Origin: Siniperca chuatsi
Lineage: Eukaryota; Chordata; Actinopteri; Centrarchiformes; Sinipercidae
DNA: 64,000 nt
Direction: 5' to 3'
Assembly: GCF_020085105.1 (NCBI RefSeq)
Contig: NC_058055.1
Coordinates: 16,501,822 to 16,565,821 of the forward strand
Program-made: the position numbers and the translations under genes
In this document: positions 1 through 64,000 of the stretch, one piece after another
Layout of the letters: the number at the start of each line of letters is the position of its first letter
Numbering within the stretch: position 1 is the stretch's first letter
Notes under the pieces: model-generated
What the model saw: only the letters and a program-made list of their open reading frames with translations
The model's database searches: none
What the model was told of the DNA's origin: nothing

Positions 1-455
1 CTCTCGCTCTTCTCTTTGGTGAGAAAATGTCTTGTTCGATCCCACCGGAAACATTTCGAAAAACTAAATCGTTTTCTTCAAATTCCTGAAGGTATATATA
101 TATTAAATAAAACTGTTCAAGTAAATAAATCCCCGGAAGGCAACACAGTATGAAAACTCATCAGACAAGACTCTCTTTATTAGTTACTAAGTTACTAATT
201 TCAGATTCATCGTCTAGACACGAATACAAGAAAACATACGATGACGTTAAATAACGGGAAACTAACCGGAAACATAATTTGTTACAAACTATAATAAGGT
301 AGCCTTTATATGTTGGCACTTTATTAAAGAGGGTGATAGGCTACCTTTAGGTTGTGCCAACATAGGGTGGACACAATAACTGTAGCATCCGTGATGGTGT
401 CCAATCCAAACATAAAGCCTGTTATCTACCCACTTTACTGGCTAAAGCAAATTTA

Positions 456-527
456 TGACCCCGACGTGATTTGAACACGCAACCTTCTGATCTGGAGTCA
501 GACGCGCTACCGTTGCGCCACGAGGTC
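456..527 (-). tRNA. tRNA-Trp (anticodon CCA)
   Basis: Read on the minus strand this is a 72-nt cloverleaf beginning GACCTCGTGGCGCAACGGTA, with anticodon CCA in the loop (GACTCCAGATC) and a T-arm containing GTTCAAATC. It matches the vertebrate cytosolic tRNA-Trp that I remember almost base for base. The acceptor arm pairs GACCTCG with CGGGGTC, with G-U and mismatch tolerance. No intron is present. The A box (TGGCGCAACGG) and B box (GGTTCAAATC type) serve as internal RNA polymerase III promoters. A strong run of four or more T immediately downstream on the minus strand is not obvious, so the terminator is weak or further away. Confidence 0.96.
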
Positions 528-814
528 TGAAATCCTATATAGAACGTTACAGTAACCATAGATAATCATGACGTAATAGTAGAGGACTGACAGGTGTGAC
601 CTAATTAAACACAAACTCAAGATAAAGATAAAGAAATGAACAAGGAGGTCTTGATCAAAAGTATTGAACCTGCCATGATATAGACACAAACACCATTTCA
701 CACAGCTGTTGAATACTTTTAATGTATCTATACAATGAGACAGCACTGCTCCAATCACAGTCACTGCATAACAACAAAAAGCAAGTGTATTGTTTTTTTT
801 ACCTCTACTTTTCC

Positions 815-855
815 AAATGATCACACTGCATCACTGTGTTGCAGTGTGATCATTT
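815..855. repeat. Perfect 16-bp hairpin
   Basis: A 16-base arm (AAATGATCACACTGCA) is followed after 9 bases by its exact reverse complement. The stem is too short for a typical microRNA precursor. It may be the terminal part of a small palindromic transposon, or a chance hairpin. It lies about 290 bp from the tRNA-Trp gene. Confidence 0.6.
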
Positions 856-2169
856 TTATTGTAGTTGTAACATATGCCTGTATGTTACATTAAATACATA
901 ATTTGAGGTTGCTATGTCTAACAGCAAAATCTTGTAATACAGAATTTAATTTTGTCACTAACGTTACCTTTATTTGACAGCTGTAAGGTGTACATATTTG
1001 TGTTATTTTCATATTTGCATGCGTTATTTTATATTTCATATGTAATACTTGTTACACAGTATCCATGGTAACGGCGCAGCTATAAAGCCCATCACCGGGG
1101 AAACAAGTCAGACCAGTATCTCCCAGGTGAGTGTAACTGTCATATTAATGTATAGCCTCTCTGAGAGAAACAATAACTATATTGACATCCAGAGTGATTA
1201 TCTATGTGTACTAATCCATCTGTATCAGTAGTGTCTTTGATCCTGGTCTAGGTTAGACCAGTCAGTTAATGGTTACTGAGCTTGGCTACAGAAATAATTT
1301 ATTATTATTATAAGTTTCCTTTGATTGTGATTTTCTTTCATACTGAATAGCTTTACTTAGACCGGGTGCTTGTAGGCAATAAACAGATTTTAACTGAATC
1401 GACATCGGAGCTGTCTCAACAAGGGTGTTATAAACTGTGTATAGCCAGACAGAGAAGATTTCCCCCTGTTAGATGTTCTCTTAAAGTTTTTCATAATCCT
1501 ATTGTATCCTATATTTCTACAAAATGTTACCCATTACATCTTCATCTTTTGTAATTTGGATTCTGTGGAGTGTGGATATGAATCTCTCCCCCCTTCTCAT
1601 CCTTCCCTTACATTGTTATGTTTGTTTTCCTACACTTGAGCATGATCTCGGTTGGGGACTGGTGCTGTTGTGGGACTGGAAGCCCTTTGACACTTTATAT
1701 AAATATATATCTGATACTTGGGCGACGCACTTGACTTGACTGTCATCAGAAATTGGAGCTGAATAATAAGTGAGTTATAATAAGTTACTTCACCTACTTG
1801 TGGGAAAATTGGACAGACACTGAAGCCCTCTGGTTGACAGAAAATTTATTTGATCAGTGCAAACAGAAAAATTCAACTATATGCTTCCCGTTTTCACAGT
1901 GAAATGAAATCTCAACACAAGTGAGCACACATGATCATCAGATGAAACCAGAGCAGTGTGAGACCTGCTGGTCGAAACTATTTTAAGGCCTTGGATAAAT
2001 TTGGGCAATGGTCCTTCAGTCATTGTTGAGTCATTAGAGAGAGCTGGAGAGTGGCTGGCCTTGAGCTGAAGCCACAGTAATATAGAAGAAAGATTATAAT
2101 ATTCATAAATTCTATTTATCATTATTCTCATGAAATTTACTTTTGAGTGAATCTTTTGGGGTCTACAAA

Positions 2170-2406
2170 GGTTTAAAGTGAGACTATGTAACTTACAAAG
2201 GAAGAAATAACACAGTCTATTCCTTTACATATGAAGATGTAAAATCACAAGCAATAAAATGCACCGTAGTAATTCACTCAAAGTCACTCAGGGGTTTTAC
2301 AGCCTTAGCTAACTTTCGATAGATATTGTGTAACTGACATCACTGAGTCAGACCCTTGTGGCCACAGTGGCAACTGTTTAGCAAAAGTCTAGTCTCACTT
2401 TAAACC
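2170..2406. mobile_element. Small inverted-repeat (MITE-like) element
   Basis: The 17-base sequence GGTTTAAAGTGAGACTA at 2170-2186 recurs as its exact reverse complement at 2390-2406, enclosing about 200 bp of non-coding sequence. This is the form of a miniature inverted-repeat transposable element. Flanking direct repeats are not clear, so the superfamily is unassigned. Confidence 0.55.
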
Positions 2407-4883
2407 ATATTTAAATTGATTGTTTGGGGGGGGGGGAAACAAGCTGTAAACGCAACACTGACATATCATAACCTTTTAACAGATGCTTATTTACACATCC
2501 AGCAGTTACGGAGCAACTTTAGCATTCGCTTGGAGTCGTGTTTCTGTTTCTGTTTCTGTTTCTGTTTTTGGCCTCCACCAACTCCTGAGAAAAATACCTG
2601 GGCCTTTAGCTGCTAAATGCTCCACTATGTTCACCAGCTAGTTGCTAACTTTGAAACAGCTGCCTGTAAAAACAGTGAAGTTTTGGGCCCAAAAACCAAA
2701 ACGATGAGCTGAAAAGCTCCGTACAGTGATAATTCTCTGCGGGTTTGTCACTTCGAGTGACCCTTTTTACATACAAGCAGTCATGTGATCCATTGTTAAT
2801 GTGAAAATATTGATTATAGCAGCTTTAAAGGCAATTTCAAGGCAAATATGCCACCCTCATTTTAGAAACTATTGCATTGTCTTGTACCGTTGATGGACTG
2901 TTTAATCTCTGGAAACTGAAGTAGCTTTATTTATTTTATTAGTATTTTTATTTCTGTGTCAAAACAAAAAATAATTGCCGCACTGATTTGTTTAAGTGAT
3001 AAGAAAAGAGGAAAATGTGCTAATGTGTTTTTACTGATGTTCAAGGAACTTAATACTATTTGTGAAAACATGTCGTTTTAAATGGCTGCATTGGGATTTC
3101 ATGTCGCCTCTCACAACATCCACAGCACTCAGCTTGGTATTTCCCCGGGAGTTTCCTTCCTATTCCTGTCCCACAGAATCCAGTTCCCCACTGGTTCTTC
3201 AGTACTGTACACACATCACATGCATGTACACACAGAAACAAACACACACTTAATTTATTAAGTTAATACATTTGGCCCCTTTGAAGCACAATCCTTTGTA
3301 AAATATCTCACACTGTAACCTCCCTGATAATTACTAGACTTGGATACTATGTTCTGTCTGCTATTAAACCATACACCCACCAGTGCTAAGAATAGGCTCG
3401 CTCTCCGAGCTCAAACAAGTCTGTCCTGCTTCTGCATTCCCCCACATATCTGAGCTCTTCCAGAAAGAACTACAGGAAGAAAGAGGATAAATCTTACTGC
3501 TGAGTCAGAGAGGACACGTAACATTTGTCCATGCAGGAGTGACAAAGTTCACTGTGAGATGCAGATGTGTGTTTTTTAAAGGCCCTCTTCTTAAAAGAGA
3601 CTTGGCTGTCAGGACACCACAAAAACAGACTGAACATGTTCGTGAAGGCAAAGTGGATCATTTATGGCCAACACAAAGCACACGTAGCATTGACAACTGA
3701 ACTTGTTTAAATTTTCACACAACCTTCAACCCACAATTCACTATTTACTCTACTTGGTCATGTGATTGGTTGCGTTTTTATGTGCTGTGAACCATGCCCC
3801 TGCTCACGTCTTGTCCTGATGAGCTTGCGAGTCACGGACGGTGGGTGGGGGATGATGTGACTTGCACACTTTCTCCATCTGGTGCAGACATCGTTATACA
3901 AACAGATCTTGAGTTGCAGTTAGTGCACTGGCATCTGCTTGCAAGACAACAACAGTTTAACGGCTTTTGCAAACACGTCACATAAGATTTTGTTTTTTGA
4001 GGGGACTTGTACATAAAAGCCCCAGAAATTTCAGTCTAATCATGGTGAATGTTTTACAGAAGCGGGTTTAACCTTACTGACATACCTCCAGGCACTCTAG
4101 ATACGTACAGTTAGTACATACAGTTCTCAGAGAGTAATTAGATCATTTTACATGTTGAAGCAGCTTATTCTTTGAGCTGAATTAGTACCTGGAATTTAAG
4201 TTATATGATAATTTTCACCATAGAAATGTAAACCCTAACCAACCAAACACCAGCTATTTGACTGGTGAGCTCATAACAAAAGATTCACAGTTATGTACAA
4301 GGCAGGCTATGGAAAAAAAAGTAAAGGGCATATGACTGTGATCATGGTGTGTTATTAGAGGCAATGAGCTTCTCATACCAAACACTGTGAGCGATATGAT
4401 GAATTGTCTTTCCTTTAATTTTATTTTATTTGTGTTATACTGATGATCACTGATTCATAATGACTTCCACCTCCACAAACGCCTAAAAAGGACATTGTGG
4501 CTGAATCAGTGGGCAGTGAAGGGTACAGGTTACCAGCTAGCAATGAGCAACATTGGAGAGATTAATATTTCAACAGAAACAGCATCATATCTGTGTGGTG
4601 GGAGGTCACTATAAAGTCTTGTGGGAAGTGCAGAAATCAGACTGGTGGTTTTTATTTTCCAAATCAGATCACAGTCACAGTGAATCTACCTTTACTCATA
4701 TACAGTATTCTGTGAAAAAAATAAATCTATAAAAAGGAAGGCAAAGACATGGGAATGAGACAGCGGATTTTAGTCTTGTGAGGATTTGCTGCGTGTGCTC
4801 ACTGTGTCAGGTGACAGTGAGGAAGCAGCTTCTCAAAGTGCAGCAACCTTAAAGCTGCAGAGTGACAACAGCCCAGGTTCACA

Positions 4884-5045
4884 GGAGAGAGAGAGACAGA
4901 GTGAGAGAGACAGAGAGAGAGAGAGACAGAGTGAGAGAGACAGAGAGAGAGAGACAGAGTGAGAGAGACAGAGAGAGAGAGAGAGGCAGAGTGAGAGAGA
5001 CAGAGAGAGAGAGACAGAGTGAGACAGACAGACAGACAGACCGAC

Positions 5046-5080
<35 letters not shown>

Positions 5081-5255
5081 GAGAGAGACAGAGACAGACA
5101 GAGAGACAGAGAGAGAGAGAGACAGACAGAGAGAGAGAGACAAAGAGACAGAGACAGAGAGAGAGGCGGAGGGAGAGAGACAGAGAGAGAGAGAGACAGA
5201 CAGAGAGAGAGAGACAAAGAGACAGAGACAGAGAGAGAGGCGGAGGGAGAGAGAC

Positions 5256-5290
<35 letters not shown>

Positions 5291-5334
5291 GACAGACAGA
5301 GACAGACAGACAGACAGACAGACAGAGAGAGAGA
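4884..5334. repeat. Compound GA / GACA microsatellite, about 450 bp
   Basis: The stretch is almost entirely mixtures of GAGA and GACA units, with a few GAGGCGGAGG interruptions. A block of about 60 bp, with GACAAAGAGACAGAGACAGA and GAGGCGGAGG, occurs twice in tandem (about 5135-5200 and 5205-5270). Long open frames on both strands (Arg/Glu/Asp-rich on +, Leu/Ser/Cys-rich on -) are low-complexity artefacts. Confidence 0.95.
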
Positions 5335-6029
5335 TGGCAGCACATTTTTTGTAACCCTATAATGTATAATGTGTGTGTGTGTTTTGTTACCTGTGCAAAT
5401 AAAGTAAACTTAGTCAACAACACGGCATTATTATTATTATTATTATAAGATGTAGGTGTCATGCAACTGTTCATTCACGTTGGTCGTGTGCGTGTATTCA
5501 GTCTTTTTTGCTCATTTTTGGCCATTTTTTTTAAAGTGCATTTTTTGTGAACAATTCAACACTCTTTTTAAATTAAGAAAATGGCCCTTACACCAGATTT
5601 ATAATAAAACTTGTTCATATAGGCGGATCAATTATCATATCTATCTTGTTTTTATGTTTGTGATACTGTACTTGTCAAAACCGTATATGGTCATGCTTTG
5701 TGTCTCAAAAACCCATTTTTCAAGATACTTTAAATGAATAATGATGATAAACTTTATTCATATAGCACTTTTCAAAGTTACAAAGTGCTTTTAATGAGGC
5801 AAATATAATCAGACAATTAAAATAATACAAAAATAAGTATTTTGTACTTTAGTAATAAAATAAAAAAAACTGCTAGCATTAACAAAAAGCCTTTTTTATG
5901 ATAAAATGACAGACATGTTGTTGTACTTCCTGAACACCGATGCTGCTGCTAATAAAAGTTTTTGTGTGTGTGTGAATTATTATAAACAGGTCAGCCTGCT
6001 GCCTCGTGGGCTGCATAAAGTAGACCTGC

Positions 6030-6121
6030 TTGTACACGTCAGATCCGCGCAGATTCTGACGTCCGCTTCTCGTGGCTGCAACGTCATTACGCTGCCAGCT
6101 GATCGGAGTAGGAAGCCGGGT

Positions 6122-6211
<90 letters not shown>

Positions 6212-6480
6212 GACTGGAGCAGGAGTTGTGTAAAAGGGGCTGAAGTCCTGCGTCCTCCACTGCTGCTGAAAAGTAGGCTCACCACCAGATATATAAACGC
6301 TGCCAAACCGTTTTATATCGTGGATGTAAAACAAACAAACAGACAACGACACACCCCGATGAAGGTCCAGGACTCCGGCCGAGCGGTGGGCGAGGCAGCC
6401 TGAACTCCGCTGGACTGTCCAGGCGTGTCGGCCGCGCAGGAGCGACCCGGCCGGTGGTCAAGGTGGGGCGTATTACTGTC
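6030..6480. promoter_or_regulatory. CpG-containing promoter-like region beside a GT/GA microsatellite
   Basis: Base composition shifts here to higher GC with many CpGs. It contains CRE-like ACGTC sites (near 6058 and 6080) and GC-rich stretches such as GGCCGCGCAGGAGCGACC. A (GT)n(GA)n microsatellite of about 90 bp occupies 6120-6209. This could be the promoter or first exon of an unidentified transcript, because fish genomes usually have few CpGs outside such regions. No coding exon could be attached to it on either strand. Confidence 0.35.
6120..6209. repeat. (GT)n(GA)n microsatellite
   Basis: About 33 bases of GT units pass directly into about 55 bases of GA units. The reverse strand is a CT/CA tract. 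Open frames crossing it are artefacts. Confidence 0.95.
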
Positions 6481-9400
6481 TGAGAGGCTGTCTGTGTGTT
6501 TCTGCTGGCTAAATGCTTTTTCCTGTCAGCCGGATTTAGCCTGTGGCTGCTTGATGACCCAGTTTGCGCTGAAACGGCAACTGGGAAACCGTCCTTAACA
6601 CGACTTCATTCAAGTAAAAAATTCACCTCTGCAGGTCTGATTTCTGTTTTACAGCCGCGGGTTTCTGCACAAATTTGGCGTCGTGAGATTCTCGAGGATA
6701 TATATCGGATGTTATAGGAGTTCTGGCTGAAGGCCTGTCTGTGTGTCATTTAGATCAAACCGTCTAGGCCCACTGACACAGAGGAGCTGAGAGGAATTAT
6801 GGGCACCCAAGAAATTTGACCACAAGCTCCCAGCTCCTGCAAACATCTGATCAACATTTAGATGACTGACAAGGTGAAATTGTTTGTGAGTATTTGCACA
6901 TGCAGTTATTTTTATAAAGGCTAATAGCAGCTAAAAGGCTGCATGATATGTCCTTAAAAAGTCTAAATTATTACAGAAGGGAACAGAGAAGCCAGCAAAG
7001 GTTCACAGACATCCTGTCATCAATGCTTACAGATTTACAGATTTGTTTTTACATTGTATTTAAATCTATTATGCGTCATGACTACCACATTTAGAAAATC
7101 AGGAAACTTGTACACAGGCCTCTAGAGGATTCAAGCGAGCTGTTGCAAGTTGAGGTCTGCATTTATATAATCCAAACTTGTCAGAAAAGTGTCAGCACTC
7201 AAAGCTCCTTAAAATGTGCTGAGTTCATAATAGGCCAAGGAAAAAGCCTGTGCTCAAGTAAGGGATAGGGGAAAATGAGGAAGATACGGGCGGGTCATTC
7301 CTCAGAAATGCGGTGACACCAGCAGTCATCTGGCAGATCTTCCTTCAAATTAAAGATACGTTTATAAATGCAAGTATACTAGTGTAGATGTTTGTAAGGA
7401 CCAGTAACACATTCTTTAAGTATTTAGGCCTCTCTGTCCAGCTCTCAAATCTCCTCAACTTATATCCTTATAGTTTTACACTTATATAAAACATTTTAAA
7501 AGCAAAGTGCAATAATGTATAAGTAGTCTTTCTGTGGGATGAATAGGTGGGGGTGGAGCTTACTGTAGTGTATGTTACATGGATGGAGGCTGCCTTACAT
7601 AATTGTACAGCCAGAGTTCAGTGCACCGGTAGGAATGCGCAATGGGCTGTGTCACGAGCTGCATTTGTGCCATTGCAACCCGCAGCGTGACATAAGCCAC
7701 CCTGTCAATGAGGATCACATGGCAACGACAGGGTGTCAGTTGAAAAGCAACTCATCTTGTTAACATGTGTTGACTGTGTTGCTGTGTGCTGTTTTATTGC
7801 CTACATTTGCAGAAGTGAAGCCATCTTGCTCAACTTGGGTTACACCCTTCATTCCTATTGCGTGCCTTGTCAAGGGAAGATGGGGCAAGAAGGGATGTGT
7901 TTTATGTAGGTTCATTTAGAAAAAAAAAATCCAGTTCTTTCAAACAAAATGGCACAGACTGCCTGAGGGCAGGCTTACAGGCCTAATGCAGCACATTACC
8001 ATCTCCCACGATGTCATGAATTCAGACTGGCATTCAGCTATTCCTCTTAGCAAGTACGACAACCTGCTCAGCCTTTATCTGTAGTGATCTCAGGGGTTAA
8101 AGTCACATAGCCTTTAAAGTCCAGCCAGCAGCAGAGCATAAGAAGATGCTCTCTGCACTATGATCAGTTTGTTGCCAAAGCCGCCGCCCTTTCCCTGTCT
8201 TTGTCCCCATTCCCAGTCTAAAATGATCAGTCTATATTACAGACTACAATCTGGGGCAGTAATCACTCTCCAACTGGGCCACACCCACGGCAGAGGAATG
8301 TACCTGAATTGACATAACGTTTAATTATCGTGCGTTTCCGTTCAGAGCTGTAGCAGCAGTATGCAAATCTGTAACTCTTGTCGGTTCATGTGATAATCCT
8401 GCAATGCTTAACACATTTTCTTGTGTTGTTGCATCGCTGACATTCAGACTGATGACTGAGGTATCTCGTCTCCTCATTCTCACACAATAGCATGACCCTA
8501 AACATGAAAAGGTCAAATGAGTGGGCTTGTAGCAATGGAGAGAGGTCTGTCTCTCTATTGTACAGCTTTTTTTGGGTTTGTTTTCTGTTCCTGTTCTCCA
8601 TCTTCAGCAGGAGTGCGCTGCTCCTACCTGTTCACATCTCATCCGTCTTTTATTATCTATCTTTTTTCCATAATACACAATTTCAAGCTCTTCCAGATAA
8701 ATAAATTCAAACTCTGCTCTTGCAGCTAAGGCTCGATAAGACAATCTGCTAAAGAGTTAAAATGTCAATAATTCCTCCTCTCATTGTACATGGTTCATTC
8801 ACACCCTCATGTTTACACACCATCATTCGTTTTTCTCTCTGACACGCACATCCTGCCCGTTCACCTCCAGTGTGTCTTTCCTCCTTCTTACCCTCCCTGC
8901 CGTGGCAGAGAATGCACGTCCACAGTCCCAGATAAGCTCAAGTCTTTTGTGCATTAGACTGCGTGTTATCTCTTTTTACAATGTTGCCCCGTGTATAAAA
9001 GCCTGTCTCAAGGCCTTCCACACTGGCTGTCACGTGGCTCTGTCTGGCTCCCTCGCTCGGATAAGACCAAGACAGAAAGAAAGGAAGAGAGGGGGAGGTA
9101 TGAGGTGTGGTGGGGGACAAAAAAAAATAAAGGAAAAGGCAGAGGGGAGGTGAGGGTGAAGCCACGTCCACCTCGTCTGGTTCAGACCAGATGTAGACGA
9201 GTAGATGGACAGGAGATGGGTGTAGGATAAAGGGATTGGAAAAGAAGGAGTGGAAGAGACTGTGCGAGCCCACAGCAGCTGGATGGAATTTCTAAAATAC
9301 GCAGCTGGAATGTCAGGAATGCAGGACAGTCTGATCTGACAGAAAGAGGGTGGAGAGGACAGACGAGTCAGGAAAGACCAAAAAACAGAGAAGAAGGAGA

Positions 9401-9820
9401 GATATGGGAAAAATGGCACAGCAAGAGTGTGAGTCGGGGGTTCAACACTGCCCGTCATTGTGAACATAAAGATACAGAGTCACTGTTTGTGGAGCAAGTG
9501 GCACGCTATGGAACAAATAAGTAATTCAGTTTCAGTGTGAGATTGTGGAAGCCTTAGTCAACAGTTATGACTGTCAGGGGTCCTGTGTGTGTGGCCCGAG
9601 GACTTGTACTGTACGTCCTCCTCTCTATCTGTCTTCATTCAGACTAACGCTGGCAGGAGTGCGTGTGCAGGCCTGCGTGGGGGAGGAGGGTGGTGGCTCA
9701 CTTTATGATACTGATGTGACAAATGATGGCCTTCGTTAAAGAAGCTAAAGTCAGTTTTTTTTTTCAACATACTCTGCAAAAAAAATTGTCGGATCAGTTT
9801 TTGTCAAATTTTGTTCACTA
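6481..9820. other. Intergenic DNA without a supported gene
   Basis: I see no exon structure, RNA gene or clear transposon in this interval. Open frames of 60-145 codons on both strands around 8800-9470 overlap one another and purine- or pyrimidine-rich sequence, and none resembles a known protein. Confidence 0.5.
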
Positions 9821-9824
9821 CTTT

Positions 9825-10045
9825 GGTTTATGACCAAATACCTACAAAACTAATAACATTCCCATCAGCCTCAGCTGTACGTTTACTGCTAATTAGCAAA
9901 TGTTAGCATGCTAACACACTAAACTAATGGTGAACATGGTAAACATTATACCTTCTAAACATCAGCATGTTAGCATTGTCATTGTGAGAAGGTTAGCTGA
10001 CATTAGCATTTAGCTCATAGAAGTGCTGTTGGTCAACAGCAGTAC
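9825..10045. repeat. Dispersed teleost repeat with GTTAGCATGCTAAC core
   Basis: This copy carries TTTATGACCAAATACCTACA, CCCATCAGCCTCAGCTGTA and GTTAGCATGCTAAC, followed by AACATGGTAAACATTATACC. The same ordered blocks recur elsewhere in this window (near 24755, 29910, 49785 and 52110), which identifies a dispersed family. It has no coding capacity. Confidence 0.8.
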
Positions 10046-11073
10046 TTCAACAATTAAAAATCCTCTGTAGCCCAAAAAGCGTTTCCCCCGTAGACCGCCA
10101 TTATAAAGGAAACTGATGACTGGGCATTTTTAGTGGCACAGAAGGACTTTTCAAGAGTCTAGGAAAGCCATGTCCATGGGATGAAACAACAACACAAAGT
10201 GGAAGCAAACCAGGAAGATAGAAAACTTTTTTGCCGTACGCAAGTTGTTGTTTCATTTTAAATAAACAAACTTAACTATTTAGAAGAGGATAAGCATGGG
10301 GTGTGGAGGTCAGCTTTAGTGACACTGTAATAGGCTCTGACTGCAGACTCCTGAAAGAGAGGAGAGGTGAAAATGACCGCCATTTTGGAGTCCAGTAATC
10401 AGTTACATGACTCACTAATTTAAGACTTTGACAGTTTGATTTGATTGGGAAACAAGTGTAAATCTGGCACAGCACTGGCAAAAAGATAGGAGTGGTAGAT
10501 TTGATTATAGATACTTTTATTAAGTGTACATCAGTCACAAGTCAGAACAGGCCTCATGCTGACTCACCCACTTCAAACAGATTCTGACATTTGTCATGTA
10601 GACACATTTGTCAGCAGGTGGAAGACAATCTATTAGTGTTTTTCTGCGTACAACCTGTGTATTTTCTATATTGATCAGTTATATGTCTGAATGGAAATGT
10701 CTCTCTGGCCCTCTCAGGATGATGCTGAAGTAAAATCCAAACTAAGTATGAGACATTTCTCCCTGCAGCAGTGTCTGTAAAAACAGTCCATGTGGATTGT
10801 GACCCCCCCCCCCCTGCTGTGCACAATCTACAGGCTACGGGACACTCAAATACCTGAGATCATTCTGGTTCTCCTTACTGCAGGAATGTACAGCATGTGT
10901 TACTCATCGTCAACCACAGAAGTGGAGCATGTCCTCGATATCTCAAGATCACCACAAGATTACATTCTTTGAAGGCAAGAGAAGCACAGACCTGCTTTAG
11001 CTTTACGCATGTTAGTTTTCATGTGGTCAGTTTTCACACTTTTTACAGTATGTTTAACCTCACTGTGCATGTT

Positions 11074-11074
11074 A

Positions 11075-11126
<52 letters not shown>

Positions 11127-11127
11127 T
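11074..11127. repeat. (ATT)n trinucleotide microsatellite
   Basis: About 18 uninterrupted ATT/TTA units. It is embedded just upstream of another copy of the dispersed repeat. Confidence 0.95.
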
Positions 11128-11149
11128 TATATTAAGTATTGGGCAAATT

Positions 11150-11490
11150 ACAATTTTGACCTGATGGTGGCGCCAGATGAAAAGTTAAGAGATCACCAAA
11201 GTGATTACAGTTCATCCTGCGGAGGACATGAATGGGTTTACCAAATTTCATGTCAATCCATCCAGCAGTTGTTGAGACAATTCACTCAAAACCACAAATG
11301 TGAACCTCATGGTGGCGCCAGAGGAAAGGTCAGGGGATCACCAACATCAGCAGGGTCCATCCTCTGAGGACCCTTACTTTCATGGCAATCTATCCAATAG
11401 TTGTTGAGATATTTCAGTCTGGACTGAAGTGGTAGACCGACCGACATTGCCATCCGTAGAGCCACGCAGCTAGCATGGCTAAAACCTTTA
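11150..11490. repeat. Dispersed teleost repeat, 5' part, with internal duplication
   Basis: It contains the blocks TGATGGTGGCGCCAGATGAA, GATCACCAAAGT, ATCCATCCAGCAGTTGTTGA and CTAGCATGGCTAAAA, shared with copies near 24755 and 29910. The segment GGTGGCGCCAGA...GATCACCAA occurs twice within it (about 11166 and 11311), so the element carries an internal tandem duplication. Confidence 0.75.
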
Positions 11491-12854
11491 ATTTAGACAC
11501 GATTAATCTTATCTATATTTAACTTTCGTATCTGTGTGACCATGCCAGTTTTAATTTCAGTTGGAGAAAGCTGCCTGCCTTAAGCATTTGACAGAACTGA
11601 ACGCACTCCAAACTCCAGATTAAGCGGCTATCTGAATTAAGTTAGTGCTTCTATTCTGCTAGCCACTAGTAGCTACTCTATTTTTTCACATGTAAACTTA
11701 TGTACAACATATAAAAAGTGTGTTTTGAAACAGCTGCGAGACCCTCTTCAGCGTGTAGAGAACACAGATCAGGTGTAGCTGCAGGTTTTCTCTCTGGAAA
11801 ACACCTGAACATTCACTTTATTAATTAAGATTTCAAAAACAAAATAGTTCGTCGGACTTCTGAAAGGATTCCAAGATCTCTGCTTTCATGTAGAGACTGT
11901 CTACTCCTCTTCATCGCCTCTCGCTCAGGCTTCGTAACCACGGTAACTGACACACACAAAAAAAGAGGCCGGTCTGTGATTTTGAGCATCAAAACTAAGA
12001 ATATCTAAGAATTTCTTGCTGGCACAGTATAACGTGCAGAGGCAGAGTTGAGCTGCTGATGCATGTATCCCTCCTGGTGATCTGGCACATGATCTTTTGT
12101 GCATCTCGCCAGTCATTCTCATATATCGGCTCATTTCACCCACTTACTCACAGCTGATCGCACACACTGTGGCTCGACTGCACCCACTTACTGTACGTGT
12201 GTGTGACTGGCTGCAGGCCACCTCATACCCACGCTACTGGAGCAGGGAGTTTAGAGGGGTAAAGTTAAACCATCTCTTCTTCTCTTTCTGCAGGAATATG
12301 TGCACCTAAAGCAGACGAAAGGAAGGAGAAGGAGTCACCATTTGTGCCTTTTTAAAGCGGGGTCTGTCCGTCACTCAAGGCCGTCTAGTTCGAACTCTCA
12401 CGCTCGCTGGCTGACTTCCAGCACTCCCTCACCCTTGGCCCCAAATGGCTGACACACAGCAGTTCTTCACTGGCAAGCTTTATGTTCCTGTACACATGCT
12501 AAAGCTGCCAGCTGAAGAACTGCTCTGGTCAGCCCTGCCCCGGATGACTCAAGAAGAGGAAGTGGATGAGGGATGGGGGGAGGGACTGAGGAAGGCGGTG
12601 TTTTGCACGCTCAGTAATCACATGTAAGGTATATTTCACTTTAGGCATGTTTATGTTTATTTTGTGGTCACGCGTGTTGTCTTTTTCCTCACAAAAACTT
12701 GCTTAAACTGTCTGTGATGTGTTTTTCCCCCCCTTCTTGCAATAAAGAACAAAATATTTTCTCAGACTTAAGGTTTATTGTTGTGGACAAAACTGCACGC
12801 TATGGACAATAAAACGCATACCAGCACTGAAGACTCTCTTGTCCAAAAATAACA

Positions 12855-12856
<2 letters not shown>

Positions 12857-12889
<33 letters not shown>
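12857..12889. repeat. (CA)n microsatellite
   Basis: About 16 CA units. Confidence 0.95.
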
Positions 12890-12891
<2 letters not shown>

Positions 12892-13667
12892 GAGGCACAC
12901 AATAGGTACAAGCAAAAATGTGTCACATTCTTTTAACTTTTGAGTCTCTGGTGATCCCATTAAAAGGGAACAAGAAAGATCAGAGTGAATTAAGATGCTC
13001 TTTCGAAGTCAATGGCCTCAGATATGCAATAACTTCATGATCTTTGCTCTTTCTAATCATAACTTTAACAAGCTGACATTTAGTCAGGTATGAATCCAGT
13101 TAGATTGTTGTCACGTATAAGATGTGGAACCAGAGGGAGGGGAAAAAAAACGTACCTAATGTCTGTTCTTCAGAGCCTAAAAGCATCACCGGCTGCTTCA
13201 AGCGATTCCTTCACAAGCTGCAAACTTTCACAGCACGTTCAAGACTATCAAACTGAGGAAGTTATTGAGATAATTTATGCAAAATAATGTTTATAACTGA
13301 CTAAAATTCATGGAAATGCATGTTAGTTTGTTTGTTTGGCTTCAGCAGGTTAAAATATTAATGTATTACTGCAAACTGAATTGGATTAATAAGGGAAACG
13401 TTAAGGTTCTTAGGTCAGTCAATTTATAAAAAAGCCTGAGTGGTCCTCCTGACACACATTTGACTCTAAGGGTATATGTACAGGGCATTCAGCACCGCCA
13501 AGAAAAATCACATCCGAAAACTGAATAGATAATAGTACGGATATTTTTTTACACTGATAATTACGAAACTACAAGGACATATATCTAAATTAGGGGACGT
13601 TAAGGCGAAACTGGAGGTGTTGCTAAACCTACAATTTAAGGGTCTTGGTGCAGTTCCCCCCAAATCA

Positions 13668-13680
13668 CCACTAGATGGCG
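13668..13680 (+). promoter_or_regulatory. Candidate CTCF site
   Basis: CCACTAGATGGCG fits the core CTCF consensus CCASYAGRKGGCR at every position. It lies about 2.1 kb upstream of the trarg1-like start codon. A 13-base match alone is weak evidence of occupancy. Confidence 0.35.
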
Positions 13681-14249
13681 TGATAATCTCTGCAAAACAG
13701 GTTGAAACAAAGCAGAGCGCCTGTTGAGGGAAATAAAGTCAGATTATTGCCACCTAATGTCGATGAACGTGGTATCAAATATGTGATGTGGGGAATTCTC
13801 CGTTGACTGGAATTTAGTCATGAATGAGACGTTGCGTATGTCTAAGTAAATCCAGGATTAGATAAGACTTTATTGATTGAAATTCAGGCGTTGCAGCAGC
13901 ACGATATAGTATAATATATAATACATTTTGTATTTGGTGTGCAAAGGATATAGTGTGTTATGCTGTGAAAGTAAAAGAAGGGATAAACCAAGTTTCCTGA
14001 TTCATCCAGTGAGACAGAGCGTGTACGAGGTCTTCGCTGTGTCTCCATCCACCTGTTATTTAATTAACTTGCAGCCCACTTTTATTATAATACGAACCGT
14101 TATTTGATCATCCGGCAACAATCAGAAAAAAACAGGTTCACAAATTGTTTTAGGGAATTATTCTACAGATTAACATTCATCATGTAGTTGATAAGCAGTG
14201 CTTTACGGACAACTAAACCGTCATGTTGAAATGTCTCCGATGGGCTGTG

Positions 14250-15075
14250 GAATAACTATTCAGAATTAAGTAGGCTTACTTAAGTAGTACACAAGTATTA
14301 TCAGCAAAATTAAGTATCAGAAGTTAATGTATTCATTAGGAATTAGTGCTATATTATTATTAGTGGTTAGTGCATTAGTCTGTAGCTATAGGCTATATTG
14401 TAGCTGTTGAGGTGGAGCTAATTTTAACTACTTCATATACTGTTGGGTAGTTAATCTACAACGATGCATCAGATTTTCCAGTGGTAGAATGTAAATAAGT
14501 ATATTTACTCAAGTACTAAAGTACACATTTGAGATAGGCTACTTTTACTTTCCTTGAGTATTTTCTTTTTATGCTACTTTATATTCCTACCTCACTACTT
14601 TTAAGGGAAATATTGTACGTTTCACTCCACTACATTTAGTTACTAGTTGCTTAACAGATTAAGATTGAACAAAACATATGAGTTTATAAAGTGTGATGCT
14701 CTGTTATAAACTATCTAACAGTATACTTTCTTGCATTTTGAGTAGTTTGATACTTTAAGTACATTTTATTGATACATACTTTTATGTAAGTGACATTTTC
14801 AATGAAGGACTTTTACTTTAAATGGAGTATTTTATATTGCAGTACTGCTACTTTTACTTAAGGGATCTGGATACTTCCTCCACCCCTGATATTTTCTCAA
14901 CTGACAATATGTTTTGTATGTAAAATCTTAATCTGCAATAACTAAACCTACCAAATAAATGTAGTGGAGTAAAAAGTATATAATTTCCTCTGAAACGAAG
15001 TGGAGTAGAAGTATAAAGTAGCATAAAATATAAATATAAAGGTACGACTAAAATGTACTCATATAGTTAATTCCC
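14250..15075. mobile_element. Older hAT-like MITE interrupted by a younger one
   Basis: The two ends of this stretch (14250-14478 and 14889-15075) together follow the order of a common fish element. The blocks are TACTTAAGTAGTACACAAGT, GAGGTGGAGCTAATTTTAAC, TGTATGTAAAATCTTAATCT and AATGTAGTGGAGTAAAAAGT. It is split at the middle by the element at 14479-14888. The outer boundaries are approximate. Confidence 0.7.
14479..14888. mobile_element. hAT-type non-autonomous element, 410 bp
   Basis: It starts CAGTGGTAGAA and ends CTTCCTCCACCCCTG, the degenerate inverted termini of the CAGTGGTGGAA fish family. The 8-base flanks are AGATTTTC (14471-14478) and ATATTTTC (14889-14896), a 7/8 match that fits the 8-bp target duplication of hAT transposons. 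There is no transposase. It is inserted in a related older element. Confidence 0.8.
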
Positions 15076-15809
15076 ACCTCGGCTGATGGGTGTTTATAGC
15101 CAGGTATGTGATAAGCCAAATTAACCAGATGAATTATGGTCATGGGTGGAGGCCATTTTTATACACAGGAAAAGCAACATTTAGAAAGTTTTATGCAGCA
15201 CCTTGTATGGCAGAATATGACTTTACAGGAGGACCCGAGTCTGCAGGGCGTGCTTGTGTAGAAAGGCTCGAGATCACAGTGTCCGCCTTACTCTCTCTCG
15301 CTCTCTCACACACCCTGTGCTGCGCCCTATGTGCTGATCCAGCTGATGCCGCCGCGCGTAAATGGAAAGCTTTTACGCACCGCCCGGGTTCACTCCAAAA
15401 GAGGTTTAATTGTTGTTTTTGCATTGTCACACGCCTCGCCTGGTGCATAAGTAGGCCTCAGATACTGGGGATGTGCTGTGGAGATGTAAGGGATGCGGTA
15501 ATACCTCACTACATAACAGAAGGGGTGGGGGGTAAAAGGCAAGGCGTGCGTCCGGACGCTCACCGCCAACTAAACGCAAGAGCGACTCAGACATCAATAA
15601 CATCTCGCTCATCAATAAGAAATTTTGATGGCGTTAGACTGCTTAATTAAATAGGTTGCCTAAGGTATTAGGCTCTCTGAATTTATAATATCTAATCTAA
15701 TGACCCCCAATGGAGAACATCTGAAGGAAGACTCCCCAGCATCTCCATCCACAGGAAAGCGGCTCGGTCAGACAGAGGATAAGACTTGGAGGTTCCTAAC
15801 CTTACAGTG

Positions 15810-16628
15810 ATGGCTATCAACACTGATGCTGCCTTTGAGAAAAACGCCCTCGGCGAGAGGGAAGTTTCCAATCCCACCGACTTCCATGACACGGAGAAGC
15901 TGCTGAGCACCGCGACCACCGAGCCCACCGGGCAGAGCAACATCAAGCCGTCCGACTCCTTCTCCCTCAACATCAGAGGGAGCGTCCGGTCCCTGGACTC
16001 GGACCAGAACGGACACAGATCACCGCTGAAGTCGGGCTCCATCGGGCAGCTGGCGGCCACACCCAAGTCCTTGTCCCGGCTCAGCCTGGGCCCGCTGCCC
16101 TCCCCGGTGCCGCCCGGCCCGGTACCCCCGAATTACCTCTGGCTCGCCGTGCTGTCCTGTTTCTGCCCCGCCGTGCCGCTCAACATATGTGCCTTGTGGT
16201 ATGCAAATGTGGTGAGTGTTACATTTATTTACAGCTTTAATTTTCTTCAAAACAACACAATGTGGATTACAATTATCTGTCTGTGTTTCGCATGCTTGGG
16301 TATATTCTTGTAAGCTTAGTCCTTTCAAACAGGTGTTTTGCTTCTATGTTGCATTTAAATAACTCATTGTTGATCACATCCTTCCCCTTCCTTTCCCCAT
16401 TAGTCGAAGTCTGTTCTCCATACAGGAGATATTGAAGGAGCGAGGAAGTATGGGCGTCTGTCAATGCTGCTCAGCTGTCTGGCAATGCTGCTGGGTGTGG
16501 CTGTCATCATCTTCATAGTGTTTACAATAGGTATGGAAGAAAGACATAAAAAAAAACCTAACACACAAGGCTCAGTGTAACGCTGCGTATGTTAATTTCT
16601 CTTTTCTCTCTCAGAGGCCCAGCAGTGA
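15810..16628 (+). CDS. trarg1: CD225/dispanin-domain membrane protein, trarg1 (tusc5)-like
   Basis: There are three coding exons, 15810-16211, 16404-16530 and 16615-16628 (stop TGA), joined at GTGAGT/TAG and GTATGG/CAG in phases 0 and 1, giving 180 residues. The ATG has G at -3 and +4, and an in-frame TAA at 15780-15782 excludes an upstream start. Residues 1-108 are a hydrophilic Ser/Pro-rich tail ending in PLPSPVPPGPVPP. Residues 109-178 form the CD225 pair of hydrophobic segments: NYLWLAVLSCFCPAVPLNI, with Cys residues suited to palmitoylation, then the conserved loop GDIEGARKYGRLS and a second membrane helix rich in Leu/Val/Ile. Order and spacing match TRARG1, and the tail shares EKLL-like and SLSRLSL-like blocks with it. 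In mammals that protein governs GLUT4 vesicle recycling in adipocytes. PRRT2 and TMEM233 share the domain and are alternatives. The gene converges on gosr1. Confidence 0.75.
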
Positions 16629-17625
16629 ACTGAGGGAGTCTCCTTTGAACTTCATCTGATCTCAAATTTGCACAGAAGAGAGCGAGAGGAGGAAAAATGT
16701 CGTTTTGAAGATGAAAAAGCACAAAATCTAAGTTGAAAACAAGCCGAAGAGACTCTAACAACTTAATGCTTTTTCTGCTATGGACGAGAGAAAGAAAAAG
16801 GAAAGAAGTCGCAGGCCGTTTCTCTTTTTCTGGCAACACTCATGCCCAATAACCCCACAAAAGCTCAGGAACAAAGGAAGGAAAATGACGGCTGCACACA
16901 GTTGTAGTGTCGGATCATCAGACAGGACATTTTGTGGAGAAAGTGTAAACTACTCATAGTCCAAACTAGCGGTGCACTGAAGTCCACACCTGCCTGACAC
17001 ACAGACAAATGCACTACATTTTGCTTATTAAAAACAAACAAACAATTGCATTATTAGATAAGAGGATGTTCTAAAGACTAAAGAAGACGACACATACCAT
17101 CATCATCAAAAATCAAACACAAAATAAGCTTTGTAGGTGATGTGAAGACTCTTGTGGTCAGAGAAAAACAAAAGGCATCAGTGCACCTCTAGTCTGTAAT
17201 GCCGCCACTGCCTGCTCTGTTTCTCTTAGCATTTGCAACCAAGTACGGACTGACTCTTCTTTCTGTTCTATCGGCACGGGACTTTTGTGGCTGTGGGAAG
17301 ATGCATAAACTGATTTCATACAGTGTTGACATCAAGTTTAAAACTCATGTACGTTTATCCCAACAACGCCCTGCTGCTGTTATAGTGTGATATCTTGCTT
17401 TGCGTGCTTCTATGATAAACTGAACAGATTCCTGTTCGGACTGAACTGCCTGGATCTCCGCACCTCATTACGTTTACGATATACTGCAAGATATGAATGG
17501 GGTCGTTCTCCCTGTATGCACTGTTTTTGGCACTCTGATGTTGATGTTTATACATTTATACTGTATGACTGGTTTACTGTGCCATAGTTCTGCATGTCTG
17601 AAATAAACTTGAACGAGCATGACGA
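16629..17625 (+). other. 3' untranslated region and poly(A) signal of the trarg1-like gene
   Basis: After the TGA at 16626 no further coding exon is seen. The first good poly(A) signal is AATAAA at 17602-17607, giving a 3' UTR of about 1 kb. Short open frames in it (for example 17199-17390) have no recognisable content. Confidence 0.6.
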
Positions 17626-18020
17626 ACCTGAAAGTGCGCTCACCACCTTTATTTTATTAGGCACCGCCGATACTATATAAAGTGTGACATCAACAGTAGA
17701 CAATCCCAGTAAAACATTACTTCATACATTTATTAAGAGTTAAAATTACAACAGGATATAAGCAGCAATATATAAATTCCATAGAAATTCCAAGATGTAA
17801 ATGTTATCATAATCCAGAAAATAAATAAACTCTCCAATCTGAGAGTTGAAACCCTTTCACTTTCAATTAAGACTTTATTTAATGTGAAGTATGTTTCTTT
17901 TAAATTAAATCCTTTCTTGACTCTTTAAACTGTAAGGAGAGTAAATTACAACATATGAAAACATTAAAAAAAAAGAATACAATGAATATTTTTTTAATAG
18001 TCAGTCAGTTGACCAGTGCA

Positions 18021-21000
18021 TCAGTGGAAAGTGTAGAGCAACAGGAGTATGGTGCAGACGCCAATCACCCCGCCTAGAATTAAAGAGTCCCGCCTCTTGC
18101 GCAAATTGATTTTCTGGATGAGACTGTTGATGGCGGGGAAACGATCTGAGGGGTGGGGAAGTGTGTTCAAGGAAAAATAATTAAGAAGGGGTTTCCTGCC
18201 TTGCAGTGAGAAAGAGACAGAAAGCAGCAGGGAAAATACATCAGCAGGGCTCCTAAGGCAAGCAGGAAAAAGATGCCTAATGGTGTACTGTCTGCCATAC
18301 CCGCCTTCACTGTAATGGAGGTTGTGTTATTCCGGCTCCTACACAGATTCAACCCAGATACATGTGTGCAAATGTACTGCACGTGCAAAACTGGCATTTT
18401 TATTTTAACACAGACAAAGTAAAGAAGGTCAGGAGAAGAGAAAAAGGAGGACTAATGTAAAATGATTAAAATGATAAAAGGATACTGGCCAGAGTTGTGA
18501 CCCTGGTTTGAATGGACTTCAGCATCCCACGCTGAAATGTGATGTTCTCTTTGGTAGCCATGGCGATGCTGGAGGGAGAGAAACCACAAGGGATTAGTGG
18601 CAGGAAAAGATGCCTATAGGCGTCTTCACAGCATCACATTAAGTTGGTTTTAATGTTTCAGCTGAGGAGCCAAAAAGTAGAGAGGTATGATGGTTTGTTT
18701 TCATAGACCTGAATGTGCTGTGTTTGCTTATGGTGTGTGTGTTTGTGTTGAGTGAGTGAGAGTGAATGGAGCAATAAAGCTTACCTTATTGCATTGTCAA
18801 TAAGACTATCTGAGCTGTGAACATGAAACGGAAAAAGGAGAGAGAAAAAGAGAAAAGTCAGATCAAGTCAACTAAAATACCTTCATTTATAAAGTATTAT
18901 ACAAAGATTTAAAGTGCCTAAAATACTTTAAAAAGTACCATCATTTAAGGAATCTTTTGCTGCCCATCATTCACTCTTAACTTTTGATATAATCTCAAAC
19001 ATACTGTATACATTTTCAACGCTACACAGGGAAACCACACAGCTCTTTGCGTCTATTATCATAAAAGGAGCACTTCCTGTGATTCCTGCGAGACGGGAGA
19101 GAAAGTGCTGGTTAATGGAGGATTTTGGGGATCTGATTGGTCAATTCCAACCCCCATCGTAGCAGAAGCCAATTAATCTCTCTCTATATATATAACTGCT
19201 CTGAACACACAGATGCATAAATGTCAGGATGGAATGTCAGGAACTGATCCCGTGTTATTTGTTTTAGGTGCAAAACAGACACATACTGTAGATGGACGAC
19301 ATTGAGCCTAAACACACACAGACGAGGTTTACATCAGCCGCCATTAGCTGCTGAGATAAGTGACGGACATAAAAAAGAAGCGTTCAGTCCAGAGCTGAGC
19401 AGAGCATATAGTGTGCATCCTGGCGGACTCCACTGGAGACCAAAAATCAATACTGCGCTTTATACTCCCTCCATCTATTCGTCCACCTCTCCCAACATCT
19501 ATCTACTGCTGTCTTCTGCTTTTTCTCTCTACTCTTCATTAGCTGGCAGAGTCCACAGGCGAGGCGGCTTCTTGCTTTTGTTTATGTTCTTTCTTTTTTC
19601 TTTCTTTACTTAGTTACTGTCATTCTATGTGAAACTACTTTCCTACATATAAAACTTCACAAAGCAGTCTGATCACCGGTTTGTATGGGCCTGCTTGGCT
19701 TGATGGTGACATTATTGCAACAGTTCAAAGTTCAAAGCTTTAAAAGTCAAAATAAGTTTCATGTGCTACAGATGTCTACCTGTCTGTGGATGACAGTGGT
19801 CTGGATTGAGAGCACACTGGTTGCACACTATTAAGTCTCTTTGTTTGTTTTTTCTTTCACTTACAAATACAGTAAGTGAGGCAGAAACACAATTGGCAGT
19901 TTTCTGTGCAGCTGGCTTTGAAAACAGCATGAGATGTAAGCAGGACCTGCAGTCACATGCATGGTTAAAAGCAGAGCGGTATTGAATGTTTGAAATGTGT
20001 TTGTGTTTGTGTCTAACAACAATTGCATTTGGTGGCGGCACGTTTTAAGAGACACTGTGCCACAGAAGGATCCATTTAAAGGAAACACTTCTGGTTTGTT
20101 GAGGCTGAGAGGCTGAACAACAGTTAGTTACAGTAAGGGTTATTTACAGTTAGTCATAGAGCTAATGGTTCACTGTCTGCCACAACACAAATACCACATA
20201 GCCACACGAATAATTACAAAACTCATAACACTCAAATAATTGTACACACAAATTCCTTCATTTTAAACAGAAATGGTGAGTCTGGCCACCAACAACAGAA
20301 AATACCACTAATAGAAGCTCTTCAGAATATGATAGCAATAAATGGCTATTCCTACCAAACTGCCAGTGACAAAAGTAAGAAAATACAACTTTTTTTGTGT
20401 GGAAACAAATTCATAACATTCAAATCACAGAACTAAATCTCAGCATGTTGCAAACAATCATCAGTTTTCCAAGAAACTGCTAAACTTCTGGCAGAGCTAC
20501 AAAAAGAAGGTTTTAGTATTTCGGTAAATGTGCTGATGTAATTCTGTTAAACAAACACTCCCCCCATTCTCTGGAAATAAGGGGTTCAACAATTCAACAA
20601 TTTCCATCCAGATGAATAAAGTACTATCTTATCTTATCCTTTGTTTCCCAAATCCCAAGATGACTCCTCAAATGTCTTGTTTTGTCCACAACCCAAAGAT
20701 GTTAAATTTACTGTCATATAGGAGTAAAGAAACCTGATAATGTTCACATTTAAGAAACTGGAATCAGCAAATTTAGTCTTTTTTGTCTTCTCAAACAGAT
20801 TAATCGATTATCAAAATAGTTGCCGATTAATTTAACAGTTGACAACTAATTGATTAATCTTGCAGCTCTAGCTGTCTGGCTGTCCGTTCGAGGATGCATT
20901 GGACGAAGGACCAACTACACTGTGACAGGTGGGTTATCTTTCTCATATGGCTGGGAACATAGATTCATTACTTATCAACTGAATCTCTCATGTTTGAGGT

Positions 21001-24000
21001 ATTTCAACAGGACAAATTGCAAACAGTGGCAATGTCAGTAATGCTAGTGCTGATAAGAACAAGCTTTACATTAGCTCAGGTGAGATCGAAGATCACAGAT
21101 TTACTGGTCACATAAATCTTGCCCTCCCATCTTTTGCCACCTGTTTTTCTCTCTTAGGAAAATCACTCAGCTAAAATGATGTCTTATAATAGAAATGTAT
21201 TATGACACAATAGTAATAAATGTTAAATTAATACTTTGAAATCAGCAAAAATCATCGTGATTCATCGTCTTTTGCTGAAACAAAACACCTGTTGACCATA
21301 CTAAAAGTGGGTGGTATATTTTAGATTCATTACTTATTGACTGCTTTGAATCTCTCATGTTCGAGGTATTTCAATTGCAGCCAAGTCCAACATTGGCAAT
21401 GTCAGTAATATTAGTGCTGATAAGAACTCAGGATAAGTTGGTTCAGGGAACAACATTTACATTAGCTCAGGTGAGATGGAAGATTACAGATTTACTGGTC
21501 ACCTAGGACACAGTATTAAACGTGCGTATAACACATTTGTGTGTTAATATTTTCTGTTAATGCATCAGTTGTTTATAATCAGCATTCTCTCACATCTTTG
21601 TGTCTTTTATTCTGTCTTGCCCTCCCGTCTTTTGCCACCTGTTTTTCTCTCTTAGGAAAATCACTCAGCTAAAAATGATGTCTTATAATAGAAATGTCTT
21701 ATGAAACAATAGTAATAAATGTTAAATTAATATTTTGAAATCAGCAAAGATCATCGTGATTCATCGGCTTAAATATTAATCTCACATATCCTGTTTAGAC
21801 TCTGTGGGGGAAAAAACCTGTTGACCATACTAAAAGTGGGTGGTATATTTTAGATTCATTACTTATTGACTGCTTTGAATCTCTCATGTTCGAGGTGTTT
21901 CAACAGGACAAATTGCAGCCAAGTCCAACATTGGCAACAAAACACCTGTTGACCACACTAAAAGGAAGTTCCTCCTCCTAAACCCTCAAAGACATGAACA
22001 CGCATGTGCAGGATACTTATAAAAGCAGTCTTCTCTCCTCAATTCAACACGGTCACCTCATCGCACAGGAAAAACAACTGAAACCAGTGGTAAGATAAAG
22101 ACTCATGTCTGAGTCAACTGCTGTCTTTTAGATACAACAAGTGTACTATCATATTTTTTTATTTTGCATTTTATATTAAGGCTATGACAGACTCTCTTAC
22201 ACTTTGTGCTATACTAAAGTAATCCAAGAGAGAAACAGTGTACAACATTTTGTTTTAACCCATTTTTATGACCATCAGTGTTTTCCATTCCTCTTAGTCA
22301 TTCTCTGCCTGTCTAGATTTCAGCAGGAACAATGTCAGAAATTGGTAACATCAAGGACATTGGCACTTGTGTCAACGCAGGGAATATTGCTTCCAACAAT
22401 TCCTTTGAGGTTAAAGGTAAATCGGAGTGTGACTATTCTTTTCTGTCAGGGTGTCTTGACAGTTTCATTCAATCTCTTTATCTCATGATTACTCTTACAG
22501 AAAGTAGTGGACCCGTTGCTTCTATGGGCAACACCACTAATGTCAAAGTGTCAGCACTCAATACAGGACGGATTGGATCAGGGAACACCTATGAAGGTAA
22601 GTTATTCCTTGTATAATTAGGACGGTATGAACAGTTTATTTCCGATTCATTACTCGTGTTCAGATATCAGCATCTTTATGGTAAACATTTCGGAGTTTCT
22701 GTAGTTGACTTCTTATTCCTTCTCTCATTCGTCATATTTTAGCAGGAAAACTGACAGCTAATGCAAGTGTTGGCAACACAGTCAATGTTTGCGCTGCTAA
22801 TAACCAAGGATCCATTTCTTCAGGGAATCGCCATATCATCGGCTGAGGTAAGAAGTCAGAGATTTAGGGTCCTTTCAAATCTGTAGTTCGGTTCATTTGG
22901 TCGGGTCCAAGGGTAAAAAATTACACATTGTTGCATTTTAGTTCTGGTCAGCTTCATATTCACACTGACTTTTTTTACAAACAAACCAAGAGGAGTATTC
23001 ATGAAATTATACAGACGGTCGGGTAACTCGTTGATTGGACAGTTTTGGCATCATCAGGACCCGCGTGGGGAAATCAAATTCTGGTGACTGACAGCAGTTT
23101 ATGCAGCATTATATGTGATGTGTATATTTATGTTCTTTTTTTGTCACAAAGAGCTCATGATGTAATAATTGATTATAAGCATTATTAGACTGCAAATCGA
23201 CCGCATGTTATGAATAATGACTAACAGGTAGCGACAGGAAGAAAAGGAAGTGTCTTGTACAGTAATGATTCGGGGCTTATTACTGTGGGATCACTGTCAC
23301 ACACTTTTTAATGGACTTCATGAACTGACAAAGTACACGGAGTAGGATACAAGCGCAGCATTTTTAACAGCTTTTGTCCTATTAATCAGGGAAAATAGCC
23401 AAGTTGACGTGCATATGTGTTACCATGGTTACCAAATGATTTGCATAAATATATACATGACTTATACTGATCAATTATGAGATGTCTTTGTATTTTATTC
23501 TTTCTCTCTCTTTTTGTATTTCTCGCTTTTAGGAAATGGCCTTCGAACGGACAACTCCTCTAAACACGATGCACCGTGTCATATAATTCATTCATTAGAT
23601 GAATGTAAAAGACATACAAGTAAAAATAAAGTCCATCTACTATATGATCTCTGTGACTCTCTCTGGTTGTAAATTTACAATTAAAAAAAATAAATTTATG
23701 ACTGACCTGAACTCTGAAGGATATTCAGTGCCTTTAAAATGTTCTTATATTCTTCTTCCAAACATTGTCATGAATTTGTTTTGAATGTTGCTTTGTCTTT
23801 GTCATGTAGTTTTTGTCAGGAAACTGACTGACCAGCAGTTGGGTTACATACATATACATATACATAAGTATAATGTACCTCATAATCCCCCTTCAAGTTA
23901 TTATGCAACTTCTGCAAAAAAGTGGCTGCACCAGATATGATTTAGGTGTGTCATAATAAAGGGGGCAAATACTATGACTGCAGAGGTATGCTGATATGCT

Positions 24001-27000
24001 GATCAATAAACAGCTGAATATGTTTCAATGGTTTGGTATTTACTTTAAGTTTATGTAGAGAATAATAAAATAAAAAACACAAATCATGAATCCATCAAAC
24101 TTCCAAGATTTAATCATTAGGTCATATCACCCTGTAACACCAAACAGCTGACATTACTAAGCCTCCTAACTCTGGAGAACAAGTCACTTTGGGGAACATA
24201 GGCTAATTATGAGTGAAATTAATATGTGACTTAAATTCTGGATCTATGAGGTGCTCTACATTTACAAAGATATAGCACAGACCATACAGGTTCCTTCTTT
24301 GACTTACAGTCTCACTTACAGCAGGAGCAGTCTGTCCTCTACAGGATCGAGTGCATCTCACAAAATCTGCACAAACACAGGGTAATGATGTCTAGCCAGT
24401 TTATTTTTTAGAAAATTGCTCTCCAACGGATCATGAACGCCTCGGCTAAAAATTATGTCTTGTGATGGAAATATCTTACAACACCATAATAACAAATGTT
24501 AAATTCATTCAACCAGCAAAAATCATCAAAATTGATCAGCTTAAATATTAAAGAAATACAAATGAAAAAAAGTCAATATGCCACATGAAACTGTCTTTGC
24601 ATTGTTTCTTTGAATTGTTTTTTGGCATGGGATACTACATCACGGTTTCTCATCCAATAGAATAAGGATGTCATTCTATCCTGTCTGGACTGAAATGTTT
24701 TAAAAACACAGTTGACTTCTAGATTTTTAACTAAGTAGCAACTGATTGTTAACTAGCCATGCTAGCTGCATAGTTCTAGGGATGGCAATGCTGTTGTTAG
24801 TCGGTCTGTCCAACACTTTGGTCCAGACTGAAATATCTCAACACCTAAACACATATAATGGACTGCCATGATATTTTGATCTTTTGTGACTTTTCTTGTA
24901 GCGCCACCAGCAGGTCCACATGTGTGTTTTTTAGTGTAATGTCTCAAAAACTTAAGAACTGCCATGAAATTTGGTGCAGACATTCATGTCCCCCTCAGAT
25001 TGAATGTTAATAACTTTGGTGATCCTCTTGACTTTTCATCTAGCACCACCATCATGTCAAAACTTCAATTTGCCCAATACTTTGTTTTATGACTAAATAC
25101 CTGCAAAACTAATGACATTCTCATCAACCACAGCTGTGGGCGGGATATTGTAAAGAATACAACACACTATGAAGATGGCAGCAAGCAAAGCTAATTGTTC
25201 CAAGAATATGGGGTAATGTATCCACAGTGATTTAACATTGGTTTGGTTTTACAAAGTGCAATGCTGAGCAAATTACTGAGCACAAAGCTGGCAAACTGAG
25301 TGAACAAACAACGTGAATAGTGAATAATGTGTGTGAGTCATGAGTCACTGTAATGACACCTTATTCCTTCAACAGAAAAGATTGGAGGAAATGTAAAATG
25401 TACTTCTTTTGTAATAGCGGATGTTTCTGGAGATGAAGTCTAGCCTGCAGGATGCAGAGGGCTCGTGCTACACAATGACTTTGTAACAAGTACTGTAACA
25501 CAAATCCATGGGCCCCTTCATAGCCACATGTCAACATTTCTGATTTCAAAAAAAGTTCCCTGAAATTGAACCTCAGCTGATGCAGCATTGCATGACAAAA
25601 TCTCACATATCCCCTTTAGACTCCGGGGTTTGCTGAAGAAACAAAACACCTGTTGACTATATTAAAAGGAAGTTTCTCCTCCTAATCCTCCTCATGTCTG
25701 AGTCAACTGCTGTCTTTTAGATACAACAAATCTGACTCTCTTACACTTTGTCCTAAAGTAAAATAATCCAAGAGAGAAACGTATAACATTTTGACTAAAT
25801 CAATTTTTTTTGACAATCACTGTTTTACTTTCCTCTTAGTCATTCTCTGCCTGTCTAGATATCAGCAGGAAAAATGTCACAAGTTGCAAACACAGAGGGC
25901 ATTAACGTTGGCGACAACGAAGGGATGGTTGGTGCTAGGAATACCGTTGACATTAAAGGTAAATCCAAGTGGGACTATACTTGACAGTTTCCTTAAATCT
26001 CTTTCTCACATGACTCTTACAGGAGGTCATGGACACAACTCTTCTCTGGGCAACACCTCTGGCATCGACGTTACAGGAAAGAATACAGAAATGATATGAA
26101 CAAGTATGACATAAAAGGTGAGTTATTGCTAGTATTGCTGGCACGGTATGAACAGTTAATTTCATTACTCAAGTTAAGTTCAGATATCAGCATCTTTACG
26201 GCAAAAATCGTTTCTGTGGTTAACTTTGTATTCCTTCTCTCAATCGTTGTATTTCAACAGGAGGACTGGGAGCAGTGTTAGCAACACTGCTAATGTTAAA
26301 GTTGGTGAGAACTCAGGAGCCATGGTGCAGGGAATATGGTTAACCTCAGCCAAGGTAAGAAGTCAGAGATTTAGTTGCCACTTTGGACACAGTATCAGAT
26401 GTGTACATATGACATGCTTATGTGTTAATTTTTCCTGTGAATCTTTCTCATTGTCTTTCTCCCTTTTAGGGAATTGCCCTTCAACAGATAAAGGACAACT
26501 CTTCTAACTAACTCTTCTGCTTTACTATGTCATATAATTAAAATGTCTTTCAACAAGTATTCACAAATGATGATGATGATTCATGATTTCAAATTGGCAA
26601 AAATTACTCTCATTCATCAGATGAATGTAAAAGAAGTACCATTTATTTTCCAAATAAGTATTTCAGTAGTTAACATAAACTTACTTGCAATAATTTGACA
26701 ACACACTGATAATCTTCCTTCAACTTATTATGCAACTTCTGCAAAAAAAGTGGCTGCACCTGGTATGATTTAGGTGTGTCATAATAAAGGCGGCAAATAC
26801 TATGACTGTGTTAGTGAGTTGAGTTTTTGAACAGATAAACACCAACATGTGTTTTAATGGTTTATGCAACTCAACTGGCAACAGTTGGGTCAAAGATTCA
26901 GGTGTGTTATGCTAGTAGTGGCCAATGTAGCCTCGAGCCGCTAGCCTCAAGCAGAGATGAGGATTTATTATTTCATGATTTCTCAATTTTGGTAATTCTC

Positions 27001-30000
27001 TGTATTTTAAAAGGAGGAACAGGAGCTCAGTCAAATACTGGAAACTCATTTAACACACCAGGTGGAACCAGAAGCAACTCTGGATCTCATCAACTCATAT
27101 TGCTGAGGAAGTTAGTAGGAGTGGACAGTTGATTTCTGACTCATGACTCAGAGATTAGAATATGTGCGGTAAGATTAACAGTTTATGTGATTGTATCTAT
27201 TTATTATTGTTGTGTTTAACAGGAGGAAAAGCAGTCAATATAGGCAACATAACTAACATGACAGTTGGAGACAATGTAGGAGACATTGGTGTAAAGAACA
27301 CCTGCAATGTGAGTAGTGAGTACTGTGTGTCATATTGTTTGGAAGTTAATACACTTATTTAAATTTGGCATCTTTGGCATTTCTGTACTGCAATTTCTTG
27401 TTACTTTTTTGTCTGACATACACACAGATACGAATATTTCTGCAGTAAGTTAATAGTGACCTGGCCAATATAACAGCTCTGGAAAGTTATCACAGCAGCA
27501 ATCATTTTATCCTGTGTCTTGATGAGCGCCAGGTAAACTGCAGTGCTAATGCCAGTATGAACACGGTCTTACTGTGTATTTCAACAGGAGGAGACAGAGT
27601 CAAAATAGGTATTGCCAACATAGGTAACATGACAGTTGGAGACAATGCATTGGTGTAGGGAACAACTGCAATGTGAGCGGTGAGGCCTGTGACTTATATG
27701 GCTGGGAAGGTGCTTTAGCAGATACTTTTCATGATTTATGACTGATGTACGAGACTAGAATCTGTACACAACAGATCTAAGATTAACAGTTTATGTGATT
27801 TATATTTTTCTTTGTAAATCAACAGGAGGAAAAGGAGTTGATATAAATATTGGCTATGCAACAAACGCAGGGATTGGGTTCAACATGGGAGGCTTTGGTG
27901 CAGAGAACAATGTTAACATTAACTAATGTAAGGATGAGTTTAAGTTGTCACAAGGACACAGTTTGGATGTGTTAAATTACATGTTTTGTGTTTGTTCATA
28001 ATTTTTTAACTGTGTTTCTTCATCTCTTTCTCAAAGGAAATCCCTGTCCAAAAGATCATGGACCACAGTGCTATATGACATCCTATTATGGAAAAATACT
28101 GAAACAACAGAGTAGCAAATGCTAATTTATGACATAAAATCAGTGGACATGTCTACTATTGATCAGAATAATGTAACAAAAAACAACAACAAAAAAACAA
28201 AACCATAAACAAAAAGAAAAGAAAAATACTTGTTTTTGCAGCATTCTTTCCAAATGAAAAATTACAAAGTTTTAGACTCTTTTTAGGGGTGCTCAAGCAC
28301 ATCTAAATTTCATCTCAGCAGCCCTAAAACCTTAGGGACCTCCTGATTTACAAATTAAGCACTGTTAGATTTTGCAAACTTGTCTGAGGGCTTAAATGCT
28401 TATAAATTGAAAATCAGCACTGTTCTACACCTCCTGCACTTCCTTGTGTGGGTACTGTTAAAGTGTACTGTTAGTTAACGTTGTTTGTGTGGGTCATAGC
28501 AAAGTCAATTTAAGACTTTGAAAGTATCTGGTGATAGTTCCATGGTGTGAATAGTTGCTAGCTAGCTCAGAGATTATCAGCTAATGTTAGCTCTCTGAGC
28601 TAGTCTGCTTGCACTGCACACTTGCCAGCTAACGAGTCACAATGTTCCTAGCTGCCTCAGCTAAAACGTGACCTGACTTTGGTGAGAAAGATTGTGAGAC
28701 CAAGTCTTGGGTAGTGCAACTGTGATTCTATACAGAGAACAAATGACAAATTAAAGAAAAAAATATAATAAATGAGTGGGGAAAACAACAAATGCAGATG
28801 CTTCCATACAGGGCAGGACAAGTCACTGAATGGTTTGATGAATATAAAAATTATGTGAATCATATGTTGTGACCTACAGTCGCTGGATCTCAACCTAACT
28901 GAACACCCATGGGAGTGCTGGACAGAGGAAGAATGGTGTCCATCCCTTCAGTAGAGTTTAGAGACTTGAAGAATGTACAACAAGTTGTTCTGGAGGCTTG
29001 TGGTGACCCAATTCCTTACTAAGACACCTAAAGACTAGAGATGTCCCGAGCCGATCCTCTTTTCATTCTGATGACCAAATTGTTAAGCTGTTCCACAACT
29101 CATTGGGAACATGTTGCTGCGAGCAGTTGTAATTCACTTGATGTCTTCTGCTTTGAAACCTTTTTGTCCCCACATCCCGTTTTACTTGTGCTCTTTTATT
29201 TTCTTTGTTTGTTAATCTTCCTCTGAGTGCAGTCATGAGAAAATGCTTGAGAAACCACTGACATGCATATGTGCATGTACACATAACCACACACAAATAC
29301 TAGCACATATAGTCATGTTTCACACCACACTAAATACAACCAAATAATGCAACATCTTTCTCAACAACTTTCATATGCTAGTTTTGGAATAAAATCTGTA
29401 TTGTTTAGGATTACAGCCTTTCCTAGTAAGACCTAGTAAGTACACACTCAAACAGTCAAATAAAATGGTGTACAGTGAAGAATATAGTAAATAGGAAGGG
29501 ATATTGGATGTAGGCCTTGGCCATCTTGAAAACCCAAATATTAATTGTGTTTCTAAGTGATAAGTTGTTTATTAAGAAATCTCTTACTTTCTGAGATGTT
29601 CATGTTCCTTCAGAAAGAGCTCAGTCCTTCTGTTATTCACTCCTGAGCTGCTTTTGTAGGACCTGAGTAAGAAAACAGAAGAGAGAGAAACATTTAATGA
29701 TGGGGAATCGGACTGACAAATATTAATAGGATAATAGGATAAGGCAACTTGGTCATTTTCTGCCATTATATGATAGAGACAGTAGAGATCCAGACAGGAA
29801 ATGTGGGGTGAGAGAGAGGGGTATGACATGCAACAAAGATCCCTGGTTAGAATCGAAACAGGGACACATCATTACCACTAGGCCACCAGGCACTGCCACC
29901 AGTCTACAGCCATGCTAGCAGGTCTGTGAGGCTGTATTAAGGCATAGGCTCGCAATGACAATGCTAACATGCAGATGTTAAGTGCGAATTAGCACTGAAC

Positions 30001-33000
30001 ACAAAGTACAGCTGAGGCTGATGGGAATGTTATTACTTTTGCAGGTATTTGGTCATAAACCAAAGTATTGGACAAACTGAAATTTTGACCTGATGATGGC
30101 GCTAGATGAAAAGTTAAGGGATCACCAAAGTTATTACAATTCATCCTGAGGGGGACATGAATGTGTGTAGTTAATTTCATAGCAATCCATCCAATAGTCG
30201 TTGAGACATTTCAGTTTGGACCATCCCTAGAACCACGCTGCTAGCATGGCTAAAAATTAAGCAAATACAGCTGACAGTTACAACACTCTGTTGCAGCTAC
30301 AGTATGTTGTACTTTTAATAGAGAAAAAAGTATAAAAGTCCCATAAATTACAGCATGTATAAAACAGTAGATCTTCACTGTTTAGTCGCTGCTAATTCTC
30401 AAGGAGTACCCCAGTCTTTGTAACATAAACCCCTCTGTCAGCCCGCGGAGGATGAAGACTACCACGTGCCTCTTCGGACACACATGGAGTTGCCACTGGA
30501 CTTATTTCACCCAACATAATGCAAAAAGAGGCAGGAGATGATCCATTAAAAGGGCCAATGTGTTAACAGAGCCTGGGTCATTGCAGCGGTGTGATATTTT
30601 GATACTTACCATATTTGCAGTGAAAGTCATAAATACAGAATAACAGATTATATCATTTATACTGGATTTTCTTGGTCAATTGTAAATACCAGGTGCCTGC
30701 CGATAAAGCAAGTCCTCATTTAGGTTTGCAAATTCAAAATGGTCACTCCAATGTTGTCAACATGTTTTCATGACCATTAATATTAATCCAGTTCACACAA
30801 AGCCAACAAAATGTCTTCATATCATATCCCATGAAAAGTGAAGGGTCTATTTTCCGAAGTATCACACAAATTGAGTTTTTTGGGGGGTGCGGCTAAGGTT
30901 ATGGTAACATTTTTTCTTAATGTGAAAAACATCCTGGCTGAGGTCACAATAAAAACAGCACATTTTTCATACCTATCAAAAAAAAAGAGATTTCTTTTCA
31001 TACAAATATGTATGAATTCCCAATGAGATCTGGCTCTGTTTGGTGGTGCAATAAATATAGTTTAACTTCTTCACTCTTTTTTGGCTGCCTCATGGACCTA
31101 AAGAAACATCTTACCCTCCATAATCATGTTTAAGCATCTTTGCAGTTGGCTAACAGAAGAAGTCCCAGTCTTTGATTCAGTCTGAAAGGAGTGTTTCACT
31201 CCCTCCTATTAACTGATGCCTGGATGCTGATTATGTACTTCCTGTGTTAAGGCTTTTAAGTGATTAGCTCTGCTTAACCCACAACTCTGTCCTCCATCTC
31301 TTATTTACACCATTCCCTCCCTATCTGGACTGATCATCAATTAATCCGTCACTACCTCTTATGTTACCCCTCTCTCTTCACTGTTCCTCCACACTTCTCA
31401 TCTCTATGAGAATAATCACAATTCACTCTCATCAGTTTTGTAATCAGTCAACATCAGATTCGGACAATGTCTCCCTCTCTCTCTGTCTTGTCTGACTGTC
31501 TTGCTCTCCATCTCCTCCCCTGATAAAGCATTTCTCTGTGTCAGACAGGGCAGATGTAACCACTCTCCCTCAGCTTTGGCCTTGCGGTTTGATTTACTGT
31601 AGAAGGCACTTAGGAAAGATATCCCCAGAGAAAGAGAGATATACAGAAAGAGAGATTGAGGGAGATCAGCTAATAAGAGGAGATGCCTCTTATTAGAGGG
31701 TGAAACATGATAGAAGGAATGGAGACTATCAAAGGGTGGGGGAATTCAGAAACAAACTGGACATTTCTGCCTCCTCCTGGTTAAGGATAACATAGCAAAA
31801 GTCCACAGAGGAGGAGGAGGAGAAGGGGAAGGAAGAGAAATGAAGAGAAAGGAAGGGAAGATGAAATGTAAGAAATGGTATAGTGAAAAACCAGGGATGG
31901 AAGGAATTAAGGAAGAAAAGATTCACTGTGCCAACATAATGCAGACTTAAAAGACTGTATTGCATTTAGAGCTGAAATGACCAGTTCATTAACAAGATCG
32001 ACAGATAATTAATCTGCAACAATTTTGATAACCAACTAATTCATTTTATAAGCAAAAATGCCTAAATATCCACTGGCTCCAGCTTCTCAAATGTGGTAGC
32101 CAATGCAAAGACATCAGGTGTTATATGATCAAACTTCTTACATCTTGTGAGGACTCTTGGCAGCTGCCACTAGTAAACCGCAATGTTGTGGTAAATGGAG
32201 AAAACCATAAGAGGCCTAAGTTTACTAACAATATACAATGTATTTTATTGTCAGGAGATATATGAAGCTGCTTACTCAATGTCTCTGTGAACAGAGCCTA
32301 GTAGGTCCTCTCGCTCTCGCAGGCTGAAGAAGTTGCTTTTGGTTTTGTGGAACTCATGAGTATAGTCCTACAGGATAAAACATTATGAAATAAAAGTCAG
32401 CAAGACACGAGGATACTAACAGAATGAAAGTGAGAATTCACAAAGCCTAAATTTATTACAATTTCACAAATGTTTCTTCTTCAAAATATGGAAAATACTT
32501 AAGACTACTTACATGTGGAGCTGAAACACTTTTCACATGCGAAAGTAATACAAGAAAGTGAAGTAACTAAATGTACCTGTAAGATGTCTCTGTGTCTCTG
32601 TAAGGTGTGCATCAATGCTGCGTTATGAGATGAAGCTCCTGGAGCGTTTGTGTATTCTGCCATTTTGTCATTGACTGCTGTAAGCTGCCAAAAAAAACAA
32701 CAACACAAAATTGATATCAAATAGCCATAAAACAATGATTTTATTTTGGGTGGGGGGGCTCTTAAAACAACTCAGTAGAATTTGAATAACTTGGCAAGAT
32801 TATAATTTAGAATATCAGACAACAGTAAAACTAACTTATGAATGTATTATAATAAGCATAAACGGCAATGCTAATAGTCTGTACAACCAGTAAAATAAAC
32901 AGTAGTTCTCCTAGCATATAAAAACCCAGGATGACACAATCAGCTTTGGCTGGCTGCTCAATTTTTTTTTTTTTTCTATTGGAGAATGCCGGTTATAAAT

Positions 33001-34661
33001 CCTTTCGATATTTTTGGCATCACATCAATTCCATCACCAGGGCTTGAGGCTTCAACAGCTGCTGAAGGGAACCCTAAAACCCCTTCAACTTACATTGGCC
33101 AATAGCTGCTCCAGCTCAGTAGTCATGGCCACGAGCATATTGTCTTGAGGCGAGCCAACAGAATCAGAGCTGATTTAAGAATGAAAGGGAAAGGATGTTA
33201 AAGTTCATGTTTGTCATTCCAACTATAAAAAATACAGTTGAATGTTAGACAAATAATAATGTGTACAGACTAGTGCAGCACAATTAATCAGGAATAACAC
33301 CAATTTTTAAATTGCAAGAGAATAAAAGTATTGTATCAGAGTGGTCGGTGCTCATAATGGTTAACAGGGTGTTCATGATATTTTGTTGCCCAGTTACTGG
33401 CCAACAAATTAAATTGCTAATTGTTAAAAATACAAAATATCATATTACAACATCAACATGTGCAACATCAGTTATTCAGTAGAAATGTAAAAAAGTACTT
33501 TGTTAAATACAAAACCATGTGTGTTATAGTCAACAATGGTAGTAATACACTTCTAAATAAATAATTAAACACTGCAACTGAATTTAAAGATTTTACACAG
33601 ATTCTGAAACCACAAATAAATTTAATTTCATTTCATTTGAGCCAGATGAGTTCATACAGGTTTTTAAATTGTATATCCAAGGTCAGGAGGTACATCCACA
33701 TTGTTAAAGTGAGGAGTGTGCTGCTGACCTGCTGTCTCTTGTCCGCTTGTCCCGGTAGCTGCTGCTGCTGTAGCTGGTGCAGAGTTTACTGAAAGAGACC
33801 AGCTTGAGGTCCAGCTCATTCTCCAGCTGTCTGGCCTGTTTACGCAAATCTGAGTGAAGAAACAGAGAAACATTCAGGACAAACATTTCAAGATGGAGGC
33901 AGACATTCCATATCTAACCAAAAGAAATACTGGAAACAAATAACTAATATCTGGAAAACTAAATCATAAAAAAAACTGGCAATAAGAAGCGGACAAGATA
34001 GAAGGCATCACATCATAAAAGACAACCAACATAGCAGACTGATTTGGCCCTGATATGGCTTCTTACTTCTTGAATAATAGTGTTGAGAAGCTATAAAATC
34101 CCTGTGGATTGAATGAGCACGTATCAGCACTTTGTGGGAGGGTTACTGCTTGAAAGTCATTAGAACATGAAAGCTATGTGTGGTGAAAAAACATTGTTTG
34201 ATTGACAAGTTGATCGATGTCATGGTTAAAAATGCATTACAATAGGTGCTAACATATTAGTTAAGGATTAATACTTAAAACAAAACAATGCATTTGTTTT
34301 ATTGTTCCTGCAAACAGGTAGCAGGGGGTGAAACAGCCAAATTAAGTTAGGTTAAATACGGTACAACTTCAGCTGGAAGGAGAACACTTAAGCTAAGCTA
34401 GCAGGGTGACCGTTAATAACTGACAACTGCTGATAACTTTTCAGGTTCTACGTTAACGGCTAACAAGCTAACGTTAACTAGCTAAATATATCTCCTATGT
34501 AAAGTTTATTAACGTAACGTATCACGAAACATGTTAAATCTGTTTGACCGGAATCGACGAAGAACAATCAAATATGTACAAGCAGCCAAGCAAACAACTG
34601 TTGTCTTAAGTTAGATGCTGTAATATAATTTACCTTCCCAGCAGTTGCTGCTGGTAGCCAT
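18021..34661 (-). CDS. gosr1: Golgi SNARE GOSR1 (GS28), complete
   Basis: Nine coding exons in transcription order: 34661-34634, 33849-33729, 33169-33094, 32684-32577, 32367-32276, 29662-29588, 18814-18785, 18568-18486, 18145-18021. Every junction has GT/AG and matching phase, and the total is 245 residues (human about 250). GOSR1 is a v-SNARE for ER-Golgi and intra-Golgi vesicle fusion. Visible hallmarks are the N-terminus MATSSNCWEDLRKQARQLEN, the Habc-region block LMHTLQRHRDILQDYTHEF, the segment SGVNNRRTELFLKEHEHL, the SNARE helix from SLIDNAI through MATKENITFQRGMLKSI, and a C-terminal anchor RRDSLILGGVIGVCTILL ending YTFH. Exon 7 is only 30 nt and follows an intron of 10,773 bp that contains a separate gene family on the other strand. 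The 5' end is a short GC-richer region near 34650-34760. Confidence 0.97.
18815..20985. other. gosr1 intron 6, 3' part, no gene seen
   Basis: This is intronic sequence without recognisable exons. Short open frames (19302-19613, 19766-20088) lack family resemblance. The end of the interval (20636-20873) is a copy of a dispersed repeat described separately. Confidence 0.5.
20636..20873. repeat. Truncated hAT-like repeat ending GCAGCTCTA
   Basis: It contains the blocks TTTCCCAAATCCCAAGATGA, TTTACTGTCATATAGGAGTA and ATTAATCGATTATCAAAATA, and ends AATCTTGCAGCTCTA. This is the right half of the common fish repeat bounded by TAGGGCTGCAAC / GTTGCAGCTCTA. Further copies are at 31966-32130 and 62862-63205. 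Confidence 0.7.
20990..21938 (+). pseudogene. Three decayed units of the small Gly/Asn-repeat gene family
   Basis: Three related exon-like blocks precede the intact gene. The first (about 21010-21079) opens with GQIANSGNVSNA and has a good GTGAG donor. The second (about 21379-21469) reads SNIGNVSNISADKNSG and then an in-frame TAA. The third (21908-21938) is cut off after SNIGN and fused to the promoter of the intact gene. Between the first two lies a terminal-exon relic, TTAG|GAAAATCACTCAGCTAA. A unit of about 500 bp is directly repeated: 21118-21390 closely matches 21618-21900, including ACAAAACACCTGTTGACCA. No start codon or TATA box was found for these units, so I call them relics. Confidence 0.65.
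21963..22089 (+). promoter_or_regulatory. TATA promoter and untranslated first exon of the intact repeat gene
   Basis: TATAAAA at 22018-22024 predicts a start near 22050. The transcript would then run to a good donor at 22089/22090 (CAGTG|GTAAGA). Upstream is an 11-base palindrome AGGAAGTTCCT (21963-21973), resembling paired Ets or kappaB-type sites, and an E-box CACCTG near 21944. The upstream block ACAAAACACCTGTTGACC recurs at 21281, 21810 and 25640, so it is part of the duplicated unit. Expression is inferred, not shown. Confidence 0.55.
22332..22846 (+). CDS. Novel 93-residue Gly/Asn/Val-repeat protein, intact copy
   Basis: I do not recognise this family. Three coding exons are 22332-22416, 22501-22596 and 22746-22847 (stop TGA 22844-22846), joined in phase 1 with GTAAAT, GTAAGT and GTAAGA donors and AG acceptors. 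An untranslated exon (about 22050-22089) precedes them and a 3' exon starts at 23533, with AATAAA at 23625. The ATG is preceded by AGGAACA, a fair Kozak context. Each exon encodes one repeat: GNIKDIGTCVNAGNIASNN, then MGNTTNVKVSALNTGRIGSG, then VGNTVNVCAANNQGSISSGN. There is no signal peptide or membrane helix. Alternating small and beta-branched residues with regular Gly-Asn suggest a beta-solenoid or stacked beta-arc fold; this is inference. It lies inside gosr1 intron 6 on the opposite strand. Confidence 0.7.
23533..23645 (+). other. Probable 3' untranslated exon with poly(A) signal
   Basis: CTTTTAG|GAAATGG is a good acceptor, homologous in position to TTTTAG|GGAATT (26470) and CTCAAAG|GAAATCC (28039) in the other copies. 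Because the stop lies in the previous exon, this exon would be 3' UTR. AATAAA is at 23625-23630. Confidence 0.5.
23905..23990. repeat. Downstream block duplicated with the repeat genes
   Basis: TATTATGCAACTTCTGCAAA followed by GTGGCTGCACC, TATGATTTAGGTGTGTCATA and ATACTATGACTG recurs at about 26725-26812, downstream of the second copy. The duplication unit therefore includes at least 350 bp beyond the last exon. Confidence 0.8.
24440..24550. repeat. Fragment of the duplicated gene unit
   Basis: GGCTAAAAATTATGTCTTGT, ATAACAAATGTTAAATTCAT and AGCAAAAATCATC align with 21170-21255 and 21665-21760. This isolated fragment shows a further, largely deleted copy between the intact gene and the second copy. 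Confidence 0.65.
24755..25150. repeat. Dispersed teleost repeat (GTTAGCATGCTAAC family), inverted copy
   Basis: Shared blocks include CCATGCTAGCTGCATAGTTC, ACTGCCATGAAATTTGGTGC, TAACTTTGGTGATCCTCTTG and AATACTTTGTTTTATGACTA. The orientation is opposite to the copies at 11150 and 29910. Confidence 0.75.
25874..26510 (+). pseudogene. Second copy of the repeat gene, disrupted
   Basis: Exon one (25874-25958) is intact and opens MSQVANTEGINVGDNEGMVG, same length (85 nt) and phase as in the intact gene. Exon two (26023-26117) is 95 nt, not 96; the one-base loss leads to TGA at 26097-26099. Exon three (26261-26354) is 94 nt, not 102, with frame slips on both sides of the block SNTANVKVGENSGA. A terminal exon follows at 26470 (GGAATTGCCCTTCAACAG). 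The promoter is also damaged: the upstream block at 25640-25690 jumps straight into intron sequence, so the TATA box and the first exon are missing. It is probably a pseudogene, but a transcript ending at 26099 would encode about 52 residues. Confidence 0.7.
26725..26812. repeat. Downstream block of the second copy
   Basis: It is nearly identical to 23905-23990, including ACTTCTGCAAAAAA, GGTGTGTCATAATAAAGG and GCAAATACTATGACTG. Confidence 0.8.
27014..28126 (+). pseudogene. Third repeat-gene array, partly intact
   Basis: Four exon-like blocks follow in phase 1. Block a (27014-27107, opening GTGAQSNTGNSFN) has lost its donor GT (GAGGAA). Block b (27223-27315) is intact, with the core VNIGNITNMTVGDNVGDIG. 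Block c (27588-27679) has a 7-base deletion after GDNA and runs into TAG. Block d (27826-27927) is intact and ends AENNVNIN then TAA, one base before its donor, as in the intact gene. A last exon at 28039 could read NPCPKDHGPQCYMTSYYGK if joined in frame. No start exon or promoter was found. All blocks are symmetrical, so skipping c would restore an open frame. It is either a decayed copy or a gene with alternative splicing. Confidence 0.55.
28870..29032. mobile_element. Tc1/mariner-like transposase relic
   Basis: TCGCTGGATCTCAACCTAAC reads SLDLNLTEHPWE, like the SPDLNPIE motif around the catalytic Asp of Tc1-type transposases. The downstream blocks GAATGGTGTCCATCCCTTCA and GGCTTGTGGTGACCCAATTC match a repeat common in fish genomes. 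It is short and broken by stops. Confidence 0.6.
29752..29905. repeat. SINE-like dispersed repeat
   Basis: GAGAGAGAGGGGTATGACATGCAACAAAG is followed by CCCTGGTTAGAATCGAAACA and TACCACTAGGCCACCAGGCA. The last part resembles a tRNA-like T-arm and anticodon region in reverse, and the arrangement recurs in many fish genomes. Boundaries are approximate. Confidence 0.5.
29910..30255. repeat. Dispersed teleost repeat (GTTAGCATGCTAAC family)
   Basis: It carries CCATGCTAGCAGGTCTGTGAG, GTACAGCTGAGGCTGATGGG, TTTGGTCATAAACCAAAGTA and CTAGCATGGCTAAAA in the family order. It lies within gosr1 intron 6/7 flanks, next to coding exon six. Confidence 0.8.
30260..32275. other. gosr1 intron 5, no further gene seen
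   Basis: Intronic sequence between coding exons five and six. A repeat with TTAGAGCTGAAATGACCAGT and TGATAACCAACTAATTC at 31966-32130 belongs to the AGGGCTGCAAC family. Nothing else is supported. Confidence 0.5.
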
Positions 34662-34730
34662 GTTTGTTGTTGACATGTCACCATCAGCCGTCAAGAAGAA
34701 GCCACTGTCGCAATTATCATTTGGCGCACA

Positions 34731-34744
34731 GCGGCCTCTAGTGG
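34731..34744 (-). promoter_or_regulatory. CTCF-like motif in the gosr1 promoter
   Basis: On the minus strand the sequence is CCACTAGAGGCCGC, one base away from the CTCF core (CCACTAGAGGGCGC). It lies 70 bp upstream of the gosr1 start codon, inside the presumed promoter or 5' UTR. Confidence 0.3.
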
Positions 34745-34924
34745 TTTCCGGCCGCAAGCGTACCACTTACTGAACCAAATCAATAACTCTCAGCGAGGAC
34801 GTTCACTCATTATTATCCCGAGGGGTGAAATGTAAAGCAGAGGCGTAATAGGCTTATTGCTTAATGATTGAAATACACTCTTCGCTGGACAAACGTTTGT
34901 GAATTGTTTTCCCTGATGTAGCTC

Positions 34925-35425
34925 CATGATGATGACTGTTCTTCTACTTAAGTAGTAGAAATACCAAAATAAAAAACCCCAATACAAGTTCTGCATTCAA
35001 ATTTCACAGACCTAGTTTTATCAGTAAAATCTGAGAATTAGATAAGTATTTAAGTATTAAAAGCAAAAGCACTCATTAGGCAGAATGGTCCATGATAGTG
35101 TTATAGCTATTATTATAGGATATTACTAGATTATGGTGCATTCAAGCAGTATTTTAATGTTGTAGGTGGTTGACTTGGAGCTCATTTAACTACATTATAT
35201 ACTCTTGTAGTTTAATATATAACAATACATTATATAAATGAATCATGTGTTTTTTATGTGAAATCTTGATCTGTAAAGTAACTAAAGAGAAACTAACTAA
35301 GATAAAGTAAGTGGAGTAAAAATAACAATATTACCCTCTGAAGTTGGCCTATTAAGCAGCATGAAATGGAAATACTCAAGTAAAGAACAAGTGACTCAAA
35401 ACTGCTAGAGTAAATGTACATTTGC
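34925..35425. mobile_element. Degenerate hAT-like MITE upstream of gosr1
   Basis: The blocks TACTTAAGTAGTAGAAATAC, AAGCACTCATTAGGCAGAAT, TAGTTTAATATATAACAATA, AAATCTTGATCTGTAAAGTA and AAATGGAAATACTCAAGTAA follow the order of the 44764-45300 element. Both termini are eroded. Confidence 0.65.
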
Positions 35426-36510
35426 ATTTGTTCATCATAATCTTTCTGCTAGTCAAAGTGCATTAGTTTTGGGGGTAAAAGCAAGTAAATGAAAAGACAT
35501 TTCAGCTTATATGCAGATGGAACAAATGGAAAACATACTTCTTGAGTATAATATATATAATAAAAACTGACATTAAGATTGTAACATAATTCTGATACAA
35601 TCTATATGTTACACAGTGATCTTAATTAAATTTTCAGGATGTTGCCTCTTTTTGAGGCTGTGCCTGCCCAGGTGTCATGACAAGAGCAAATCTCAAACCA
35701 TAGAGGCCTTTTCTGGATCTTTTCCATCAATAGGTGGGATTGGGAGGCAGACTGATAGTAGTATACATTTCCCATATTGCTCACAGTATAGGACTCATTT
35801 GAATCTGTATTAGTTTTAGTTTATTTGTCCATTTTAGTTTATTCCCCTTAAAAACTGAGCTTTAGGGGGATGTTTCAGATGCTTGAACTCTCAGTTAAAA
35901 CTCTAATCATTTATTAATTTCAAACTGGTAGTTTAAGTTGTTTAGTATGCAGCACAGTGTAAAAAAACAGTTTAAACCGACCCAAAGTGCGGTATTAATA
36001 TCAGTTTTTTCCCTTTGATTTCCCCTTATTTAGATTTAAGGTTGTTAAAATCATCTCAATCTACATTGTTTGACAGTATCTTATTTTTTTCTGTCTCAAC
36101 TTATTCCAGCACTCTGTTGAACCAGTATGCATTTTACTGAAATATTCAATCCCATGACACCATGTTTTTTTAAGGCTGCACCACTCAGTCAAATAGAAAT
36201 ATTGCTGATATCCTGTGCACCATTTTATACACATTTCCCCCAAATTCAGCCTGACATATTTGGTATTTTTGAAAACTTTGAGACCTCAACTACTTAAACT
36301 TAACTTCTGTGGATTTGGAGGTGTTAATTCTAGTCCATACATTGACTTTTTGCCCATGGGACTCACCTAATAAGTTTATGTTTCGCAGGTTGATTATTAT
36401 ATTTTGAGCTGTTTGCTGAGTGGTGTGTCAGTAGAGAAAGACAAGACACAGATGTGATTGAGGTACATGTCACTCGTATTGTGAATCTCTCTGTTTCGTT
36501 GCTCATTCTC

Positions 36511-36516
36511 TTTATT
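36511..36516 (-). terminator. Probable cryba1 poly(A) signal
   Basis: AATAAA on the minus strand, about 490 bp after the cryba1 stop codon. It is the first good signal in that direction, and it would give a 3' UTR including the purine-rich tract at 36880-36975. Confidence 0.45.
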
Positions 36517-36879
36517 CATCGTCTTGAACATAAGCAGTCATGGATAACACAGTAACAGCAAGACTGGTGATCGTGTTGATGTAGAAGACAATGACGATGA
36601 TGATGATGATGCCATCAATGGTGGAGATGAAAAAGAGCAAAAACTTTGAGGTGTTTTCACCGTTCTGCAGCCAACCTCAGATGAGGCCTCTCTTTCACAC
36701 TGATTCAACTTTTTCTCTCAATTCTGTCATTCCTGTTTTTCTGTCTTTCTTACATCTTTCCTTTCTTTTGTGATGTTTCTTTTTAAAAAAAAGTGCTATA
36801 AACAACTGACACCAGTAAGCACCTGAACTCCAGCCCAGGATCCTGCTTAGACTAGCCGGACCAATGGAGCCGGGGAGAT

Positions 36880-36975
36880 GGATGTTGGGGGAGAGGAGGA
36901 AGAGAAGGAGGGATGGAAGTGCAGGAGGAGGGAGAGGATGAGGAGGAGGAGGGGAGGAGGAGGAGGAGGAGGAGA
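36880..36975. repeat. GGA-rich purine tract
   Basis: A run of AGGAGG and related purine units on the plus strand lies just past the cryba1 stop codon, inside its presumed 3' UTR. The Ser/Pro-rich open frame antisense to it (36695-37174) is an artefact overlapping the crystallin exon. Confidence 0.85.
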
Positions 36976-37004
36976 TAAGGAAGTTTGAAGGAATCTCTCC
37001 CCTC

Positions 37005-38193
37005 TTAGTGCTGGATCCTCCTGATTGACTGAATCTGGGGAGTCTGGGCGTGGGAGCCAAACTCACGATAACACTTGTACTCTCCTCCGCGACAGTCACA
37101 CTCCATGATGTACTGGTAGCCACGGTAGCCAGGGTACTGGTAGCACACAAAGCTGCAGGAATAGACAAGAACATGCTAATTAATTAAATGCACAGACTTA
37201 AATAATCAAGTTTACATAGTTTAAAATAGTGATGTATGTAGCTGAAGGTGCACAAAGCAGATTCTTGTACAATATTTCCAGCCAGTGTATGTTTGTAGCT
37301 GTTGCTCAGGACTAGCTGAAGGTGTGTAAAGCTTCGGTGTACATCAAACATCATGACGATGGACTTACGCTCCACTCTGAATGTGCATGGATCCAACCTC
37401 GTTGTTCATCCAGCCCATGGCCTGCAGAGAGGGGTAGTCATCACACAGCTCGAACTGACGACCCGTCATGTTCTCCATCTCGAAGATGGTCATGCGGGAC
37501 TCCTTGTGGTTCTGTACAAAGGAGGACAAAGGAGGTTTAGCACAACTTGAGATGAAGCTCAGCCTAAAGTGAACTAAGGGCTGTTACTGTGTTGTATATT
37601 AAACCTACAGCACAGCAGATGGGCCTGAAGGAGATCATCCTCTCGATGCGGTAGGAGTTGCTGCCACTGTAGGCCTCAAAGCGAGGGTAGTCTCCCTTCT
37701 CCAGAACAAACTGCTGGCCGCAGAAGCTGGAGTGCTCATAGCCCACCCAGCTGCAAGCAGAAAGTGAAAATATTAAAGTCAGAAACCAAGGACATAGAAA
37801 ATCAACACACTCTTTAAGCCTCTCAGAATCTAAAGAAGAAGTTGCTCCATTTTAGTTGCTCTAGCGTTTCCAAAAGTGAGGAAAAGCTCTGCGGATACAT
37901 ACGCGCCACACTCGACCTTCAGGGAGCGGATGTTCTCCATCCCACACTCCATGATGTTCTGGCAGCTGGCGGTGAACTCCATACGCCTGCCCTGGAAGTA
38001 CTCCTGATCGTACACAGTGATCTGTAAAACACAAAATAAATCATGAATGAAGGTGAGTCTAATACAGCTTTCAGAGTTTTTAAGTTGGACCAAAAAGATA
38101 ACAATTGAAACACTACTGGTAATATGGTCTTAAGCATGTCCGCCATATGCTTACCTTCCATGGTCCCATGGGCATAGGGTTTGTCTGAGCCAT
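37005..38193 (-). CDS. cryba1: Beta-crystallin A1 (cryba1), complete
   Basis: Five coding exons in transcription order: 38193-38155, 38021-37903, 37750-37609, 37511-37369, 37152-37005 (stop TAA). All phases match, and the product is 196 residues (mammalian beta-A1 about 198). It is a structural lens protein of four Greek-key motifs, one per exon after the first: [50 protein letters not shown] and [20 protein letters not shown]. The N-terminus [13 protein letters not shown] is the beta-A1 start. An in-frame TGA lies just upstream within the same exon, so the longer beta-A3 form cannot start there. Many Trp positions of the mammalian protein are Phe or Tyr here. The exon upstream of 38215 is untranslated. 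Which teleost paralogue (a or b) this is cannot be decided from the window. Confidence 0.95.
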
Positions 38194-38636
38194 TTTGTCC
38201 TTTTTTCAGTAGTACCTGAGGGGAAATACACAGACAGTCAGGGTGCGGAGGAGAGTACAAGATGGACGAAAACACTAAAAAACAAACCTATAAAAGAATA
38301 AAACACTGTCTTACTCTCATAAATCTAAATAACCACCTATTCTTCATTCTGTCTAAGGCTTGTACCTCACTGTTAACTGTGTTGCACACTTAACTCCCAG
38401 GTTTCTCACAGGAGACTAAACATAAGCATATAACCTCAAGCCTACTGTTTCCTTTTCTTGATTTGTTTTAACCTCTTGTTTTAAAATGACTCCCTTATTT
38501 GCAGTAAAGGTGATAAACAAGTTTCACTCCGACCAAGTAAGACTCCCTGTTGTTATTTGATATATTACGTTAGAGACCCTCACTACATCATGTCCATAGA
38601 TTGGGAAACTATACTGTATTTGTAACTATAGTTTGA

Positions 38637-38768
38637 CCTACCCAAACTGGTGAGCTGTGTGTCGCAGTGTTCCACTGAATGGTCTGCAGAGACGGTGTGT
38701 ATGGGGGTATATATACACCCACGGGTGCCAGGGGCCGGGGGGCAGGCAGGCCTGGACTCATGTCAGCA
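38637..38768 (-). promoter_or_regulatory. Candidate cryba1 lens promoter (TATA box and Maf half-site)
   Basis: TATATATA lies at about 38706-38713 on the minus-strand approach to cryba1, about 520 bp upstream of the start codon. TGCTGAC (minus strand, 38762-38768) is a Maf-response half-site about 50 bp upstream of the TATA box, a spacing typical of lens crystallin promoters. A plausible first-exon donor GTAGGT occurs near 38637. The transcription start itself is inferred. Confidence 0.5.
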
Positions 38769-38829
38769 CTTTGCTTTGGACTCCATTGTTTTGTTGTGTG
38801 AGCCACAGAGGGGTTAACACACAGTGATT

Positions 38830-40626
38830 CATGCAAACACAAAGAGGGCACATGGCTAAACTACATTACCTATGCCTCTGTGGTGAATCTATATGTTGGG
38901 GAAAAAACAAGGTAGCTTTCTCCACCAGTATGTAGATCTATTATCAAATAGGCCTATGTGAAACTGCAGTTCAGTGGTAAAACACTTTATGTTGCTGTTT
39001 TGATTTATTTTGAAAGTAAAGCAGCAAGAACTGATTCCAGGATTCAATCTCATGTAGGATTGTCGAAAAACTCTTTTTTTAGTGATAACTTACACTCACA
39101 GCATGTTTTAAAGCAATAATGTGATTCTCAAATTAAAAAATTAAACTTGTAAACTATTTATGGTCATCATATTAATGTTGGTATAAAGAGGTAAATTTTC
39201 CAAAAGCCACTTTTCGGATATGCATGACAATTGCTGCAAACATTCCTAATAAAGGCATGTACACTATACTAATCAATCAGTCATTTAGTCAGAGTAATTT
39301 CTTCTTTGAATTATTAGTTAATAACATATATTCAACCAATCACATGCCTGACACTCATTTAACATAGATGAGGATATAGGGGTGCTGAAGGGGCTGCTAT
39401 CAGGAAAAAATTATCAGTCTGTAATAAGAAATATTTGTTTTACTACTGTTTTTATTGTTTCATGTTTGTGGCAGAATAGGATGTTTGTATTGTGTATTGT
39501 GTGAGTTTGTCTCAGCACCGCCAACTCTTATTGACTCCCAGCGTCCCAGCTCATTAATACATGTGCAGCACATGTATCAGACATCATCACTTTGTTTGTC
39601 AAGACTCAGATCAATTGTTTGTCTCCACCCTGTGTTGACTCATTTTGAAAATGCATCTCAACAGAAATCTAATTTCCTGAAACTTGAATACCAGGTTATA
39701 TGATGGCTGAACAAACTGGATCAATGACATTAACGGCGGAAAAAAGAAAAAAGAAGATGGTGGCTGTGTTGGGAATCTAATCAGGCTGTTTTATTGATCA
39801 TAAAAAAATGCAGCAATCCATGGAGGGTGTAGAAGAAGTCTGTTGGCGATTGTGTCAAAGCTGAGTGGAGTTTATACAAAATTAAAATGGCAGCAGTTTG
39901 TCATGAGAGTCTGGTGGGTGTACAGAGATTTTCTCTGTGAACACCAGCAGAGTTAAAACATGGCACTGCGTTTGTCCTGTTTTCTCTTTGTTGTTAAAAT
40001 GTGAGTTGTGAATGAAAGTACCTGTTGCTATTTTTGGAAAAGATGTACAAGTGAATAAATCAACAATGAAGGTTAGCAGGGGGCAATGGCACCAATTGAA
40101 AGGCCTCATTGGCAGGACTAGCAGTGCTTTGGCATCAACTGTATTTGGCAGCTTCACGTTCAGGTAGCAGCGTGAATGGATTATTATTACACTGGGAGAA
40201 AAATATGGAAACAGTATGAAAGAAGAGGGAGCCAAAGTTGAGGTGTTCATTACTTTTTATACTTTTGTTTTTTACAGTATTTTACATTGCTCTTCATTGT
40301 GTCGTCAAAGTAAAAAAGCATAAAGAGAACAAAGAGAGCAGCTGGTAAGTACATAACTGAGCGTGCACCCTCCTCTCTCCTCTAGCTGCACTGAACAATA
40401 AACATTTAGGAATGGCTTACTGAGGTCAGCACATTGCCCAGACTCTCTGTCTGTGTGTGTGTGTGTGTGTGTGTGTTTGTGTGCATGTAGTTCCCTGATT
40501 ATGTCTACGACAGCGAGAGACACACGTGTGGACATATTATGAATAACATCACAATTATAATATTTCTGTGAGCACATTCCTGATCAAAGTGGATTTGTTC
40601 AGATGAGATTGTGAGACAGGACAGGC

Positions 40627-40691
<65 letters not shown>

Positions 40692-41960
40692 TGTGTGTCT
40701 GTGTGTGTGGGCATGTGTGTGTTTCTGCTGATGGTAGCAGCAGCAGCTCAGACTTGACAAAGGGACGAGCAAACTCAGCAGGCCGATGTGAAGAGCCCAC
40801 AGTGACCATATAGCCAACTGTCAGTGTGCATGTACAGATGTCATACACATAAAAAAACCTCAGTTTCTTCTATACATGTTTAACAGACCACCCTGCAGCA
40901 CATACAATGTCTCCCACAGACACACACTTAACAGCCGCACACACACCCTGCATGTTTAACACTATTTACAAAGAAATAAGCGAAAACTTACAAATCTCTC
41001 TTGATATCTGTTTGGAAAAAGCCATCCTTAAGTTTAAAGTTTTCCCAGCAGGGCTTTTGTGAACTTGAGAATTGAAACATCAAAGTTTGGAAGTAATCTT
41101 ATTCCTCCCTGTTGAACTTTAGTGCCACTTCTAAGCCAGAAGAACCTGTAACGACTCTGTTCTGATTTTGGTCAGAACATGTTCTAGTCTTAATTGAATC
41201 AAATTGCATATTCAGGGTCAGGGGCACCCATCAAAATAGCTACAGTGTAGTAACAAAACTAATTCTTTCTTTCTCCCTCAGCTACCCAGAAAAGGAAAAA
41301 ACCAAAGTCAATATTAGAAACTGGGTTTGCAGTAAATGCAGTCTGCCTCTAGGGTGCAACATTTCCACATAAACCCTGAGTTTCCAGGTCTATTATAAGA
41401 ATTTATTTAGGGAATCGTCACACTCTTAATGACCTCTGACCCTGAAATCTCCATATACTCCATAAATATTTAGGCAGGCCTTTGTCTTTAAGTGGTGCTT
41501 TGTTGTTGTGGCTGCTGTTAACTGCAGTTACAGTTGGTTTGGCAGTGTTATCACCATACACAGTGCCACTGCGGAGCTGTGATGGACTGTCATGTGTGAC
41601 TGAGATCTCCACGGACTCATGCAGAGACTTTACATGCATCAGTAGAGAGTGAAACAGCAACAGAAATAGGATTAAAACCACACAGAGTTATTTCCGTTCT
41701 GCTCTTTCCTCAGTTTCTCCAACTGGGTTACAATGATCTGATGATGCCTGTTTGTAGAGCCACATGCCAATATATGATTTTTTTTTCTTCAATGCAGCTT
41801 CCAGCGTTAGACAACAGCTGTAAAGGTAAAGTCTGGATGCAACTAATTAGAGTTGAATTTACCAAACTAATGTATATTTGGTGTATGAGGCTGCAGATGT
41901 AGCTTAGACTTGCAACCCTTAATATATTTTTGGGGGAATTTTAGTGGCTGATTGCAACAC
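38830..41960. other. Intergenic region between cryba1 and unc119, first part
   Basis: No supported gene. It contains GT microsatellites at 40449-40475 and 40630-40690 and AT-rich unique-looking DNA. Cys/Val- and Thr/His-rich open frames around 40500-40850 are the two readings of the microsatellite. Confidence 0.55.
40630..40690. repeat. (GT)n microsatellite, about 30 units
   Basis: About 60 bases of uninterrupted GT units followed by short CTGTGTGT variants. Confidence 0.95.
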
Positions 41961-41963
41961 AAG

Positions 41964-42592
41964 CAGTGGTGGAAGAAGTATTCAGATAATTTACTTAAGT
42001 AAAAGTAGCAATAATACACTTTAAACATATTCAATTTCAAGTAAAAGTCTGGCATTCAAAATTTTACTTAAGTAAAAAAAGTACACAAGTATTATCTGCA
42101 AAATGTACTTTAAAAGCATTAAGATGTAAGCAGGTACTTTAATGTTGCCAAGAAGAAGAAGCACTCAGATTCTTTACTTAAGTAAAAGTACCAATACATA
42201 AATGTAAAAATACTCCATTTAAAGTAAAAAAGTACAATATTTCACTCTGAATTGTAGTGGAGTTGAAGTATAAAGTAGAATAAAATGGAAATACTCAAAT
42301 AAAGTACAAGTAACTCAAATTTTTACTTAAGTATAGTTCTTGAGTAAATCTAGAGTTTAACTGCTGGTTGTATTTACAGGAAAGGCATCATTTTATAAAC
42401 TGTTCTTATGTTTTATATGTAAAATCTGCATCTGAATAATAAACAGTAACTGTCAAATTAATGTAGTGGAGTAAAAAGTACAATATTTCCCTCTAAAACG
42501 TAAAAGTATAAAGTAACATATAATAGAAACGCTCAAGTACAAGTATATGTATTAAACTACAGTATTTGAGTAAATGTTACTTTCCAGCACTG
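41964..42592. mobile_element. hAT-type non-autonomous element with target duplication
   Basis: It begins CAGTGGTGGAAGAAGTATTC and ends TTACTTTCCAGCACTG. The 8-base flanks AACACAAG (41956-41963) and AACAGAAG (42593-42600) match at 7 of 8 positions. Internally there is a second start-like block, AAGAAGCACTCAGATTCTTT (about 42150), so the element may be a tandem or nested pair. There is no transposase. Confidence 0.8.
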
Positions 42593-42758
42593 AACAGAAG
42601 TAGGCAAATTGGCATATAAGAGACACAACAGGTGCACTGTAGGTATATTTAGCCTATGTAGTGCACTAAGAGTGATTTATATTACTTTATTTCATCTTAT
42701 TTTATTGTTGATTAATAAGGGCAATAAAGTCACTGTGAACTTCCAAGGTGATACTGAA

Positions 42759-43334
42759 GCACACTGATTGACTTCAAAAGTGCAAACAGACTAGCGTTTC
42801 GACACTACTGTGTCTTCATCAGAGTCAAAATGGACAAAGACATGGGGCAAACACACAATACATTGTATTGTCAACCAAGAACAGGTGTACAGTTGTCATT
42901 GGATATCAAATCTGAAGTTCTGGAGACTGCGAAGGTGGTGACTGCTCTGCAGAGAGGCATGTTGGACTGACACAGCTGAGCCTTTTGGTAAAATAGAATT
43001 TTACATGTTTCCTCTAATTTATTACACCTGATGGAATACTTCTACTTTTTGCACTTCTGTCTTTGTAACTTTAAGATATCTCTGTGTTCTTTTGTTTCTG
43101 ATATGATCATGGTGCATGGGGTGTTGCACTTGGACATTGGCTGTGGCAACTCCCACCTGGGATTCATTATGCAATAGATTTGAAATCCTGTTCATCCAAT
43201 TATCCAATGGCAATTGTACACCTGTTCTAGGTTGACTATACATGTGTGTCTTCGTCAATTTGTACTGTGGTTAAGATACAGTAGTGTCGAAACTTCTGTT
43301 TGCACAATTAAGGGCTGTAAATCAATCAGTGTGC
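42759..43334. mobile_element. Long inverted-repeat element (foldback MITE)
   Basis: GCACACTGATTGA at 42759 and its reverse complement at 43322-43334 bound the element. The arms also share TTTCGACACTACTGTGTCTT / its complement near 43275, and GAACAGGTGTACAGTTGTCA / its complement near 43205. Arms of about 145-175 bp surround a centre of about 250 bp. Confidence 0.75.
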
Positions 43335-43559
43335 GCCAGTCCCCCCCAGCTGTCCACGGACTGAGAGGCTCCTGATTCAGCTGCACGCTGCTGGAAGATG
43401 CGCGAAGAACCTGTTTCGAAGTCACCCTGCCTTTGCCATTATTTACTACAAACTACAGGTCCTTATTGGTTTACACATAGGCCTAATGGTAGGCTAATAT
43501 TTAACTGAGTTTAGGGCCCTGAATAGAAAAAGACACACACTGAAAATATTTCGGGTGTT

Positions 43560-43980
43560 TTGAATTAATCGGTGGGTTTGTCATCTTGATTGCTGCGCGC
43601 ATTTGTCGGTTGTAGCACAGGGCGGGCGCAGCTGAGGGCTGTCACTGAGACGCACCCCCTCCCTCCTTTACAGCAACGACCATCTGCCGCCTCTTTTTCA
43701 ACTCCAAGCCCAGCAGATTATTTCCCACAGACTTCTAGCTTCACTTGACACAACCGAAATAGCGTCTCAGAGAGCAGCTGCGCAGAAAAGCAGCAGAAAA
43801 CAGCCCGCTCTCCGCATATTGCGCTCAGCCAACGAGAGCCGGGGCCGCTTGCATGCAACCCGTCTGCGGAGTCAGACTGCAGGCTCATAAAGACGAAGCG
43901 GATTTGAATTAAGCACCGGATAACAGACAGCAACTGTGCATCCTTCGGTGAGGGAGGAGGGAGGAGGGAGGCAACTGTTT
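43560..43980 (+). promoter_or_regulatory. CpG-rich promoter and 5' UTR region of unc119
   Basis: GC and CpG content rises sharply here (GCTGCGCGCATTTG, GGGCGGGCGCAGCTGAG, ACGAGAGCCGGGGCCGC), ending in a GGA-rich leader just before the unc119 start. No TATA box is evident, consistent with a CpG-type promoter. Confidence 0.5.
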
Positions 43981-44030
43981 TGTATCTTGGGAGCCCTGGG
44001 TTAGGAGAGGGGGAGGAGGAGGAGCGGAGA

Positions 44031-47000
44031 ATGAGCTATTCTTGTACCAGCAGAGGCAACAGCCAGGACCCGTCAAGCGCTAAGAAGCCTGCCGGTAATA
44101 ATCCAGGCAGAGACACCGGAGGCGCAGACAGCAGCAGTAACGGCAGCCCGAAGCAAACGGCGGCGATGAAAGTGAAGAAAGGCTGCAACTCGACCGACGT
44201 GGGAGTCCCGGTGACCACGGAGGAGGACCTGCTCGCCAGCACGGTGATCACTCCGGAGGATGTTCTGGGCTTGCAGAAGATCACAGAGAGTAAGTTCGCT
44301 GCTGCTGTGTCGGTTGTTGAGTGCAAAAGGAGGACAAAGGTGCTGAAATGTTACAGCTCCTGTATGAGTCATGTATCGCGTCATGTGTCCCCTTATTTAT
44401 GTACATAGGCCCTATTCAAACACATGCTAATGCATCATTGGAGCCCCCCACCTTCGGTACATGTTGCCCACCTGTCTGCAGATGTGCATGAAACCTTCTC
44501 TGTTGGCATCTTAGTAGCAGAAGTTTTCACCTTTCTTTTCATTTACTCTCCAGATAATTAAAACAACCAGGTGTCACGTTCGTGTGTGTGTGTAGCAAAA
44601 TGTTGTCGTTGTTTCTTATCATACAGATATTCAAATTATCTCTTTTAACTGTTGTTAAAATGTTCTAGCTGCAGTTTGCGGGTTAATTCTGCAGCTTGTG
44701 ATTCAAAATAACCTAAGCAGAAATGTTATATACACCAACAGCAGGGTAAGAGTGGCATTTTGTTAGTGCTGGAACAAGTATTCAGAGCTTTTACTTAAGC
44801 ACAAGTAGCAATACCACAATGTCTAAATACTCCATTACAAGAAAAAGTCTTGCATTCAAAACCCAAGTAGCAGTACAGAAGTATTATCAGCAAAAAGTAC
44901 TTAAAGTAGCAAAAGTAAAAGTGTTCGTTATGTGGACAAACAGCCCCTGTGATTGGTATATTGTTATAAATGATATTATCTTTAATGATGTATTGTTTGT
45001 ATTGTATGTGTAACCGCATTATATAGTGTTTTTTGGTAGTTTAACCTGTAACAATGTGTCTTATTACAATAGCTGATCATTTGTTTTGTTTTGTGAAATC
45101 TTAATCTGAAAGGTAACTATTAACTAAAGCTGTCAAATACATGTAGTGGAGTAAAAATGACAATAAATCCCTCTGAAATGTAGCAGAGTAGAACAACAAA
45201 CTGCAACATCAACAACACATGGAAGCACTCAAGTAAAGTACAAGTACCTGTATTTTAATTACAGTTCTTGAGTAAATCTACTTTTCACATTCCACCACTG
45301 TATTGTGTTATACTTTACGTCAGAGAAAAGATTTGCAGATTAGAGATCTAACGTTTAAATTTCTGGTCTTTTCAAGTGCTGCTTTGCTTGTGTTCCTAAG
45401 ACAACATAATCATTCCCAAACATTTTTGTGTACAAAGTCATGTTTAGGCCGTTTCTGCCACTTGTGACATTCTGATTGCCATACTTGCTGTTGAAAAGAG
45501 CTTGAAAAAGCACATTTCTTATTCATTATGTGACAACAAAAAGGCTGCTGATTACATGGCGCATTACTTGATGCAGTTGCCTTTTTAATTATGTCACACC
45601 TCTAAATCTCAAACAAGCCTCTTATAGAGAAACACAGGGAGAGATAGCAGTCCGGAAGCTCTTATGTGCACAAGAACACCTCCATCTATCTACCAACTCA
45701 GGTCTTAAACCAGTAGTTAGCTAACAGGTGGCCAGCAGGACATTTGACTATTTAAAGGCCAGTATAATACCTGACTTACACAACACAGTTATATTGGCCG
45801 TTACGATAGAAACTGAGTGAGATAAGTGTCGGATTTTCTCCCAGCTATTTTAGAAAGTGTTTGGGCATTGGGCACAAATACACGTTTTCTTAATTTCTGC
45901 ATGTGCTGATGGTCATGTACCTTTCGTGAGCAGCCTTACTGAACCCACTTCCACATGAGACTGTGAGATGCAATAACAATACAATGAGTGCTTGTCTTTA
46001 TACTGTCTTGAAACTATCCCTACAGCGACACGTTGGCTCAAATCATATTTTTCATCTTCTTATGCTTTTCCTTATTTTCTATTACTTTTTCATGCAGCTC
46101 AAGATAAAGAGGAAGTTTATGTTGTGATGAGGAATGAGATCTTGCTTGTCCAGTCCAACATAATCACAGCTTACTGAGAAGAGGAAGAGCTCCGGGAACA
46201 TCCTTTGGCTTGGCTCGTCCTTCCTCTTTTACTGGCTGTCACTGTTGTTAGGAACAGGAGAAGTACTGCAGCTGCGTTTTGACTTGATAGTACACGCTTG
46301 AGTGTCTATCTTTGTGTTTTTATCTGTAAGTCTGTTGTTGGTGATGCTCATGAGTGAGTTTATGTGGGGATCGTTGTCCAGCGGCATGTCGTATGATTCT
46401 ATCTCCTACGCTGGACCCTATTGTGGTCTTGGAAACTCTCACTTTCCTACCTCGCAGCGTCATCGCTGGAGACAAGAGGGGGCATGTGTGAATCACCACA
46501 GCAATGTGGATACACGCTTGAATCACTACGGCAACATGAAGCATCTCCCCGTGGTAACAGCCAGCGGAGCGTGCATGCTCTGTTCTCCCACACACTTCCT
46601 CCTCTACTTTCCTTCCTTTCTTTCCTCTGCTCTGCCCCCTTGTTTAACAGTGTAGTTGTGCTGTCATTTGATGGATTACATAGACAGAAATGGACATATG
46701 TGCACAACCTGAGCTCTCTCCTGAGAAGACACTGAAGCCCTTCTGTTGTTTTGTGACTCGTCTGTCTGTTTTTTCCTGCTACTGCACATTCTCAAGTGGC
46801 TGAAATTGATTCCCTCTCTAAGTGGCATGATACACAATCGACAATACCTAGCACAGCTCAGCCAGACTTTACAACAGTCCTCAGTCAAAAAGGTTTGCTG
46901 TTTTTTTACTCAGTGGTTGTTGTTTGAACCTGCTTGGAGCACAGATGTCTCACAGGAGAGGAAACTTCACTTTGTGTCAGATTAATTCTCAGAAAAGTGA

Positions 47001-50000
47001 CTTTCAAATAGTATAAAAGTTTCCAAAATCAAAGCAAGCTGCTGAAATTGATTAAGATTTGCACATACAGAACAGGCTTTCTGCTCAGTTAACTGATCTG
47101 ATCCAAACTTATGTTCTTAACTGAATCTTAATCTGTCGTGTCAGTGTGGAACTCATCACAACCCTCAGAGCTGCAAGAAAGGTTTCCCTGCAGTGTTGAT
47201 GTAACTGAGTGTGTTTCAGTATGATTTGTTTTCAATTGTTTTGCTTAAAGGGGTAATATGTAAGATTTGGCCAGAATTTTATTTTAAAACATTCAAAAAG
47301 TGAACTAACCTTATCAACAGAATACGAAGAAGTAACAGTTCTGACGTCATGTCAATGACGTTAATGTATTGTGCTGCTGAAATTAGCATGCTAACCTGCT
47401 AGCTTCGACCCGTCCTGTGTTGTAATACCACGATACTCCGATAGTATAGCTCAAGTAGTTCCAGGAGATGTGTGCCAGCAGTGAGTTCGCAATGTTACAC
47501 AAGCTCTCTTGGCTTTTTTTGTCTAAAAAAAACAAACAAAATAAACTCACAAAATGCCAAGAAAGGAAATATTCTTACACCTATTATCCTTATCAAACAG
47601 CAAAATACAACCGTACACCTTCTGAATTCACATTTCTCTCTTTCACTGAAATATTACAAGCTTAATTGCCTTGTTAACTCATTGTAAAACACACTTCATT
47701 CAAACTCGACAGAAACAAAATAAAACTCACCAAAACCGTCTTTGTTAGTCTTTCCACTGTTCCAACAATAACCAACTCTGGTTTGGTTGAAATAAAACCT
47801 TAATTCACCACGTTACAATATTCTGGCTCTACAGTCTTCGGGCCCAGTCTGGCCGTGTTCACTTGCAGGCCTAAAGAAAATAATCGTTAGTTGCAGCACT
47901 GTTCAGATTCAAATACATTAAACATGTGTGATGAACTGTCCCAACATAGGACAATAATGGTTGAGGTAGAGGATTGATGTATTGTTTTCTATATCTGGAC
48001 ACTTGGTAGTGCATCAGGGTGCTTATACCTCAGCCGGTTACTAATGTACAGTAAAAAGAAGAAATTTGAGTCATAATCGGGTTTTTAAAAAAAAATTTTT
48101 GGTAGTTTGAGTACTTTTGATTTAACTGTTAGTTTTAGCAAGTTTAACTTAGCTCTGTTGCTATGGTTACTAGCAGTTTTCTCTAGACTGAGGTGCCCTT
48201 CCAGCCAATCAGAAACAAGTATAGTCTGTAGCCACAGTATATGTTTTAACAGGTGTTTTAATGTCTCATTGCTTCTGTTGGGACTCAGTTTCTGAAATAG
48301 ATGACAGAACTTTAGCTCACAACTAGAACTTTGGTCAGCGTTGAGCTAAATTCAGTCTGTCTGAGAAGCCAGAAGTTACGGCAGTGTCACAGCTTTAAAT
48401 GACATTTCCTGAGTATATTTAAAAGGATTCACAGTGGTGAGACTTATTTTTGTGTCAGCTGAGTGACAGAAACACTCAAAATACAAACGACAGTGTGAAC
48501 CAGCACGTGACCTGCGAGGTCTTCGGTGTGAAAACTAAATAACCTAGTGATGATCTGTGAGAACAAACTGTTTTACAACCCACAAGGTCTGTTAAGCATC
48601 CAGAGGTCAAATTACCCACTTAGGCCTGCAGTCCTGTCGGCTTGTACTCCTTTAGCAGTGTGCTGGTGCAGAAATGATGCAGTTAAATACTCCGTGCTGT
48701 GAAGTTAAATGGAGTAGCAGGTGATGAAACCAGGCCAGCTTTATTTTCTTGTCAAGATCATAAGATAACACAGGTGGGTTGTATAGTGAAGGCCCAACAC
48801 AGATATGTCTTTCAAAGACAAAAAAGGACAACACAGAGAATTTCAGAGCCTGTTTTTTTGCCCTAATGTGTTTACACATGATATTTTTTAACCTTTCTTG
48901 ACATTGAACGAAGGCAAACTGCTTCAAAAGTTGTGTATAATTAAGTGTGATGTCTAACTGCTGTAAGCTGCATCCATATCTGGAGTCCTACAACGAACCT
49001 TCACCAAACCAAATCTCAGGTTTTCTTTCTTCCCTCGTCTCCCCATCCGGTTTTCTTTTCAGTGTCCCTCATTTTAAAACCGTCCCCATTTTTACCACAG
49101 CACTGTTGCCATGACGCTGTGGTCATCAACTGGCGAATGCAGGTCAGTAAGGCAGCAACGAGATGCGTCACTCCTCTGCAGCTGCATGCTATCAAACTTC
49201 ATCACAGTTCAGAGTGCTGAGGGGAGGAAATTGTTACATATCAGGTTTGTTTTATATTGAGCTGAATTTGAGCAAAAAACAACAACAAAAAAGTCCTGTT
49301 ACTGAAAACAGGAAACTGAAAAGTTTCCTATAAACTGAATGTCTACATTTTCATAAAAATCCAATAATCTAGTATGCATATATGTAATACACTCATTTGC
49401 ACCATGGGACCATGCATCATCTATACTTATCAAAGTGTAGTTTATAGACCTTTTTGTATAATAATAATGCCTAAATATAGTTATATACTTGCTGCTTTCA
49501 AGTCAAGAGTTTGGATTATTTTTTTTATTTAAGTTGTCTTTGCAGGAAAACATTTACTTAACAGAATATCCAGGTGACATGGTGACTGAAGTCATTTCTA
49601 AATGATGAATGTAACATTTTTGGGCTGCTAATTATTATATTACTTGGTGCTACAACAATTAATAAAAAATACCTCCCCAGTTATTTTCTCCAAGGCGTAG
49701 GGTGTTGACGTCTAACTCATGATCTTCCAGCACAACCTTGCTGAAACATGCAGCAGTTTTTGTGGAAAACAAGACTAAGAGTCAACAGCCATGCTAGCAG
49801 TTCTGTGAGGCTGTACTCAGGCACAGTGTTGCTTTGAGCTAAACGCTTTCATCAGCACGCTAGCATGCTCACAATGACAATGTTAACATGCTGATGTTGG
49901 AAAAATGTCTGCCATGTTTGCTGTCTTTAGTTTAGCATGTTAGCATGCTAACATTTGCCAATTAGTACTAATTAGCTAGAAAAGTTGAAAGTTGAAGAAT

Positions 50001-53000
50001 TTCACACTGCATCCTGTTCATCAGACTAAAACAACACAATTTGTAGTGTCAGTAGTGATATTAGAAAATATGACTTTTTGTCAACGCTGTGTCATTGCAA
50101 AGCAGAACCGCAACAGAAATAAAGAAGGAATGGTTTGAGATTAGGTTAATTCCCTAAAAATGTCTTCCTAAAGTGAAACAGTCCACTATTACTGATACTG
50201 AGTAATAGTGGACTACTACTGAGAGACGGTCAAGGGGACGTGATAGTCAGGGACACATTCGTTCAAATTCTGTCATTACAATTCTTCATGAATGATTGTA
50301 ATCATTTCATTTAGTTCAGTTTAAAGATTCATAGTCACTGATTTTATAGTTGATAGTTTGTTGACTTTTTCTCTAAGCTAAGCGATCACATCACCATTCA
50401 AATACATTTTAGTATGTACATCAGAAAGTGAATGCATCATGTCACCAGTGTGGCAAATTTTCTATATCATCAACATGTTGATCCCAAAAAACATTAAAGT
50501 TGATGAACAATCTCCTGCATTTTTTAATCTGCTGGATGTTTTGCAAATACTTAACAAATCTGTGGATCTCCTACTTTCCTCTGGCTCACAAATTAATTAA
50601 AAAGTTGTAATGATGACATGGTGTTTTAGGGCATCTTCTCCTATAATTACGGAGGGTCTAGGGTACCTTTGCTACCTGAGTGTCATCAACTTCCTTCCCC
50701 TCGCTGCTTTAACCCCCCCCTTCAGTGATTAGTTGGATTTGCCTTCATACATAAAAAACTAAACCGGATTAGTCCATGTGAGCTGTGTTGGGCCTTCCTC
50801 CTCCCACCTAACTGATAGACCCCCTGCAAACAGACCAAAGTGGCTCCCTGTTCATGTCATATTTTCATTACAGTGTTTTAGTGAAATATCCTGCAAGTGT
50901 CAGCAGATAGTGATCAACTGATACTGATATTTAATAGAATTTAAGAAGAAGAATTTAATCTGATGATTATATATCAGATGATAATTTTTTTTACAAATGA
51001 CATGACCCATAACATTTTGGTAAGGCTCTCTTGGTTTTTTCAGGGTTGTGTCAAAGATACTGTAAATAAGTGTATATAATATGTAAAAACAAAAATAGAT
51101 TCAGCTTGAATACAATAATAGTAAAACATAGAGAGAGTCAAATATACCTAAAAATAAATAATGCAGCCAATAAAACATTTATGCCAAAATGCGCCTATGC
51201 CGATACATCTGTCAGCTCAGTGAATGAATGAATCAAAATAAAAATTACACTACATATGAATGTGTTAAACATCATCCTATGTGTAGTTTTCATAAACTGT
51301 AATGCAAACTTGAAACAATATTCGGTATTGTTTTAAAACATTCAGTAAACCGACTGGATGAATATGTTTTTCTGCTTTTTTCCTCTGATTTTCAACACCA
51401 GCTTGTTCATATTATACATAAACAATATATTGTATCGTCTTCTGTTTTCTTGTCTTGAACCTGTCATTCATAATGTATGTTTACAGCAGTGTCCTGATTG
51501 TCACGTTGCAAAGAAAATTACATGTTAGTGTGTGTGTGAGTGTGATGACCCTCATCTACACTCAATGAGAGGAAATCAGCTGTGTGTTTGTCCACATGTG
51601 ATACTCTCTCACACTGTGAGGTGAGCAAGAGGGCAGGAGACAAAATGTGTGGTTTCCATGCCAACAGGACAGAGGGCTTCATGCCAGAGAAGTGGCAGAG
51701 GTCCAGCAGTATAGGAGCTGGCTGTATTGTATATGATAGGGAAACACTCGCTGAGCTGAAGGGAAGCTTATAGCTCATGTGGGAGAAATGTTCATGCCAA
51801 GCCATGGCAAAAATACCCTAACAGCTAAAACAAATCGCTCTACTGAAACACAAACACACAATGGACTTCTTGCAGGAACATTTTAGTATTCTTATCCTAA
51901 TCTTTTACTTTTTCCCGTGACGCTTGCTTGTACGAGTGTTCGCCAAACTCTCTAAACTACCCAAACTTAAATTCATAAATTGCTTGTTTCAACCTAATGA
52001 ATGCCACCCGTTCATGAGATTTGATCTAGTTAGCATAGTCGATGCCGCTTAATTGCTTTATACGGCTACCTGTTCCGCTCCACTATGGGCAAGTTTCATC
52101 AACACCAAGAGTCTACCGCCATGCCAGTAGTTCTCTGAGACTGTACTTAGACACAGTGGTGCTTTGAACTGAATGTCGGCATGCTAACAAAGCTCACAGT
52201 GACAGTGCTAACATGCTGATATTTAGCAGGTATAATGTTTATCATGTTCACAATCTTATTTTTACGTGTTAGCATGCTAAAATCTTGCCGTTAACAATAC
52301 GCATGGTGAAATGTGCCAAAATACAGCTGAAGTATTTGGTCATAAACCAAAGTATTGGACAAGTTGAAATTTTGACTTGATGATGGCTCTAAAAGTCTGG
52401 GGATCACTGAAGTTAATTCAAATTTATTGTGAGGGTGACATGAATGTCTGTACTAAAAATGTTACACAAGAGCGAAAGGAAGAGCTTCACATCCTGAAAT
52501 AGTTTGACATGAGTTTAGATGCTAAAAAATGTCTGGCTAAAGCGAGAAGAGAAGCGATAGTCAGTCAGGAAATTACAAATCACTCTGCTGATTGAAATCA
52601 TTTCGTTCAGTTCAGTTTGAAGATTCATAGTTACTATGTAGTTTGTTAATTTTTTCGCTAAGCGATCGCATTACTGTTCAATGCACTTTAGTATGTACAT
52701 CAGTAGGTGAATGCAACACCGTTCATACTGCTGTCACTTCAGCGCTGATTCTTCTCAGTACAAAACTCTCCCTCTACAAGTACAGTTTATAATGTTAATA
52801 GCTCGGGAGCCGCCTAATTACAACAGAGTTATCACTTCATGATTGCTGATGTGGCTTTGGCGGTCTTTCATTAAGCTTTTAACCAGGCAGTAACATACTG
52901 TGTATCACGACTGAACGGACAACAGAGCTTTCGGACACCAGTGAAAGGAGCTCGGCTGCTGAAAGCTACATCAGTCAGTGACAACAGTGAAGATTCAGTG

Positions 53001-56000
53001 CTAAAGATGAATCCATACATGGACTGAATACCTCTAATTCTAGTCATAAGTACGTCTTTCCCCTTGTGAAGAAATACAGACAAATCTGCACATGACCAGT
53101 ACGACAATATTGGTGAAAGCTACAAGTTTTCTTAAATCACTTGTACTTATGAACAAAGCTGTTCAAACGAGCGGTTCTTGCGTGAGGCCCATTGTGTTCA
53201 ATCCACTTTCCTATAACAATCCCACTCATCTATCCCTGGAGCTAATCTTAGAGGATTACTGATTAAAATGTACTCTCTGCCACAGTACTATGTCCCGTCT
53301 CACCTCTGTGACATGACATGGCTGTTGTCACATGAAACAGGCCGTGTAAAAGTAAATCATAGAGAAATTCATTTAGCCTAGCATTGTTTGCACATAGGGC
53401 TGCACAATTATGCCTAAAATGATCATTAAGATTATTCATCACAATTTTTCTTGAACATTTTATGGCCAATCATTTTCAGTTTTTGCCAATTTTCATAGAA
53501 AAATTGATTGGTTTCAATTGATTTTCACTTAGATGTATGTCCCCATGCATCCAAACGTTGTGTTTCCTGCTGCAATAGAAAATGCTCCTGGTAATAGAGA
53601 GGAGATGAATGGGGAGAAAATGCTAACGAGCGGCTGATTTTACAACATAGTCCCTCCAGTATGGAAGCAAATTAGGATCATTAATATTCTGAGCTTGTGA
53701 AATGATGTTCGCAAATAATTTCACAGCCTGTAGTTGTATATCACCTTTTGTGTACATGTGAAAAAAATGTGCATGCACGTATCTGAATGTGGGACTTTGT
53801 ACAGCTGCAAAACCTTTTTTACAAATATTTTGTGTATGTGTAATTCAAATATGTGCAGGAATATTTTCAGCAGTGAGGTTTCACACCTTATACCCCCTTA
53901 TACTGTGGGTTTATTGAGTGATGTACAATATGAAAGTAAAGGCATCATCAAAACCCAGATTGAGATTTCTATGATTAAATGTGTATCCTGACTGCACGGT
54001 GGTGAAAACTGTGGAAACTTCCAGGGAGGACGTCGGACCCACCAATCCTTTAGCTCAAGTGGGACAGACTGAACTAGATCCCATTATCAGTGTCAGCATG
54101 CATGTTGTGTTGTGTATAAGCCTTTAATATGGTTTCATGTGGCTGCGATCTTAAACCGTCATACTGGAAGGTTCCTGTCCTGCCCCAGCGTTATCTGGGT
54201 GAACTGCTAGAACGAGCTCAAAACTGTTTATTTTGGCAGAATCTAGGTCACATGTTACAGTATGTGTTGAACTGTGGACCTGACCTTGTCTGGTTGTAAG
54301 CTTGTGATTTCTGCCACATCTGTGGCGAGTGGACAGGAAGGATGTCAGCTGAAAGATAACACAAAAAAAGCATGATTTTTTAAAAAATAACTTCACTTAT
54401 CTGATATCTGGAATAAAAGCGTGTCTCTTTCTCTCTGCGCTGCTCTTTGAGTTCACTTTGGTAAATCAGCTGTTGATAAACCACCTTGCAGCAGCTTTTA
54501 GGGCTCTCCCACATGGTCATAAAGTCTGGTAGCATCATTGGTTTTGTCATTAATATATTAAGATTTTTAAGATTTCAGTCCTGGTTTTCAACACCTGTGG
54601 TTACTGGTGGTAACAGCAAATGTAGTTTTATACTGCAGCAAGCACTCGTTGAGCAGTAAATTTGTCAGAAATACAACAGAAGAGCAACTGCTGGATAATT
54701 TTACAGTGTACCCAAACAAACACGTTTAATAAAGAAGTCAATTATCAGTCTTTCCATCATGCCATCAATAACCGTGATCTGATTTCAGCAGCAGGACAGA
54801 GTAAAGTTGGTTACTTTGCTGAAGAGTTGGAGACTATGGAGCAACTACATGCACGCATCGTTTCCTGCCTGTGTATCCCTTGTGCTTTTTTTTTTAATCC
54901 TAGGCAGGAATGGTGGACTCCACCACTAACAATGAAAACTACTATAGAAAGAAATAATTACTTAATCTAAAATTGCTATTGCTTAAAATAGACTAAAAAG
55001 AATATTTGTTGTTTAGCCCCTATGATGGTCCATACCACCTTGAAATAGTAGTGGAGTTGTGTTTATTTCAGAACTGCAGGTCACATTGACAGACTTGGGC
55101 CCAAACAGCCTTTCTTTCATATGCAGTCACTACAAAAGAAACTTCTGTTAACAATTACTACAAAGTTCTTGTACACCGGTAAGTCGGTAAAAGAAGTCAA
55201 ATTTATTAATTTCATGAAGGTCTGAGGAACGAAACGTTGTAAATAAAGTGATCAACAGGATTTTTTGCTTCTTTCCAAGTGCACATCTCAAACAATGAAG
55301 ACATTTTACTCAACATCACACACAGTCAGAAATTACTTTTTTATTGTCACACTTAAAAAAACCCTAAAAAGTCACAAAGAGCCATATCATTGTGTTGTTG
55401 TGTCATTCTTGTGTTTGGACAGGCACTAAAATATCACTAGAATACGTTTTACTACCCATTAAACATGACGTGCACAAATAAAATGTAATAAGTGATGGGT
55501 ATAAAATATTGGATCTGGAGTTTGATACATTTGTCCAGTGATGAGGATGTGAAGTCCGAAGTTGTTGCAGGACTTTGTTAAAACGTGCTGATGTTGACGT
55601 TTGAAGAAGTGGTTTACAGACAAGCTTCCTGTTTTCAGCAACGTTTGACCGCTGCTGCGTTAACGCTCACACCGCAGCTTTGACTGTTTTATAGTCATCT
55701 TAGGCTGGGTTCCACCAACAAGGATTCATTTAATATAAGATTAGTTCTAATCAGAGTTTAGCAAGACTAGGTTTAAAATGAGTAAACCCAGATTTAAAAT
55801 TAAGCAGAGCTCTGTTGCACAATTTAAAAATAAATAAAAAGTTTATTGATGTAAACCAAAATTAAATAGAATTTAATCAATATGGAGATGCTTACCAACC
55901 CAAATTAAAATAAATAATACATTTGAGTGCTGTCAGGACCTAGTAAGTATAAAAGGGGGTGGGCATACTGTTTTATGCAGCTGTAATAGCTCCACAGGAA

Positions 56001-56791
56001 AGTGAAAGTGAAACTGTACTTCCACCTGGCATCTTTCTTCATAATGTGTACTCCTTTCTGTTATTTTAGTAGTTTATACTGAGTTTAACTCAACAGTGCT
56101 CAGTTGGGTTGAGTCTTTCCCTGAACTTTCTTTGAGGAACTTGATTATTTTGCTCAATACATCTCAAAAAGGCAGCCATTTTAAAAGTGAAACCTCCTCA
56201 AGTATAAGTTTAAAGTTAATACTGCATCACATTTTAAATTGGAGTTTAAAGTTTTGGTGCAGCAGAATTAAATTTAATCTAGAGTAAAAACTAAACTGAG
56301 GTTTAATGAGAGAGGTTTAAATTTTATCTTTCTTAAATTTAAGCTTGTTGTAAAGTTTGGTGCAACATAATTTGAAATTAAACCATGATTTAATCGGGTT
56401 TAAAAATTAATCCTTGTTGGTGCAACCCAGCCTTAGTGTGTTGCATCAGTCAGCTGGGACTGCAGTGACAAGACACTTCACTGCACTTTTAATTCACAAA
56501 GGTTGCCTTTTGGTTGAATCAGTCCTATACTTGCAAACACATAGACACACACACACACACACACACACAGAAAGCTTGTTCTGTCTGGAGGTGTTTACTA
56601 TCACAGCGCAGAAGGAGAGCTGACAGTGATAAACTGGAGTCTGTTCGTGGATTCATCAACTGCTAGCAGCAAGTTAACCTCAGATGGCTCTGTGTGTCTG
56701 TGGGTGTGTGTGTGTGTGTGTGTGGGTGTATGAGATAACAGACTGCATGTAATTTACTACAAACACCTCAGGTTTTGTGAGGCAAAGTGAG

Positions 56792-56827
<36 letters not shown>

Positions 56828-56971
56828 GAACTCTCGAAATCAAACTCATTGTCCTCATGGGACTTCATTAGGAGGCTCAAAGGTAACTATTAGCACTAGG
56901 TTAGCAAAAGGACGAGGACAACACCAGCTGTGGTACAGTGTATTATACCCACGTGTAGATGTACCCTCTGT

Positions 56972-57002
<31 letters not shown>

Positions 57003-60000
57003 TGCAGAACTCTTATTAATGTTCCCACTCCTTACAGGCATAGATGTTGTTTGTTCTTAATTAAAATTGTGTGGCTGCTGAGGGTGCTTGTGTTTGTCTG
57101 TGTGTGGGGATGCTGTGTGACTCTTCAGGTGTTGTATGGCAGTAAACGGAGCGCTGTATGCAGAGCTGATGTGTTTAGAAGAGCCGACCTCAGCAGACTG
57201 ACAGAGGAGCAAAGGCATCACAGCGTCACAACGAATCAGATCAGCTCCGGCAGGAACACTCAGCACAGTAACTGGAGTTGACAACATGCTGTGACTTCGG
57301 GGTATATGCTTCTACTTCGGGCGTGCTCCAGCATGAATACATAAACATGAAAAATAACATGCAGGGAGCATTATAAATAATCCTCCAGGGGGAATTAATG
57401 TAGAAACTACAAGGGCACTCGGAGAGCACAGACCTGCGCCAAGGCCAATAGTTAAGTCCTCTACTATATGCAAATCTGCAAGCGCAACCACTATATATGT
57501 CTGGTTATATTTCCAAAACTATTAGAATTACAGTATGTCAAACAAGCGCGCCGAGGTTGTAACAACTACTGCGGACAAAGCAGGTGGAAATATCGCGTTT
57601 CTACTTGTTAGTTGTCAACTGGAATAAAACGTTACTTCACCTGATTCACTGTTTCCACCGCGACCGCTCTGCTCTGCTGTGTGTGTGTGTGTGTGTGTGT
57701 GTGTGGGAGCTGAGCCTCGGTCAAACACGCAGAGGAAAGGACAGAGAAGCTGGCGCGACTATAACTTTTTTTTTACGGATCTGCATGATTCACGTGCGTC
57801 ACATTTTCAGGTCGGAAAACCGGAATTCCGGATTAATCTGAAAGAATCACATCCCTGATTGCTTATTTCTTACATACTTGCTGCATTTGTTTCTGCCGTG
57901 ATGTTTGAGGTTATGTTATAAATCTTTTTATTCACATTGGAACTGTCATTTTATGTCCCTGTGTTAATGATCTTTTCATTTTACTTTATTTAGTTTCAAA
58001 AATAATTAATTCTTGATCATCTTTCTGATGTTTAGCAATGATGATTAAGATATCACAGTCGATGATGGTTTACAGGTACATGTGATGAAGAACGGGAGCT
58101 ATGAATAGCAAAAGCCATACGTAATGGTCTTACTGACAGCTGCTCTGGCAATTGTGCTTCTTCTTTAACATTGTTTTTAATTGAACGACTGCCAGGTTCC
58201 ACAATGATTTTATAAAACAAATCCATTTATACACATGGCTTATGATAGGGACCATAAGAATGTGTATGCTGACCCTCCATCTCTTCCTACACACACCCTA
58301 ATCTACCAAACTGAAAGGAATCATAACACTATGAAAAGTGTGAAAACATTTTGGGAAAATAAAAAATCTCCCTTTATTTATCGTTTTTAGAAATGTATGA
58401 AAAGTGAGATACTGACTAAATCAATTTAACATTATCAACACTTTTCACAATTAAATAGAAATGAGAATAACAAGACATGCATGACATTCACAGCTGGGAG
58501 CTGATGGAAACATCTGGAAATATCATATCTTTTTTTTGTGGGAAGCTGCTGCTGTCAATGTGTCATAAAGAACAGCTGGTGGGTTGATTGGCCAATCAGA
58601 GCCGTCCCTCATTAGCGATTAAATTATTCCTCTCTGTACTGATGGACGTCCGTGTCTCCACTGTTGTCTCTGAGCAGACAGATGTGGTTGGCTTACAGTC
58701 AGCAGACACAGCGGACACACTGTGTGTCTGTGTGTGTCACAAGAACGCGTCCATCAGAAGAAACAGCAGAACATGCAGAGACAACTGCAGATCTGTTAAC
58801 ATCACATGAGAAGGAAAAACAGACACTGAGTGAATAGATGGACTTGGCATGTAATCACACACATTCACTGACTCTGTTTCTCTCATGGCTGCTCAGACCT
58901 GCAGTGATCCACTCTAAGATCCCTGAAACAATGTTATCCCAAATTAATTTTGAATTTATTTTTCATCCACCAGCATCATGTGATGATAGCGAGATGTTGC
59001 ACTTACACCTGCCGGGCAGTGGTGTCATCGGATCAGGCAGGAAGCAGGAAGTGTCTCTCTGCTCTGCTGGGGAACTCTAATAAGCAGTGACACTGCCTGG
59101 TGAGGGCAGGAAGGATTACAGGAATAAAAATAACTCTTTCTTACTGGGTGCGTGTGTGTGTGTGTGTGCCATATTTGTGAGGAAATGGCTCCTCTAACAC
59201 AGTTTTTCATCAGGATTTGTGTCAAAAATTCAATGTCAGCTATCCTAAAGTTGAAAATGATTTGAATTTATATTATTATTTGAATATGTTGTTGATTGCT
59301 GCAGAGCTGTTTTAGTTTAAGTTTCTGGGTATGTGAATGTTTGAGTGCATATTTTCATTTAAAATGAACATCCATTGTCAGTATAGACACTTTCAGAGTA
59401 TTTATTTTCCTGTTACAGCTTCCTGACTGCCGAGCAACTAGTGCTTGTTGAAAGAATACATTTTCTTTGTCTGCAGCGGTTAACGTTTGCTTTTTTTCCT
59501 ATATGAGATCAGCAAATATCTGATCAAAGTCTAAAAATCTGTCCTCTCTTTTGATGCAAACTTTTCAATACTCTCTGCTATGAACATATTTCGGTCTCAG
59601 AAAGTATTGAAGTTCGATACCCAGCCCTCCCAGTTATATGATGTATTGATCAGGGAATTAATGGACTTGGAGTGTTTTTATAAAAAGCACATTCTTTGTA
59701 TTTTCATTCAAGCGCTACTTAATAGTACTTTATGTCTAATCTGTAACTCTCTATCCCCTTTCTCTCTCTCTCTCTCGCTCAGATTATCTGTGCAGCCCGG
59801 ACGAGAACATTTTCAACATTGACTTCACCAGGTTCAAGATCAGAGACATGGAGACCGGCACGGTGCTGTTTGAAATCACCAAACCTCCATCCACAGGCGA
59901 GTCACTGAACTATTCCTTGGATTTGATTCATTTAACCTTTATTTACCGTGAAAACACTTTATACTTAAAACACATTATAAAGTAGCTTCATACATGTGGG

Positions 60001-61160
60001 CTGCACACATCCACTAAACAAGTCCATTAACCTGCAGAAACATCCTCGTAAAACGCACACTAATGATCCTTTGATAATAATCCTTTTGAGATTTTTAAAC
60101 TAAAGTAATAAAGTAATTAAGTCATTGTCAAGTCTATAAAACATAGGGGGAAAAAAGATCCCCATCATGGCCTTCAAAGGAATGTCTAAAAACTGCTTAG
60201 TCACTAATAAGCAGCAAAACAACACTAAAGTATTTAACACTTTACTTATTTTATTTACTTACATTTCTAAGCAATTAATAAATGGTTTATAACACATAAT
60301 AAGCAGATATAAGGAGTTGCATGCCGGTAGTTTATTGTTATTGTAGTTTGGAGAATCATCAAGTTTTCTTCAGTATCAAAGTAATCAGTGATAGTTGTCT
60401 GTACATCTATGGTAATGGCAATCAGGAATTGCTAATAGCTAATTCAGCATACTTTTAATGCTGCCAATTTGCCAAAACGTAAACAAATATAGGCTAAATA
60501 AAAACAGGGTTGTAGCAAGAGGCCTATAAATACAAGATCCGTTATCCCACATGCTTCATAGTGTTTAGTTCAGTTAGGAAACAAATCGGTGCTTATTCTC
60601 TACCAAACAAATGTATAATTTTCTCTTGCTTGGTAGTAGACATGAACTGGAATATAAACCTGTTACTTATTCTGGTTTTCCGGGTTGTTCAATGTTGTAT
60701 TTGTTGTTACATGTTTGTTTTCAGTCAACCACAGACAAGCCAAGGGAAATTTCCATGTCTAAAAATATTTAGTTTAATTTTATTCTGTTCCGTTTCATAC
60801 AAACTGATCCTCAAGACAAAGCAGGGGAGAAGAGGGATGTTGACCCAAACGCTGGCCGATTTGTTCGTTACCAGTTCACTCCCGCTTTTCTCCGACTGCG
60901 GCAAGTTGGAGCCACGTAAGTGAGAACGTGTGTGAATCTTTATTTACAAGGAAGCAGTTACCAACAGATTAATTAGCAGCAGATTATTAGCTGTGTCCTC
61001 TGTCAGTTCAATTCAATTCAATGGAGCTGTATTGGTATGGGAAACAGACGTTTACATTGCCAAAGCAAGTGTGACATAAAAACATGTACATAAACAGAAG
61101 AATTGTGCTATTAAAACATATATATGTATGTGTGTATATGTGTATATATATATATGTGTA

Positions 61161-61203
<43 letters not shown>

Positions 61204-61500
61204 ATATGTATATATATGATAAATAAGATAATATAAAATGTAGACAGTTTAAAAATACAAATAAGTGAGAACTATATAAACACTGCAACTTTTTTTGTGT
61301 CTCTCTCTTATTTCTCTGTCTCTCCAGCGTGGAGTTCACGGTCGGAGACATGGCGATCGAAAACTTCAGGATGATCGAGAGACATTATTTCAGAGAGAAG
61401 TTGCTTAAGAGTTTTGACTTTGAGTTCGGCTTCTGCATGCCCAGCAGCAAGAACACCTGTGAACACATCTATGAATTCCCACCTCTGTCAGAGGACAGCA
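44031..61500 (+). CDS. unc119: UNC119 lipid-binding chaperone, 3' exon(s) outside the window
   Basis: Coding exons 44031-44289, 59783-59896, 60825-60915 and 61328-61500 join in phases 1, 1, 2, and the last ends in phase 1 at GTAAGT. UNC119 binds N-myristoylated cargo such as photoreceptor transducin alpha and ciliary proteins through a PDE6-delta-like beta-sandwich. Diagnostic pieces are [54 protein letters not shown] and [20 protein letters not shown], then [16 protein letters not shown]. The mammalian protein starts MKVKKG, which is encoded at 44166; an in-frame ATG at 44031 would add 45 Ser/Gly/Asn-rich residues. Exon two ends ACAG|GCGAGT, a GC donor that alone preserves frame. The final exon (about 40 residues in the family) was not found before 64000. 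Intron one is 15.5 kb. Paralogue assignment rests on synteny with gosr1 and cryba1. Confidence 0.93.
44764..45300. mobile_element. hAT-type non-autonomous element in unc119 intron 1
   Basis: It runs from TAGTGCTGGAACAAGTATTC to CACATTCCACCACTG, with GAAGTATTATCAGCAAAAAG and ATGTAGTGGAGTAAAAATGA inside. The flanks CATTTTGT and TATTGTGT agree at 6 of 8 positions, consistent with an old target duplication. Confidence 0.75.
45301..49780. other. unc119 intron 1, no nested gene seen
   Basis: Open frames up to about 117 codons around 46300-46740 overlap in several frames and lack family resemblance or conserved splice structure. A block GGGGTAATATGTAAGATTTG near 47251 starts another probable dispersed repeat. 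Nothing else is supported. Confidence 0.5.
49785..49990. repeat. Dispersed teleost repeat (GTTAGCATGCTAAC family)
   Basis: It carries ACAGCCATGCTAGCAGTTCT, GCTAGCATGCTCACAATGAC and GTTAGCATGCTAACATTTGC in the family order. The 3' half is missing. Confidence 0.8.
49991..55699. other. unc119 intron 1, middle part
   Basis: Apart from the repeat at 52110-52470 I see no gene, RNA or regulatory element that can be supported. Open frames are below 105 codons and without recognisable content. Confidence 0.5.
52110..52470. repeat. Dispersed teleost repeat (GTTAGCATGCTAAC family)
   Basis: It contains ACCGCCATGCCAGTAGTTCT, GTGACAGTGCTAACATGCTG, TTAGCATGCTAAAATC and GTATTTGGTCATAAACCAAA. It is more diverged than the 9825 copy. 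Confidence 0.75.
55703..56432. mobile_element. PIF/Harbinger-like MITE, 730 bp
   Basis: The terminal inverted repeats are GGCTGGGTTCCACCAACAAG at the left and, reversed, GGCTGGGTTGCACCAACAAG at the right (19/20 identical). The flanks are TTA on both sides (55700-55702, 56433-56435), the usual 3-bp target duplication of PIF/Harbinger elements. The interior is AT-rich, with repeated TTTAAA/TTAAAT motifs and no transposase. Confidence 0.8.
56546..57704. repeat. Cluster of five CA/GT microsatellites
   Basis: CA runs occur at about 56546-56569, 56795-56825 and 56979-56999, and GT runs at about 56705-56726 and 57679-57704, separated by unique sequence. Short Thr/His- or Cys/Val-rich open frames here are artefacts. 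Confidence 0.9.
57705..59760. other. unc119 intron 1, 3' part
   Basis: No supported gene or RNA. A short GT run occurs at about 59150-59168. A pyrimidine tract (CTCTCTCTCTCTCTCGCTCAG) directly precedes coding exon two. Confidence 0.5.
61127..61217. repeat. (TA)n/(TG)n microsatellite in unc119 intron 3
   Basis: Alternating TATA and TGTG units span about 90 bp, roughly 110 bp upstream of coding exon four. Confidence 0.95.
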
Positions 61501-61505
61501 GTAAG

Positions 61506-61507
<2 letters not shown>

Positions 61508-61540
<33 letters not shown>
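61508..61540. repeat. (CA)n microsatellite next to the unc119 exon 4 donor
   Basis: About 16 CA units begin only 8 bases after the exon four boundary (AGCA|GTAAGTCTACACAC). Intronic CA repeats close to donors can act as splicing enhancers bound by hnRNP L-type proteins; any effect here is inference. Confidence 0.9.
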
Positions 61541-61541
<1 letters not shown>

Positions 61542-62861
61542 AAAACACTTAGGAGGTCCTGTGGTCCAGACAGCATGCTCATGTACTCATAATGCTCTGT
61601 TCAAACCCTCCTAGAAATTACGTTTAAATACTACTAATTTGCTACAGCAAATAGTTAATCTGCCAATTATTTTTAAAACGTTTAATCGGTTATCAAAATA
61701 GTAGCAATTAATTTTCTTGAGAACGACTCATTAAATAATCAAATAATCGTTGCAGTTCTAATTATGTATACTCTAAAGGAAAGATGTATCCAAGACACAG
61801 GCTCCACATTAAAGTGTGGCGTAATATGTGTTTAGATCTAATGTATCTGATCACAAATGTCTGGATTTGTCTGGATTCTTTGTTGACGGAGTTTCTTTAG
61901 GTGGTGCTGTTTTCTTTGTCTGTTCAGTCATGCACATCACTTCCTGTGCACCGGAGCGTTTTCCTGGGAAATACTTGTACTACCTGTATTATTACTCTTT
62001 CAACTCTGAGAGCTTAAGTGCAAGTCCCTATCTTGCCTCCGTCAGGGTGGTGTCTGAGGTTTTTTCCGTTTCTTGATACACAGTCCATCAATTAGTCATG
62101 TGAAAATTACCATAAATACAAAATAGTATTACCATCATCTTGCGAGAATAATTTCTGTGAAATACAATACTTACTCGAAATAGATTAAAAACATTAATTA
62201 TACAGGACCATAAATACACAAAACATCATCATTACAGCCAACTTTTCAACATATTCTTTACAAAATAGCATATTCATCTGAAGCCATCAATGGGTAAAAC
62301 CCTTAAATTTTTATTTTTCTATGGAAAAATGCCAAATGCTGATTAATACTCTTTCAACCTAATTTTTCAAACAAGTGTTTCAAAGCACAGTATATTCAGA
62401 TTCCAGTTTTTCATGCTTGAGGTGCCACTTTAGAAATCCAAAATGCCTCCCTCTTAAGGAAAAACTCTAAATCTAAATCCCTCTCTTTAACAAAAACACC
62501 TTCTCAATTCCTACATATTTAAGGAAGAGTGGATGTTTTATTCCCATGAAGTGTGCTGCAACTGTATAAATCTTGTTAACATCATATAGAACTTTTATGT
62601 TCTGCTATTCTTTGTTTGAGTTCTCTTTTTTTTCCTTACGTATTATTTTCTGCATGGACACAAATAAACTGCACCCGATGTGTTGTATGAAATCACTCCT
62701 CTCACTTGAATTCTTTTACCTACATGAGGCTGAAACAAATAGATTATCACGCTAACATAGTGTTTCCCAACCCTTTTTGCTTGTAACCCCTTAAATTTAA
62801 GCACTGTCCACTTGCGACCCTTTATCACAGGTTATAGGCTATGCTGAATTATGAATGGTAG

Positions 62862-63205
62862 GGCTGCAACTAACAATTATTTTTTTATTATTGATTAATC
62901 TGTTGATCACTTTTATGATTAACTGGTCTTTAAAATGTCATGAAATAGTGAAAAATGCCCATCACAGTATTCCAGAGCCAGAGGTGACCTTTTCAAATTG
63001 CTTGTTTTGGCTGAATAACAGTTCAAGATATTCACATTACAAATATATAAAACAAAGAAGAGCATCAAATTGTCACATTTGAGAAGCTGGAACCAGAGAA
63101 TATTTGATATTTTTGCTTCATACTCACTTGAAATGAATACTTGACTATGAAAATATTTGTCGATTAGTTTTCTGTTGTTTGAGTAATCAATTAATTGAAT
63201 GCATG
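62862..63205. repeat. hAT-like dispersed repeat starting TAGGGCTGCAAC
   Basis: It begins TAGGGCTGCAACTAACAATT and contains TTTGAGAAGCTGGAACCAGA and TGATATTTTTGCTTC, the same family as 20636-20873 in the opposite half. The right terminus is eroded. Confidence 0.7.
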
Positions 63206-63543
63206 CTATGCCTGCTTATTAGCACTAAATACAAAATAGGTATGAGGCTGATGGGAATGCCTTTAGTCTTGAAAGTATCTGGTGCCAGATGAAACGTTAA
63301 AGGTGCTATAGATAACATTGATCACATCCAGCCACTAGATGACGCACTCCCCCCTCCGCCATTTCTTTCCACTGGTTGCCAGTTCGTTGCACAACCTGCA
63401 TGTTTCATGGTCGAGTGGAGTGAGACTCAGACTCAGTCATATCAAGTGATGAATCTTTCGTGATAAGAGTAATGAATTCATTTTGCAACATATAGCTATA
63501 CATTAGCTCTAGATTAGATTACTTTGTGTGGTGGCGTTTAATT

Positions 63544-63675
63544 GTTGTGTCGAAAAAGGACTGCCCCCGACATGAACGTATTTACTGTACATTAAACATA
63601 CTGCCCTGATGATGATATAACATCTTACTAATAATTGCAGTCTTATTTCGACTGGTAGTCCTTTTTCGGCACAAC
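63544..63675. repeat. Inverted repeat of 22 bases around an 88-bp loop
   Basis: GTTGTGTCGAAAAAGGACTGCC at 63544-63565 is mirrored by GGTAGTCCTTTTTCGGCACAAC at 63654-63675 with few mismatches. It is probably part of a MITE-like element. Confidence 0.55.
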
Positions 63676-64000
63676 AGTAATCTTAGGATATGGCTAGCTA
63701 GTTTTAGGTAACCCTTTCCCCCCATCATTTAATAATTATAGGGGCCCTATATTGCAACACTTACCATAAAATGACATTTCAATCAACCTTACACTATAAG
63801 ACCTTTGGCAAATATTTACATTTTAATCAAATAAAAGAGTACAGTACATTGTAGGGATGCTATTAAAACCCACAGCGCTCAACATTAGACAGAAAGCTAC
63901 AGTAAAAGTTGACGTTAGCTAGCGTTAGTGTTAGCGTAGTGTTGACCTAACATTAGTCGAAGTTTTCTTGCTGAAAACAAATCGCATAGCAGATTATAAT

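Follow-up and report, generated by a model that had tools for sequence, protein, structure and literature searches.

The intron of gosr1 that carries a series of short exon-like blocks on the opposite strand raises the question of whether these blocks are the remains of a protein-coding gene family and, if so, what has shaped it. The locus was analysed in a window, the whole 64,000-nucleotide stretch of Siniperca chuatsi DNA under study, which lies on contig C14 of the 719-Mb genome searched. Exons of gosr1 were recognised in the window near 32.6-33.8, 29.6, 18.5 and 18.1 kb, all on the minus strand, and the intron of about 11 kb between 18.5 and 29.6 kb holds the blocks on the plus strand; the cluster is therefore both intronic and antisense, as a sequence-only reading of this DNA had proposed. 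That reading had also described at least ten exon-like blocks with a common core in 20990..28126, flanked by AG and GT in matching phase and making up one intact gene, one broken gene, a partial array and several relics. When the region was re-read, 11 recognisable blocks were counted (three each in gene A, gene B and array C, and two in relic group D), besides one weak block (C1) and one truncated fragment (at 21907), with gene A intact and B, C and D decayed copies. Window comparison revealed DNA repeat families that connect the blocks, and the predicted splice sites of gene A bore out the remaining claim, with GT/AG borders at every one and all coding exon borders in phase 1. Positions are collected in Table 1.

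Table 1. Features of the gosr1 intron cluster, numbered from the first nucleotide of the window.
Feature	Position	Strand	Remarks
Host gene gosr1	18021..29700	-	Exons near 29.6, 18.5 and 18.1 kb bracket the cluster-bearing intron
Relic unit D1	21011..21079	+	
Relic unit D2	21381..21470	+	In-frame stop
Truncated fragment D3	21907..21935	+	Directly upstream of gene A
Gene A, whole span	22018..about 23645	+	
Gene A TATA box (TATAAAA)	22018..22024	+	Sole plus-strand match in 20900-28200
Gene A exon 1, non-coding	22048..22089	+	Donor G|GTAAGA; start predicted from the TATA box
Gene A exon 2, repeat unit 1 (MSEIGN...FEVK)	22324..22416	+	ATG at 22332; acceptor at 22327 also possible (NAGNAG)
Gene A exon 3, repeat unit 2	22501..22596	+	
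Gene A exon 4, repeat unit 3	22746..22847	+	Stop codon 22844-22846
Gene A 3' exon	23533..23645	+	AATAAA poly(A) signal at 23625; end predicted
Gene B, decayed paralogue of A	25640..26808	+	Similarity to A runs from before the promoter to past the 3' exon
Gene B exon 2	to 25958	+	ATG at 25874
Gene B exon 3	26023..26117	+	Stop TGA at 26097
Gene B exon 4	26261..26354	+	Frameshifted
Gene B 3' exon	from 26470	+	
Array C weak block C1	27014..27075	+	DNA about 61% identical to that of the array C units; end approximate
Array C unit C2	27223..27315	+	Open; phase-1 donor
Array C unit C3	27588..27679	+	Frameshift and stop
Array C unit C4	27826..27927	+	Open up to TAA 27924-27926
Possible 3' exon after C4	from 28037	+	

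The unit in each coding exon follows the frame GN..N[VI].....N.G.I...N, in which Gly, Asn and aliphatic residues are fixed and the positions between them are free. Relatedness of the units was supported by pairwise shuffles for most pairs within A2, A3, A4, B2, B4 and C2, including A3-A4 (0 of 2000 shuffles), A2-A3 (p=0.0005) and A2-A4 (p=0.01); unit C4 had such support against C2 and B2 and none against A2, A3, A4 or B4. When the 64-kb window was scanned with a profile built from the three exons of gene A, 5 of the 12 best non-training matches fell within the 7.1 kb of 20990-28126, all on the plus strand, each of them weak individually (E 0.14-8.8; the best of five Markov controls reached 0.094 and the reversed window 4.3 at best). 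Leave-one-out profiles of seven units, scanned on the plus strand only, recovered five of the seven at E<0.02; A exon 2 came up at E=1.5 and C4 was missed. The three top non-member matches of each run (21 rows) all lay within 20990-28126, and one of them, at 24222 (E=2.5), is outside every block.

Gene A is made up of three coding exons of about 31 residues each, one repeat unit per exon, which join into a single open product of 93 residues containing 15 Asn and 13 Gly (16 and 14%, respectively). Its maximum hydropathy over 19 residues is 0.27, with no hydrophobic segment and therefore no obvious signal peptide. Intron 2, at 84 nt, is itself open in frame (window frame 22317-22616), so that its retention would link exons 2 and 3 in one longer, uninterrupted frame. 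Neither ISRE (interferon-type) nor NF-kB consensus sites were found in 20900-28200, promoter region included, a result that weighs against the explanation preferred below. Our best guess is that gene A genuinely codes for a small protein and is the sole intact survivor of the cluster, with its translation predicted from the DNA. Gene B lacks the stretch with the TATA box and exon 1, such that the segments 21936-21984 and 22102-22140 of A correspond to 25640-25688 and 25691-25729 in B, and array C has three clear units, two of which (C2 and C4) are open. The earlier description of the family as expanding was not borne out in that wording: among the gene copies A alone is intact, and birth-and-death with net decay therefore fits better than expansion.

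The sequence-only reading had recognised no named family in these units and had put forward a match to a transposon-encoded protein as grounds for abandoning its proposal; neither a named family nor such a match emerged from the searches made here. The spliced 93-residue product of gene A matched 0 families in Pfam, NCBIfam and PHROGs at E<=10, only chance-level matches were returned from the PDB (E 0.61, 0.99 and 0.92), and none of the titles listed in searches of open-licence PMC papers names this protein family. Birth-and-death clusters of fast-changing small genes are known in general; this protein family matched nothing in the libraries searched. Within the genome, the protein query found its own three exons only and missed even gene B, and a made-up consensus query found four units, at the cluster locus. 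One further protein match, on contig C10 (E=7.8), was taken as chance, with no unit seen by eye in the one frame read.

Derivation of the repeat protein from a transposon, to which the multiple copies with repeated flanks might point, appears highly improbable. Whole-genome DNA searches covered 20980-22110, 22300-22700 and 26960-28120 of the cluster, and the first two queries matched the cluster locus only. The third matched an unrelated interspersed element of about 85 nt (window 27373-27455) in the intron between C2 and C3, a feature that might also be read in favour of a transposon; this element touches no exon, and all 39 other scored matches of the query, with 40 of 456 candidates scored, overlap it. 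The exon family was found nowhere else in the genome by these queries, which are parts of the cluster and would let diverged copies escape, and a transposon-encoded protein was rejected on the absence of dispersed exon copies within the limited sensitivity of these searches.

The main result on the nature of the exons came from comparison of genes A and B, aligned over gene A 22101-22880 with all non-exon positions pooled as intron/5'UTR. Differences occupied 94 of 274 positions in the coding exons versus 53 of 413 in intron/5'UTR (Fisher P=3e-11), a contrast that was unchanged under three alignment settings. Identity was 156/174, 56/64 and 116/138 in the introns (84-90%) and 57/85, 60/95 and 63/94 in the coding exons (63-67%). 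When the exon labels were shifted circularly along the alignment, only 4 of 686 shifts matched or beat the observed value, the best being a shift of one base, so that the excess of divergence sits on the predicted exon borders. Differences at codon positions 1, 2 and 3 numbered 41, 32 and 21 (chi-square P=0.04). Over 69 codons dN was 0.50 and dS 0.27; the excess of dN over dS taken alone was not significant (P=0.08), dS was somewhat above intron divergence (P=0.07), and the strong contrast was that between non-synonymous and non-exon change (P=1e-9). Frame positions, in columns chosen by eye, were kept better between A and B than the others (13/22 versus 12/49, P=0.007). On the other side, the 3' flank was uneven, with 63/81 positions identical in the 3' exon, 95/107 in the distal part and 97/141, with 94 gap columns, in a middle stretch whose divergence is on a par with that of the exons, and gene A has a far longer intron 4 than gene B, most of which cannot be aligned. 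The opposite pattern was seen between C2 and C3, in which 78/90 exon and 45/68 flank positions are identical (P=0.003; short, with an uncertain flank alignment); therefore, a raised mutation rate is not a general property of the family's exons. Relics D1 and D2 lean the same way as A and B (8/69 exon versus 12/231 other differences), although not significantly (P=0.09).

Relaxed constraint or neutral decay cannot push exon divergence above intron divergence. The broken state of B, C and D would be in keeping with a set of non-functional, decaying duplicates in which the open frame of gene A survived by chance, but this is an unlikely account: it leaves the exon excess, its position on the predicted borders and the codon-position bias unexplained, and gene A keeps an open frame of 93 codons and a full set of gene signals. 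Coding divergence in excess of non-coding divergence, the mark of a diversifying small-gene cluster, was found in this one gene pair, of which B is a pseudogene, in a comparison made with no outgroup. The pattern supports the view that the predicted exons would be real coding exons under diversifying selection, and the faster change in predicted coding parts than in the intervening DNA is, by analogy, as seen in arms-race genes.

A similar contrast could also be produced by segment switching, in which exon pieces are exchanged between array members while the introns stay similar. There is a precedent in viperid three-finger toxin genes, described as having introns more than 85% identical and switched exon segments (PMC2474615), and exon 2 of gene B aligns with a better score to C2 (56) than to exon 2 of gene A (46). 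We nevertheless consider this origin improbable, since a sliding table placed the A/B differences throughout all three exons and no donor segment was identified. The viperid genes resemble the cluster in mode of evolution only, as duplicated small genes whose introns are more alike than their exons; unlike them, gene A has neither a cysteine framework nor a signal peptide, and no homology is implied.

Diversifying selection on real coding exons remains the preferred reading of the A/B contrast. Given the gene anatomy, the repeats and the exon-confined excess of divergence, we put at about an even chance the explanation that gene A is an orphan gene under diversifying selection, encoding a scaffold of beta repeats whose surface varies and probably engaged in host-pathogen or similar conflict. 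The cluster would have arisen by tandem duplication within the gosr1 intron, followed by local birth-and-death that left A as the intact survivor, and units may have been gained or lost without breaking the frame, since matching phase-1 exon borders leave it intact when a unit is duplicated or lost. The conserved frame with variable positions between is suggestive of a rigid scaffold of beta repeats that presents a variable face. The product, having no hydrophobic segment, would most likely stay in the cell and may fold as short beta strands with Gly-Asn turns, in a beta-arch or beta-solenoid that could self-assemble. Diversification points to a moving partner, which the displayed variable residues would bind and which would most likely be a pathogen or some other antagonist.

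As to the type of conflict, a pathogen is our first guess, with reproduction or environment next. That the gene is real and selection came from gamete or egg-coat conflict, or from ice or mineral binding, seems rather unlikely. The A/B divergence data can be read for such sources too, and other organisms have ice-binding proteins with beta-type repeats rich in Asn, Gly, Thr and Ser; egg-coat proteins and most ice-binding proteins would need a signal peptide, however, and none is obvious in a product whose hydropathy peaks at 0.27.

Known repeat systems were compared with the cluster. RHIM proteins and the fungal and bacterial amyloid signalling motifs resemble its units in being short, beta-prone and Gly/Asn-containing and, by eye, in having a hydrophobic residue preceding G with Asn close by. 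The RHIM core tetrad is V/I-Q-V/I-G (PMC12119088). RHIM membership was rejected, as the tetrad occurs in no unit (ASMG, ASVG, SEIG and VNIG stand instead) and Pfam gave no match at E<=10. The N-terminal repeats of fish FISNA-NACHT (NLR-B30.2) genes are described as fast-evolving units of about 30 residues, one per exon (PMC4852459). The cluster shares with them the fish host, unit length, one unit per exon and fast evolution; unlike these genes, it has no NACHT and no FISNA. FISNA was found at 128 places in the genome, many of them clustered on contigs C24 and C19 and others on C3, C18, C11 and further contigs, with 0 of 128 inside the window coordinates. Thirty-four of these loci were scanned, 30 of which extend only about 1.5 kb to either side of the FISNA match. 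Repeats beside the NLRs of this genome read CVSMKSD (in 3 of the 30 loci and 1 of the 4 larger ones), and the GN profile reached at best E=3.8 in the 30 shorter loci (3.2 kb each) and E=4.0 in the 4 longer ones (7.7 kb each). Placing the units among the fish NLR N-terminal repeats thus found no support, the motif being different where repeats were seen and the GN profile without a match in the 34 loci scanned. Curlin (CsgA), a secreted bacterial protein, has repeated beta units with Gly/Asn turns; gene A is like it in its repeated units with Gly/Asn, but Pfam returned no family for it at E<=10.

Should gene A be expressed, it would represent a family of orphan proteins that lacks any profile relative in the searched libraries and shows strong signs of adaptive change, and a testable candidate for a part in fish innate immunity or another conflict. 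Its short exons lie in an intron, a place where annotation may miss them, and the exon-versus-intron comparison illustrates that a single genome can yield evidence of coding and selection without RNA. Quite doubtful, and offered as speculation, is the broader idea that the cluster represents an undescribed fish family of small, exon-modular, self-assembling beta-repeat proteins that would serve inside the cell as scaffolds for defence and evolve fast. They would be the animal equivalent of amyloid-signalling repeats, with the gosr1 intron as the place where the family is kept and recombined.

Elsewhere in the window, a long low-complexity stretch composed of simple repeats, with open frames on both strands, was noted at 4799-5474. 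By eye, a plus-strand frame at 15783-16313 resembles a proline-rich two-segment membrane protein of the TRARG1/TUSC5 type, and a minus-strand frame at 37830-38129 resembles a beta-crystallin exon.
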